Assembly (NCBI GenBank): GCA_023249675.1
Contig: JAHFCE010000027.1
Location: forward strand, 1 to 41,792
From: Elusimicrobiota bacterium
Lineage (GTDB): Bacteria > Elusimicrobiota > Elusimicrobia > UBA1565 > UBA9628
DNA length: 41,792 nt
Direction of reading: 5' to 3'
Part shown: positions 1 through 41,792 of the stretch, piece by piece
Layout: every line of letters begins with the position of its first letter
Position numbering within the stretch: position 1 is the first letter of the stretch
Translations under genes and position numbers: made by a program
The notes under the pieces: generated by a model
Databases searched by the model: none
Seen by the model: the letters and a program-made list of their open reading frames with translations, nothing else
Told to the model about the DNA's origin: nothing

Positions 1-186
1 GTCCCTCTTTTGCGCCGCCGCCATCCCGCGGTTCCCGGCCGTTTCCGACTCCCGGGAACCTGGCCGCTGCCCCTGATCGGCGTGGCCGCCACGCTCTGGC
101 TCGGACTGCAGGGAGGAACGCAGCAGATCTGGTGGTCCATCGGCGCCCTCGTCTTGGGTTTTCTCCTGCGCGCCTCTCTGCGCTAG
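1..186 (+). CDS. C-terminal end of an APC-type amino-acid permease (partial)
   Basis: The frame is open from the first base and stops at TAG 184-186, giving 61 residues of a truncated protein. The tail reads as a basic cytosolic loop (LLRRRHP), then PGRFRLPGTWPLPLIGVAA, then two hydrophobic segments with LWLGLQ and WWSIGALVLGFLLR. The pattern of a basic loop, the motif FRLPG and a final pair of membrane helices is typical of the C-terminus of amino acid/polyamine/organocation (APC) permeases. The substrate cannot be told from this piece. The gene is probably the end of a separate unit, because the next gene has its own -10-like box. Confidence 0.6.
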   Translation, partial: VPLLRRRHPAVPGRFRLPGTWPLPLIGVAATLWLGLQGGTQQIWWSIGALVLGFLLRASLR

Positions 187-214
187 TCAGATGGAGAAAC
201 CCGCGAGGAAGGGC

Positions 215-220
215 TAAACT
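215..220 (+). promoter_or_regulatory. Possible -10 box of the metalloprotease gene
   Basis: TAAACT lies exactly 6 bases before the GTG start at 227, which would put transcription initiation on or beside the start codon. No good -35 is visible 17 bp upstream. A GAGGAAGGG stretch at 204-212 is too far from the GTG to be a normal ribosome binding site. This site is weak alone, but it fits the spacing seen at other genes in the window. Confidence 0.3.
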
Positions 221-226
221 AAACCT

Positions 227-1309
227 GTGGACGTACTTTTACGGCTCCGTGTCCTCATCTGGATTTTGGTCATCAGCCTCTGGGGCATGATGGTCTATCA
301 ATACTTGGGTGAAGACGAAAAGGAAATCGCGGTGATGAAGCGCATCGCGCCATACGACGCGGCTCAGCCCATCCCCAGCGCCCCGAGCTACGCGCCCGCC
401 GTCTCTCCGACGCCCGCGGCCGCGCCAACACCCGCTCCGCCCGCCTCTGGCACGGGACTCAAGGTCCTTCCTTCCTCCGAGCACCTCGGTCCCGCCCCGA
501 GCGCCCGTCCGACGCCGCCTAAAATACGCCGCGTCGAGGACCGCGCGACACCCTCCGTCGCGGACATGCCCGCACCCCCCGGATTCGTGCGCACCACCTC
601 GCGCCACTTCACGGTCTTCGCCGAGCGCTCTCCGGCCTCCGAACGCTTCATCGAACTCATCGAGAGCCTGCACTCGAACCTCATGCTCGACCTAGCGCCC
701 TTCTCGCCCTGGACGAGCAGCGAGCGCACGATGATTTTTTTGTTCAAGAATCAGGCCACCTACCGCCGCCTGACCGGCCGTCCGGTCTGGTCCGGCGGCG
801 CCAGCTCGGTGCGCAAGCACAAGCTTTACGTTTATGAAAGCGAAGAACTCCCTGGCATCATCGCGCACGAACTGACGCACATCTACTTTGACGGATTTTT
901 TCTCGCGGGCGCGGGCGATCCGCTGTGGCTGTCCGAGGGAATGGCCACGCTCGTGCAGGTCGAGCGCGGCTTGGCCGCGCCGAACTGGCTGCGCGAGAAC
1001 CTCGAGCTCCTCGAAGCGGGGGGGGGCTTCCCGATCGAGAAGCTCACCGCCGTCACCTCGACCGCGGGCTGGCCCGACGCGAAGGTTCGACTCTGGTACG
1101 CGCAGTCCTACAGCCTCGTGCGCTTCCTGATCCGCACGCAGTACCGCTCGTCCTTCTACAAGTTCTCCGCGCACCTGCGCGATGGGCGCCCCGTGCCCGA
1201 GGCCCTCTACCGCGCCTATGGCGCGCCGTACACGCGCCTGATCGCACTCGAGCACGCATGGCGCTACGAGCTGTCGCGCTCGCAGATGGCCAAGCTCGGC
1301 ACGCCGTAA
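227..1309 (+). CDS. Membrane-anchored gluzincin-type zinc metalloprotease
   Basis: This 360-aa protein starts at GTG. Residues 5-25 form one membrane segment, probably a signal anchor. Residues about 45-120 are a low-complexity Pro/Ala-rich linker, and the rest is a folded domain that should lie outside the inner membrane. The domain holds HELTH (H214, E215, H218) and, about 19 residues further on, LSEGMA with E237. That is the HEXXH plus glutamate zinc site of gluzincins, close to the peptidase MA-like family. A natural substrate cannot be inferred. The linker is long enough to let the catalytic domain reach into the periplasm or peptidoglycan. It lies between a permease tail and mraZ, and the mraZ promoter follows it, so it is probably not part of the dcw operon. 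Confidence 0.75.
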   Translation: MDVLLRLRVLIWILVISLWGMMVYQYLGEDEKEIAVMKRIAPYDAAQPIPSAPSYAPAVSPTPAAAPTPAPPASGTGLKVLPSSEHLGPAPSARPTPPKIRRVEDRATPSVADMPAPPGFVRTTSRHFTVFAERSPASERFIELIESLHSNLMLDLAPFSPWTSSERTMIFLFKNQATYRRLTGRPVWSGGASSVRKHKLYVYESEELPGIIAHELTHIYFDGFFLAGAGDPLWLSEGMATLVQVERGLAAPNWLRENLELLEAGGGFPIEKLTAVTSTAGWPDAKVRLWYAQSYSLVRFLIRTQYRSSFYKFSAHLRDGRPVPEALYRAYGAPYTRLIALEHAWRYELSRSQMAKLGTP

Positions 1310-1405
1310 ACAGCCGCCGCTAAAAATCCAAAGACACCCCGCGCATTCGCGCCCCATTTTTTCAGAGTTTCTCGACGGTGGATCCTTCCTCCGAGAAAAC
1401 GTCTC

Positions 1406-1434
1406 TTGACAGAAACGCATGAGTCCTCTATACT
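1406..1434 (+). promoter_or_regulatory. Sigma70-type promoter of the dcw cluster
   Basis: TTGACA (1406-1411) and TATACT (1429-1434) are separated by exactly 17 bp. This is a perfect -35 and a one-mismatch -10. Initiation is expected near 1441, just before the MraZ boxes, leaving a leader of about 55 bases before mraZ. It is the strongest promoter visible in the window. Confidence 0.85.
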
Positions 1435-1444
1435 CCTGATCCCG

Positions 1445-1492
1445 GTGGGGAAAAGTGGTGAGAAATATCTACAAAGTGAGCAAGGGTGGGGA
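1445..1492 (+). promoter_or_regulatory. MraZ operator: four phased GTGRG boxes
   Basis: GTGGGGA (1445), GTGGTGA (1455), GTGAGCA (1476) and GTGGGGA (1486) start at 10, 21 and 10 bp intervals, so all lie on the same face of the helix. MraZ is known from other bacteria to bind direct repeats of this type with 10-bp phasing upstream of its own gene. The boxes lie between the expected transcription start and the mraZ start codon, which suits repression by roadblock. Confidence 0.8.
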
Positions 1493-1495
1493 TCA

Positions 1496-1945
1496 ATGGC
1501 TCTTCTGATCGGCCGCTACGATTACTCGCTCGATCCCAAGAACCGGCTCGCGGTGCCGCCGAAATATCGCGAGGCCTTGGCCCAGGAGAAGGGGCGGTCG
1601 TTTTATCTGACGAGCGGCATGGAAGGCTGCCTGTATCTCTTCCTGCCAAACCAGTGGGAGAAGCTGCTCGCAGGCGATTTAAAGATGTTCGCGCTTCCGG
1701 ACAAGGAGCAGGAGCGGGCGTTCAAGCGCAAATTCTTCTCCGAGGCGGTCGAAGTCGAGCCGGACGCTCAAGGCCGCATCCTGGTGCCGCAGTATCTCAA
1801 GGAACACGCGGGATTGCGCGGCGGCGTTCTGGTGCAGGGAGCGGGAAACCGCGCCGAAATTTGGGACTCAAAGCGCTGGGCAGCCTACGAGAAGTCGACG
1901 ATTGCTCCAGCGTACAAGAAGATCGCAAAGAGCCTGGAGATATGA
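1496..1945 (+). CDS. mraZ: Transcriptional regulator MraZ
   Basis: This 149-aa protein has two SpoVT-AbrB-type repeats. The first has YDYSLDPKNRLAVP (D13, R17) and the second DAQGRILVP (D90, R94), the paired DxxxR signatures of MraZ. The length matches the family (about 140-150 aa). I chose ATG 1496 because the protein then begins MALLIGRYDY as in the family. The in-frame TTG at 1406 is part of the -35 box and cannot be the start. MraZ is a DNA-binding repressor of the division and cell wall cluster, and the four boxes just upstream show likely autoregulation. Its stop overlaps the rsmH start as ATGA. Confidence 0.95.
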   Translation: MALLIGRYDYSLDPKNRLAVPPKYREALAQEKGRSFYLTSGMEGCLYLFLPNQWEKLLAGDLKMFALPDKEQERAFKRKFFSEAVEVEPDAQGRILVPQYLKEHAGLRGGVLVQGAGNRAEIWDSKRWAAYEKSTIAPAYKKIAKSLEI

Positions 1946-2850
1946 TCTTGGAAGAAGGCCGCTACACTCACGAGCCCGTTCTTGCGGCGGAAACGCTGGA
2001 ACGCCTCGTCACGAACACGGGGGGGTTGTACCTCGACGCCACCCTCGGTCTCGGCGGCCACTCCGAGGCGATTCTTCGCGCGATTTCAGCCCAGGGAAAG
2101 GTGCTTGGTCTCGATGCGGATCCGGAGGCGCTCGCTGAAGCCGGCCACCGGCTCGGAGCCCACAGGGGAAGATTCTCCTCGGTCCGCTCGAACTTCCGTT
2201 TCCTGGGCGGCGTTTTGGAGAAGGAGCGTTTTTTTCCGCTGACGGGCGCGCTCTTCGACCTTGGCGTCTCCTCGCTACAGCTCGACAAACCCTCCCGCGG
2301 CTTCTCGTTCCTGCGCGAGGGACCCCTCGACATGCGCCTGGGACCCGACGCCGCGCTGACCGCGGAACAAATCGTCAACCGCTGGCCGGCGGAACAGATC
2401 GCGATGCTCTTGACGGAATTCGGCGAAGAACCGCAGGCCGACCGCATTGCTCGGGCGATCGTCGCGCGGCGCGCAATCAAGCCGCTGGCCACCACGTTGG
2501 AGCTGGCCGCCTGTGTGGAGTCCGTGGTGCCGCGCACCGGACATCACCCCGCGACGCGCACGTTCCAGGCTCTGCGCATCGCGGTCAATCAGGAGCTCGA
2601 ATCGCTCACGCGCGGCCTTGAAGCGGCGGTGCCGTACCTCAAGAGCGGCGGGCGATTGTGCGTCATTACCTTCCACTCTCTCGAGGACCGCATCGTCAAG
2701 AATATTTTCTCTTCGTTCGTCGCGCAGGGATCGTGCGCTTACCTCGGGAAGGGCGATGAAAAGTCGCCGATCGTCCCGACTGAGGAGGAGATCGCGCGCA
2801 ATCCTCGTTCCCGCAGCGCAAAACTGCGGGTCATCGAAAAAAAGCGATAG
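1942..2850 (+). CDS. rsmH: 16S rRNA (cytosine1402-N4)-methyltransferase RsmH
   Basis: RsmH (MraW) uses S-adenosylmethionine to methylate C1402 of 16S rRNA in the decoding centre. The 302-aa protein begins YTHEPVLAAE as the family does. It shows the SAM motif ATLGLGGHS (GLGGHS at 36-41), the acidic GLDAD at 56-60, DLGVSSLQLD (106-115), RGFSF, PLDMRLG, RTFQALRIAVNQEL and TFHSLEDR (243-250), so all signatures are intact. ATG 1942 overlaps the mraZ stop by four bases. The mraZ-rsmH pair at the head of a dcw cluster is very conserved. Confidence 0.97.
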   Translation: MILEEGRYTHEPVLAAETLERLVTNTGGLYLDATLGLGGHSEAILRAISAQGKVLGLDADPEALAEAGHRLGAHRGRFSSVRSNFRFLGGVLEKERFFPLTGALFDLGVSSLQLDKPSRGFSFLREGPLDMRLGPDAALTAEQIVNRWPAEQIAMLLTEFGEEPQADRIARAIVARRAIKPLATTLELAACVESVVPRTGHHPATRTFQALRIAVNQELESLTRGLEAAVPYLKSGGRLCVITFHSLEDRIVKNIFSSFVAQGSCAYLGKGDEKSPIVPTEEEIARNPRSRSAKLRVIEKKR

Positions 2851-2859
2851 GAGGACACG

Positions 2860-3048
2860 ATGATGAAAAGCATGTCGTTTCTGAGCGGTTCGGCGGCAGC
2901 GATGGCGGCCTTGACGAAGCTGGACACCACGGTGTCCTTCCTTGTCGACCGACGGCAAACTGTCGCGGTCTCGCCGGTGGGCAAGGTCTCCTCCCCCGGA
3001 TATGTGTGGCGGCGCGTTTTCTTGAAGGGCAAGGGAGGGAGTCGATAG
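2860..3048 (+). CDS. Small protein of unknown function (62 aa)
   Basis: I do not recognise this protein. Translation support is strong: AGGAGG lies at 2850-2855, the right distance from ATG 2860, and a second ATG follows directly. The N-terminal third is mildly hydrophobic (SFLSGSAAAMAALTKL), the middle has TVSFLVDRRQTVAVSP, and the C-terminus is basic (WRRVFLKGKGGSR). There is no clear signal peptide or full membrane helix. It lies 9 bases after rsmH and directly before the hairpin array, at a place in the dcw cluster where most bacteria go straight to ftsL. It could be a dcw accessory protein or a regulatory leader-type ORF. Confidence 0.6.
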   Translation: MMKSMSFLSGSAAAMAALTKLDTTVSFLVDRRQTVAVSPVGKVSSPGYVWRRVFLKGKGGSR

Positions 3049-3063
3049 ACCCTCGATAGTTTT

Positions 3064-3211
3064 GGCGGGTGGAGAGGCCAACCACCCGCCGCCGTTAAAG
3101 GCGGCCCCCTCTCGGCGGGGGGACCGCCCGATTTAGGCGGCTCCCCCTCTCGGCGGGGGAAAGCCGCCGACAGATCAGGGCGGGCGTCCCTCTCGGCGGG
3201 GGCGCCCGCCC
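3064..3211 (+). repeat. Array of four strong hairpins, three sharing a TCTCGGC loop
   Basis: Four consecutive inverted repeats fill the gap before ftsL. Hairpin 1 (3064-3090) has a perfect 9-bp stem GGCGGGTGG/CCACCCGCC. Hairpin 2 (3100-3128) has outer stem GGCGG/CCGCC. Hairpin 3 (3136-3168) has GGCGGCT/AGCCGCC. Hairpin 4 (3178-3211) has GGGCGGGCG/CGCCCGCCC. Hairpins 2-4 share an inner C-run/G-run stem around the same loop TCTCGGC. The outer stems differ in sequence and length but stay perfectly paired, which looks like selection for structure. Short AT-richer linkers (such as GCCGTTAAA, CGATTTA) separate them. No long T-run follows, so they are not ordinary terminators. Confidence 0.8.
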
Positions 3212-3232
3212 GCCACTCGACGAAAAGGAACA

Positions 3233-3241
3233 TGGTATAAT
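3233..3241 (+). promoter_or_regulatory. Extended -10 element at the ftsL start
   Basis: TGGTATAAT is a perfect extended -10 (TG-N-TATAAT). It overlaps the first possible ftsL start codon (ATG 3240), and initiation would fall near 3248. Transcripts from it could only use the in-frame ATG at 3252, with almost no leader, while read-through transcripts from mraZ could use ATG 3240. There is no -35 match, as is common for extended -10 promoters. Confidence 0.5.
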
Positions 3242-3590
3242 GGACGCACTCATGGGATTCGATCCACGACGGGTCGCGAGGTTCGCATGTTTGGGCGCCC
3301 TCTTCCTCTTCCTATGCTGGCAGCACGTTCAGGCCACCCGGATCGGCTACCGCGTCGAATCCACCCGGCGCGAGGCCCGCGCCCTGCGTAGCCGCGTCGC
3401 GGATCTTCGCCTCAAAGTCGATGAAACCATGGCCCCTGCGGCTCTCGCTGCGCGCGCCGGCTCCAAACTCGGCATGATCCCCGCTTCGCCGGGCGCTTTG
3501 CGCTCGCTGGCTGAAGAGACCGATGCAACCAGCGGCCTCCTACCCCGCCTGTGGGCGCGTCTGCCGCTCGTTGGGCCCTTACGTAGCTGA
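3240..3590 (+). CDS. ftsL: FtsL-like division protein
   Basis: This small bitopic protein has 116 aa from ATG 3240, or 112 from ATG 3252. A short N-terminal tail (FDPRRVARF) precedes one membrane helix, ACLGALFLFLCWQHVQ, at about residues 17-32. A region rich in Arg/Glu/Leu heptads (YRVESTRREARALRSRVADLRLKVDE) follows and should form a coiled coil. This architecture and the place directly before ftsI fit FtsL, which links FtsB/FtsQ to FtsW/FtsI in the divisome. FtsL sequences diverge fast, so the call rests on size, topology and position. ATG 3240 has AAAGGAA about 10 bases upstream, so I list it as the start. Confidence 0.7.
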   Translation: MDALMGFDPRRVARFACLGALFLFLCWQHVQATRIGYRVESTRREARALRSRVADLRLKVDETMAPAALAARAGSKLGMIPASPGALRSLAEETDATSGLLPRLWARLPLVGPLRS

Positions 3591-3600
3591 AGGCGACCCA

Positions 3601-5244
3601 ATGGATCTCGGACTTCGCCTGACCGTCGCCGCTTCGCTGTCGCTAGCACCCCTTCTGCCCCTCGGCGCGCGCCTCGCCTTTCTCTCGGTGCTGCGGCACG
3701 ACAATCTCTCCACGCGCGCGTCGGGCGAATTCGCGCGCACCGCCCAGGAGGCGGCCCCGCGCGCCGATCTCCTCGACCGCCAGGGGCGCGTGCTCGCGCG
3801 CTCGATCCCGTCCTGGTCCTGCTTCGTGGACAAGGCGATGGTCAAGGACCCGAACGCTTTCGGCGCGAAGCTCGCGCCCCTGCTTGAGATCCCCGCCTCC
3901 GAGATCACGCGCAAGACGCGTTCCGCCGTCCGTTTCGCCTGGCTCAAGACTCGCATGACCCAAGAGGAATTTGAGAAGCTCACCGAAGCGCGTGTCGAGG
4001 GTTTGGGCCTCGTGCCGGCGCGAGAGCGAGTCTATCCGAACGGCGACCTGGCACGCGGCGTGCTCGGCCTCGTCGGCGCCGAAGGCAAGGGCCTTGCCGG
4101 CCTTGAGCTCTCCCAGGACAAGCGCTTGAGTGGCCGCGCCCGCCGCATGGACGTGATCCGCGACGGCCGGGGCCGCACGATCTACAAGAACGTTGCCGAT
4201 GCAGGCGACGAGCCGCAGCCCCTGCGCCTCACGCTCGACCGCACTGCACAGTTTCTCGCCGAGGAAGCCTTGCGCGAGGGCGGAGAGCGCGGCCAGTTCA
4301 GGGAAGGCATCGTCGCGATCCAGGATCCGCGTAACGGCGAGATCCTGGGCATGGCCGCCTGGCCGCCGAACCCTTTGCGCAACCCGCTCGTGCAGGATGC
4401 CTTCGAGCCCGGCTCGACCTTCAAAGTCGTCGCAGCGCTCGCCGCCGTGGACGACCATCTCGTGCGCCCGGACGAAGTCTTCAACGGCGAGGGCGGTCAG
4501 TATCAAATCACCCCCGGAGTCACTATTACCGACCATGAGCCGGAGGGCGACATGACCTTGACGCAGATTTTAGAGAGGTCGTCGAACATCGGCATCTCGA
4601 AGGTAGTGGAGCGAGTCGGGCCGCAGCGCTTCTACCGCCTCGCGCGCGCGTTCGGCTTCGGGGCCAAGACCGGAACGCCGCTGCCCGGCGAAACCTCGGG
4701 GGGACTCAAACCCTTGTCCGACCTGACCAAGGTCGGCCTCGCCGCGTCCTCCTATGGCTATGGCTTGGCGGTCAGCCCCCTGCAGATGCTGGGCGCCTAT
4801 TCCGCGATCGCCAACGGCGGCACGCTGTGGGAGCCAAAGCTCCTTGCCGATGGCAAGCCCCCGGTCAAAGTCCGCCGCATCGCGTCCGAACGCGCCGTGC
4901 GCGAGATCGCGCGGATGCTCGAGGGCGTGGTAGATCGCGGCACCGCGGCAAGCGCTCGGATTGCCGGCTATCGCGCGGCGGGAAAGACCGGCACCGCGCG
5001 CAAGATCGACCCTCTCACGCACAAATACTCAAACACCGCCTACACCGCCTCCTTCGCGGGCTTCCTCCCCGCCTCCTCGCCGCGCTGGACGATCCTCGTT
5101 GTCCTCCATGAGCCGAAAGGCGCCTACTACGGCGGACTGGTCGCCGCGCCCATCTTCGCCCGCGTGGGCAGCCGCCTGCTGGCACTCGAAGGCCTGCCGC
5201 CCGACCGCCCCACTGACCCCGCCCTCGGAACGGCGAGGCGCTAG
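3601..5244 (+). CDS. ftsI: Peptidoglycan D,D-transpeptidase FtsI (PBP3)
   Basis: FtsI is the class B penicillin-binding protein that cross-links septal peptidoglycan. The 547-aa protein has an N-terminal membrane anchor (residues 5-25) and a dimerisation domain beginning near APRADLLDRQGRVLARS. Its transpeptidase domain has all three active-site motifs: STFK (S272, K275), SSN (327-329) and KTGT (462-465). There are no PASTA repeats. An upstream in-frame ATG at 3523 lies inside ftsL and would add a non-hydrophobic tail, so I prefer ATG 3601, which has GAAGG 7 bases ahead and starts 10 bases after ftsL. It acts in the inner membrane with FtsW. Confidence 0.93.
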   Translation: MDLGLRLTVAASLSLAPLLPLGARLAFLSVLRHDNLSTRASGEFARTAQEAAPRADLLDRQGRVLARSIPSWSCFVDKAMVKDPNAFGAKLAPLLEIPASEITRKTRSAVRFAWLKTRMTQEEFEKLTEARVEGLGLVPARERVYPNGDLARGVLGLVGAEGKGLAGLELSQDKRLSGRARRMDVIRDGRGRTIYKNVADAGDEPQPLRLTLDRTAQFLAEEALREGGERGQFREGIVAIQDPRNGEILGMAAWPPNPLRNPLVQDAFEPGSTFKVVAALAAVDDHLVRPDEVFNGEGGQYQITPGVTITDHEPEGDMTLTQILERSSNIGISKVVERVGPQRFYRLARAFGFGAKTGTPLPGETSGGLKPLSDLTKVGLAASSYGYGLAVSPLQMLGAYSAIANGGTLWEPKLLADGKPPVKVRRIASERAVREIARMLEGVVDRGTAASARIAGYRAAGKTGTARKIDPLTHKYSNTAYTASFAGFLPASSPRWTILVVLHEPKGAYYGGLVAAPIFARVGSRLLALEGLPPDRPTDPALGTARR

Positions 5245-5253
5245 GAAGGTCGC

Positions 5254-6750
5254 ATGACGCTCGCCGAGCTCCTGCGCGCCGCACCTCCGCGGCGCGTCGC
5301 CGGAGCCGTGGATGTGCCCATCGCCGGACTCCGGCACGATTCCCGGGAAGTCGTCGCCGGAGACCTGTTCTTCGCCCTGCCGGGAGCCAAAACCGACGGC
5401 AACCGGCACGTCAGGCAGGCGCTCGACAACGGCGCCTTGGCCGTCGTCAGCGAGCTCGAACCTCCTCCGCCGCCGAGCGTGATGAAGGGAACATGGGTGC
5501 AAGTCAGCGACGTGGCCGATGCGATGGCGCGTATCGCGGACAGGTATTACGCTCATCCCTCCGGGGCGATGACCATCGTCGGCGTAACAGGAACAAACGG
5601 GAAGACGACCACGAGCTACCTTTTAGAGTCGATCGTGAATGCAGCCGGAGGACGGCCCGCCGTGGCCGGCACGATCGAGAACCGCCTCAACGGCGTACGG
5701 CTCGAAAAGTCTGTCAATACAACGCCGATCTCGTTGACGTTGACAAAACTCCTGGCCAAATGTCGAGAGGCCGGGGCCACGCACGGGCTCCTCGAGGTTT
5801 CATCGCATGCCCTCGCGCTGAAGCGGGTCGAAAACGTCGACTTTGACGCCGCGATATTTTTAAATCTGACAAGGGATCACCTCGATTTCCACAAAACCGT
5901 CGACGCGTACTTCGACGCGAAGGCGCGCCTCTTTGATCTGCTCGCGCGGGCCGATAATAAAAAAACGCCAAAGGTGGCGGCGCTGAACTTCGATGATTCG
6001 CGGGCGCATCTGCTGGTCAAGAAAGCCGTCGACTGCGAGATCGTACGCTTCGGACTGACGGAAAACGCGACGGACCTCAAAGGGAACATCAGAAAGGCGG
6101 ATTTGAACGGCACAATATTTGAGATAACCTTCCGGGGCAAGACGTACGACGGCCAGGTACGGCTTCCGGGACGCCACAATGTTGAGAACGCCCTGGCGGC
6201 TGCCGCCGCCATGCTCGGATTAAAAACGTCTCCGGAAACAGTTCTCAACGGCATCGGCGCGCTCCGCGCGGTACCGGGACGGCTGGAATCCATCAATGAG
6301 GGCCAGGACTTCCACGTCTTCGTGGACTACGCTCATACAGAAAGCGCCTTGGAAACGATTCTCGCTTTACTCCGCTCGCTGCCTCATAAACGTCTTATCA
6401 CCGTCATCGGCTGCGGCGGGGACCGCGACAAGACTAAACGCGGACCGATGGGTCTCGCCGCGTGCCGCGGCGGCGATCTCGCCATTTTCACCAGCGACAA
6501 CCCCCGCTCCGAAGACCCGGCGTCGATTCTTCACGATGTGGAAGCGGGGGTTCACACCGCCGGACTCCAAAATTATAGAATCGTCCCCGACCGGGCGGAA
6601 GCGATCTCAATGGCGATCGCGCAAGCCCGTTGCGGCGACGTCGTGCTGATCGCCGGCAAAGGCCACGAGGACCATCAGATTTTGCGCGACCGCACGATTT
6701 CGTTCGACGACCGTGAGGCCGCGCGCGAAGCGTTGAAGTCTCGACCATGA
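5254..6750 (+). CDS. murE: UDP-MurNAc-L-Ala-D-Glu:meso-diaminopimelate ligase MurE
   Basis: MurE adds the third residue of the peptidoglycan stem peptide in the cytoplasm, with ATP. The 498-aa length is normal. The ATP loop is GVTGTNGKTTT (K117). The C-terminal domain has DNPRSEDP, and DNPR at 415-418 is the signature of enzymes that choose meso-diaminopimelate over lysine. This is direct evidence for the DAP peptidoglycan of a Gram-negative-type wall. A good Shine-Dalgarno (AGGAAGG, 5244-5250) overlaps the end of ftsI. The stop overlaps murF as ATGA. Confidence 0.97.
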   Translation: MTLAELLRAAPPRRVAGAVDVPIAGLRHDSREVVAGDLFFALPGAKTDGNRHVRQALDNGALAVVSELEPPPPPSVMKGTWVQVSDVADAMARIADRYYAHPSGAMTIVGVTGTNGKTTTSYLLESIVNAAGGRPAVAGTIENRLNGVRLEKSVNTTPISLTLTKLLAKCREAGATHGLLEVSSHALALKRVENVDFDAAIFLNLTRDHLDFHKTVDAYFDAKARLFDLLARADNKKTPKVAALNFDDSRAHLLVKKAVDCEIVRFGLTENATDLKGNIRKADLNGTIFEITFRGKTYDGQVRLPGRHNVENALAAAAAMLGLKTSPETVLNGIGALRAVPGRLESINEGQDFHVFVDYAHTESALETILALLRSLPHKRLITVIGCGGDRDKTKRGPMGLAACRGGDLAIFTSDNPRSEDPASILHDVEAGVHTAGLQNYRIVPDRAEAISMAIAQARCGDVVLIAGKGHEDHQILRDRTISFDDREAAREALKSRP

Positions 6751-8099
6751 AGCTCGATTTAACCTGGGGTGAGTTGGCGCGGGCCGCGGGCGGCCGCCTG
6801 ACGCACGGCGACGCCGCATCGTCCATCGACGCCCTGACGACCGACACGCGCACGCTCAAGCCCGGCCAGGCATTCTGGGCGCTCGCAGGCGAGCGGGTGG
6901 ATGCCCACGCGCTTTTGAGCAAGGCATTCTCCAAAATCTCGGCCGGCTGGGTCGTCGCGGAGGGAAAACTCGCCCCGAACGCGCCCCGTCCCAACCATGT
7001 CGTCGAGGTACCCGACACGCTGAAGGCCCTCTCGGCCCTGGCCCACTTTCACCGCAAGCGCTTCGACATTCCCATCGTCGGCATCGTGGGCTCCAACGGG
7101 AAGACGACCACAAAGGAGATGCTGAAGTCGATCTGCGCGCAGATCGGTCCGGTCTGCGCGACCCCAGGCAACTGGAACAACCAAATCGGCGTTCCGCTGT
7201 CCGTGCTCGAACTCAGCCGCGAGCATCGCTACGGAATCTTCGAGCTCGCCGCGTGCCGCAAAGGAGAAATCGAAGAGCTCGCGCGCATCGCACAGCCGAC
7301 CATCGCCCTGCTCACGAATATCGGCCCCGACCATCTCCTCAGCTTCGGCACCATTGAAACCACGTTCCAGACGAATTCGGAGATCCTCGGTGTCCTGCCT
7401 GAAGATGGCGCGGCCGCGATCAACATGGACGACCCCTGGCTCGCCGCCCTCGAGACGCGCCTCGGCGCGCGCGCGGTGACCTACGGCATGGGCGCCAGCT
7501 GCAAAGTGCGCATCGAAGGCAAAGACAGCCTGATCATAGACCGGCACCGCCTAACGGTGAAGCTGCGCACCTTCGGCGCGTTTAATCGCTACAACGCCGC
7601 GGGCGCGGCCGCCGCCGCCTGGGCGATGGGCCTTGCCCCCGAGGCGATCCGCGCCGGCCTCGAAGCGCACGCACCCGCCATGATGCGCCAGGAACCCCTA
7701 CCGCACCCGAGCGGGGCGTCCCTCGTGCTCGACGCCTACAATGCCAACCCCGCGTCCATGCGCGCCTCCATCGAAGCCTTCTGCGAGGAGTTCAAGACGC
7801 GGCCGAAGACCTTGGTGCTCGGCGACATGAAAGAGCTCGGTGAAAACTCGCACAAATATCACCGAGAGCTCGGCGAGTGGCTCGCGACGCTCGATCTCAA
7901 GGCCGTCTATCTGGCCGGACCCGAAATGAAGCCCGCGGCCGACGCATTGTCTGCCGCCAAGCCGCGCCTGCCCGTCGAGTACGCGCTCGACGGCCAGGCC
8001 TGGCCGTTCAAAATAAAAACCACGCTCACGCCTCAGGACGCCGTGTTGTTCAAGGCCTCGCGCGCGATGCGGCTCGAGGAACTCGCCCAAGCGCTCTAA
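6747..8099 (+). CDS. murF: UDP-MurNAc-tripeptide:D-Ala-D-Ala ligase MurF
   Basis: MurF adds D-Ala-D-Ala to UDP-MurNAc-tripeptide, the last cytoplasmic step of precursor synthesis. This 450-aa Mur ligase has the ATP loop GIVGSNGKTTTKEM (K119), and TPGNWNNQIGVPLSVL, the conserved segment of MurF. Its C-terminal domain has LDAYNANPASM and LGDMKELG, again MurF-specific. The start overlaps murE by four bases, and mraY begins one base after its stop, so it is translated within a coupled series. Confidence 0.96.
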   Translation: MKLDLTWGELARAAGGRLTHGDAASSIDALTTDTRTLKPGQAFWALAGERVDAHALLSKAFSKISAGWVVAEGKLAPNAPRPNHVVEVPDTLKALSALAHFHRKRFDIPIVGIVGSNGKTTTKEMLKSICAQIGPVCATPGNWNNQIGVPLSVLELSREHRYGIFELAACRKGEIEELARIAQPTIALLTNIGPDHLLSFGTIETTFQTNSEILGVLPEDGAAAINMDDPWLAALETRLGARAVTYGMGASCKVRIEGKDSLIIDRHRLTVKLRTFGAFNRYNAAGAAAAAWAMGLAPEAIRAGLEAHAPAMMRQEPLPHPSGASLVLDAYNANPASMRASIEAFCEEFKTRPKTLVLGDMKELGENSHKYHRELGEWLATLDLKAVYLAGPEMKPAADALSAAKPRLPVEYALDGQAWPFKIKTTLTPQDAVLFKASRAMRLEELAQAL

Positions 8100-8100
8100 C

Positions 8101-9186
8101 ATGCTCTATTACCTCCACCTGCTCCGCGATGCGTTCGGACCGTTGAACGTATTCCAGTACATCACCTTCCGCGCCGCAGGCGCTGCGGTGACAGCGCTCG
8201 GCGTGAGCCTCCTGCTCGGACCCTCCTTGATTCGCGCCCTACGCGAGCGCAAGGTCGGCTCGATGCAGCGCGGCGACGGACCCCAATCGCACCTGTCCAA
8301 GCAGGGCACGCCGACCATGGGCGGCGCCTTGATCTTCCTCGCGGTCGTCGCCTCAACCGTGCTCTGGATGCGCCCCGACAACCGCTTCACCTGGCTTCTG
8401 CTGTCCGTCACGATGTGCCTGACCGCGATCGGCTTCTGGGACGACTACCTCAAGCTCATCAAGAAAGACGCCAAGGGCGCGCCCTCGAAGGCGAAGTTCC
8501 TCATCCAAGTGCTCGTCGGCCTCGGCGTGACGGCCTACCTCGCGATCCGGCCTCCGAACGGCGCCTACACGACCATGCTGAACATCCCGTACGGAAAGGA
8601 GTTGTTCGTCGATCTGGGCGTGCTTTACTTCGCGCTTTCGGTGCTGATGGTCGTCGGCTCCTCAAACGCGGTCAACCTCACCGACGGGCTCGACGGCCTC
8701 GCCGCCGGCACGGTGATGTTCTGCGCGCTGACCTACGCCGTGCTCGCCTACACGTCGGGCAACGTCAAGCTCGCCTACTACCTGCGCATCGTCCACGTCG
8801 AGGGCGCGGGCGAGATCGCCGTCTACCTCGCGGGCCTGATCGGCGCCTGCTTGGGATTTCTCTGGTTCAACTCCTACCCGGCGCAGATCTTCATGGGCGA
8901 CACCGGCTCGCTGTTCCTCGGCGGCGTGATCGCCGTGGTCGCGCTCTGCGTCAAGCAGGAACTGCTCCTGCCGATCATCGGCGGCGTGTTCGTCCTTGAA
9001 ACCGTGTCCGTGATCCTGCAGATGGCCTCCTTCAAGCTGCGGGGGGGCAAACGCATCTTCCGCATGGCGCCGATCCACCATCACTTCGAGCTGGGCGGCC
9101 TCGCCGAGCCCAAGGTCACCGTGCGCTTCTGGATCGTCAGCATCGTGCTCATGCTGACGGCTCTGGCCTCGCTCAAGCTGCGATGA
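8101..9186 (+). CDS. mraY: Phospho-MurNAc-pentapeptide transferase MraY
   Basis: MraY transfers phospho-MurNAc-pentapeptide onto undecaprenyl phosphate to make lipid I at the inner membrane. The 361-aa protein is strongly hydrophobic with about ten helices. It has the catalytic aspartates in FWDDYLKL (D114, D115), NLTDGLDGLAAG (D195, D198) and FMGDTGS (D267), and the MraY-specific MAPIHHHFE (H326-H328). The opening MLYYLHLLRD also fits the family. It overlaps murD by ATGA. Confidence 0.97.
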   Translation: MLYYLHLLRDAFGPLNVFQYITFRAAGAAVTALGVSLLLGPSLIRALRERKVGSMQRGDGPQSHLSKQGTPTMGGALIFLAVVASTVLWMRPDNRFTWLLLSVTMCLTAIGFWDDYLKLIKKDAKGAPSKAKFLIQVLVGLGVTAYLAIRPPNGAYTTMLNIPYGKELFVDLGVLYFALSVLMVVGSSNAVNLTDGLDGLAAGTVMFCALTYAVLAYTSGNVKLAYYLRIVHVEGAGEIAVYLAGLIGACLGFLWFNSYPAQIFMGDTGSLFLGGVIAVVALCVKQELLLPIIGGVFVLETVSVILQMASFKLRGGKRIFRMAPIHHHFELGGLAEPKVTVRFWIVSIVLMLTALASLKLR

Positions 9187-10568
9187 AGGGCTTCGACCCC
9201 AAGTCCTGCAAAAAGGGAGCGTTGGCCGGTGTTCTCGGCCTGGGACGTTCCGGGCAATCGGTGGCTCGCCTGCTGTTGAAAAAAGGCTTTAAAGTCCTCG
9301 GCTCCGATCATCGCCCGAAGGCCGAGCTGGCAGCGATATTCAGCCTGCCAAAAGCGATGAAGTGGGAGTGGAGCGGCCACAGCGACCGTCTTCTCAAGTG
9401 CGCTTTCGTCGTCAAAAGCCCGGGGTTGAAGCCCGATCTGCCGATCTTCAAGAAACTTGCCGAGAAGCATATTCCGGTCTATAGCGAGTTGGAGATCGCG
9501 CTCGCGTACTCGAAGGCCAAGGCCATCGTGGCTATCACCGGGACCAACGGCAAGTCCACGACGACGCAACTCGCCTGGGAGATCTTCAAAGCCGGTCTCC
9601 CGCGCGGGCGCAAGGCCTTGCTGGGAGGCAACATCGGCGTGCCGATATCCGCAACGGCACCGACGTCGAATTCCAAAGATGTGCTCGTCATCGAGTGCTC
9701 AAGCTACCAACTCGAGGACTCCATCCACTTCGAGCCGCGCGCCTCGGCGATCCTCAACATCACAGCGGATCATCTCGAGCACCACGGCTCGATGGCCTCC
9801 TATCTGAACGCTAAAGCCAAGGTCTTTCGCGAGCAGGGACCGGGCGACGCCTGCGTCTTCAACGCCGACGACCCAACGGTCTACAAATTGTCGCGCGAAT
9901 GCCCTTCGGAGCGACTGTACTTCGGAGCGAAAGGGGTCAATAGTCACGCCTGGGAGAAGGGGGGCAGGCTCTGCTTCAAGCTCCCGGGCTGGAAGAAAGA
10001 GATCGCGCTCATCCCGCCAAAACTCCCGGGCCGCCACAACCTCGAGAACGCGATGGCAGCCGCACTACTCGCTTTCGCCCGGGGCCTGAAGCCCGCCGCC
10101 ATACAGAAGGCCTTCAAAACCTTCCAGGGCATCGAGCATCGCCTCGAGCCGTGCGGCGGCGTGCGCGGCGTCGCGTGCGTGAACGACTCCAAGGCCACCA
10201 ACGTGGACTCGACGTTGGTCGCGCTCAAGGCCCACGAGCCCGGCGGTAAGCACCTCCTCCTGATCCTGGGCGGCCTCCACAAGGGCTCTCCGTACGCGCC
10301 GCTCAAGCCCTGGATCGAGAAAACGGTCAAGGGCATCCTCGCGATCGGCTCCGCCTCGCGCCGCATCGAAGAAGACCTCTCGGGCCTCGTGCCGATCTTC
10401 CCGTGCGGGGACCTCGAGACCGCGGTCGCAACCGGCCTCAAGATCGCGACGAAGGGCGATACTCTTCTCCTGTCTCCCGCCTGCGCGTCCTTCGATCAGT
10501 TCCAGGACTTCGAGGACCGCGGACGCCGCTTCAAGACCCTCGTCGCGGCCGCCGCGAAAAGCCGATGA
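9183..10568 (+). CDS. murD: UDP-MurNAc-L-Ala:D-glutamate ligase MurD
   Basis: MurD adds D-glutamate to UDP-MurNAc-L-alanine. The 461-aa protein has an N-terminal Rossmann-like domain (GVLGLGRSGQSVARLL), the ATP loop ITGTNGKSTTT (K124), ECSSYQLE and the C-terminal NDSKATNVDSTLVAL typical of MurD. Its final segment LLLSPACASFDQFQDFEDRG is the family signature. It overlaps both neighbours by four bases. MurD is present although MurC, which makes its substrate, is not encoded in this window. Confidence 0.97.
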   Translation: MKGFDPKSCKKGALAGVLGLGRSGQSVARLLLKKGFKVLGSDHRPKAELAAIFSLPKAMKWEWSGHSDRLLKCAFVVKSPGLKPDLPIFKKLAEKHIPVYSELEIALAYSKAKAIVAITGTNGKSTTTQLAWEIFKAGLPRGRKALLGGNIGVPISATAPTSNSKDVLVIECSSYQLEDSIHFEPRASAILNITADHLEHHGSMASYLNAKAKVFREQGPGDACVFNADDPTVYKLSRECPSERLYFGAKGVNSHAWEKGGRLCFKLPGWKKEIALIPPKLPGRHNLENAMAAALLAFARGLKPAAIQKAFKTFQGIEHRLEPCGGVRGVACVNDSKATNVDSTLVALKAHEPGGKHLLLILGGLHKGSPYAPLKPWIEKTVKGILAIGSASRRIEEDLSGLVPIFPCGDLETAVATGLKIATKGDTLLLSPACASFDQFQDFEDRGRRFKTLVAAAAKSR

Positions 10569-11677
10569 AGAAACCCACCCGCCGGCGCGCGCCGATCGAC
10601 TACGCGCTGTTCGGAGCCGTCATGGCTCTGCTCGCCATCGGTGTGGTCATGGTGTACTCCGCGAGCGCGATCTACGCCGAAAAAACCCTCGGCCGCCCAT
10701 TTTACTTCCTGCAGCGCCAGCTCCTTTGGGGCGTCATCTCGTTCTGCGCGATGAGCTCCATGAGCCGGCTCGACTACAACCGCCTGCGCGAGTGGGTGAT
10801 GCCGATCTTCACGGTGACCGGATTGACCCTCGTCGCGGCGCTGTTCTTCCCAGAAGTGGCCGGCGCCAAGCGCTGGATCCGCATCGGCCCCATCGGTCTC
10901 CAACCGGCCGAGTTCGCCAAGCTCGCCTCGATCCTCTTCCTCGCCGCCTACCTCGACAAGAAGCACAGCAAGCTCGGCCACTTCCTCCAGGGCATAGCGC
11001 TTCCGATCGGTGTGGTCGGCGTGCTGCTCGTGCTCATCGGCATGGAGCCCGATCTCGGCACACCGGCCCTGATGTTCTGCGTCGCCGTCCTGATGCTGTT
11101 CGTCGCGGGAGCGCGAGGACGGTCCATCGTGGGAGCCCTGGCCCTCGCCGCGCCCATCGTCGCCGTCGAACTGTGGCGCAAGCCGTATCGCCGCGCGCGC
11201 CTGCTGAGCTTCCTTCATCCGTTTGAGAACATCAAGGGCGCTGGTTACCAGCTGTCCCAATCCATTCTGGCCGTCGGCTTGGGCGGCTGGACGGGCAAGG
11301 GCTTCGGCGCCTCGAAGCTCAAGCTACTCTACCTGCCCACGCCGCACACCGATTTCATCTTTCCGGTCGTCTGCGAAGAGTTGGGCCTCCTGGGGGCCGC
11401 CGTTGTCCTAGCACTGTTTGCGACCATCCTCATCCGGGGAGTGCGCATCGCGCGCGCGGCCCCCAATCTGTTCGGAACCTTGCTCGCCGCGGGCATCTCT
11501 TTCTCCATCGTCCTGCAGGCCTTCTTCAACATCGCGATGTCGATCGGGCTCCTGCCCACCAAGGGCATTCCCCTCCCGTTCTTCTCGTACGGCGGCTCAT
11601 CTTTACTCTCCACCATGCTTGGCATAGGCGTGCTCCTCAACATCTCGCGGCAAACGCGCGCCGAGGTCCTCAAATGA
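10565..11677 (+). CDS. ftsW: Septal peptidoglycan glycosyltransferase FtsW
   Basis: FtsW is the SEDS-family polymerase that works with FtsI at the septum. The 370-aa protein has about ten membrane helices. Typical SEDS signatures are MVYSASA near the first helix, PFYFLQRQLLWG, KRWIRIGPIGLQPAEFAKLA, LIGMEPDLGTPALM with the catalytic aspartate, GAGYQLSQSILAVGLGG, HTDFIFPVVCEELGLLG and GIPLPFFSYGGSSLLSTM. The frame is open further upstream, but ATG 10565 overlaps the murD stop as ATGA and gives the expected short basic N-terminus (MKKPTRRRAP), so I use it. Confidence 0.96.
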   Translation: MKKPTRRRAPIDYALFGAVMALLAIGVVMVYSASAIYAEKTLGRPFYFLQRQLLWGVISFCAMSSMSRLDYNRLREWVMPIFTVTGLTLVAALFFPEVAGAKRWIRIGPIGLQPAEFAKLASILFLAAYLDKKHSKLGHFLQGIALPIGVVGVLLVLIGMEPDLGTPALMFCVAVLMLFVAGARGRSIVGALALAAPIVAVELWRKPYRRARLLSFLHPFENIKGAGYQLSQSILAVGLGGWTGKGFGASKLKLLYLPTPHTDFIFPVVCEELGLLGAAVVLALFATILIRGVRIARAAPNLFGTLLAAGISFSIVLQAFFNIAMSIGLLPTKGIPLPFFSYGGSSLLSTMLGIGVLLNISRQTRAEVLK

Positions 11678-12732
11678 GGCGCGCGCTCATCGCGGCGGGA
11701 GGGACGGGCGGACACTTTTATCCCGGCCTCGTCACGGCCCAGGAGCTCAAGGCGCGCGGCTGGCAGCCGCTTCTGATCGTGAAGAAGGACGATCCGGCGA
11801 AGGCCCGGATTGCGGCCGCGGGACTTGCGTGCCTTGAGGTGAATCTCAGCGGACTGCCTCGCACCGTGGGTCCCGAGCTGCTGACCTTTGCGGCTCAGTT
11901 GATCGCCAGCCTGCGGCTCTTGTCGCGCGTGGCGCGCGACTTCAAACCGGATCTCGTCGTTGGGATGGGCGGCTACCTGACCTTCCCGGCCGCCTACGCG
12001 GCCTGGCGGCGGGGGGCGCCGATCGCGCTGCACGAGTCGAACGCGCTCTTGGGGCTGGCAAACACGGCGTCGCTTCAATTCGGGGCGACTTTGTTTTGGG
12101 GACTGCCGCCGGCAAATGGAAACGGCGATGTCGTGGGAACTCCCATCAGACCGGAATTGTTTGGGCGCAAGGACGCGGCGGAGGCGAGACGAGCCCTCGG
12201 GCTCGATCCGGCGCGGAAGACGCTCCTTGTGTTTGGCGGCTCGCAGGGAGCGCAGGCCATCAACAGGAGCGTCCCAACATCGATGAAGACCGCCGGGGTC
12301 GATGCTCAGGTGTTACATCTCGCGGGAAAAGGGAGATCCGCCGAGACCTTTGCCGCGTATAAAACCGCCGGCTTAACGGCAACGGTACATGAGTATCTCG
12401 ACGACATGGCGTCGGCTTACGCCGCCGCCGATGTGGTCGTGTGCCGCTCGGGTGCAAGCACGCTCGCGGAACTGACGGCGCAGCGAAAAATGGCGATTCT
12501 CGTCCCCTACCCTCACGCGGCGGCCAATCATCAGGACGCCAATGCCCGCGTGTTTGAAAAGGCGGGGACGGCGATCCGAATAGCCGAAACGGATCTGGCA
12601 GCCAAATTAGGACCAGCGTTGGCTCATTTGCTCCAATCACCAACAACAACGAGGTTTGAATCTCTCGGATTGCCTCCGGCAGAAAAAACAACCACACTCT
12701 TTGTTGACGCGCTCGAACGGTTGGCTGTATGA
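11674..12732 (+). CDS. murG: Lipid II synthase MurG (GlcNAc transferase)
   Basis: MurG transfers GlcNAc from UDP-GlcNAc to lipid I on the inner face of the membrane. The 352-aa GT-B protein begins with the glycine loop AAGGTGGHFYPG (G9-H14) and has GMGGYLTFPA, HESNALLGLAN, the second glycine loop VFGGSQGAQAINR, YLDDMASAYAAADVVVCRSGA and PYPHAAANHQDANA. All are standard MurG motifs. The start overlaps ftsW and the end overlaps surE, both as ATGA. Confidence 0.96.
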   Translation: MRRALIAAGGTGGHFYPGLVTAQELKARGWQPLLIVKKDDPAKARIAAAGLACLEVNLSGLPRTVGPELLTFAAQLIASLRLLSRVARDFKPDLVVGMGGYLTFPAAYAAWRRGAPIALHESNALLGLANTASLQFGATLFWGLPPANGNGDVVGTPIRPELFGRKDAAEARRALGLDPARKTLLVFGGSQGAQAINRSVPTSMKTAGVDAQVLHLAGKGRSAETFAAYKTAGLTATVHEYLDDMASAYAAADVVVCRSGASTLAELTAQRKMAILVPYPHAAANHQDANARVFEKAGTAIRIAETDLAAKLGPALAHLLQSPTTTRFESLGLPPAEKTTTLFVDALERLAV

Positions 12733-13475
12733 AACGCCCCAAAATCCTTGTTTGCAACGATGACGGCATCCATGGTCCCGGTTTGCCGGCACTCATCTCC
12801 GCCATGCGTCGCATCGGAAACGTCACCGTTTCCGTTCCCGACCATGAACGCTCGGCCGATAGCCACTCGCTTACACTGCACAAGCCCATCCGCATCCGGA
12901 AGCAGTCCGAGGGCGTCTACGCGCTCAACGGCAGTCCGGCTGACTGCGCACGCTTCGGCGTGCTTGAAATCCTCAAGGGCAAAGTGGATCTCGTCGTCAG
13001 TGGAATCAATCGCGGCTACAACCTCGGCGAGGACGTCATCTACTCCGGTACCGTCGCCGCCGCGATGGAAGCGACACTGCTCAATATCTCCGCGATCGCG
13101 TTTTCCATGGACCCCAATGGCGAGGACTACCACCCCGCCGCAGCCTTCGCGCAGAGGCTCTCCAAACAGGTGCTCAAGAAGGGCCTGCCGAAGGGCGTCT
13201 GCCTCAACGTCAATTTCCCGGCAGGCGCGGGCAAGGCCTATAAGCCCGGCGTGCCCGCGAAACTGGGGCGCCGCATCTACGGCACCGAGGTGACCCGGCG
13301 CTCGGACCCGCGCGGCCTCGAGTACTACTGGCTCGCGGGCCGGCACGTCAGCGGCGTCGATGAGCCCGGCACGGATGTCGGCGTCGTCGCGAAAGGCCTC
13401 GCCTCGGTCACGCCCCTGAAGATTGACAGCACCGACGCCGCCATGCTCGGCACGCTGTCATCCTGGCGCCTTTAA
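12729..13475 (+). CDS. surE: 5'/3'-nucleotidase SurE
   Basis: SurE is a metal-dependent phosphatase that removes phosphate from nucleoside monophosphates and is linked to stationary-phase survival in some bacteria. This 248-aa protein has the metal site NDDGIHGPGL (N10, D11, D12), PDHERS, LNGSPADCARFG, SGINRGYNLGEDVIYSGTVAAAMEAT and a normal length. It is coupled to murG by an ATGA overlap, so it is co-expressed with the wall genes. In many dcw clusters murC follows murG, so surE at this point is unusual. No known activity links SurE to peptidoglycan synthesis. Confidence 0.95.
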   Translation: MKRPKILVCNDDGIHGPGLPALISAMRRIGNVTVSVPDHERSADSHSLTLHKPIRIRKQSEGVYALNGSPADCARFGVLEILKGKVDLVVSGINRGYNLGEDVIYSGTVAAAMEATLLNISAIAFSMDPNGEDYHPAAAFAQRLSKQVLKKGLPKGVCLNVNFPAGAGKAYKPGVPAKLGRRIYGTEVTRRSDPRGLEYYWLAGRHVSGVDEPGTDVGVVAKGLASVTPLKIDSTDAAMLGTLSSWRL

Positions 13476-13486
13476 CAGACTCCGCC

Positions 13487-13516
13487 TTGAACGGCCCCAG
13501 GCAAGAAAGCTAACAT
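13487..13516 (+). promoter_or_regulatory. Promoter of the Crp/Fnr-family gene
   Basis: TTGAAC (13487-13492) and TAACAT (13511-13516) lie 18 bp apart in the 47-bp gap after surE. The -10 ends 6 bases before ATG 13523, so transcription should begin at or next to the start codon. No Shine-Dalgarno sequence precedes that ATG. Confidence 0.5.
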
Positions 13517-13522
13517 CACCCC

Positions 13523-14209
13523 ATGAACGGAGCTCGACTCCTCAAAAAAATCCCTTTTCTTTCGGCCCTGAGCGCCAAGCACCTCAATGAGGTCTTTCGC
13601 CTGGCGGAGGAGTTGAGCCTGAGCGCTCGCCAGTCGGTGTTCGCCAAGCGCCAAGACTCCGACGCGATGTACATCGTTCTCTCCGGACGCATCAAGATAT
13701 TCACCAACTCGGCCTCCAAGAAACGGAAGACCTTCGCTTATCTCAAAGAGGGGGAGTTCTTCGGCGAGATGTCGCTGCTTGCAGGCACCACGCGAACCGC
13801 CGCGGCGCAGGCCGTCGAGGCCTCGCGCCTGCTCATGATCCGCAAGAAGGACTTCCAGCGCCTGCTCGTCGGCGACCCGAAGCTGGCCCTTTACCTCCTG
13901 CAGACCGTCTGCGAACGCTTGCGCCGCGCCAACGAGGAAATTGAAGGCCTGCTGTTCCGGAACATCTTGGGCCGCGTGGCCAAGGCCATGCTCGAACTCG
14001 GCCGCCGCGCCGGCGAGACCCGCGGCGGCGCCCTTCTGCTCAAGGAACGCTTCACCCAGCAGGAGCTCGCCGACATCGTGGGCACCACCCGCGAGCCTCT
14101 GACCCGCGCGCTCTCGTCGCTGCGCCGCGCTGGCCTCATCGAACAGCGCGAAGGCCTCTACTCCATCCCCGCGCCCGACAAGCTCGCGGGACTTTGCATC
14201 GAGGCCTGA
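13523..14209 (+). CDS. Crp/Fnr-family transcriptional regulator
   Basis: This 228-aa protein has an N-terminal cyclic-nucleotide-type beta-roll (about residues 10-125) with GEFFGEMSLLAGTTRTAA (77-94; E82 and R91 sit where cAMP-binding members have their ligand contacts). A long dimer helix follows, then a winged helix with FTQQELADIVGTTREPLTRAL (177-197). The HTH pattern is the Crp/Fnr type. I see no N-terminal cysteine cluster for an FNR iron-sulfur centre, so an effector of nucleotide or other small-molecule type is more likely. The target genes are unknown. aspS follows after 19 bases and may be cotranscribed. Confidence 0.88.
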   Translation: MNGARLLKKIPFLSALSAKHLNEVFRLAEELSLSARQSVFAKRQDSDAMYIVLSGRIKIFTNSASKKRKTFAYLKEGEFFGEMSLLAGTTRTAAAQAVEASRLLMIRKKDFQRLLVGDPKLALYLLQTVCERLRRANEEIEGLLFRNILGRVAKAMLELGRRAGETRGGALLLKERFTQQELADIVGTTREPLTRALSSLRRAGLIEQREGLYSIPAPDKLAGLCIEA

Positions 14210-14228
14210 CTCCTCCGAGGCTACCCCG

Positions 14229-16001
14229 ATGGCCAATACCATGCGCTCCCATGACGCCGGAATTCTGAACGCAGCGTTTGAAGGCAAGCCCGTGCGCGTC
14301 GCGGGCTGGGTCCACTCCCGCCGCGACCACGGCGGCGTCTACTTCTTCGACCTGCGCGACCGCTCGGGCCTCCTCCAGATCGTCGTCCACCCCGAAAAGG
14401 CGAAAGCCTTCCTGACCGCGGGAAAGCTCGGCGCCGAATTCGTCGTCAGCGTATCCGGCTCGATTCAGCGCCGCCCTCAGGGCACGGAGAACCCTAAACT
14501 GCCCACCGGCGAGGTCGAACTCAACGCCGACTCCGTGACCGTGCTCAACACCTGCAAAATCCTCCCGTTTGAGATCGATGAGCATATGTCCGTTAACGAA
14601 GAATCCCGCCTCAAGTACCGCTTCCTGGACCTGCGCCGCGCGCGCATGCTGCGCAACCTGACCATGCGCCACACGATCGCGATGGCCGCGCGCAACGCGC
14701 TGGCCCGCGAAGGCTTCCTCGAGATCGAGACGCCCATCCTGACGAAGGCCACTCCCGAGGGCGCTCGAGACTTCCTCGTGCCCTCCCGCCTCAACGCGGG
14801 CAGCTTCTATGCCCTGCCCCAGTCGCCCCAGATTTTTAAGCAGATGCTCATGGCGTCGGGCATCGAGAAGTACATGCAGCTTGGCCGCTGCTTCCGCGAC
14901 GAGGACCTACGCGCCGACCGCCAGTACGAACACACCCAGATCGACGCTGAAATGTCGTTCGTCGAGGAAGAGGACGTGCACGCGGCCTGCGAGAAGATGA
15001 TGAAGGCGATCTTCCAGGCGGCCATCGGCGTCGACATCCCAACACCCTTCCCTCGGCTCGACTACTTCGACGCGATGCGCCGCTTCGGCTCGGACAAGCC
15101 CGATCAGCGCTACGGCTTTGAAATCGTCGACCTGACCGAGGAGCTCAAGACTTGCGGCTTCAAGGTCTTCGGCGGCGCCATCGCCGCCGGCGGCGTCGTG
15201 CGCGCGATTACCTGTGCGTCCGACTACTCCCGCTCTGAGATCGACAAGCTGACGGATCTCGCGAAGGTGTACGGCGCCAAAGGCCTCGCCTGGATCAAGT
15301 GGACCGCGACGGGCCCGGAAACGCCGATCGCGAAGTTCCTGACGCCCGCCGAGCTTGCGGCGATCAAGATGAAGACCGGCGCTGCGCCCGGCGACTACAC
15401 CTTTTTTGCCGCCGACAAGGAAATTCCCGCCGCAACCGTGCTCGGCGCGATCCGCAAGGAGATCATCGCTCGCCTCAAACCCAAACCCTCGACGCCATGG
15501 CACTTCTCCTGGATCACGCACTTCCCGCTCCTCGAGTGGGAGCAAGACGAGAAGCGCTGGACCTTCGCGCACAACCCATTCACGCGGCCGCTCGATGAGG
15601 ACGCCCCGAAGCTCGACACCGACCCGGGCAGCGTGCGCAGCCACCAGTACGACCTCGTGCTCAACGGTGTAGAGCTCGCGTCCGGCTCGATTCGCAACCA
15701 CAACGGCGACATGCAGCGCAAAATCTTAGGCCTCATGGGATATGATGATGTCGCGCAGCAACAGCAGTTCGGCCTGCTGCTGTCCGCCCTCGACTTCGGC
15801 GCTCCTCCTCATGGGGGATTCGGCATGGGCCTTGACCGGCTGACCGCTTTGCTCTGCGGCGAGGAGTCGATTCGCGAGGTCATCGCCTTCCCGAAAACTC
15901 AGAAGGGAACCGATCCTCTCTCCGAGGCTCCGGGACCGGTCCCGGAGAAGCAGCTCAAAGAGCTGCACATCAAGCTCGACCTGCCGCCCGCCGCGCTTTA
16001 G
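14229..16001 (+). CDS. aspS: Aspartyl-tRNA synthetase
   Basis: AspS charges tRNA with aspartate. The 590-aa length and the large insert between motifs 2 and 3 identify the bacterial type with a GAD domain. An N-terminal OB-fold anticodon-binding domain (VRVAGWVHSRRDHGGVYFFDLRD) is followed by the class II core with motif 2 FRDEDLRADRQ (222-232) and motif 3 GMGLDRL (532-538). Whether it discriminates Asp from Asn tRNA cannot be judged by eye. Its last bases overlap the end of the convergent CBS gene by four bases, so no intrinsic terminator can lie between them. Confidence 0.96.
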   Translation: MANTMRSHDAGILNAAFEGKPVRVAGWVHSRRDHGGVYFFDLRDRSGLLQIVVHPEKAKAFLTAGKLGAEFVVSVSGSIQRRPQGTENPKLPTGEVELNADSVTVLNTCKILPFEIDEHMSVNEESRLKYRFLDLRRARMLRNLTMRHTIAMAARNALAREGFLEIETPILTKATPEGARDFLVPSRLNAGSFYALPQSPQIFKQMLMASGIEKYMQLGRCFRDEDLRADRQYEHTQIDAEMSFVEEEDVHAACEKMMKAIFQAAIGVDIPTPFPRLDYFDAMRRFGSDKPDQRYGFEIVDLTEELKTCGFKVFGGAIAAGGVVRAITCASDYSRSEIDKLTDLAKVYGAKGLAWIKWTATGPETPIAKFLTPAELAAIKMKTGAAPGDYTFFAADKEIPAATVLGAIRKEIIARLKPKPSTPWHFSWITHFPLLEWEQDEKRWTFAHNPFTRPLDEDAPKLDTDPGSVRSHQYDLVLNGVELASGSIRNHNGDMQRKILGLMGYDDVAQQQQFGLLLSALDFGAPPHGGFGMGLDRLTALLCGEESIREVIAFPKTQKGTDPLSEAPGPVPEKQLKELHIKLDLPPAAL

Positions 16002-16525
16002 GCGCCCTCGCGGTCCGTCGGACCGCGGTAAGGTTCGCCGACGGTATTCGTAACGTCCTCGGGAAAATAATCCAGGATGAACGTCATGACATCTCTGATG
16101 GAGATGACGGAGATAGGCTCGTCCTTCTCGTTGACGATCGGAACGTGCCTGTAGCCTCCGACGTGCATATTGTTCATGACGTAGGCGATCATATCCCCGG
16201 GCATGAGCCGCAGCGGATTGGGCGTCATGGCGTCGCTGACCGGACGGGTCCTGAAATCATCCATCTTGCCGATGACCTTGTTGAGAACGTCCCGTTCGGT
16301 GATGATGCCCGCGAGTTTGCCCTTCTTGGTGATCAGAACCGATCCGATTTTTTTCTGCTGCATCAGGCCGACCGCCTCGCCGATGGTGGCGCCGATGTCC
16401 AAGACGGCGGCAGGAGGCAGGAGGAGTTCCGAAAGAGGAAGCTTGAAGATATCGCTGTTGAGAACGGTGATCTTGTCTCTTTCTTTCCCTATCTGCATTT
16501 CTTCTTCTATATCTTCCTCGGCCAT
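15998..16525 (-). CDS. Protein with a pair of CBS domains
   Basis: This 175-aa protein has an acidic N-terminal tail (MAEEDIEEEMQIGKERD) followed by two CBS motifs. The first has IGEAVGLMQQKKIGSVLITKKGKLAGIITERDVL, given here only as a family pattern across residues about 55-90. The second has MHVGGYRHVPIVNEKDEPISVISIRDVM near the C-terminus. Stand-alone CBS pairs bind adenosine nucleotides and act as energy sensors or partners of other proteins. The partner is unknown. I chose the ATG at 16525 because GAGGAGG lies 7 bases upstream. An in-frame start at 16570 would give a tail rich in Pro/Gly and would coincide with the expected transcription start. Confidence 0.85.
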   Translation of the reverse strand: MAEEDIEEEMQIGKERDKITVLNSDIFKLPLSELLLPPAAVLDIGATIGEAVGLMQQKKIGSVLITKKGKLAGIITERDVLNKVIGKMDDFRTRPVSDAMTPNPLRLMPGDMIAYVMNNMHVGGYRHVPIVNEKDEPISVISIRDVMTFILDYFPEDVTNTVGEPYRGPTDREGA

Positions 16526-16576
16526 GGCCCAACCTCCTCGCGAGGCATTTCCGCGACAGGGGGGCGGCATCGGTTA

Positions 16577-16605
16577 AGTATGAGTCCTGTCTCTCGGATA
16601 ATCAA
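16577..16605 (-). promoter_or_regulatory. Promoter of the CBS-domain gene
   Basis: On the minus strand TTGATT (16605-16600) and CATACT (16582-16577) are separated by 17 bp. Initiation is expected near 16570, giving a leader of about 45 bases that carries the GAGGAGG ribosome site. Confidence 0.6.
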
Positions 16606-16667
16606 GGGCCGGCTGAAGGGCGCCGACAACGGGTCAGGGGGACAGTACGCGGCGAGGCCTACAAATT

Positions 16668-16743
16668 TGGTGGACGTGACAGGGATTGAACCTGCGACCT
16701 CATCCTTGCGAAGGATGCGCTCTCCCAGCTGAGCTACACGCCC
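16668..16743 (-). tRNA. tRNA-Ala (anticodon CGC), CCA encoded
   Basis: The 76-base minus-strand gene folds as a standard cloverleaf. The acceptor stem is GGGCGTG/CACGTCC, the D arm has TAGCTCAGCTGGGAGAGC, the anticodon stem CATCC/GGATG holds loop TTCGCAA with anticodon CGC, and the T arm has GGTTCAATCC. The third acceptor pair is G-U, the identity element of alanine tRNAs. The discriminator A and 3' CCA are encoded. It reads codon GCG, which is frequent in this GC-rich genome. Confidence 0.97.
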
Positions 16744-16753
16744 TAACACCCTC

Positions 16754-16782
16754 ATTATGCCAAAAAGCCGGCGCAACGTCCA
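16754..16782 (-). promoter_or_regulatory. Possible promoter of tRNA-Ala
   Basis: On the minus strand TGGACG (16782-16777) and CATAAT (16759-16754) have a 17-bp spacer and lie in the 44-bp gap between mltG and the tRNA. The -10 ends 10 bases before the mature 5' end. The tRNA can therefore be made independently of mltG. Confidence 0.5.
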
Positions 16783-16787
16783 GGCGC

Positions 16788-17773
16788 TCAGCGTGCCGGG
16801 ACCGCGCCCGATCGAGCCTGTTTTTTGAGCTCTTCCTTGGCGGCGCGCATTTTCTTCTCGTAGCGGCGCCTATTGCGAACATGCTCCTCGTTCGTCGCGC
16901 TGAAAACATTCGCGCCCTTGCCGTCGGCCATCAAATAGAGCGCGTCGCCGGCCGCGGGGGACAGCACGGCCGCGATCGAATCCAGCCCGGGGCTGCAGAT
17001 CGGCCCCGGCGGGAGGCCGTAGCGGATATACGTGTTGTAGGGCGAATCCACGGTCACATCCGTCGCGTCGAACTCCTTTTTCCAATGGCCGAGCGCGTAT
17101 TGCACGGTCGGAACGGATTGCAGCCGCATGCGGCGGCGCAGGCGATTGAGATACACCGCCGCGATCATCGGCTTTTCCGCGGACACCGAAGACTCCCGTT
17201 CGACGATCGAGGCCAACGTGACCACCTGGTCCAAAGTCAGCTCCGCCTGAGACCGCGCAGCCAAGTAAAGCGGCCCGGCTCGCCGCTCAAACTCCTGAGT
17301 CATTTTTCGGATCACGCGCTCCGCTCCGTAGCCGGCGGGAAAATTGTAAGTGGAGGGAAATAGGCGGCCTTCAAGCTTGCGCGCGCTGACAAGCGCGAGA
17401 AACTCTCGGGCATCCACGATCCCGGCCTTTTCCAGGCGTTCGGCGACCTGGCTCGCCCGGAAGCCCTCGGGGATCGTGATCTTCAGGTCATCGGTGAGGC
17501 CGAGAGTGAGCTTGCGCGCGACGATGGTCGGCCACTCATGAATGCGCAGGATATAGGTTCCGGGTTTGAGGTGCCGGTCGAAGCCCGTGATCTTGAGAAG
17601 GGCGCGGAAGACGAACACCGACTGCACCACGCCCTTGGCGCCCAACAGTTCCGCCGTCTGCCGCGCGCTGAGGCCCTCGGGAACCTCGACTCGCGCCGGC
17701 GCCCCGGGCTTGACGGCCCACGCGCCCGCCAGGACGAGCGCCAGCGCCGCGGCGGCGAGCAGGACTTTCCGGC

Positions 17774-17777
<4 letters not shown>
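16788..17777 (-). CDS. mltG: Endolytic peptidoglycan transglycosylase MltG
   Basis: MltG cleaves nascent glycan strands near the inner membrane and sets their length. The 329-aa protein has an N-terminal membrane anchor (VLLAAAALALVLAGAW), a LysM-like segment (VEVPEGLSARQTAELL), then the YceG core with GTYILR, IPEGFRASQVAERL, LEGRLFPSTYNFP and TLASIVERESSV, whose glutamate (E193 in VERE) matches the catalytic residue. SPYNTYIRYGLPPGPICSPG and FSATNEEHVRN close the domain. ATG 17777 overlaps the mutase stop as ATGA. It is the only wall gene in this reverse-strand series. Confidence 0.94.
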
Positions 17778-19380
<1,603 letters not shown>

Positions 19381-19384
<4 letters not shown>

Positions 19385-20241
19385 TTCCGCTCTCTGCGTC
19401 CGCCTCGGTTGATGTTCTTGCGCCGCTCTTCCATCTTGCGCAGGTTCTCCTGATGCCGCTGCCGGCCGCGCTCCCCGTTCTGATTGCGCCTAATCTCCAC
19501 ATTCTGCTTAAGCACGGAGCGCTTCTCGATGAGCCTCTTGCGATGATCGCGCATGCGCTCCATGACCTTCCCGCGCATCTCGCGGCGCCGGTCCGGCGGC
19601 AAGACCTTCCACTTGGATCTGATGGCCGCAAGACGTCGGCCCTGGCCGCGCATCTGGCTGCGGCGGGCGATGAAGCGCTTGAGTTGGGCGGCATGCCCGG
19701 GGGCGTGGCCTTTCGCGACCGAGGTCTCCTGGTTCGAGATCAGAAGCTCCGGCGGACCGCCGACGCCGCCGCTGACCTCGACCTTGCCCTCGTCGAAAAC
19801 GCCGACATGAGAATTCTCGCCTTCTACCTCGATGCCGAACTCCGTGCCGCGCACGGCGGCGACGGCGGCGGGCGTGCGCACCCGCAGGCGCTGGCCGCTG
19901 AGCTTCTGGATCTTAGCGAGAAGAGAGCCGACTGAAAGAAAAAACGACGCGTCCGCTTTCTCGGTCTTCTCGATCTTGAAATCAGATTTCTCGCGCACGG
20001 TGATCAGGCTGCCGCCGTCGAGCGCCACCTCGGCCGAAGCTCCCTCGGCGACGACCACGCGATCGCCTTCCTCAAGCGGCAGGCCGGCCTCGCCCGAGAC
20101 CTCGGGCGAGCCGTCGGCGGCGATGACCGTCACGTCGCCGGAAACAGCGGCCAGGCGCGCGTCCCAGCGCTCTTGCTGCGCGCGCGCGGGAACGGCGGCG
20201 AATAGGATGAACGCCAGCGACGCGGCGAGAAAATTCTTCAT
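19381..20241 (-). CDS. Secreted FecR-domain protein with a very basic tail
   Basis: The 286-aa protein has a signal peptide (MKNFLAASLAFILFAAVPARA) and then a FecR-type beta domain, about residues 28-165. That domain shows VSGDVTVIAADG, LEEGDRVVVAEGASAEVALDGG, LITVREKSDF, VRTPAAVAAVRGTEFGIEVE and GVFDEGKVEVSG. The last 95 or so residues are exceptionally rich in Arg, Lys, Glu and Met/Gln, likely helical, with KWKVLPPDRRREMRGKVM, which recalls Leu-Pro-Pro repeats of periplasmic DUF3106-like proteins. FecR domains are usually periplasmic sensor or binding modules. Here there is no sigma factor or TonB receptor beside it. It overlaps the tyrS stop as ATGA. Confidence 0.8.
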
Positions 20242-21398
20242 GGGATCAACTCCACTTTGACGAATTGGTGCTTCCCCATTTTAAGAGTAAACGAGGCCGG
20301 CGCGTTCATGGGCGCGTCCGCCGCCGCCTTGACGCCGTCGATCTGCACGCCGCCCTGCAGGATGAGGCGCCTCGCCTCGCCCAGCGACTTCGCGCCGCCC
20401 GCCTGAACAATGATCTTCGCAAGCGGAAGGCCGGCCGCCACGCGCGCAACGCGCAAGTCGGTCGGCAGCTCCTTCTTGGAGAACGTGCTCTCGAAATACG
20501 CGAGCGCCTCGTCGGCGGCCTGCTGGCCGTGGAAACGCTCCACGAATGTGCGCGCAAGGCGCTTCTTCGACTGCATCGGATGCTGGGCCTTCACCGCGGA
20601 GAGGTCCGCGTCGGTCAGCAATTCGTAGTACGACAGCATCAGCTCATCGGACACGCGCATCGTCTTGCCGAACATGTCGTTGGGCGCATCATTGAGTCCA
20701 ATCGAATTTCTATAGGACTTCGACATCTTCTTCTCGCCATCGAGGCCGACCAGAAGGGGGACGGTGAGCGCGACCTGCGGCTCCTGGCCCGCGTCCTGCT
20801 GCATCTTGCGGCCCATCAGCAGGTTCGTGAGCTGGTCGTTGCCGCCGAGCTCGACGTCGGCCTTCACCGCGACGGAATCGTAGCCCTGCATCAGCGGGTA
20901 CAGGACCTCGAGCAAAGAGATCGGGGAATTCTCCGCGAGCCGCTTCTTGAAGTCCTCGCGCGCGAGCGCCTGCTGCACGGTGTGGCGCTTGAGCGTGTCG
21001 AGCAGGAGGTCGCGCATGAACGGCGCCAGCCATTCGGAATTGAAGCGCAGTTCGGTCCTGTTTTTATCGAGAATCTTGAACGCCTGGTCCTGATAGGTTT
21101 GCGCGTTGGCCTTCACCTCGGCCGCGGTCAAGGTCGGGCGCGTCGAATCGCGACCGGAGGGGTCGCCGACCATCGCGGTGAAATCGCCGATGATGAGGAC
21201 GGCCATATGGCCCAGGTCCTGAAATTGGCGCAGCTTCGTCAACACCACGCTGTGCCCGAGGTGGAGATCGGCCGAGGTCGGGTCGACCCCCAGCTTGACG
21301 CGCAGAACTCGTCCGGACTTCAGCTTCTTGGACAGCTCCTCGTCGCTCACGAGCGAGAGAACGCCCCGTTTCAAACGGGCAAGTGGATTTTGCTCCAT
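20238..21398 (-). CDS. tyrS: Tyrosyl-tRNA synthetase
   Basis: TyrS charges tRNA-Tyr. The 386-aa class I enzyme has the HIGH-type motif DLHLGHSVVLTKL, GDFTAMVGDPSGRDSTRP, LYPLMQGYDSVAVKADVELGGNDQ, the KMSKS loop KKMSKSYRN and a C-terminal S4-like RNA-binding domain (LGEARRLILQGGVQIDG). It is of the TyrRS type that carries ELGGNDQ. I chose ATG 21398 (MEQNPLARLKRG). An in-frame GTG at 21428 overlaps the priA stop as GTGA and would add ten residues (MSVCCNIAHD) not typical of the family, so the exact start is uncertain. Confidence 0.93.
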   Translation of the reverse strand: MEQNPLARLKRGVLSLVSDEELSKKLKSGRVLRVKLGVDPTSADLHLGHSVVLTKLRQFQDLGHMAVLIIGDFTAMVGDPSGRDSTRPTLTAAEVKANAQTYQDQAFKILDKNRTELRFNSEWLAPFMRDLLLDTLKRHTVQQALAREDFKKRLAENSPISLLEVLYPLMQGYDSVAVKADVELGGNDQLTNLLMGRKMQQDAGQEPQVALTVPLLVGLDGEKKMSKSYRNSIGLNDAPNDMFGKTMRVSDELMLSYYELLTDADLSAVKAQHPMQSKKRLARTFVERFHGQQAADEALAYFESTFSKKELPTDLRVARVAAGLPLAKIIVQAGGAKSLGEARRLILQGGVQIDGVKAAADAPMNAPASFTLKMGKHQFVKVELIP

Positions 21399-21408
21399 GT
21401 CGTGAGCA

Positions 21409-21414
21409 ATATTA
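21409..21414 (-). promoter_or_regulatory. Possible -10 box before tyrS
   Basis: TAATAT on the minus strand ends 10 bases before ATG 21398, within the otherwise GC-rich priA-tyrS junction. No -35 match is visible. It would give a leader of only a few bases. Confidence 0.3.
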
Positions 21415-21424
21415 CAACATACGC

Positions 21425-23398
21425 TCACAAAAAGTCGTAGGGGTCGGCGTCGAGCGTCAGCTTCACCGATGAGACAAGAGGGCAGGCGCGCGCTATCTTG
21501 AGGCCGTCCTCGACCGCGGCGGCGGGAAGCTTGATGAGGATGTGGTCGCGGAACTTGCCGCGCACCTGGCGCAGGAGCGCCGGGGCGGGACCCACGACCT
21601 CTGCGGGCGCGGGCAGAGACGCGCGCAGCGCGTCGGCGTAGGCGGCCGCGGCCGCGGTCAGTTTCACCTCATCGGCGCAGGACAGAATCGCGCGAATGAG
21701 GCCTCCAGCCGGCGGATAGCTCAGCTCGACGCGCGCGGCGAGCTCCGCGTCGGCCCAGGCGGCGTAGTCACCGTTGGCGGCACCCTTGATCGCCTCATGG
21801 TCCGGGGACAGCGTCTGCAGGAGCACCTCGCCGGGCTTGTCCGCGCGGCCCGCACGGCCAGCGACCTGTGCCAGCAGCTGCATCGTACGCTCAGCCGAGC
21901 GGAAGTCGGGCATGTGCAGCATGGTGTCCGCGTCGACCACGCCGACGAGCGTCACCTCGGGAAAGTGGAAGCTCTTGGCGACGAGCTTCGTGCCGACCAA
22001 GACGTCAGCCGCCCGCGCGCGGAATCGGTCGTAGACCCGCTCCTCGAGCTTGGCCTCTTTCGAAACGGTGTCGCGGTCCATGCGCAGGACGCGCGCCCCA
22101 GGCAGGCAGCGCTTGACCTCGGCCGCCACGCGCTGCGTGCCCACGCCGCCCGAACGCATGGCCGGCTCGCCGCACGCGCCGCACTGTTCGGGAGGCGGCC
22201 ACTTCTTGCCGCAATGGTGGCAGATCAGCACGAACCCGCCCTCGGGCTTCTCATGCGTGATCTTGGCCACGCCGCAGTCCGCACAACGATCGATCCAGCG
22301 GCATTTGCCGCAGGTGGTCAACGTGGAAAATCCCCGCCGATTGACCAATAAAATCGACTGTTCGCCGCGGCGCAGGCGCTCGGCCATCTTCTCGAGCAGC
22401 TCTTCGGAGAGCACCTCGCCAAACCGGCCCGGCGGCAATGTCGTGACGGTCGGGCGCGGGAGCGCGGAGACGCGCTCAGGCATCGTCAGCATCTCCGCCG
22501 TCCCCGTCCGCGCCATGCTCCAGGCTTCGATGCTGGGCGTCGCCGAACCCAGGACGACGAGCGCGCCGAAGGCCTTCGCGCGCTCGAGGACGACCTCGCG
22601 CGCGTGATAAAAAGGGGAATTCGAGTCTTGCTTAAACGACTCGTCCTGCTCCTCATCGAGCACCGCAAGCCGCAGATGTTTAAAAGGCAGCAGGCAGGCC
22701 GAGCGCGCGCCGACCACCACCTTCACGTCCCCGCGCGAGATCGCAAGCCAGGCGCGGCGCCGCTCGCGCGGAGTCAGGCCCGAGTGCCAGAGCGCCACGG
22801 GCACGCCGAGCGAGGCCGCGAACTCATCGAAAAACGGGCGCGTGAGAGAAATCTCGGGCAGAAGAAACAGCGCCTGGCCGCCGTCCTTGATCGCGCGGCG
22901 GATGAGGCGCAGGTACACCTCGGTCTTGCCCGAGGCGGGCACGCCGAAGATCAAGGCCGTCGCGTGCGCCCTCGCGTCGAGCAGGACGTCGAGGCGCCTG
23001 AGCGCGTCGGCCTGGCCGGGCGTCAAGGTGAAGGCCGGTTCCGCGCGGGCGCGCGCGGGCGAAGCGAGGACCTCGACAGGCTCATCGAGCGATTTGACGA
23101 AGGGAGGAATCAGCGCCTTCAAGGCCTCGCCGATCGGCGCGCCGAAGCGGCGCGCCATGAAGCGCGCGCACGCCACACCCTCCGGGCTCAGCGCGGGACG
23201 CGAGTCGACCGCGGAGTCGAGAAGCTTGAGCGGCCGCTCGGGCTCGCCATCGAAGACCGACAGGATCACGCCCGTCGCCTTGCGCGGGCCAAACGGCGCG
23301 CGTACGCGCAGTCCTGGCGCTGCCGCCATGCCCTCAGGCACGCGGTAATGGTAACCCCTCGGCAGAGGCACGGGGAAAGCGACTTCAGCGATGCGCAT
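21425..23398 (-). CDS. priA: Primosomal replication-restart helicase PriA
   Basis: PriA reloads the replisome at collapsed forks. The 657-aa protein has the 3'-DNA-binding domain at the N-terminus (MRIAEVAFPVPLPRGYHYRV) and a DEAD/H-type helicase with P-loop GVPASGKTEVY (K158). The Walker B box reads LDEEQDESFKQ, where most PriA proteins have DEEH, so Q251 replaces histidine. Eight cysteines (363, 366, 372, 375, 393, 396, 406, 409) form the two zinc sites. DVLVGTKLVAKSFHFPEVTLVGVVDAD and QVAGRAGR follow. GGGGAGGG lies 7 bases before ATG. Its place downstream of gmk-rpoZ-coaBC is conserved in many bacteria. Confidence 0.95.
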   Translation of the reverse strand: MRIAEVAFPVPLPRGYHYRVPEGMAAAPGLRVRAPFGPRKATGVILSVFDGEPERPLKLLDSAVDSRPALSPEGVACARFMARRFGAPIGEALKALIPPFVKSLDEPVEVLASPARARAEPAFTLTPGQADALRRLDVLLDARAHATALIFGVPASGKTEVYLRLIRRAIKDGGQALFLLPEISLTRPFFDEFAASLGVPVALWHSGLTPRERRRAWLAISRGDVKVVVGARSACLLPFKHLRLAVLDEEQDESFKQDSNSPFYHAREVVLERAKAFGALVVLGSATPSIEAWSMARTGTAEMLTMPERVSALPRPTVTTLPPGRFGEVLSEELLEKMAERLRRGEQSILLVNRRGFSTLTTCGKCRWIDRCADCGVAKITHEKPEGGFVLICHHCGKKWPPPEQCGACGEPAMRSGGVGTQRVAAEVKRCLPGARVLRMDRDTVSKEAKLEERVYDRFRARAADVLVGTKLVAKSFHFPEVTLVGVVDADTMLHMPDFRSAERTMQLLAQVAGRAGRADKPGEVLLQTLSPDHEAIKGAANGDYAAWADAELAARVELSYPPAGGLIRAILSCADEVKLTAAAAAYADALRASLPAPAEVVGPAPALLRQVRGKFRDHILIKLPAAAVEDGLKIARACPLVSSVKLTLDADPYDFL

Positions 23399-23501
23399 CC
23401 GGAACCCTCCCCTTTAGGTTTATGATGGATTTTTGTGAAAAGCTTCGGCCGAAAAGCATCGCGGCTTGCTCCAGAGTGCGCTTCACCAAAAGAACACCCA
23501 T
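23385..23501 (-). CDS. Possible 38-aa upstream ORF overlapping the priA start
   Basis: On the minus strand an ORF starts at ATG 23501 with AAGGGGAAA about 6 bases upstream. It reads MGVLLVKRTLEQAAMLF, then GRSFSQKSIINLKGRVPDAHR, and ends inside priA after a 14-base overlap, in another frame. Composition is less biased than in neighbouring antisense frames. It might be a small protein or an upstream ORF that couples to priA, or chance. I know no homologue. Confidence 0.25.
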   Translation of the reverse strand: MGVLLVKRTLEQAAMLFGRSFSQKSIINLKGRVPDAHR

Positions 23502-23559
23502 ACACTTTCCCCTTGCAATCCCCCGAAATTCAAAAAATACCGATGATAGAATAAGAGTT

Positions 23560-23585
23560 TTTCACATCGCGCGCGCGATGTGAAA
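23560..23585 (-). promoter_or_regulatory. 26-bp perfect palindrome in an AT-rich spacer
   Basis: The 26 bases read the same on both strands, with each half TTTCACATCGCGC. It lies within about 110 bases of AT-rich DNA (roughly 23510-23620), in sharp contrast to its surroundings, between the 54-aa ORF and priA. The strand is arbitrary. It could be an operator for a dimeric regulator of priA or a hairpin ending the upstream transcript. No T-run follows it on either strand, so a standard intrinsic terminator is unlikely. Confidence 0.65.
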
Positions 23586-23610
23586 TAAGCTGTAAAAACA
23601 ACACTTATTT
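23583..23610 (-). repeat. AAATAAG/CTTATTT inverted repeat beside the palindrome
   Basis: AAATAAG (23583-23589) and CTTATTT (23604-23610) can pair over a 14-base loop. The arm shares three bases with the 26-bp palindrome, so the two hairpins exclude each other in a transcript. On the minus strand it starts directly after the stop of the 54-aa ORF. It is AT-rich and weak as a terminator stem. Confidence 0.35.
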
Positions 23611-23611
23611 T

Positions 23612-23776
23612 TTATAAAACGAAGGCCTCCGTGGCGTCCGCTCCGGGGTGACGGGCCCCCGAGAGTTGCAGGCCGTTATCAGCACGTTTCTTTACAGGCC
23701 TCGGGCCCGTTGCTTCATCGAGCTTGCGCGCCGAAGCTTCAGAACGGCTCAACAAACTTTCACGATTTTTCGTCAT
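23612..23776 (-). CDS. Small protein of unknown function (54 aa)
   Basis: An ORF too short for most gene finders begins 10 bases after the methyltransferase stop. GGGAGGG lies 3 bases before ATG 23776, rather close but strong. The protein is hydrophilic and basic: MTKNRESLLSRSEASARKLD, then EATGPRPVKKRADNGLQ, then LSGARHPGADATEAFVL. It looks disordered, has no signal peptide or helix of membrane type, and ends at TAA just before the AT-rich spacer. I cannot assign a function. It would be the last gene of the gmk to methyltransferase unit. Confidence 0.45.
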   Translation of the reverse strand: MTKNRESLLSRSEASARKLDEATGPRPVKKRADNGLQLSGARHPGADATEAFVL

Positions 23777-23786
23777 GAGCCCTCCC

Positions 23787-24365
23787 TTACTTCAGCGCGG
23801 TGAACACGAAGTGCGGCGGCATGTTGCGCACCTCGAATTGGATATCGACGCTGGAAAAGTAATCCTTGAGCATCGGGATCAAATGCGTCGTCACCTGATA
23901 GGCGACAAAGCGCCCGCCGGGATTCAGCAACGCCGAGGTCTTCGCGAGCAATTCGTGGCGGCCGCGGCCCGAGAAGAAAGCGAACGGCACGCCGGAGACG
24001 ATCGCGTCCGCGCCGGCCTGGCCATGCGCGGCGAGGATCGTCTCGATCTCACGGACGTCGCCCTGGACCGTGGTCAGGCGCGGGTCGGAAATTTTCGCGA
24101 GTTCCTCGTAAAGCTCCGCATTGAACTCGATGGCGAGCAACGTCGCATCGGGGCGCATCTTCTCGAGGATGCGCTTGGTCATCACGCCGCGCGCCGCGCC
24201 GTACTCCACGATGACCCTCGCGCGCTCGAGGTCCATCGCCTTGACGGTGCGGTCGACGAGATACCGGCTCGAGGGTGTGACGGCCGCCACGGACGGGTCG
24301 TCCAGGAACACCTTCATGTAGCCCATGAACGTGCTGTCGAGCGCGTCATGATCGGGCTCGCTCAT
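23787..24365 (-). CDS. Class I SAM-dependent methyltransferase, phospholipid N-methyltransferase-like
   Basis: This 192-aa protein has a short N-terminal helix region (FMGYMKVFLDDPSVAAVTPSSRYLVDRTV), then a SAM-binding Rossmann fold. Its motif I is VIVEYGAARGVMTKRIL, the acidic end of strand 2 is LLAIEFNAELYEELA, motif II is VQGDVREIE, and SGVPFAFFSGRGRHELLAKTSALLNPGGRFVAYQ covers motifs IV-VI. The layout resembles bacterial phospholipid N-methyltransferases and KsgA-like enzymes. The substrate cannot be fixed. ATG 24365 overlaps the glycosylase stop as ATGA. A longer frame upstream lies inside the glycosylase gene and is not real. Confidence 0.75.
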   Translation of the reverse strand: MSEPDHDALDSTFMGYMKVFLDDPSVAAVTPSSRYLVDRTVKAMDLERARVIVEYGAARGVMTKRILEKMRPDATLLAIEFNAELYEELAKISDPRLTTVQGDVREIETILAAHGQAGADAIVSGVPFAFFSGRGRHELLAKTSALLNPGGRFVAYQVTTHLIPMLKDYFSSVDIQFEVRNMPPHFVFTALK

Positions 24366-25081
24366 ATCGTTGCAAGCTCCTTTTGGAGGTTCTTCATGTC
24401 CGTCCACACGTCGCGCTTGAGATCCGGATTGCGCAGAAGCGCTGCGGGGTGAAACGTCGGCAGCAGCTTGATCAAGGGCAGCCCGCCTCCCGGATCGTAG
24501 GTCCGCCACCGTCCCCGGATCTTCGTGATCGGAGTCAGGTCGCCAAGCAGAGCCTTGGCAGGCACCGCCCCGAGAGTCACGATCACCTTCGGCTTGATCG
24601 TGCGGATCTGCGCCTCGAGCCAGCCGCGACAGGCCTGCATCTCTTCCGGCGTGGGGGGACGGTCGTTGCCGCGGCTCTCGGGATCGGCCGGATTCTTCAT
24701 CGGATGGCACTTCACGATGTTGGCGATGTAAACCGTCCGGCGCGAGAGGCCGATCGACTCCATGATCTTGTCGAGCAGCTGGCCGGAGCGGCCGACAAAC
24801 GGCTCGCCCTGGTGGTCTTCTTGGAAGCCCGGACCCTCGCCGATGAACATGACCTTCGCGTCGGGACTGCCGACGCCGGGCACGGCCTGTATCCGGGAAG
24901 CCCCCAGAGGACAGGCGCGGCACGCGTGGATCTTCGCGGCGAGCTCGGCGAGCGTGCCCGGGGTCGCCGGCGCTTTCGTTTCGACGGCCGGCGCGGACGT
25001 CCAGTCCGAGGAGTCGGAGAGAGAAACCCGCCGGCGCAGCGCGCGACTGAGGTCCTTTAATTCATCAAGCTCGGCGCTCAT
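24362..25081 (-). CDS. Uracil-DNA glycosylase, family 4 (iron-sulfur type)
   Basis: This enzyme removes uracil from DNA. The 239-aa protein has the family 4 active-site motif GEGPGFQED (81-89), [12 protein letters not shown], and the C-terminal motif [13 protein letters not shown]. Four cysteines fit the [4Fe-4S] site: C54 and C57 ([11 protein letters not shown]), C125 (NIVKCHP) and C151 (MQACRGWLE). The first 50 residues are an extra charged tail. The gene lies 16 bases before the coaB end on the same strand in overlap with it (25065-25081), so it is cotranscribed. Confidence 0.93.
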
Positions 25082-25712
25082 GGAGGAGCCTCGTAATGTC
25101 AGCGACGACGATTTTCGCCACGCGCGCCTTCGGCCCCGGCGGCAGACGGCGCGTCCAGTCCTTCGCGACCAAGGTCGCGGCGATGCGGCCTGAGGCGAGG
25201 GACTCGGGCCCGTTGGCGACGATCAAATCGAGTCCCTTGCGCGCAAGCTTGCGGCGCGCGGACTTCGTCGCTCTCCGCGTTTCGAGAGCGAAGCCCACGA
25301 AGACCTGCCCCGGCCGGCGCTTCGCCGCGGCCTCTTTGATGATATCGGGGTTGGCAATCAAGGTCAAGCGCCTCGGCGAGCCGTTCCGTTTGATCTTGTG
25401 CGCGGCCGCATGCGCGACGCGCCAGTCGGAGACGGCGGCGGCGCCGATCACGGCGTCGGCGCGAGAAGAGCGCTTGAGGGTCTCGCGGAGCATTTCGAGC
25501 GCGGTGGTCACCGGCACGACGCAAACACCGGTCGGCGGCGACAAGGGCGTCGGCCCGCTGACGACGACGACCTTCGCCCCGGCCGCGCGTGCGGCAGCCG
25601 CGAGTGCGAAGCCCATCGCGCCCGAAGACGCGTTGCTGAGGAAGCGGACGGGGTCGAGGAACTCTCGCGTGGGTCCCGAGGTGATCAGGACGGTGCGGCC
25701 GCGGAGGCTCAC
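25065..25712 (-). CDS. coaB: Phosphopantothenate-cysteine ligase CoaB (stand-alone)
   Basis: CoaB couples 4'-phosphopantothenate to cysteine in coenzyme A synthesis. In most bacteria it is the C-terminal half of a fused CoaBC. Here it is a separate 215-aa protein that starts at GTG 25712, overlapping the coaC stop as GTGA. It has [41 protein letters not shown] with the conserved lysine, [17 protein letters not shown] and VANGPESL. The frame is open further upstream, but that part lies inside coaC and has no family similarity. Its end overlaps the glycosylase start by 17 bases. Confidence 0.9.
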
Positions 25713-26242
25713 GTGAATACGGAACGCACGATCTCGTCCGGCTCGACAAGGCGCCCGCGGCCGATCTTCCCGCTGGCAAGCTCGCCTTTTTCCGGACCGA
25801 GCACGCAGTAGCCGAATTCCTTGATGCGCGAGATGTTCGCCTTCGTCGCCGGATGCTCCCACATCTCCGCGTCCATGGCGGGGCAGACGACGACAGGGGA
25901 TTTGGTCGAGAGGACAAGCGCATCAAGCAGGCCCTGCGCGCGGCCCTGCGCGAGCCGCGCGACAAAGTCCGCGGTCGCAGGCGCGATCAAAACGAGATCG
26001 GCCCAGCTCGCAAGCGAAAGATGCGCCATCTCCCACAGCGCGGAATCGTCCATTCCCAACGCGACAGGATGCTTCGACACCGTCGCGAGCGAGAGCGTCG
26101 CGACGAAGCGCTCAGCGCTCGGCGTCAGCACGCAGCGGACCTCCGCGCCTTTCTTGACGAGGCCCCGGACGATGAGGGGGGCCTTGTACGCCGCGATACT
26201 GCCGGTCACGCCCAGCACCACGCGGCGCACGGACTTCGCCAC
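25709..26242 (-). CDS. coaC: Phosphopantothenoylcysteine decarboxylase CoaC (stand-alone)
   Basis: This FMN-dependent flavoprotein decarboxylates phosphopantothenoylcysteine. The 177-aa protein shows [15 protein letters not shown], the active-site histidine in [11 protein letters not shown] (H74), [14 protein letters not shown] and [14 protein letters not shown]. The last motif is PxMNxxMW in E. coli and plant enzymes, and here D124 replaces the asparagine. I recall the D form in other phyla, so it may be normal variation. The protein ends where the linker to CoaB would start, and coaB follows in another frame with a GTGA overlap. Confidence 0.9.
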
Positions 26243-26245
26243 GGT

Positions 26246-26533
26246 CTACTCCGCCTTGCTTCGGGACTTCATGTCCGAGGGGACCTCATCGCCATTGGCG
26301 GCCGCGGCCTTCTTCAGGTCCTTCCAGTCGACCTTGCCTCCCAGGACCTCGCGAACCGCAAGATCGAGCAGCTCCGCGGGAGTCAGGTGACGGTTCTCTT
26401 CGCGCTTCCTGAGCTCCTTCACCCAGATCGCGGCCATCGGAATCGCCGAGTATTTTCCACGGGGGAAATTGAGGATCATTTCCTCGGTGGTCTTCGGGAG
26501 CGGGACGTCCTTGACGACTTCCTTCTTGGCCAT
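26246..26533 (-). CDS. rpoZ: RNA polymerase omega subunit
   Basis: This 95-aa protein begins MAKKEVVKDVPLPKTTEEMI and has NFPRGKYSAIPMAAIWVKEL, followed by TPAELLDLAVREVLGGKVDW. The pattern of a helical core with A-A-x-W-x-K-E-L and a helix ending in VREVLGGKV fits omega, which helps assemble RNA polymerase. The location between gmk and coaBC is the conserved place of rpoZ, and this adds much to the call. A Shine-Dalgarno AAGGAG overlaps the gmk stop, 9-10 bases before ATG 26533. In-frame sequence upstream lies inside gmk. Confidence 0.8.
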   Translation of the reverse strand: MAKKEVVKDVPLPKTTEEMILNFPRGKYSAIPMAAIWVKELRKREENRHLTPAELLDLAVREVLGGKVDWKDLKKAAAANGDEVPSDMKSRSKAE

Positions 26534-26546
26534 GGTGCGTTTCTCC

Positions 26547-27149
26547 TTAAGCGAGCGCGGGCGCGAGATAAGTCGGATCGAACCGGAACGTCTTGAGCGT
26601 CTCGGCGGTGAGGATGCAAGAAATCTGGTCAACGGCCTTCTCAAGAGCGTCATTGACAACGATGTAGCCGTAGTCCTTGGCCGCGGCAAGCTCGCCGCGT
26701 GAATTGGCGAGGCGCTTGGCCACGATCTCGGAGGCGTCGCGGCGGCCGGCGAGGCGCGCCTTCAATTCCTCCATCGAAGGCGGAAGCACGAACACGAGGA
26801 TCGCAGCCGGATGCTTGCGGCGGATCGACATCGCGCCCTGCACATCGATCGCCATGACCACGTCGGAGCCCCGCTTGATCTGATCCTCGATGAAGCGGCG
26901 CGGAGTGCCGTAATATTCGTCGTGGACCATCGCCCACTCGAGAAGCTCGCCGCGCCGGATCTTGCGCTTGAAGTCCTCGCGGCTCAGGAAGAAATAGTGC
27001 CTGCCGTCGCGCTCTCCCGGCCGGGGCGGACGAGTCGTACACGACACCGAATATTTGAGGTCTTTGCGGCGCGCGAGAAGCTTGCGGCAGATGGTCGTCT
27101 TGCCCGCGCCGGATGGGGCAGAGATGATGAGAAGCGCTCCTTTCCTCAT
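26547..27149 (-). CDS. gmk: Guanylate kinase
   Basis: Gmk phosphorylates GMP to GDP. The 200-aa enzyme starts MRKGALLIISAPSGAGKTT, with the P-loop at residues 11-19. It shows VSCTTRPPRPGERDGRHYFF, LEWAMVHDEYYGTPRRFI, VVMAIDVQGAMSIR and FVLPPSMEELKARLAGR, all conserved. ATG 27149 has AGAGGA just upstream. An in-frame TTG at 27170 would add seven atypical residues. It is the first gene of the long minus-strand block. Confidence 0.95.
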   Translation of the reverse strand: MRKGALLIISAPSGAGKTTICRKLLARRKDLKYSVSCTTRPPRPGERDGRHYFFLSREDFKRKIRRGELLEWAMVHDEYYGTPRRFIEDQIKRGSDVVMAIDVQGAMSIRRKHPAAILVFVLPPSMEELKARLAGRRDASEIVAKRLANSRGELAAAKDYGYIVVNDALEKAVDQISCILTAETLKTFRFDPTYLAPALA

Positions 27150-27159
27150 GTAGTCCTCT

Positions 27160-27188
27160 ATTCTATTCAATTATTGAGGGGAGCGCAA
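27160..27188 (-). promoter_or_regulatory. Promoter of gmk
   Basis: On the minus strand TTGCGC (27188-27183) and TAGAAT (27165-27160) have a 17-bp spacer. The -10 ends 10 bases before ATG 27149. This promoter interleaves with the divergent promoter for the DUF3467 gene. Confidence 0.6.
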
Positions 27189-27201
27189 TAAATTGTAGGA
27201 T
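27174..27201 (+). promoter_or_regulatory. Promoter of the DUF3467 gene
   Basis: TTGAGG (27174-27179) and TAGGAT (27196-27201) have a 16-bp spacer, and the -10 ends 6 bases before ATG 27208. No Shine-Dalgarno is present, so the transcript should be leaderless. Confidence 0.5.
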
Positions 27202-27207
27202 CGAACC

Positions 27208-27501
27208 ATGGAAGACAATCAAGCGCCGCTGCAGGTTGAAATCGATGAGGCCGTCGCGCGCGGACTCTACACGAACCTCGCTCTGATCACGCACAGCGAA
27301 ACCGAGTTCTTGTTCGATTTCCTGTTCCTCCAGCCCCAGACGCCGAAGACGAAGGTCCTCACGCGCCTGATCAGCTCTCCCGTGCACGCCAAGCGCCTGC
27401 TGTGGGCGCTCAAGGATAATCTGGACAAGTACGAGGCGCGGCACGGCGCGATCAACGCGGGGCAAGCCCCGAGCGAGCCGCGCGCAGGCGTCTATCAGTG
27501 A
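27208..27501 (+). CDS. DUF3467 family protein
   Basis: This 97-aa protein matches what I know of DUF3467: VEIDEAVARGLYTNLALITH, then SETEFLFDFLFLQPQTPKTK, then TRLISSPVHAKRLLWALKDN followed by LDKYEARHG. Family members are small, widespread in diverse phyla, and of unknown function. The protein is soluble with no signal. The Pro/Gly-rich C-terminal tail varies in the family. It ends overlapping cinA as GTGA, so the two are coupled, and it is divergent from gmk. Confidence 0.8.
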   Translation: MEDNQAPLQVEIDEAVARGLYTNLALITHSETEFLFDFLFLQPQTPKTKVLTRLISSPVHAKRLLWALKDNLDKYEARHGAINAGQAPSEPRAGVYQ

Positions 27502-28775
27502 CGGTCCGCGCGCCGCGCGCTTATCTCGTCTGTGTCGGCAGCGAGCTCCTCGCCGGACAGCTGAACACTCATCAGGCATGGCTGTCGGTGCGCCTGCGCC
27601 GCGCCGGCTTTGACGTCGTCGGCGAGTCCTCCGTTCCCGATTCCATCGGGATGATTCAAACGGCCCTGCGCCGCGCGCTCAACGCCGCAGACGCAGTCAT
27701 CGTGTCCGGAGGGCTCGGCCCGACGTTCGACGACCTGACGCGCGAGGCCGCCGCCGCAGCGCTCGGCCGGGAGCTTCGCTTCGCGCCGACATTGTGGGAC
27801 GCGATCCGCAAGCGCTTCGCGCGCTACCACATCGCCGTCCCGGCGGAGAACAGGCGCCAAGCCGAGGTCATCCAGGGAGCGACGGTGTTCGCCAACGCCG
27901 CGGGCTCAGCGCCCGGTCAGCGCCTCGAGTTTCGATGGAAGGGACGGCAACGTTCGCTGATCCTGCTTCCCGGCCCGTACGCCGAGATGTCTCCGATCTT
28001 CGAGCGCGCGCTGCCAAGGCTCGCCGCGCGCCACGCGCGCGGCGTAGGCGTCGCCTCCTTTTCTCTTCGGCTTCTCGGCGTGCCCGAATCCGTCGCCGAT
28101 GAAAAACTCGACGCGGTCCGCGCCCGCTTTCCCGCCGCATCGTTTACGATTCTCGCCTCGGGCGGGGAAGTCTCATTTCACGCGACCATGCGCGCGCGCG
28201 CAATATCGACCGCGAAGGCCGCACTCAAACGGTTACGGCGCGCCGCGCTCAACGCCGTTGGGCAATGGGCTTACGGCGAGGGCGACACGACGCTCGAGTC
28301 GGCGCTGGGAGCACGCCTCAAGAAAATGAATTTGACGCTCGGCGTCGCCGAATCCTGCACCGGCGGCTTGTTGGGGGGACGTTTGACGTCCGTTCCCGGC
28401 GCCTCGGCGTGGTTTTACGGCGGAGTCATCGCGTACGACAACTCGGTCAAAATGAAATTGCTCGGGGTCAGCGCCCGGCTGCTCAAAAAATACGGCGCCG
28501 TGTCGCCCGAATGCGCGCAAGCCATGGCGAAAGGTGTGCGCAAAGCCATCGGGGCGGACATCGCAATCTCCGTCACCGGCATCGCGGGACCGGAAGGCGG
28601 CACGAAAGAAAAACCCATCGGATTGGTGTATGTGGCCGTCGATGGTCCCGGCCGGACGCTGCGCGTCCGGCGACAGGACATCCACGGCCCGCGTGAGACC
28701 GTCCGCGCCCGCGCCGCCACCGCCGCGCTCGGCCTTCTGAAGGAGGCCCTCGATGCCCGCCGGAAACGAGCTTGA
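27498..28775 (+). CDS. cinA: CinA-family protein (NMN amidohydrolase type)
   Basis: The 425-aa protein has both CinA domains. The N-terminal MoeA/Mog-like domain has CVGSELLAGQLNTHQAWLS and SGGLGPTFDDLTREA. The C-terminal PncC domain has VAESCTGGLLGGRLTSVPG, GGVIAYDNSVKMKLLGV, GAVSPECAQAMAKGVR and SVTGIAGPEGGTKEKPIG. The C-terminal domain hydrolyses nicotinamide mononucleotide to recycle NAD. The N-terminal domain has ADP-ribose pyrophosphatase activity in some members. GTG 27498 overlaps the upstream stop as GTGA. The rpsO promoter covers its last bases. Confidence 0.93.
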   Translation: MTVRAPRAYLVCVGSELLAGQLNTHQAWLSVRLRRAGFDVVGESSVPDSIGMIQTALRRALNAADAVIVSGGLGPTFDDLTREAAAAALGRELRFAPTLWDAIRKRFARYHIAVPAENRRQAEVIQGATVFANAAGSAPGQRLEFRWKGRQRSLILLPGPYAEMSPIFERALPRLAARHARGVGVASFSLRLLGVPESVADEKLDAVRARFPAASFTILASGGEVSFHATMRARAISTAKAALKRLRRAALNAVGQWAYGEGDTTLESALGARLKKMNLTLGVAESCTGGLLGGRLTSVPGASAWFYGGVIAYDNSVKMKLLGVSARLLKKYGAVSPECAQAMAKGVRKAIGADIAISVTGIAGPEGGTKEKPIGLVYVAVDGPGRTLRVRRQDIHGPRETVRARAATAALGLLKEALDARRKRA

Positions 28776-28800
28776 CGCTTCCGTCGAGTTTTCATAGAAT
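28772..28800 (+). promoter_or_regulatory. Promoter of rpsO-pnp
   Basis: TTGACG (28772-28777) and TAGAAT (28795-28800) are separated by 17 bp, both one mismatch from consensus. Initiation is expected near 28807, only about four bases before the rpsO ATG at 28811. There is no Shine-Dalgarno sequence in so short a leader. Confidence 0.75.
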
Positions 28801-28810
28801 AAGCGCAATC

Positions 28811-29077
28811 ATGATAACGAAAGAGAATAAAACTGAAATCTTCAAGAAGCATGGCAAGGGCGCCCAAGACTCCGGTAGCACCTCGGTCCAAATCGCCCTG
28901 ATCACCGAGCGCATCAAGCATCTCTCCGGTCACCTCAAGACTTCCAAGAAGGACTACGCCTCCCAGCGCGGACTTCTGATGCTCGTCGGCCAGCGCCGGC
29001 GCCTTCTGAGCTACCTCAAGAAGCGCGACCTGACGTCCTACAACACGATCCTGAAGCAGTTGGATCTGAGGAAATAA
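28811..29077 (+). CDS. rpsO: 30S ribosomal protein S15
   Basis: S15 binds the central domain of 16S rRNA early in assembly. The protein has 88 aa from ATG 28811, the usual length. It shows SGSTSVQIALITERIKHLSG, HLKTSKKDYASQRGLLMLVG and QRRRLLSYLKKRD, the family signature. An in-frame TTG at 28772 is the -35 box and would lie upstream of the transcript. In E. coli S15 represses its own translation through a leader structure. Here there is no leader to support that. pnp follows after 3 bases, the classic rpsO-pnp pair. Confidence 0.96.
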   Translation: MITKENKTEIFKKHGKGAQDSGSTSVQIALITERIKHLSGHLKTSKKDYASQRGLLMLVGQRRRLLSYLKKRDLTSYNTILKQLDLRK

Positions 29078-29080
29078 ACC

Positions 29081-31297
29081 ATGTCCTTCAATCAGAAGAT
29101 CAGCCTACAGGAAACTGTGGGCGGCAAGACCATTACTTTGCAGACCGGCACCTTGGCCAAACAGGCCGGCGGCGCCGTCACCGTGCACCTCGACGAGACC
29201 ATCGTGTTCGTCGCGGCAACCGTTCAAAAAAACCCGAAGGACGTCCTATTCGTTCCGCTGACCTCCGACTACCGCGAACGCGCCTACGCCACCGGCCGCG
29301 TTCCCGGCGGCTTCTTCAAGCGCGAAATGCGCCCGCGCGACAAGGAGACTTTGACCTCGCGCCTCGTCGATCGGCCTATTCGGCCGCTATTCCCCGAGGG
29401 CTGGAATTTTGAAACCTCGGTTCAATCCATCGTCGTCTCCTGCGACCTCCAGAACGATCCCGACGTGCTCGCGATCACCGGAGCCTCCGCAGCGCTGATG
29501 CTCTCCGACGCGCCGTGGAACGGCCCCATCGGAGGCCTACGCATCTGCCGCGTCAACGGCGCCTTCGTCATCTTCCCCACATGGGAAGAGCGAGCGCTGG
29601 CCGACCTCGAGCTCGTCGTCGCCGGCAAGAAAGACGCCCTGCTGATGGTCGAAGGCTCGGCCCAGGAGGTCTCGGAAGAAGTGTTCGCCGAGGCTCTCGA
29701 CCTCGCTCAGAAAGAGATCAATAAACTCTGCGATCTCCAGCTCAACCTGCTCAAGCAAAGCGCGGCTTCCGGTCGCGTGATGGCCAAGAAGCAGGTCAAG
29801 CATGTCGAGATCCCCGCCGCGGTCACGACCCTCGTGAAGTCGCGCTGCGAAGACGCCATCAAAAAGGCCCTTCGCTCCAAGTACGATAAGCATGGTCTTG
29901 ATGCGCAGATCGACACGCTCAAGGACGCCGTTAAGAAGGAGCTCGATGAGAAGAAAGCCGATCCCGCCTACCTCGATGGATCCAAGTGGGTCGGCAAGAT
30001 CGTCGAGGACATCCTTTACACCCAGAGCCGCGCGCTGACGCTTGATGAGAAGCAGCGCCCTGACGGCCGCGGCTTCGAGGAAATCCGCCCGATCGACATC
30101 ATGATGAAGCCGTTTACGCGCCTGCACGGCTCGGTCGTCTTCCAGCGCGGCCAGACACAGGCGTTTTGCTCCGCGACGCTCGGCACCCCGGGCGACATGC
30201 AGATCATGGATGTCATCGAGGGGGAATACAAGGAGCGCTTCATGCTCCATTACAACTTCCCGTCCTTCTCCGTCGGCGAAGTCCGCCCCGAGCGCGGACC
30301 CGGCCGCCGCGAGATCGGCCATGGTGCGCTCGCGCGCCGGAGCATCGCTGCTCTTCTGCCGCCCGTTGACGAGTTCCCATACACGCTGAGAATCGTCTCC
30401 GAGATCTGGGAATCCAACGGGTCTTCATCGATGGCTTCTGTTTGCGGCGGATCCTTGGCGCTATTCGACGCCGGCGTGCCGATGAAGGCCGCCTGTGCCG
30501 GCATCGCGATGGGCCTCGTCCTCGAGGGCGGCAAGTACGCCGTCCTCACCGACATCGCGGGCATCGAAGACCATAACGGCGACATGGACTTCAAGGTCGC
30601 GGGGTCGCGCAACGGCATCACCGGCTTCCAGATGGACATGAAAATCGAGGGGCTTTCCATCTCGATCATGAAGGAAGCGCTGGCCCAGGCCAAGCGCGGC
30701 CGCCTGTTCATCCTCGACAAGATGGACGCGATTCTGCCCGAGCCCCGCAAGGAGCTCTCGCCGAACGCTCCTCGTCTCTACCGCATCAAGATCCCCAGCG
30801 ACAAGATCGGAGCCCTCATCGGCCCCGGCGGCAAGAACATCCGCCGCATCCAGGAGACCTACGGCGTCAATATCGACGTCGAGGACGACGGCAGCGTGTT
30901 CGTAGCCGGCACCGACCCCATCGGCTGCGACCAGGCGAAAGCCGAAGTCGAGGCGCTCACGCTCGAGGCCGAGATCGGCAAGATCTACAAAGGACACGTC
31001 GTCTCCATCAAGGAGTTCGGCGCGTTCGTCGAGATCTTCCCGGGCAAGGAAGGCCTGCTCCACATCTCGCAGATCGACGTCAAGCGCATCGCGCGCGTTG
31101 AGGAAGTCCTCAAGATCGGCGCCGAGGTGGATGTCAAGGTCCTCGAAATCGACGGCGACGGCAAGATCCGCCTGTCCCGCAAGGCCGTTCTGGCTCCGGG
31201 TTCCGAAAACGACACGCCCGGCCCGCGCCGAGACGGTCCTCCTCGCGAACCCGCCGGACGCGGCGGACGCGGCGGCGACCGCGGTGGACGACGCTGA
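29081..31297 (+). CDS. pnp: Polyribonucleotide nucleotidyltransferase (PNPase)
   Basis: PNPase degrades RNA from the 3' end with phosphate and is part of RNA turnover. The 738-aa protein has two RNase PH-type domains. The first begins near LQTGTLAKQAGGAVTVHLDE with FKREMRPRDKETLTSRLVDR, and the second has DGRGFEEIRPIDI and FNFPSF-type YNFPSFSVGEVRPERGPGRR. A KH domain begins near residue 571 (IPSDKIGALIGPGGKNIRRI) and an S1 domain near 632 (GKIYKGHVVSIKEFGAFVEI). The C-terminus is a Gly-Arg-rich tail (GRGGRGGDRGGRR), which may add RNA binding. AGGA precedes ATG by 9-10 bases. Confidence 0.97.
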   Translation: MSFNQKISLQETVGGKTITLQTGTLAKQAGGAVTVHLDETIVFVAATVQKNPKDVLFVPLTSDYRERAYATGRVPGGFFKREMRPRDKETLTSRLVDRPIRPLFPEGWNFETSVQSIVVSCDLQNDPDVLAITGASAALMLSDAPWNGPIGGLRICRVNGAFVIFPTWEERALADLELVVAGKKDALLMVEGSAQEVSEEVFAEALDLAQKEINKLCDLQLNLLKQSAASGRVMAKKQVKHVEIPAAVTTLVKSRCEDAIKKALRSKYDKHGLDAQIDTLKDAVKKELDEKKADPAYLDGSKWVGKIVEDILYTQSRALTLDEKQRPDGRGFEEIRPIDIMMKPFTRLHGSVVFQRGQTQAFCSATLGTPGDMQIMDVIEGEYKERFMLHYNFPSFSVGEVRPERGPGRREIGHGALARRSIAALLPPVDEFPYTLRIVSEIWESNGSSSMASVCGGSLALFDAGVPMKAACAGIAMGLVLEGGKYAVLTDIAGIEDHNGDMDFKVAGSRNGITGFQMDMKIEGLSISIMKEALAQAKRGRLFILDKMDAILPEPRKELSPNAPRLYRIKIPSDKIGALIGPGGKNIRRIQETYGVNIDVEDDGSVFVAGTDPIGCDQAKAEVEALTLEAEIGKIYKGHVVSIKEFGAFVEIFPGKEGLLHISQIDVKRIARVEEVLKIGAEVDVKVLEIDGDGKIRLSRKAVLAPGSENDTPGPRRDGPPREPAGRGGRGGDRGGRR

Positions 31298-31320
31298 AGG
31301 TTCATCTCATCCGTTAGCCC

Positions 31321-31842
31321 ATGGCCAAGAAGACGCCGACGATCGGAAACGGGGCGGAAGGTCCGCTCAAGATCCTTAAATCCGTCTACGACTTCATGAC
31401 TCAGAATGGCCTCGACTCCGTTGAGATCATCGAGGACGGCGCCGCGGTCAAACTCGTGCGCCGCAAGGCGAATCTGACCCCGGTGCCGGTTCCGGTGCCG
31501 ACCCCCATGGGGGCCCCTGTCGCATCCGCCGTTCCAGTTCAGTACGCCTCCGTGCACCAGACGGCCGCAACGTCCTCCGCTTCTCCCGGAGCGCCGCCTC
31601 CCTCCGGCACGGCCGTCAAATCACCGATGATGGGAATTTTCTACCGCGCCCCGTCTCCGTCGAGCCCGCCGTTCTGTAAAGAGGGCGAGGTCGTCAAGCC
31701 CGGCCACGTAATCTGCATGATCGAGGCCATGAAGGTCTTCAATGAGATCAAGGCCGAGTATCCCTGCACGATCGTGAAATACCTCGTCGAAAACGGCAAG
31801 CCGGTCAAGTCCGGCCAAGACCTCATCATCGTCGCACGCTGA
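31321..31842 (+). CDS. accB: Biotin carboxyl carrier protein of acetyl-CoA carboxylase
   Basis: This 173-aa protein carries the biotin that moves carboxyl groups in the first step of fatty acid synthesis. The N-terminal part (LKILKSVYDFMTQNGLDSVEI) is typical of AccB. A Pro/Val/Ala-rich hinge (PVPVPVPTP and beyond) links it to the biotinyl domain with VKSPMMGIFYRAPSPSSPPF, the AccB thumb region, and CMIEAMKVFNEI with the biotinylated lysine K138. accC usually follows accB, but here ftsK does. pnp is 23 bases upstream, so it is probably in the rpsO-pnp transcript. Confidence 0.93.
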   Translation: MAKKTPTIGNGAEGPLKILKSVYDFMTQNGLDSVEIIEDGAAVKLVRRKANLTPVPVPVPTPMGAPVASAVPVQYASVHQTAATSSASPGAPPPSGTAVKSPMMGIFYRAPSPSSPPFCKEGEVVKPGHVICMIEAMKVFNEIKAEYPCTIVKYLVENGKPVKSGQDLIIVAR

Positions 31843-31860
31843 GAGCAAGCGGAAAACCGC

Positions 31861-31866
31861 TATAAT
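31861..31866 (+). promoter_or_regulatory. -10 box of ftsK
   Basis: A perfect TATAAT ends 8 bases before ATG 31875, in a 32-bp gap after accB. No -35 match or extended -10 TG is visible. It would give a leader of about two bases. Confidence 0.5.
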
Positions 31867-31874
31867 CCGGCTCC

Positions 31875-34163
31875 ATGGGAACCAACCGGTACCGGTCCTC
31901 GGTCAAGGCGCCGAAGGCGACCAAGCGCAAGGATCTCCTTCCGTCAGCCCTGCGTTGGACGGTGTTTTTTCTCGGCGCCATCTATCTCGGCTGGGCGCTC
32001 GCATTCCCGCGCTACTCGGGCGCGATCGGCCAGGGACTCTCCGAGTGCCTGTTTAGACGCTTCGGCATCGCCGCCTACCTGCTCCCGGTGTTCCTGTTCA
32101 ACGGTCTGATGCAGCACGTCCTGCGCGGCAAGTCCTCGGGCTGGATGGTCACAAGTCTCGCCTCATTGGGCGGCTTGCTGGCGGGCACGTCGCTGAGCGC
32201 ACAGATCGGCGGCCTGGCCTCGCTCGACGCAGCGCTCGCGGGAGGAACCTGGGGCGTGGCGACCGCAGGCGTCCTCACATCCGGCCTGGGCGCTGTCGGC
32301 TCGTTCTTGACCGCGCTCGGCGCGTTCCTGTTCTCGCTGCAAGTGTGCTTCGAGATTCGTTGGGCATCCGTGGCGCAGACCTTCGCCAAACTTCTCGCTG
32401 AGGATTACCAAGAGTGGACGAAGGCCCGCGCGGAAATGAAGAACCTGAAGGCCAGGGCCCCAAGCCAGGATGACGCGGTCAAATCCAAGTCCAAGGATGC
32501 CAAGAGCACTGAGAAGACGAGCAAGATCGAGGTCCCGCTACCGAAAGCGGTTGACACGCGCGCGATCAAGCCGCTGAATGGCTCCAACGGCGTGCCGAAA
32601 CTCGTGGAGGACAAAGGCGCCAAGGCCAAGCCCCTCGAGGGCGAACGCATAGCGCCCGCAGCACCCACGGCCGCCTATAAAGACTACACACTGCCTTCGC
32701 TCGAGTTGCTCTCTTTGCCCTCCGATGCGCGCAAGCGCGGCAAGCCGACCGAGCAGGAAATCGCCCAAGCGGTCGCCGACCTCGAGCGCACGCTGAGGAG
32801 CTTCGACATCGACGCTCATGTCTCCGGCTACTCGCCGGGGCCCGTGATCACTCGATATGAATTGACGCCCGGCACGGGCGTCAAGGTCTCCTCAATCGTG
32901 GCGCTCGAAAACGACATCGCGCTCGCCATGCGCGCCAAGGGCATCCGCATCGTGGCCCCCATCCCCGGCAAGGCCGCGGTCGGCATCGAGCTGCCCAACC
33001 CCCGCCAGGCCGCCGTCGTCTTGCGCGAGATATTGCAAAGCGAAGCCATCCCCGCATCCGCTCCGTTGCTGTCCTTCGGGCTCGGCCTTTCCGCATCCGG
33101 CGAACCCGTCGCCGCCGATATCGCGAAGATGCCGCATGTCCTCGTCGCCGGAGCGACAGGATCCGGAAAATCGGTGCTGATCCACTCGATGGTGATGTCG
33201 ATCCTCTTCCGCGCGCGCCCCGATGAAGTGAAGTTTGTGATGATCGACCCCAAGCGCACCGAACTCACCTTCTACGAAGGCATCCCGCACCTGTTCGACC
33301 CGATGGTCGAGCCCGCGCGCGTGTCCGTGATCACCAACCCCAAAGACGCCGCGAAAGCGCTCAGGGCGCTGCTGGCACTCATGGACAAGCGCTACGAGAG
33401 GCTCCAGCTCCACGGCGTGCGCAACCTCGAGGGCTACAACGCGATCGCCGACAAAAAGGGCCTGCCGCGGGAGTTCTACGTCGTCGTCGTCATCGACGAG
33501 CTCGCCGACCTGATGCTCATCGCCGGCGACATCGTCGAAGACGCGATCCAGCGCCTGACGCAAATGGCGCGCGCGGTCGGCATCCACATGGTGCTCGCAA
33601 CCCAGCGCCCATCGGTGGACGTCATCACGGGCGTGATCAAGGCGAATCTGCCTTCCCGCATCGCCCTGCAGGTGATCTCGAAGATCGACTCGAAGGTGAT
33701 CCTCGACGGCTCGGGCGCGGAAAGCCTCCAAGGGCGCGGCGATCTACTCTACTTATCGAGCGGCGCGCAGAAGCCGGAGCGCTGCCAGGGCGCGTACGTG
33801 TCCGAGGAGGAGATCCGCGGGCTCGTCGACTACCTCAAGACGCAAGGCAAGCCCGACTACCCGATGCTTGAGACGATGGCGGTCAAGGGGGGCGCCGCCG
33901 CCGACCTCTCTCAGTTCGGCGTGGAGCCGCTTGAATTCTCGCAGGCGCTCAAACTCATTTTAGAGCGCCGCCGCATCTCGCAGGACTTGCTCAAGAGCCA
34001 GTTCGGCTCATCGGCCCGCGCGACCAATATCCTCTCGGCACTTGAGGTGAAGGAATTCATCCACAAGCCCGAGGGCACCAACCGTTGGGAGATACGCTTC
34101 GACACCATCGAGGACTATATGAAAGTGCATTTCCCTCAGGTCCCGATCGACCGTAAGGATTGA
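31875..34163 (+). CDS. ftsK: DNA translocase FtsK/SpoIIIE
   Basis: FtsK pumps chromosomal DNA at the septum and activates dimer resolution. The 762-aa protein has an N-terminal membrane domain with about four helices (residues 20-180), a shortish charged linker, then the alpha/beta motor. The motor has Walker A GATGSGKS (K432), KFVMIDPKRTELTFYEGIPH, Walker B VVVIDELADLM and HMVLATQRPSVDVITG. The C-terminal gamma winged helix RRISQDLLKSQF to RWEIRF reads the KOPS polarity signals. All modules are intact. Its stop overlaps the lolA start as TGATG. Confidence 0.95.
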   Translation: MGTNRYRSSVKAPKATKRKDLLPSALRWTVFFLGAIYLGWALAFPRYSGAIGQGLSECLFRRFGIAAYLLPVFLFNGLMQHVLRGKSSGWMVTSLASLGGLLAGTSLSAQIGGLASLDAALAGGTWGVATAGVLTSGLGAVGSFLTALGAFLFSLQVCFEIRWASVAQTFAKLLAEDYQEWTKARAEMKNLKARAPSQDDAVKSKSKDAKSTEKTSKIEVPLPKAVDTRAIKPLNGSNGVPKLVEDKGAKAKPLEGERIAPAAPTAAYKDYTLPSLELLSLPSDARKRGKPTEQEIAQAVADLERTLRSFDIDAHVSGYSPGPVITRYELTPGTGVKVSSIVALENDIALAMRAKGIRIVAPIPGKAAVGIELPNPRQAAVVLREILQSEAIPASAPLLSFGLGLSASGEPVAADIAKMPHVLVAGATGSGKSVLIHSMVMSILFRARPDEVKFVMIDPKRTELTFYEGIPHLFDPMVEPARVSVITNPKDAAKALRALLALMDKRYERLQLHGVRNLEGYNAIADKKGLPREFYVVVVIDELADLMLIAGDIVEDAIQRLTQMARAVGIHMVLATQRPSVDVITGVIKANLPSRIALQVISKIDSKVILDGSGAESLQGRGDLLYLSSGAQKPERCQGAYVSEEEIRGLVDYLKTQGKPDYPMLETMAVKGGAAADLSQFGVEPLEFSQALKLILERRRISQDLLKSQFGSSARATNILSALEVKEFIHKPEGTNRWEIRFDTIEDYMKVHFPQVPIDRKD

Positions 34164-34873
34164 TGGGCAACCTTCTTGGCGTCTTCTTGCTCGTTCTGCC
34201 GGCCGCGGCCGGAACGGAATTGGCGGCGTACGCGCCGTCGACGGCCCCGATCACAATCCCGCTCATCAGACAACGCTTCGCCGAGACCGACGCCAAAATA
34301 ACAACCCTAAAAGCAACGTTCCACCAATTCGTGCGCCTGGAGGGTTCGGATGTCACGCAGACCGTGGAGGGGGAGGTCCTCTTCAAGAAACCCGACCTGC
34401 TGCGGCTGACGCACCGCATCCCTGAGCCGCAGACCGTCGTGTCCGATGGAACTTTTCTGTGGGTATACCGAAACAGCACGAACCAAGTGATCCAAAGCCG
34501 TCTCAACGCATGGCGCAAGTCCGAACCGCTGGCCCAAGGCCTCCTTGATTTTGGCAAGTCGGCCGACCTGCTCGCGCGCTACGCGACCGAGATCACCACG
34601 GTCTCCGCTCCCGGCGCCGACGGCCACCGCGTCTTCACTCTGCTGTTGAAGCCGAAAGCTTCCGACCGTAAGAACGAGGGCGGCGACTTCATCCTAACCC
34701 TCAAGGCCTCGACCAAGGATTTCTTTCCCGGCGACGCGACCCTGCGCATCGGACGCGCCGCGGTGCGTTCGCTGTTCGAAGACGTGCGCCTGAACCCCGA
34801 GATTCCCGAGACCGCGTTCCGGTTCACGCCCCCCGCGGATGCCGATATGTTTAAATCCCCGGAGCCGAAATGA
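34163..34873 (+). CDS. lolA: Outer-membrane lipoprotein carrier LolA-like protein
   Basis: LolA shuttles lipoproteins across the periplasm to the outer membrane. The 236-aa protein has a signal peptide (MGNLLGVFLLVLPAAAG) and the LolA fold pattern: LKATFHQFVRLEG, TVEGEVLFKKPDLLRLTH, VVSDGTFLWVYRNSTNQVIQ and later LTLKASTKDFFPGDATLRIG. It is longer than E. coli LolA by about 30 residues. ATG 34163 has AAGGA 6 bases upstream. A TTG three bases earlier is less likely. Its presence supports a diderm envelope. It overlaps the next gene as ATGA. Confidence 0.85.
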   Translation: MGNLLGVFLLVLPAAAGTELAAYAPSTAPITIPLIRQRFAETDAKITTLKATFHQFVRLEGSDVTQTVEGEVLFKKPDLLRLTHRIPEPQTVVSDGTFLWVYRNSTNQVIQSRLNAWRKSEPLAQGLLDFGKSADLLARYATEITTVSAPGADGHRVFTLLLKPKASDRKNEGGDFILTLKASTKDFFPGDATLRIGRAAVRSLFEDVRLNPEIPETAFRFTPPADADMFKSPEPK

Positions 34874-35619
34874 CCCTCGAACAAGAGCCCGATCCCCTGC
34901 GCCGCATCCCGACCAAGCATACGACCGCCCTGCGCGCCGAGATCGGACCGATCCTGCGCGCGGCACGGCTCAAGCGCGGCCAGTCGCTCGAGGCCGTGTC
35001 CCGTCAGACGCGCATCTCCAAGCGCTTTCTCGAGGCCCTCGAGGAAAACCGTTTCGAGGAGTTCCCGGCCGTCGTCTATCTGCGCGGCTTCCTGAAGGGC
35101 TATTGCGAACATCTCGATGTGAACTTCGAGGAGATCTGGTCCATGTTGAATGCAGCGGCCGCTGAATCGCCGGCGGTTGCCGGACCGGCGACGCCCCAAG
35201 CCGCGCCGCCTCACGCGCCCCCAGCGGCCGATCATCCGCAGGGATCGGGAGCCGCTGGGGCCATCGTGCTCGCCGTGCTGCTCGCTCTTGGCCTTGCTGT
35301 CTACCTGTTCAAAGATCAAGACAAGTCTGCCGCCGTGCCCGCCCCGGCAGCGCCCGCCGCGCTCCAGCCGATGCCGCGCGCCATCGAGCCGCGGCTTATT
35401 GTGCGCCTCAAGAACGACGCTTGGCTGCGCGTGTCGGTGGATGGCATGGTCGTGTTCGAAGGCCGCGCCCCGCGCGGCGCCGTGCAGGAGTGGAAGCCGT
35501 CCAAATTCGTGGACCTGCGCACAACCGAGCCGGCCGCCCTCGAGCTCAGCCTCAACGGCCAGCTGGCCACGCTGAACGCCCCAGGACCCGACGGCCAGTA
35601 CCGCATCGAGGTTCCCTAA
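34870..35619 (+). CDS. rodZ: RodZ-like membrane protein with N-terminal helix-turn-helix
   Basis: This 249-aa protein has an N-terminal Xre-type helix-turn-helix (about residues 22-90, with LKRGQSLEAVSRQTRIS, FLEALEENRFEEFPAVVYLR and GFLKGYCEHL, exactly as in RodZ/YmfM). A Pro/Ala-rich linker, one membrane helix (128-146) and a periplasmic beta domain like DUF4115 (LIVRLKNDAWLRVSVDGMVV) follow. RodZ links the MreB cytoskeleton to the elongation machinery. Position between ftsK and pgsA is conserved in other bacteria. mreB is not in this window. Confidence 0.85.
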   Translation: MTLEQEPDPLRRIPTKHTTALRAEIGPILRAARLKRGQSLEAVSRQTRISKRFLEALEENRFEEFPAVVYLRGFLKGYCEHLDVNFEEIWSMLNAAAAESPAVAGPATPQAAPPHAPPAADHPQGSGAAGAIVLAVLLALGLAVYLFKDQDKSAAVPAPAAPAALQPMPRAIEPRLIVRLKNDAWLRVSVDGMVVFEGRAPRGAVQEWKPSKFVDLRTTEPAALELSLNGQLATLNAPGPDGQYRIEVP

Positions 35620-35645
35620 AGATGCGATCGACCCCGGCCTAGCCC

Positions 35646-36212
35646 ATGTCTCTTCCCAACCGCCTGACGATGCTGCGCATCGTCTTGGCGGCTGCGGTGT
35701 TCGCAGCGCTCATGGCCGATGAACCCGCCTGGCACGCCGGCGCGCTCATCCTGTTCATCGCGGCGATCATCACGGACTGGCTCGATGGGTGGCTCGCGCG
35801 CCGCATGAAGGCCGTGAGCCCCTTCGGGAAGGTCGCCGACCCGATCGCGGATAAAATCCTCGTCCTCGGGACCTTGATCGCGCTGATCCGCACGAAGGAG
35901 CTCGCCATCCCTCTGTGGGCCGTTTTTCTCATCGTCATGCGCGAGCTCATTATTGGCGGCGTGCGCGTGATCGCCGGAGCTCAGGGCAAGGTGCTCGCCG
36001 CCGACAGGTGGGGGAAGATCAAGACGGTCATCCAACTCATCGCGATCATGCTCATGGTCGGCGTCGTGGTGCTGCGCGACCTCGGCCGAGCCGAAGCCTG
36101 GATGATCCAGATGGTGTACCCGCTGACGGTCCTGTGCGCGGTCCTGGCCCTCTCCAGCCTCTGGTCCTACCTGCGGCAGTACCGCGCGATGCTCGAAAAA
36201 TCATGGGGTTGA
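35646..36212 (+). CDS. pgsA: CDP-diacylglycerol-glycerol-3-phosphate phosphatidyltransferase
   Basis: PgsA makes phosphatidylglycerophosphate in the inner membrane. The 188-aa protein has several membrane helices and the CDP-alcohol phosphatidyltransferase motif in perfect form: D44, D47-G48, A51-R52, G61, D65 and D69 in DWLDGWLARR to ADPIADK. The opening SLPNRLTMLRI is the PgsA type. The next gene, pgpA, performs the following step, so the two form a phosphatidylglycerol module. It lies 26 bases after rodZ. Confidence 0.94.
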   Translation: MSLPNRLTMLRIVLAAAVFAALMADEPAWHAGALILFIAAIITDWLDGWLARRMKAVSPFGKVADPIADKILVLGTLIALIRTKELAIPLWAVFLIVMRELIIGGVRVIAGAQGKVLAADRWGKIKTVIQLIAIMLMVGVVVLRDLGRAEAWMIQMVYPLTVLCAVLALSSLWSYLRQYRAMLEKSWG

Positions 36213-36216
36213 ACGG

Positions 36217-36684
36217 ATGACCCGCGAACGAGCCTGCCTCTGGTTGGCGACGGGCCTGGGGATAAGCTATATTGCCCCGACGGGACGCGGGCGGAAGTGG
36301 ACCGGCGCCGGGTTTCTTGGAACAGTCGAGGGATTATTGCTCTGGCCTCTGCTCCCGTCGGCTCCAGGGCCGTATGCGGCGGTCGTCGCCGCGGCGGTCG
36401 CGGCCGCATGCTGGATCTGCGCAAGCACTGAGCGCACGCTGAAGACGCATGACGATTCGCGCATCGTACTCGACGAGATCGTGGGCTTCTGGGTCGCGGC
36501 CGCATGGCTGCCCAGAACTTGGACGGCGGCCGGACTTGCCTTTGTTCTGTTTCGTTTTTTCGATTCGGTCAAGCTGCCTCCGTACAAATGGCTTGAACGA
36601 CTGCCCGGAGGAACCGGGATCGTGATGGACGACGTCGGCGCCGGGATCGTCGCGAACCTTCTCGCACGCTTGATTTTAGTGTAG
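36217..36684 (+). CDS. pgpA: Phosphatidylglycerophosphatase A
   Basis: PgpA removes the phosphate of phosphatidylglycerophosphate to give phosphatidylglycerol. The 155-aa membrane protein shows HDDSRIVLDEIVGFWVAA, then FVLFRFFDSVKLPPYKWLER, then LPGGTGIVMDDVGAGIVANL, the acidic metal and active-site motifs of the PgpA family. It begins 4 bases after pgsA, so it is coupled to it. The usual length is about 150-170 aa. Confidence 0.9.
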   Translation: MTRERACLWLATGLGISYIAPTGRGRKWTGAGFLGTVEGLLLWPLLPSAPGPYAAVVAAAVAAACWICASTERTLKTHDDSRIVLDEIVGFWVAAAWLPRTWTAAGLAFVLFRFFDSVKLPPYKWLERLPGGTGIVMDDVGAGIVANLLARLILV

Positions 36685-36687
36685 ACA

Positions 36688-37914
36688 ATGGGTGTCAGGC
36701 CTCTCATTACTTCAAATACTTCCGCGCGTGATCTCGCGGTCGGAGCTCTGGTCGCCCTATTCGGGGCGGCCGCTCCCGCCGCCGCCCAGATAAATCCTTG
36801 GCAGGTCGCCGCCGCGACAGCGCCCGTCGCGGCGCCCAGCACCTCTCTTGGCTCGCCGCTCTCCGTCTCCGGGGGCCCCTGGGTTCCAGCCGAGGTCCTG
36901 TTCTTCTCCGCGGGCCGCGTCGTCGCTGACTATGCTTGGCGCGACTCCGTCCGCGCGCGGCGAGGGCATCTATATACCGCCGCCGACCTCCAGAGCGACG
37001 TGCAGGACCTGATGACCTTGGGGCGCTTCACGACACTCGCGCCCTCGGTCTACGCGATCCCCGGCACGCCTGTGCCGTCCGAGTTTTCCGCCGTCTCCGT
37101 CTCGACCAACCAGGTTCGCATCGTCTTCGACGTGACCGAGAAGGTCGTCGAGGCCCCGAAAGTCAAGTTCGTCACGCCGCCCACCGCCGTCGGCGGCGTG
37201 CTGCTGACTCCGACGGCCTGGCGCGGCGCGGGACGCTTCGAGAATCCCGGCATGGCTCTCGACATCAACGCGGCCTACTTCATCGGCCGTCTGTACGGCA
37301 AAACCTCCTATCCCGACGCGCCGCGCAAGACGAACTACATCGACCGCATCGGCCTCTGGACCTTGACCGCCGACGGAAAAATGCAGGTCCAGTCCGAATC
37401 GTCGTTGCGGCCCGCAGTCGCAGTCGGCGGACAGGCGATGTTGGTGTTTCGCGATTCGCCCCAACCGACGGTGACCGCGCCCGGCGTCTCGGTCAAGATC
37501 GACACCAAGAACACGAAGATCCTCACGGACGGCTACTTCGTGGCCTCCAAGAAATTCGGCCCCATCCGCACGAGCGCCGGGCTCATGCAGGGAACCATCG
37601 GCAATCTGGCCGCGAATATGTCCGAGTTCCTGTCGCCCGAAGCCCTCAAGTTCTACCTTGGAGACAATACCGGCACCCAGGTCGTCTCGCGCACCGTCCC
37701 GTTTGCAAGCGCCTTCTACCTGATCAAGCCCGACTACCCGATCGGCGTCGAGGTCATGAAGTTCAACGGCGCCGCTCGATCGCCGATGCTCATAAACTTC
37801 AAGCTCGGCCGTTTCCTGAAGTTGAACTTCGATCTGGCTTTGCTCAAGTATCAGGGCGGCTACGACCTGCTCGGCTTCTTCCAGTTCCGCTACAACCACT
37901 TCCCCAAGAAGTAG
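36688..37914 (+). CDS. Secreted protein with a POTRA-like domain, likely outer membrane
   Basis: I do not recognise the whole protein. The 408 residues start with a signal peptide that ends near AAPAAAQ (residue 34). Residues about 95-155 look like one POTRA domain: LYTAADLQSDVQDLMTLGRF, then VSTNQVRIVFDVTEKVVEAP. A BamA-like chain would continue with a strand such as VKFV, as here. The remaining 250 residues are rich in alternating polar and hydrophobic stretches (QAMLVFRDSP, LKLNFDLALLKYQG), end with FFQFRYNHFPKK and may form a small barrel. BamA or TamA proteins are much larger, so this is a separate short member. It starts 3 bases after pgpA and ends convergent with the next gene. Confidence 0.6.
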   Translation: MGVRPLITSNTSARDLAVGALVALFGAAAPAAAQINPWQVAAATAPVAAPSTSLGSPLSVSGGPWVPAEVLFFSAGRVVADYAWRDSVRARRGHLYTAADLQSDVQDLMTLGRFTTLAPSVYAIPGTPVPSEFSAVSVSTNQVRIVFDVTEKVVEAPKVKFVTPPTAVGGVLLTPTAWRGAGRFENPGMALDINAAYFIGRLYGKTSYPDAPRKTNYIDRIGLWTLTADGKMQVQSESSLRPAVAVGGQAMLVFRDSPQPTVTAPGVSVKIDTKNTKILTDGYFVASKKFGPIRTSAGLMQGTIGNLAANMSEFLSPEALKFYLGDNTGTQVVSRTVPFASAFYLIKPDYPIGVEVMKFNGAARSPMLINFKLGRFLKLNFDLALLKYQGGYDLLGFFQFRYNHFPKK

Positions 37915-37929
37915 CGCCGAACAGCCCGC

Positions 37930-40131
37930 TCAAGCGTATCCCGCGCGTCTGCGCAGGGCCCATTCGAGAAGGAAAAGGTAGGCGGCCAACGCCAGCCAAT
38001 AGGGAGACGCGAAGGGGCGCCGGCGACGGACCGTGTCCTCGCGGGAACCGGGCGGCGGCAAGAAGTCGAGAAGCTCATCGGGACGAACGGAAGATAAATC
38101 AACGAATCGGCCCCCGCCAACTTCCGCCGCCTTCGTCAGCCACGCCCGGTCCATTGGCTCCTCTGCAGAGGATTCCCAGAAAAAACGAACCTCGTCGTCG
38201 CCCCAGGCGCGGCCGCGCACGCGGGCCGAGGCGCGAACCTTCTGAGGGCCGGGCGCGAGCCCCGTCAACTCGACTGCGTACGCGCCGGGCTCCGTTTCGC
38301 GCGCCGCGGCTTCGCGCGCACGGCCATCGGGACCGGTCCAACTCACGGACACGCGAGTGTCGGCTGCGGGCGCTGGGCCAAAGCCCTCATCGAAGACGCG
38401 CAGAGAGAGGCGCGCAGGCTCGCGCGGCGGCATGCGGTCCGGCAGCGGCGCGAACTTGACTTTGGAGAGATCCAAGCTCCCCGTCAGATACTGCACCGCG
38501 CGCGTCCAGAACCGCGCGTAGAAGCTCGCCGCGTCCGGATCGGCTGCCGCGCCCAGTTTCCAGCGCCATGAGGAATCGGTGCTGATCAGCATGACCTTGC
38601 CGCGGCCAAAGGAGCGCACGGCGATGACGGGCAGGGGCTTGCCATCGTCCGTCGTTTGGACAGGATGCGAGGCTAATACCGTCACGCCGGAACGCACCGA
38701 CGCAAAGCGCCCCCAGCCGTCAAGCGGCGGCAGGGCGCCCCAGATCCGACTCGAGAGTTCCGGCGTCTCATACAGGCGCACAAGGGGGTGCTCAGAGGAA
38801 CCAGGTTTGGGGGAAAATAATCCGGGGATAAAATCCGGGCTGCGGGACGACAGGACAACGGGCAGAACATCCTCCAATGGAGAATTTTTGTAGCCGCCTG
38901 AGGAAAAAGCGTTATCTCCTCCCTTAACAAGCAAGGCTCCGCCATTCATGACGAAGCGTTTGAGGGCGTCCAGATGCTGCGGGGGCAGATGAAAGCGCGC
39001 GGCGGAGAAGTTTTCCAGGATGAACAGATCGAACTGAGGCAAGGCGCGGCCGAAAATCTCATCCGCCGGAAAAGGAATTAAGGACAGTTCCCGATCGGGC
39101 GCGGGAGAAGGGTTCTCCGGGTTCCTTAATATCACGAACGAGACGAGCTCGTGGTTCGGATCTATCTTCAGGAATTCGCGCAGAGCGAAATATTCCGCGC
39201 TCGGGCGGCCGGCCAAATACATGATGCGGTATTTCTGCCGCACCGTTTCCACGCGGAACTCGCGCGAGCGCTCGCGCCCGCCACCCGACGCGACAAGGCG
39301 CAGGCGCGCCGTGCCGAGCGCGTCGGCGGGGGCGGAAAGATTGACGGGAAAGGCCTCGACATCCGCGCGGATGCGGCGCTTGACGCGGGCGACCTCGCGC
39401 CAGCCGCCAGGCGCGCTTTCGTCCGCGCGCGACAGGGTGATGACCGCATCGCGCCCCGCAAGGCCCGTCGCCTCGAGAGCCGCCGCGACCGGGATGGCCC
39501 CATGCAGAAAGGCGAAGTCCGGCGCTTTTAGGTCGAGGAAGGCCGCCCCGGTCTCTCGACGCGACGGCCCGACGCCGAGCGCGTCAACCGGCGCGCCCAA
39601 TCCGGCCAGGAGAAGACCCAGGTCCCCTCCGCCTTCGGCAACGCCGTCCGTGATCAGCCACACGCGCGCAGGTGGACCTTCGGCGGGCAGCGCGTCCGGA
39701 AGGCTTTGCGCCGGCTTGAAGGATGTGCTCTCAGCGGAGGCCGCGCCGAGTCTGTCGAGACCGCCGAGCGGACGGACGCGGTCGGAGACAAGCGCCACGG
39801 AGACGTCCGCACGCGTCTCGATCACGGCGCGATATCTATTCAGCCACGCCGTCGCCTGCCCCAGACGCGAGCCTCCTCCTGGGGCCTTGCCCTTCATCGC
39901 GTGTCCCGCGTCAAGCAGAATCAGCAGGCGCGGCTTCGTCAGCCGGCCCTCGCGCGTGAGAAATACTGGGCGCAGCAGCGCCAGAGCCAGCGCCGCGACA
40001 GCCAAACCACGCAGGACCAATAGGGCGCGCCCCGAGGGGCTGCGCTGGGCGTGCGCCGCAAAGGCAGCGGCTAGGAGCAGCGCGGCGGCCCATGTCCACG
40101 CGCCGGCGCCGGACTCGAGTCCCCAGCTCAA
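37930..40131 (-). CDS. Large membrane protein, amidotransferase-like (Bat/MoxR-associated type)
   Basis: The 733-aa protein has two N-terminal membrane helices (about 10-28 and 40-58) and one near the C-terminus (residues 708-725). In between, a degenerate von Willebrand-type region starts at LLILLDAGHAMKG, where the usual DxSxS metal site is lost. It is followed by a glutamine-amidotransferase-like fold with LDALKRFVMNGGALLVKGGDN and FGRGKVMLISTDSSWRWKLG. Proteins with this plan occur next to MoxR ATPase, DUF58 and BatA genes, where function is not well known. A TTG start overlaps the DUF4159 gene stop as TTGA; no Met start is nearby. Confidence 0.7.
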   Translation of the reverse strand: MSWGLESGAGAWTWAAALLLAAAFAAHAQRSPSGRALLVLRGLAVAALALALLRPVFLTREGRLTKPRLLILLDAGHAMKGKAPGGGSRLGQATAWLNRYRAVIETRADVSVALVSDRVRPLGGLDRLGAASAESTSFKPAQSLPDALPAEGPPARVWLITDGVAEGGGDLGLLLAGLGAPVDALGVGPSRRETGAAFLDLKAPDFAFLHGAIPVAAALEATGLAGRDAVITLSRADESAPGGWREVARVKRRIRADVEAFPVNLSAPADALGTARLRLVASGGGRERSREFRVETVRQKYRIMYLAGRPSAEYFALREFLKIDPNHELVSFVILRNPENPSPAPDRELSLIPFPADEIFGRALPQFDLFILENFSAARFHLPPQHLDALKRFVMNGGALLVKGGDNAFSSGGYKNSPLEDVLPVVLSSRSPDFIPGLFSPKPGSSEHPLVRLYETPELSSRIWGALPPLDGWGRFASVRSGVTVLASHPVQTTDDGKPLPVIAVRSFGRGKVMLISTDSSWRWKLGAAADPDAASFYARFWTRAVQYLTGSLDLSKVKFAPLPDRMPPREPARLSLRVFDEGFGPAPAADTRVSVSWTGPDGRAREAAARETEPGAYAVELTGLAPGPQKVRASARVRGRAWGDDEVRFFWESSAEEPMDRAWLTKAAEVGGGRFVDLSSVRPDELLDFLPPPGSREDTVRRRRPFASPYWLALAAYLFLLEWALRRRAGYA

Positions 40132-41792
40132 GGCGCCACCCTGAGCTTGTCGAGGATGACGGCCTGGTGCACCGCATCGGCTTTGTACGAGCCGGTCAAC
40201 GAGTACATGATCACATTAAGCGTCAAACGCCGAGCGAGTTCGCGCTGCGCCTCGCCGCCTGGCACGCACGTCCGCAAGGGTTTGCCGAGCGCATCCTTGG
40301 CCCACGCACCGAGCGCGTCGTCACGGGTGTAGAGCACCGCGATGCGCCCGCCCCACTCGACGCCCTCGAGCACGCCGTGCACGCGCACGCGTCCGGCCGG
40401 CCCGCGTAGCAGGAAGAAGGTGCGCAGCAGCACATGGTCGGCCGGCAGGGGCCTTAAGTCCGCGTCGGGAAGAGCGCGGGACAGCTCGCGGCGCACCCAA
40501 CGGTCAAACGAACCGGACGGTCCGCCGCCGGAGTCCTCGACCCAGAGAAAGCCTCCGCCTGAGATGAACTGCCGCAGCCGCCGCAATTGCTCATCGCGCA
40601 GTTCCGAGGGGGCGACAGCGCCCGCGAGATACAGAAACGGCGAGGAGAACAGCGCCGGATCCCCCAATAGGATAACTCGGCGCTCGGGTGCTGCGCGCAC
40701 GCTCGTGACCTCCGATATCCAGGAAGCGACAAGACCGGGCGCATCGGGATAAGGGTCCCAGGTCTCGCCAAGCTGCAGCTGCGTCCAGATGAACCGGTCT
40801 CCTTGCTGGGCCGCGGCGGGAGCGGCGAGCACGAGTGCCAGAAGACATGCGGCCGCCGCGAACCGGGTCGGCAGCGAGAGAAACAGTTCCAGCAAAAGCG
40901 CCAGCGCCGCCGCGGCGAGAAACCAGCCCACGAGGTCGCGTCCGTACACGACATCGAAAAACTCCCCCTCGAGCGCATCTGGGTCGGCGGAGCGCCAGGG
41001 GGGGGACGCCGCCGGACTTAAGTCGCTCTCGCCGCGCGAGGAATCGAGGTTCGCCGCATACACCGCCTCGCCGCCTCCTGGCTCCTCGAACGCATACAGG
41101 CCGGGCATCGCGGCCTCAGGCAGGAGGACGCGGCGGCCCGACACCGCAAGCGTGGTGCGGCGCCCATCGGGCAAGCGCACGGTCGCGCGATCGGGAGCGG
41201 CCTCGTCCGCCGTCCACGCGCGCATGATCGGCTCTCCGACTTTCACGCGACGTACGGCATCGGAGGCAAACTCGCTCACGCTGAGCGCCAGGCACCCGCG
41301 CGCCCACGGGATGAAGAGAGGCTTCAATCCCACATTCGACCATTCGGCATCGAGGGGTGCTGCCCACACGACGGCCCGACCGCGTCCGACCGCGCCCGCG
41401 ACGAGCAGGGGCGCCCCCGCCGCGTCCGCGGCCCACGTCTGCGAACCGACGGCCGGTTCCAAGAGAAAACGGCGCTGGATCGAGACGCGCGCGAGATCGA
41501 GCTCATCCCAGCCCGCCGTGGCCTCGCCGGCGCGCAGGATCTTGAGACCGTTTCCGGCCGAGGCCGGAACCGCGGGCCCAAAACGCGCAGGAAGCCACGG
41601 ATACGCCGCGAGATCGGCCGCGGCCGCGCGCGCTCCCGGCACGAACCAGACGCCGCCGCCGCGCGCGGCGAAGCTCTCCAGTCCGGCGGAAAGGCCCGGC
41701 GGGGGCCGGGCCGCATCGGCCACAAGAACGGTCCCGTATTTCGACAGATCCGCTTCATTCCAGCGCGCGGCCTCAAGAAAATCGGCGTCGCG
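40128..41792 (-). CDS. BatA/DUF4159-type membrane protein (5' end beyond window)
   Basis: The frame is open to the window edge, giving 554 residues without a start. The first part has YGTVLVADAARPPPGL and ESFAARGGGVWFVPG, the flavodoxin-like segment of BatA-type proteins. A beta domain with MPGLYAFEEPGGGEAVYAAN follows, then a helix pair near DLVGWFLAAAALALLLELFL and a second hydrophobic run. The last 210 residues are a DUF4159 domain: FIWTQLQLGETWDPYPDAPG, SPFLYLAGAVAPSELRDEQL, FISGGGFLWVEDSG, LLRTFFLLRG and ARRLTLNVIMYSLTGSY. Fusion of these parts is common in Bat-like loci. Its stop overlaps the next gene. Confidence 0.8.
   Translation of the reverse strand, partial: RDADFLEAARWNEADLSKYGTVLVADAARPPPGLSAGLESFAARGGGVWFVPGARAAAADLAAYPWLPARFGPAVPASAGNGLKILRAGEATAGWDELDLARVSIQRRFLLEPAVGSQTWAADAAGAPLLVAGAVGRGRAVVWAAPLDAEWSNVGLKPLFIPWARGCLALSVSEFASDAVRRVKVGEPIMRAWTADEAAPDRATVRLPDGRRTTLAVSGRRVLLPEAAMPGLYAFEEPGGGEAVYAANLDSSRGESDLSPAASPPWRSADPDALEGEFFDVVYGRDLVGWFLAAAALALLLELFLSLPTRFAAAACLLALVLAAPAAAQQGDRFIWTQLQLGETWDPYPDAPGLVASWISEVTSVRAAPERRVILLGDPALFSSPFLYLAGAVAPSELRDEQLRRLRQFISGGGFLWVEDSGGGPSGSFDRWVRRELSRALPDADLRPLPADHVLLRTFFLLRGPAGRVRVHGVLEGVEWGGRIAVLYTRDDALGAWAKDALGKPLRTCVPGGEAQRELARRLTLNVIMYSLTGSYKADAVHQAVILDKLRVAP

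What the first reader, a model, noticed from the sequence alone, without database searches (positions are those of the whole stretch)
3064..3211. Four-hairpin array with a conserved TCTCGGC loop inside the dcw cluster
Four perfect stems stand in a row between the 62-aa gene and ftsL. In three of them the same inner element (C-run, TCTCGGC, G-run) is held by outer stems of different sequence (5, 7 and 9 bp), all fully paired. Conserved loops on covarying stems suggest a structured RNA or a protein-binding RNA array, not a terminator, because no T-run follows. The loop side of hairpin 1 carries GAGAGG (3072-3077), complementary to CCTCTC of the other three, so kissing contacts are possible. It may set the ratio between mraZ-rsmH and the downstream division genes.
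Basis: partly seen in the sequence, partly recalled or inferred. Interest (0 to 1): 0.62.

Follow-up and report, generated by a model that had tools for sequence, protein, structure and literature searches.

The report
Conserved-loop RNA hairpins before ftsL
A row of RNA hairpins that keep the same seven-letter loop (CUCGGCG) while their stems change freely sits at one fixed spot in the cell-division gene cluster of many Elusimicrobiota bacteria, which points to an undescribed regulatory RNA site between rsmH and the division gene ftsL.

Summary
Four hairpins stand at window 3064-3211 between a 62-aa ORF and ftsL; three carry the loop CUCGGCG. In the own genome these three copies lie only here. 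In relatives (Elusimicrobiota) 1-8 hairpins of the same kind lie at the same place, just after rsmH, across several families of the class, down to genomes whose RsmH is about 45% identical. All 12 stem pairs vary, 11 of them on both sides, while the loop is fixed. Counted without a pairing filter, 102 of 162 CTCGGCG in the interval sit in hairpins with at least 9 of 10 pairs, against 1 of 131 in controls. G.U exceeds A.C 75 to 12, so the transcript strand is the one constrained. No Rfam family matches. In the genus a promoter (TGnTATgAT, 10 nt before an in-frame ATG) follows the array, implying leaderless ftsL mRNA. Best reading: a loop-recognised, probably protein-bound cis-acting RNA at the boundary between mraZ-rsmH and the ftsL genes. 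The partner and the regulatory effect are inferred. Kissing with hairpin 1, 5S rRNA mimicry and rRNA pairing were tested and not supported.

The parts
1496..1945 (+). mraZ, first gene of the dcw cluster (context)
   Evidence: ORF; gene name from the protein sequence and cluster order, not from a family search
1942..2850 (+). rsmH (mraW), gene whose 3' side carries the element in the relatives (context)
   Evidence: relatives found by protein search with 40-90% identity
2860..3048 (+). 62-aa conserved small ORF (motif GYVWRRVFLKG), found at this locus in three families (context; not required for the hairpins)
   Evidence: no Pfam, NCBIfam or PDB match
3064..3090 (+). hairpin 1: 9-bp stem, loop AGAGGCCAA; orthologs have a compensated stem and mostly a GGATA... 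loop; not of the CUCGGCG kind
3100..3128 (+). hairpin 2, CUCGGCG loop (3111-3117), one bulged A
3136..3168 (+). hairpin 3, CUCGGCG loop (3149-3155), bulged AA
3178..3211 (+). hairpin 4, CUCGGCG loop, 13-14 bp; its orthologs show the series C-G / U.G / U-A at one pair
3233..3241 (+). extended -10 promoter element TGGTATAAT, conserved in position in the genus
   Evidence: 10 nt before an in-frame ATG in all 17 genus genomes examined
3252..3590 (+). ftsL with the inferred leaderless start ATG at 3252 (the ORF as listed begins at 3240, inside the -10)
   Evidence: (FtsL_Actino E 8e-10, below the curated cut-off)

Best explanation
A cis-acting RNA element of Elusimicrobiota in the rsmH-ftsL intergenic region: one to eight hairpins whose CUCGGCG heptaloop is read in a sequence-specific way while the stem serves only as a holder. 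Shown: structure, loop conservation, strand, single locus, age. By binding there it fixes or regulates the 3' boundary of that transcript (readthrough, processing or decay), so that the upstream genes and ftsL-ftsI-mur are expressed at different levels; extra hairpins would strengthen binding. In the window's genus ftsL has its own promoter just after the array and is probably leaderless, which fits a boundary role.
For: 48 distinct hairpins: 95% of cells paired, 11 of 12 pairs changed on both sides, covariation score 0.775 against 0.22 in shuffles and at most 0.23 when slid. Filter-free count: 102 of 162 interval CTCGGCG in stems with at least 9 of 10 pairs, 0 of 6 on the reverse strand, 0 of 56 downstream, 1 of 75 elsewhere. 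GU 75 against AC 12. One locus: own genome; nearly all relative hits lie just 3' of rsmH. In the 84,980-species set, 9 of 13 exact hits are the Elusimicrobia element; the other four lie in open frames without the stem. Deep members with the same loop. Genus alignment with compensatory changes. Conserved ftsL promoter.
Against: No transcript data. No binding protein identified. Several lineages of the class (f5, f7, f12, f15, genus g16) lack the element at this site, so it is dispensable. One deep family has the hairpin 4 nt before ftsL with no room for a promoter, so the mechanism may differ between lineages. The 48-hairpin set was chosen for pairing (removes that bias).
Confidence: 0.5

Rival explanations
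1. Passive 3'-end structures: GC-rich hairpins that block 3' exonucleases or help termination of the mraZ-rsmH transcript ahead of the ftsL promoter, without a specific reader of the loop.
For: Position between the upstream genes and a conserved ftsL promoter; strong stems; U-run after the hairpin in family f6; copy number varies freely.
Against: Does not explain why CUCGGCG is kept across families while every stem pair changes, nor why no other place in the own genome uses this loop. No T-run in the window.
Confidence: 0.27
2. A CsrB-like sponge: the array is released or read as an RNA that titrates an RNA-binding protein acting elsewhere.
For: Tandem hairpins with identical loops and variable number, up to 8. 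One genome has a second clear copy about 170 nt upstream of a pilin gene.
Against: Many genomes have a single hairpin; almost no other sites per genome that such a protein would serve.
Confidence: 0.1
3. The loop pairs with another RNA (kissing hairpin, rRNA or sRNA) instead of binding a protein.
For: Invariant single-stranded heptamer.
Against: No CGCCGAGU in 16S, 23S or 5S rRNA of a congener and no complement at a conserved mRNA position. GAGAGG of hairpin 1 is not conserved. A partner elsewhere in the genome was not searched for.
Confidence: 0.08
4. DNA-level effect: inverted repeats kept perfect by template-switch correction, or recognised as DNA.
For: Some arrays are nearly homogeneous (for example L048).
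Against: G.U is tolerated and A.C is not; fixed locus and orientation across the class; the promoter-side position does not hold in f6.
Confidence: 0.05

Closest known systems
CsrB/RsmZ-type RNAs (CsrA/RsmE-titrating, GGA loops)
   Same: Several hairpins with one conserved loop motif on variable stems.
   Different: Loop is CUCGGCG, not GGA; lies inside the dcw cluster; often a single copy; partner unknown.
REP/BIME elements
   Same: GC-rich hairpins between genes of an operon, may stabilise upstream mRNA.
   Different: Not dispersed: one locus per genome, fixed over class-level divergence; loop and not stem is conserved.
Intrinsic terminators
   Same: GC-rich hairpin between two genes, in one deep family followed by UUUU.
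   Different: No U-run in the window or in most relatives; conserved loop; tandem copies.
Cis-regulatory mRNA hairpins read through their loops by proteins (IRE, Smaug recognition element, phage coat-protein operators; from own knowledge)
   Same: Fixed loop, free but paired stem.
   Different: No protein known here; bacterial cell-division operon.

Membership tests
Any Rfam 15 family | score at or above the gathering cut-off | tested here: not met
   Window: only a tRNA at 16671. Nine relative loci: none. Best sub-threshold hits are far below cut-off.
REP/BIME or MITE repeat | many dispersed copies in the genome | tested here: not met
   3 copies, all at one locus; rare second sites in G044 and G023 only
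Intrinsic terminator | GC hairpin followed directly by a U-run | tested here: not met
   Not in the window array; UUUU does follow the hairpin in G074, G091 and G093
CsrA/RsmE-binding array (CsrB type) | GGA in the apical loops | tested here: not met
   Loops are CUCGGCG. Hairpin 1 orthologs have GGA at the stem-loop junction, not pursued.
CsrA/RsmE-binding array (CsrB type) | binds CsrA and titrates it | not testable with these tools
   needs binding data
Conserved structured cis-acting RNA | compensatory changes beyond controls, and conservation at one position in relatives | tested here: met
   structure; position
Conserved structured cis-acting RNA | transcribed and changes expression of the adjoining genes | not testable with these tools
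   no transcript or reporter data
5S rRNA helix IV mimic | same loop in the same structural context, shared across genomes that have the hairpin | tested here: not met
   The 5S stem is AACGCC/GGCGUU with loop CAACUC, and hairpin-bearing G062, G074, G081 and G093 have unrelated 5S loops

The most novel reading that the evidence does not exclude
An undescribed RNA-binding protein (or other trans factor) of Elusimicrobiota reads the CUCGGCG loop and uses the number of hairpins as a dial for the ratio between the mraZ-rsmH transcript and the ftsL division genes: a loop-coded post-transcriptional control point inside the dcw cluster.
Probability: 0.3. Interest if true: 0.77.

Novelty: new variant of a known kind. 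Interest (0 to 1): 0.62.

Why it matters
The dcw cluster is among the most conserved gene clusters of bacteria, and little is known of RNA-level control inside it. A single-locus hairpin with an invariant loop and free stems, kept across families of a class, is a precise and testable lead to a trans factor that controls cell-division gene expression in a mostly uncultured phylum; the natural series of 1-8 copies offers a ready experiment on dosage of binding sites.

Tried and rejected
Rfam at gathering and at permissive thresholds: nothing. Kissing of hairpin 1 with CCTCTC: not conserved. 5S rRNA mimicry: the 8-mer ACTCGGCG occurs in 5S helix IV of a congener, but there GGCG is stem, the loop is CAACUC, and deep hairpin-bearing genomes have other 5S loops. 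Pairing of the loop with rRNA or with a fixed mRNA site: no consistent complement. Dispersed repeat: rejected. Dependence on the small ORF: the two dissociate, since g16 has the ORF without the hairpin, and G035, G062, G070, G074 and G081 have the hairpin without a recognised ORF. Weak off-locus model hits in G004, G005, G018, G019, G226 and the own genome lie in open frames and look like chance. Single-sequence fold of the small ORF: low confidence, pLDDT 65, two helices. Papers: nothing on this element in the held library.

Full report
What is there. Window 3064-3211 holds four hairpins between a 62-aa ORF (2860-3048) and ftsL. Hairpins 2-4 share a loop TCTCGGC held by C- and G-runs, with outer stems of 5, 7 and about 9 bp. 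H2 has a bulged A and H3 a bulged AA, so the stems are not all perfect, but the description is otherwise right. The 191-nt stretch folds at -107 kcal/mol, z = -3.1. The exact core CCCTCTCGGCGGGG is found three times in the 2.6-Mb genome, all here.

Conservation. A DNA search with the array hits most same-genus genomes, and the hits lie at this place. RsmH-anchored extraction from 85 genomes shows the interval between rsmH and ftsL carrying 1-8 hairpins with loop core YUCGGC(G) in most GC-rich members. The stems differ completely (for example TGGCGGGCGCC, TTGACGGACGGG, TGGTGGGGATC, GGTGGGTACC). In the window's family the hairpins stand head to tail at about 38-nt spacing; in two sister families they are fewer and further apart; in deep families there is usually one. 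In G074, G091 and G093 the hairpin starts at the rsmH stop codon and ends 4 nt before the ftsL ATG. The RsmH proteins of these deep members are about 45-48% identical to that of the window.

Statistics. On 48 distinct hairpins aligned by the loop, 95.1% of cells pair, 11 of 12 pairs have changes on both sides, and the covariation score is 0.775 (shuffles 0.217; slid partners at most 0.230). Those hairpins were chosen for pairing, so the test was repeated with no filter: of 162 CTCGGCG on the + strand of the intervals, 102 have at least 9 of 10 flanking pairs; on the - strand 0 of 6; in DNA further downstream 0 of 56; in the rest of the window and four foreign loci 1 of 75. Among 83 hairpins G.U pairs outnumber A.C 75 to 12, as expected if the + strand RNA, and not the DNA or its complement, is under selection; some of the G.U lie next to the loop, where sequence conservation may add to them, but positions 3-10 alone still give 26 to 5. 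Within the genus, the pair next to CCC in hairpin 4 is C-G, U.G or U-A, and hairpin 1 shows wholesale compensated stems (ATCGGG/CCCGAT, ATTGG/CCAAT, GAGGGTTG/TAACCCTC) with no CUCGGCG loop.

One locus. A covariance model finds only the three known copies in the own genome above noise. In 97 relatives and in 341 genomes of the phylum nearly all good hits lie just 3' of rsmH. Real exceptions are few: G044 has a long-stem copy with loop ACTCGGCG about 170 nt upstream of a type IV pilin gene, and G023 has a short copy at the start of another gene. No Rfam family matches.

Neighbourhood. In the genus the array is followed by TATGAT or TATAAT, usually with TG one base before it, and an in-frame ATG stands 10 nt after the hexamer in all 17 genomes examined; in five other genera of the family the distance is 8-14 nt. 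This reads as an extended -10 promoter giving a nearly leaderless ftsL mRNA; it is a sequence inference, not a mapped start. The small ORF is a conserved family of 41-64 aa (motif Y-x-W...F), found in 48 genomes of three families at this locus, with no match in Pfam, NCBIfam or PDB (a few weak motif hits in f12 aside). Hairpin and small ORF dissociate in both directions, so neither needs the other.

How it may work. A fixed loop on free stems, in RNA orientation, kept at one operon position, is the signature of a hairpin that is read through its loop by a trans factor; a protein is the likeliest reader, since no rRNA or conserved mRNA complement was found and hairpin 1 does not offer one. The position between the mraZ-rsmH unit and a promoter-led ftsL unit suggests a boundary function: limiting readthrough, or setting the 3' end and stability of the upstream mRNA. 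Shown here: structure, strand, loop conservation, locus, age. Inferred: transcription, the binding partner, the direction of the effect. Passive 3'-end protection or weak termination is the main rival; it leaves the loop unexplained.

A tempting lead was tested and dropped: the 8-mer ACTCGGCG occurs in the 5S rRNA of the genus, but the covariation of 5S shows GGCG to be stem there, and hairpin-bearing deep families have unrelated 5S loops.

Verdict. A genuine, apparently undescribed structured RNA element, a new variant of the known kind of loop-recognised cis-regulatory hairpins. Confidence that it is a selected RNA structure is about 0.93; confidence in the proposed mechanism as a whole is about 0.5.

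Noticed in passing
window 2860-3048: Conserved small protein family (41-64 aa, motif GYVWRRVFLKG) between rsmH and ftsL in about 48 genomes of three families; no Pfam, NCBIfam or PDB match. Similar short ORFs with Y-x-W may exist in G094 and G095 (L082, L083).
   Followed up: partly
window 3233-3255: Extended -10 TGnTATAAT ending 10 nt before an in-frame ATG of ftsL in all 17 genus genomes examined: probable leaderless ftsL mRNA.
   Followed up: yes
window 1406-1495: Upstream of mraZ: TTGACA (1406) - 17 nt - TATACT (1429), followed by repeated GTGGG-like boxes (GGTGGGG, GTGGTG, GGTGGGG), the usual form of an MraZ-autoregulated promoter (from own knowledge).
   Followed up: no
L153 / L176 (G044:C35:20264-20297): A second, off-locus copy of the hairpin with a very long stem and loop ACTCGGCG, between a divergent epimerase gene and a type IV pilin gene.
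   Followed up: partly
L069, L072, L074, L156, L094, L148 (families f2 and f9): A second GC-rich hairpin of the form GGGAGGGG-loop-CCCCTCCC, or with the two sides exchanged, between the CUCGGCG hairpin and ftsL.
   Followed up: no
G003, G006, G009, G016, G054 and others: A second RsmH-like protein about 40-42% identical to the dcw RsmH, encoded elsewhere in many of these genomes.
   Followed up: no
L032-L039, L059 (hairpin 1 orthologs): Hairpin 1 is a separate stem-loop of part of the genus: stem fully compensated, loop beginning GGATA in most; GGA at the junction recalls CsrA sites but was not tested.
   Followed up: partly
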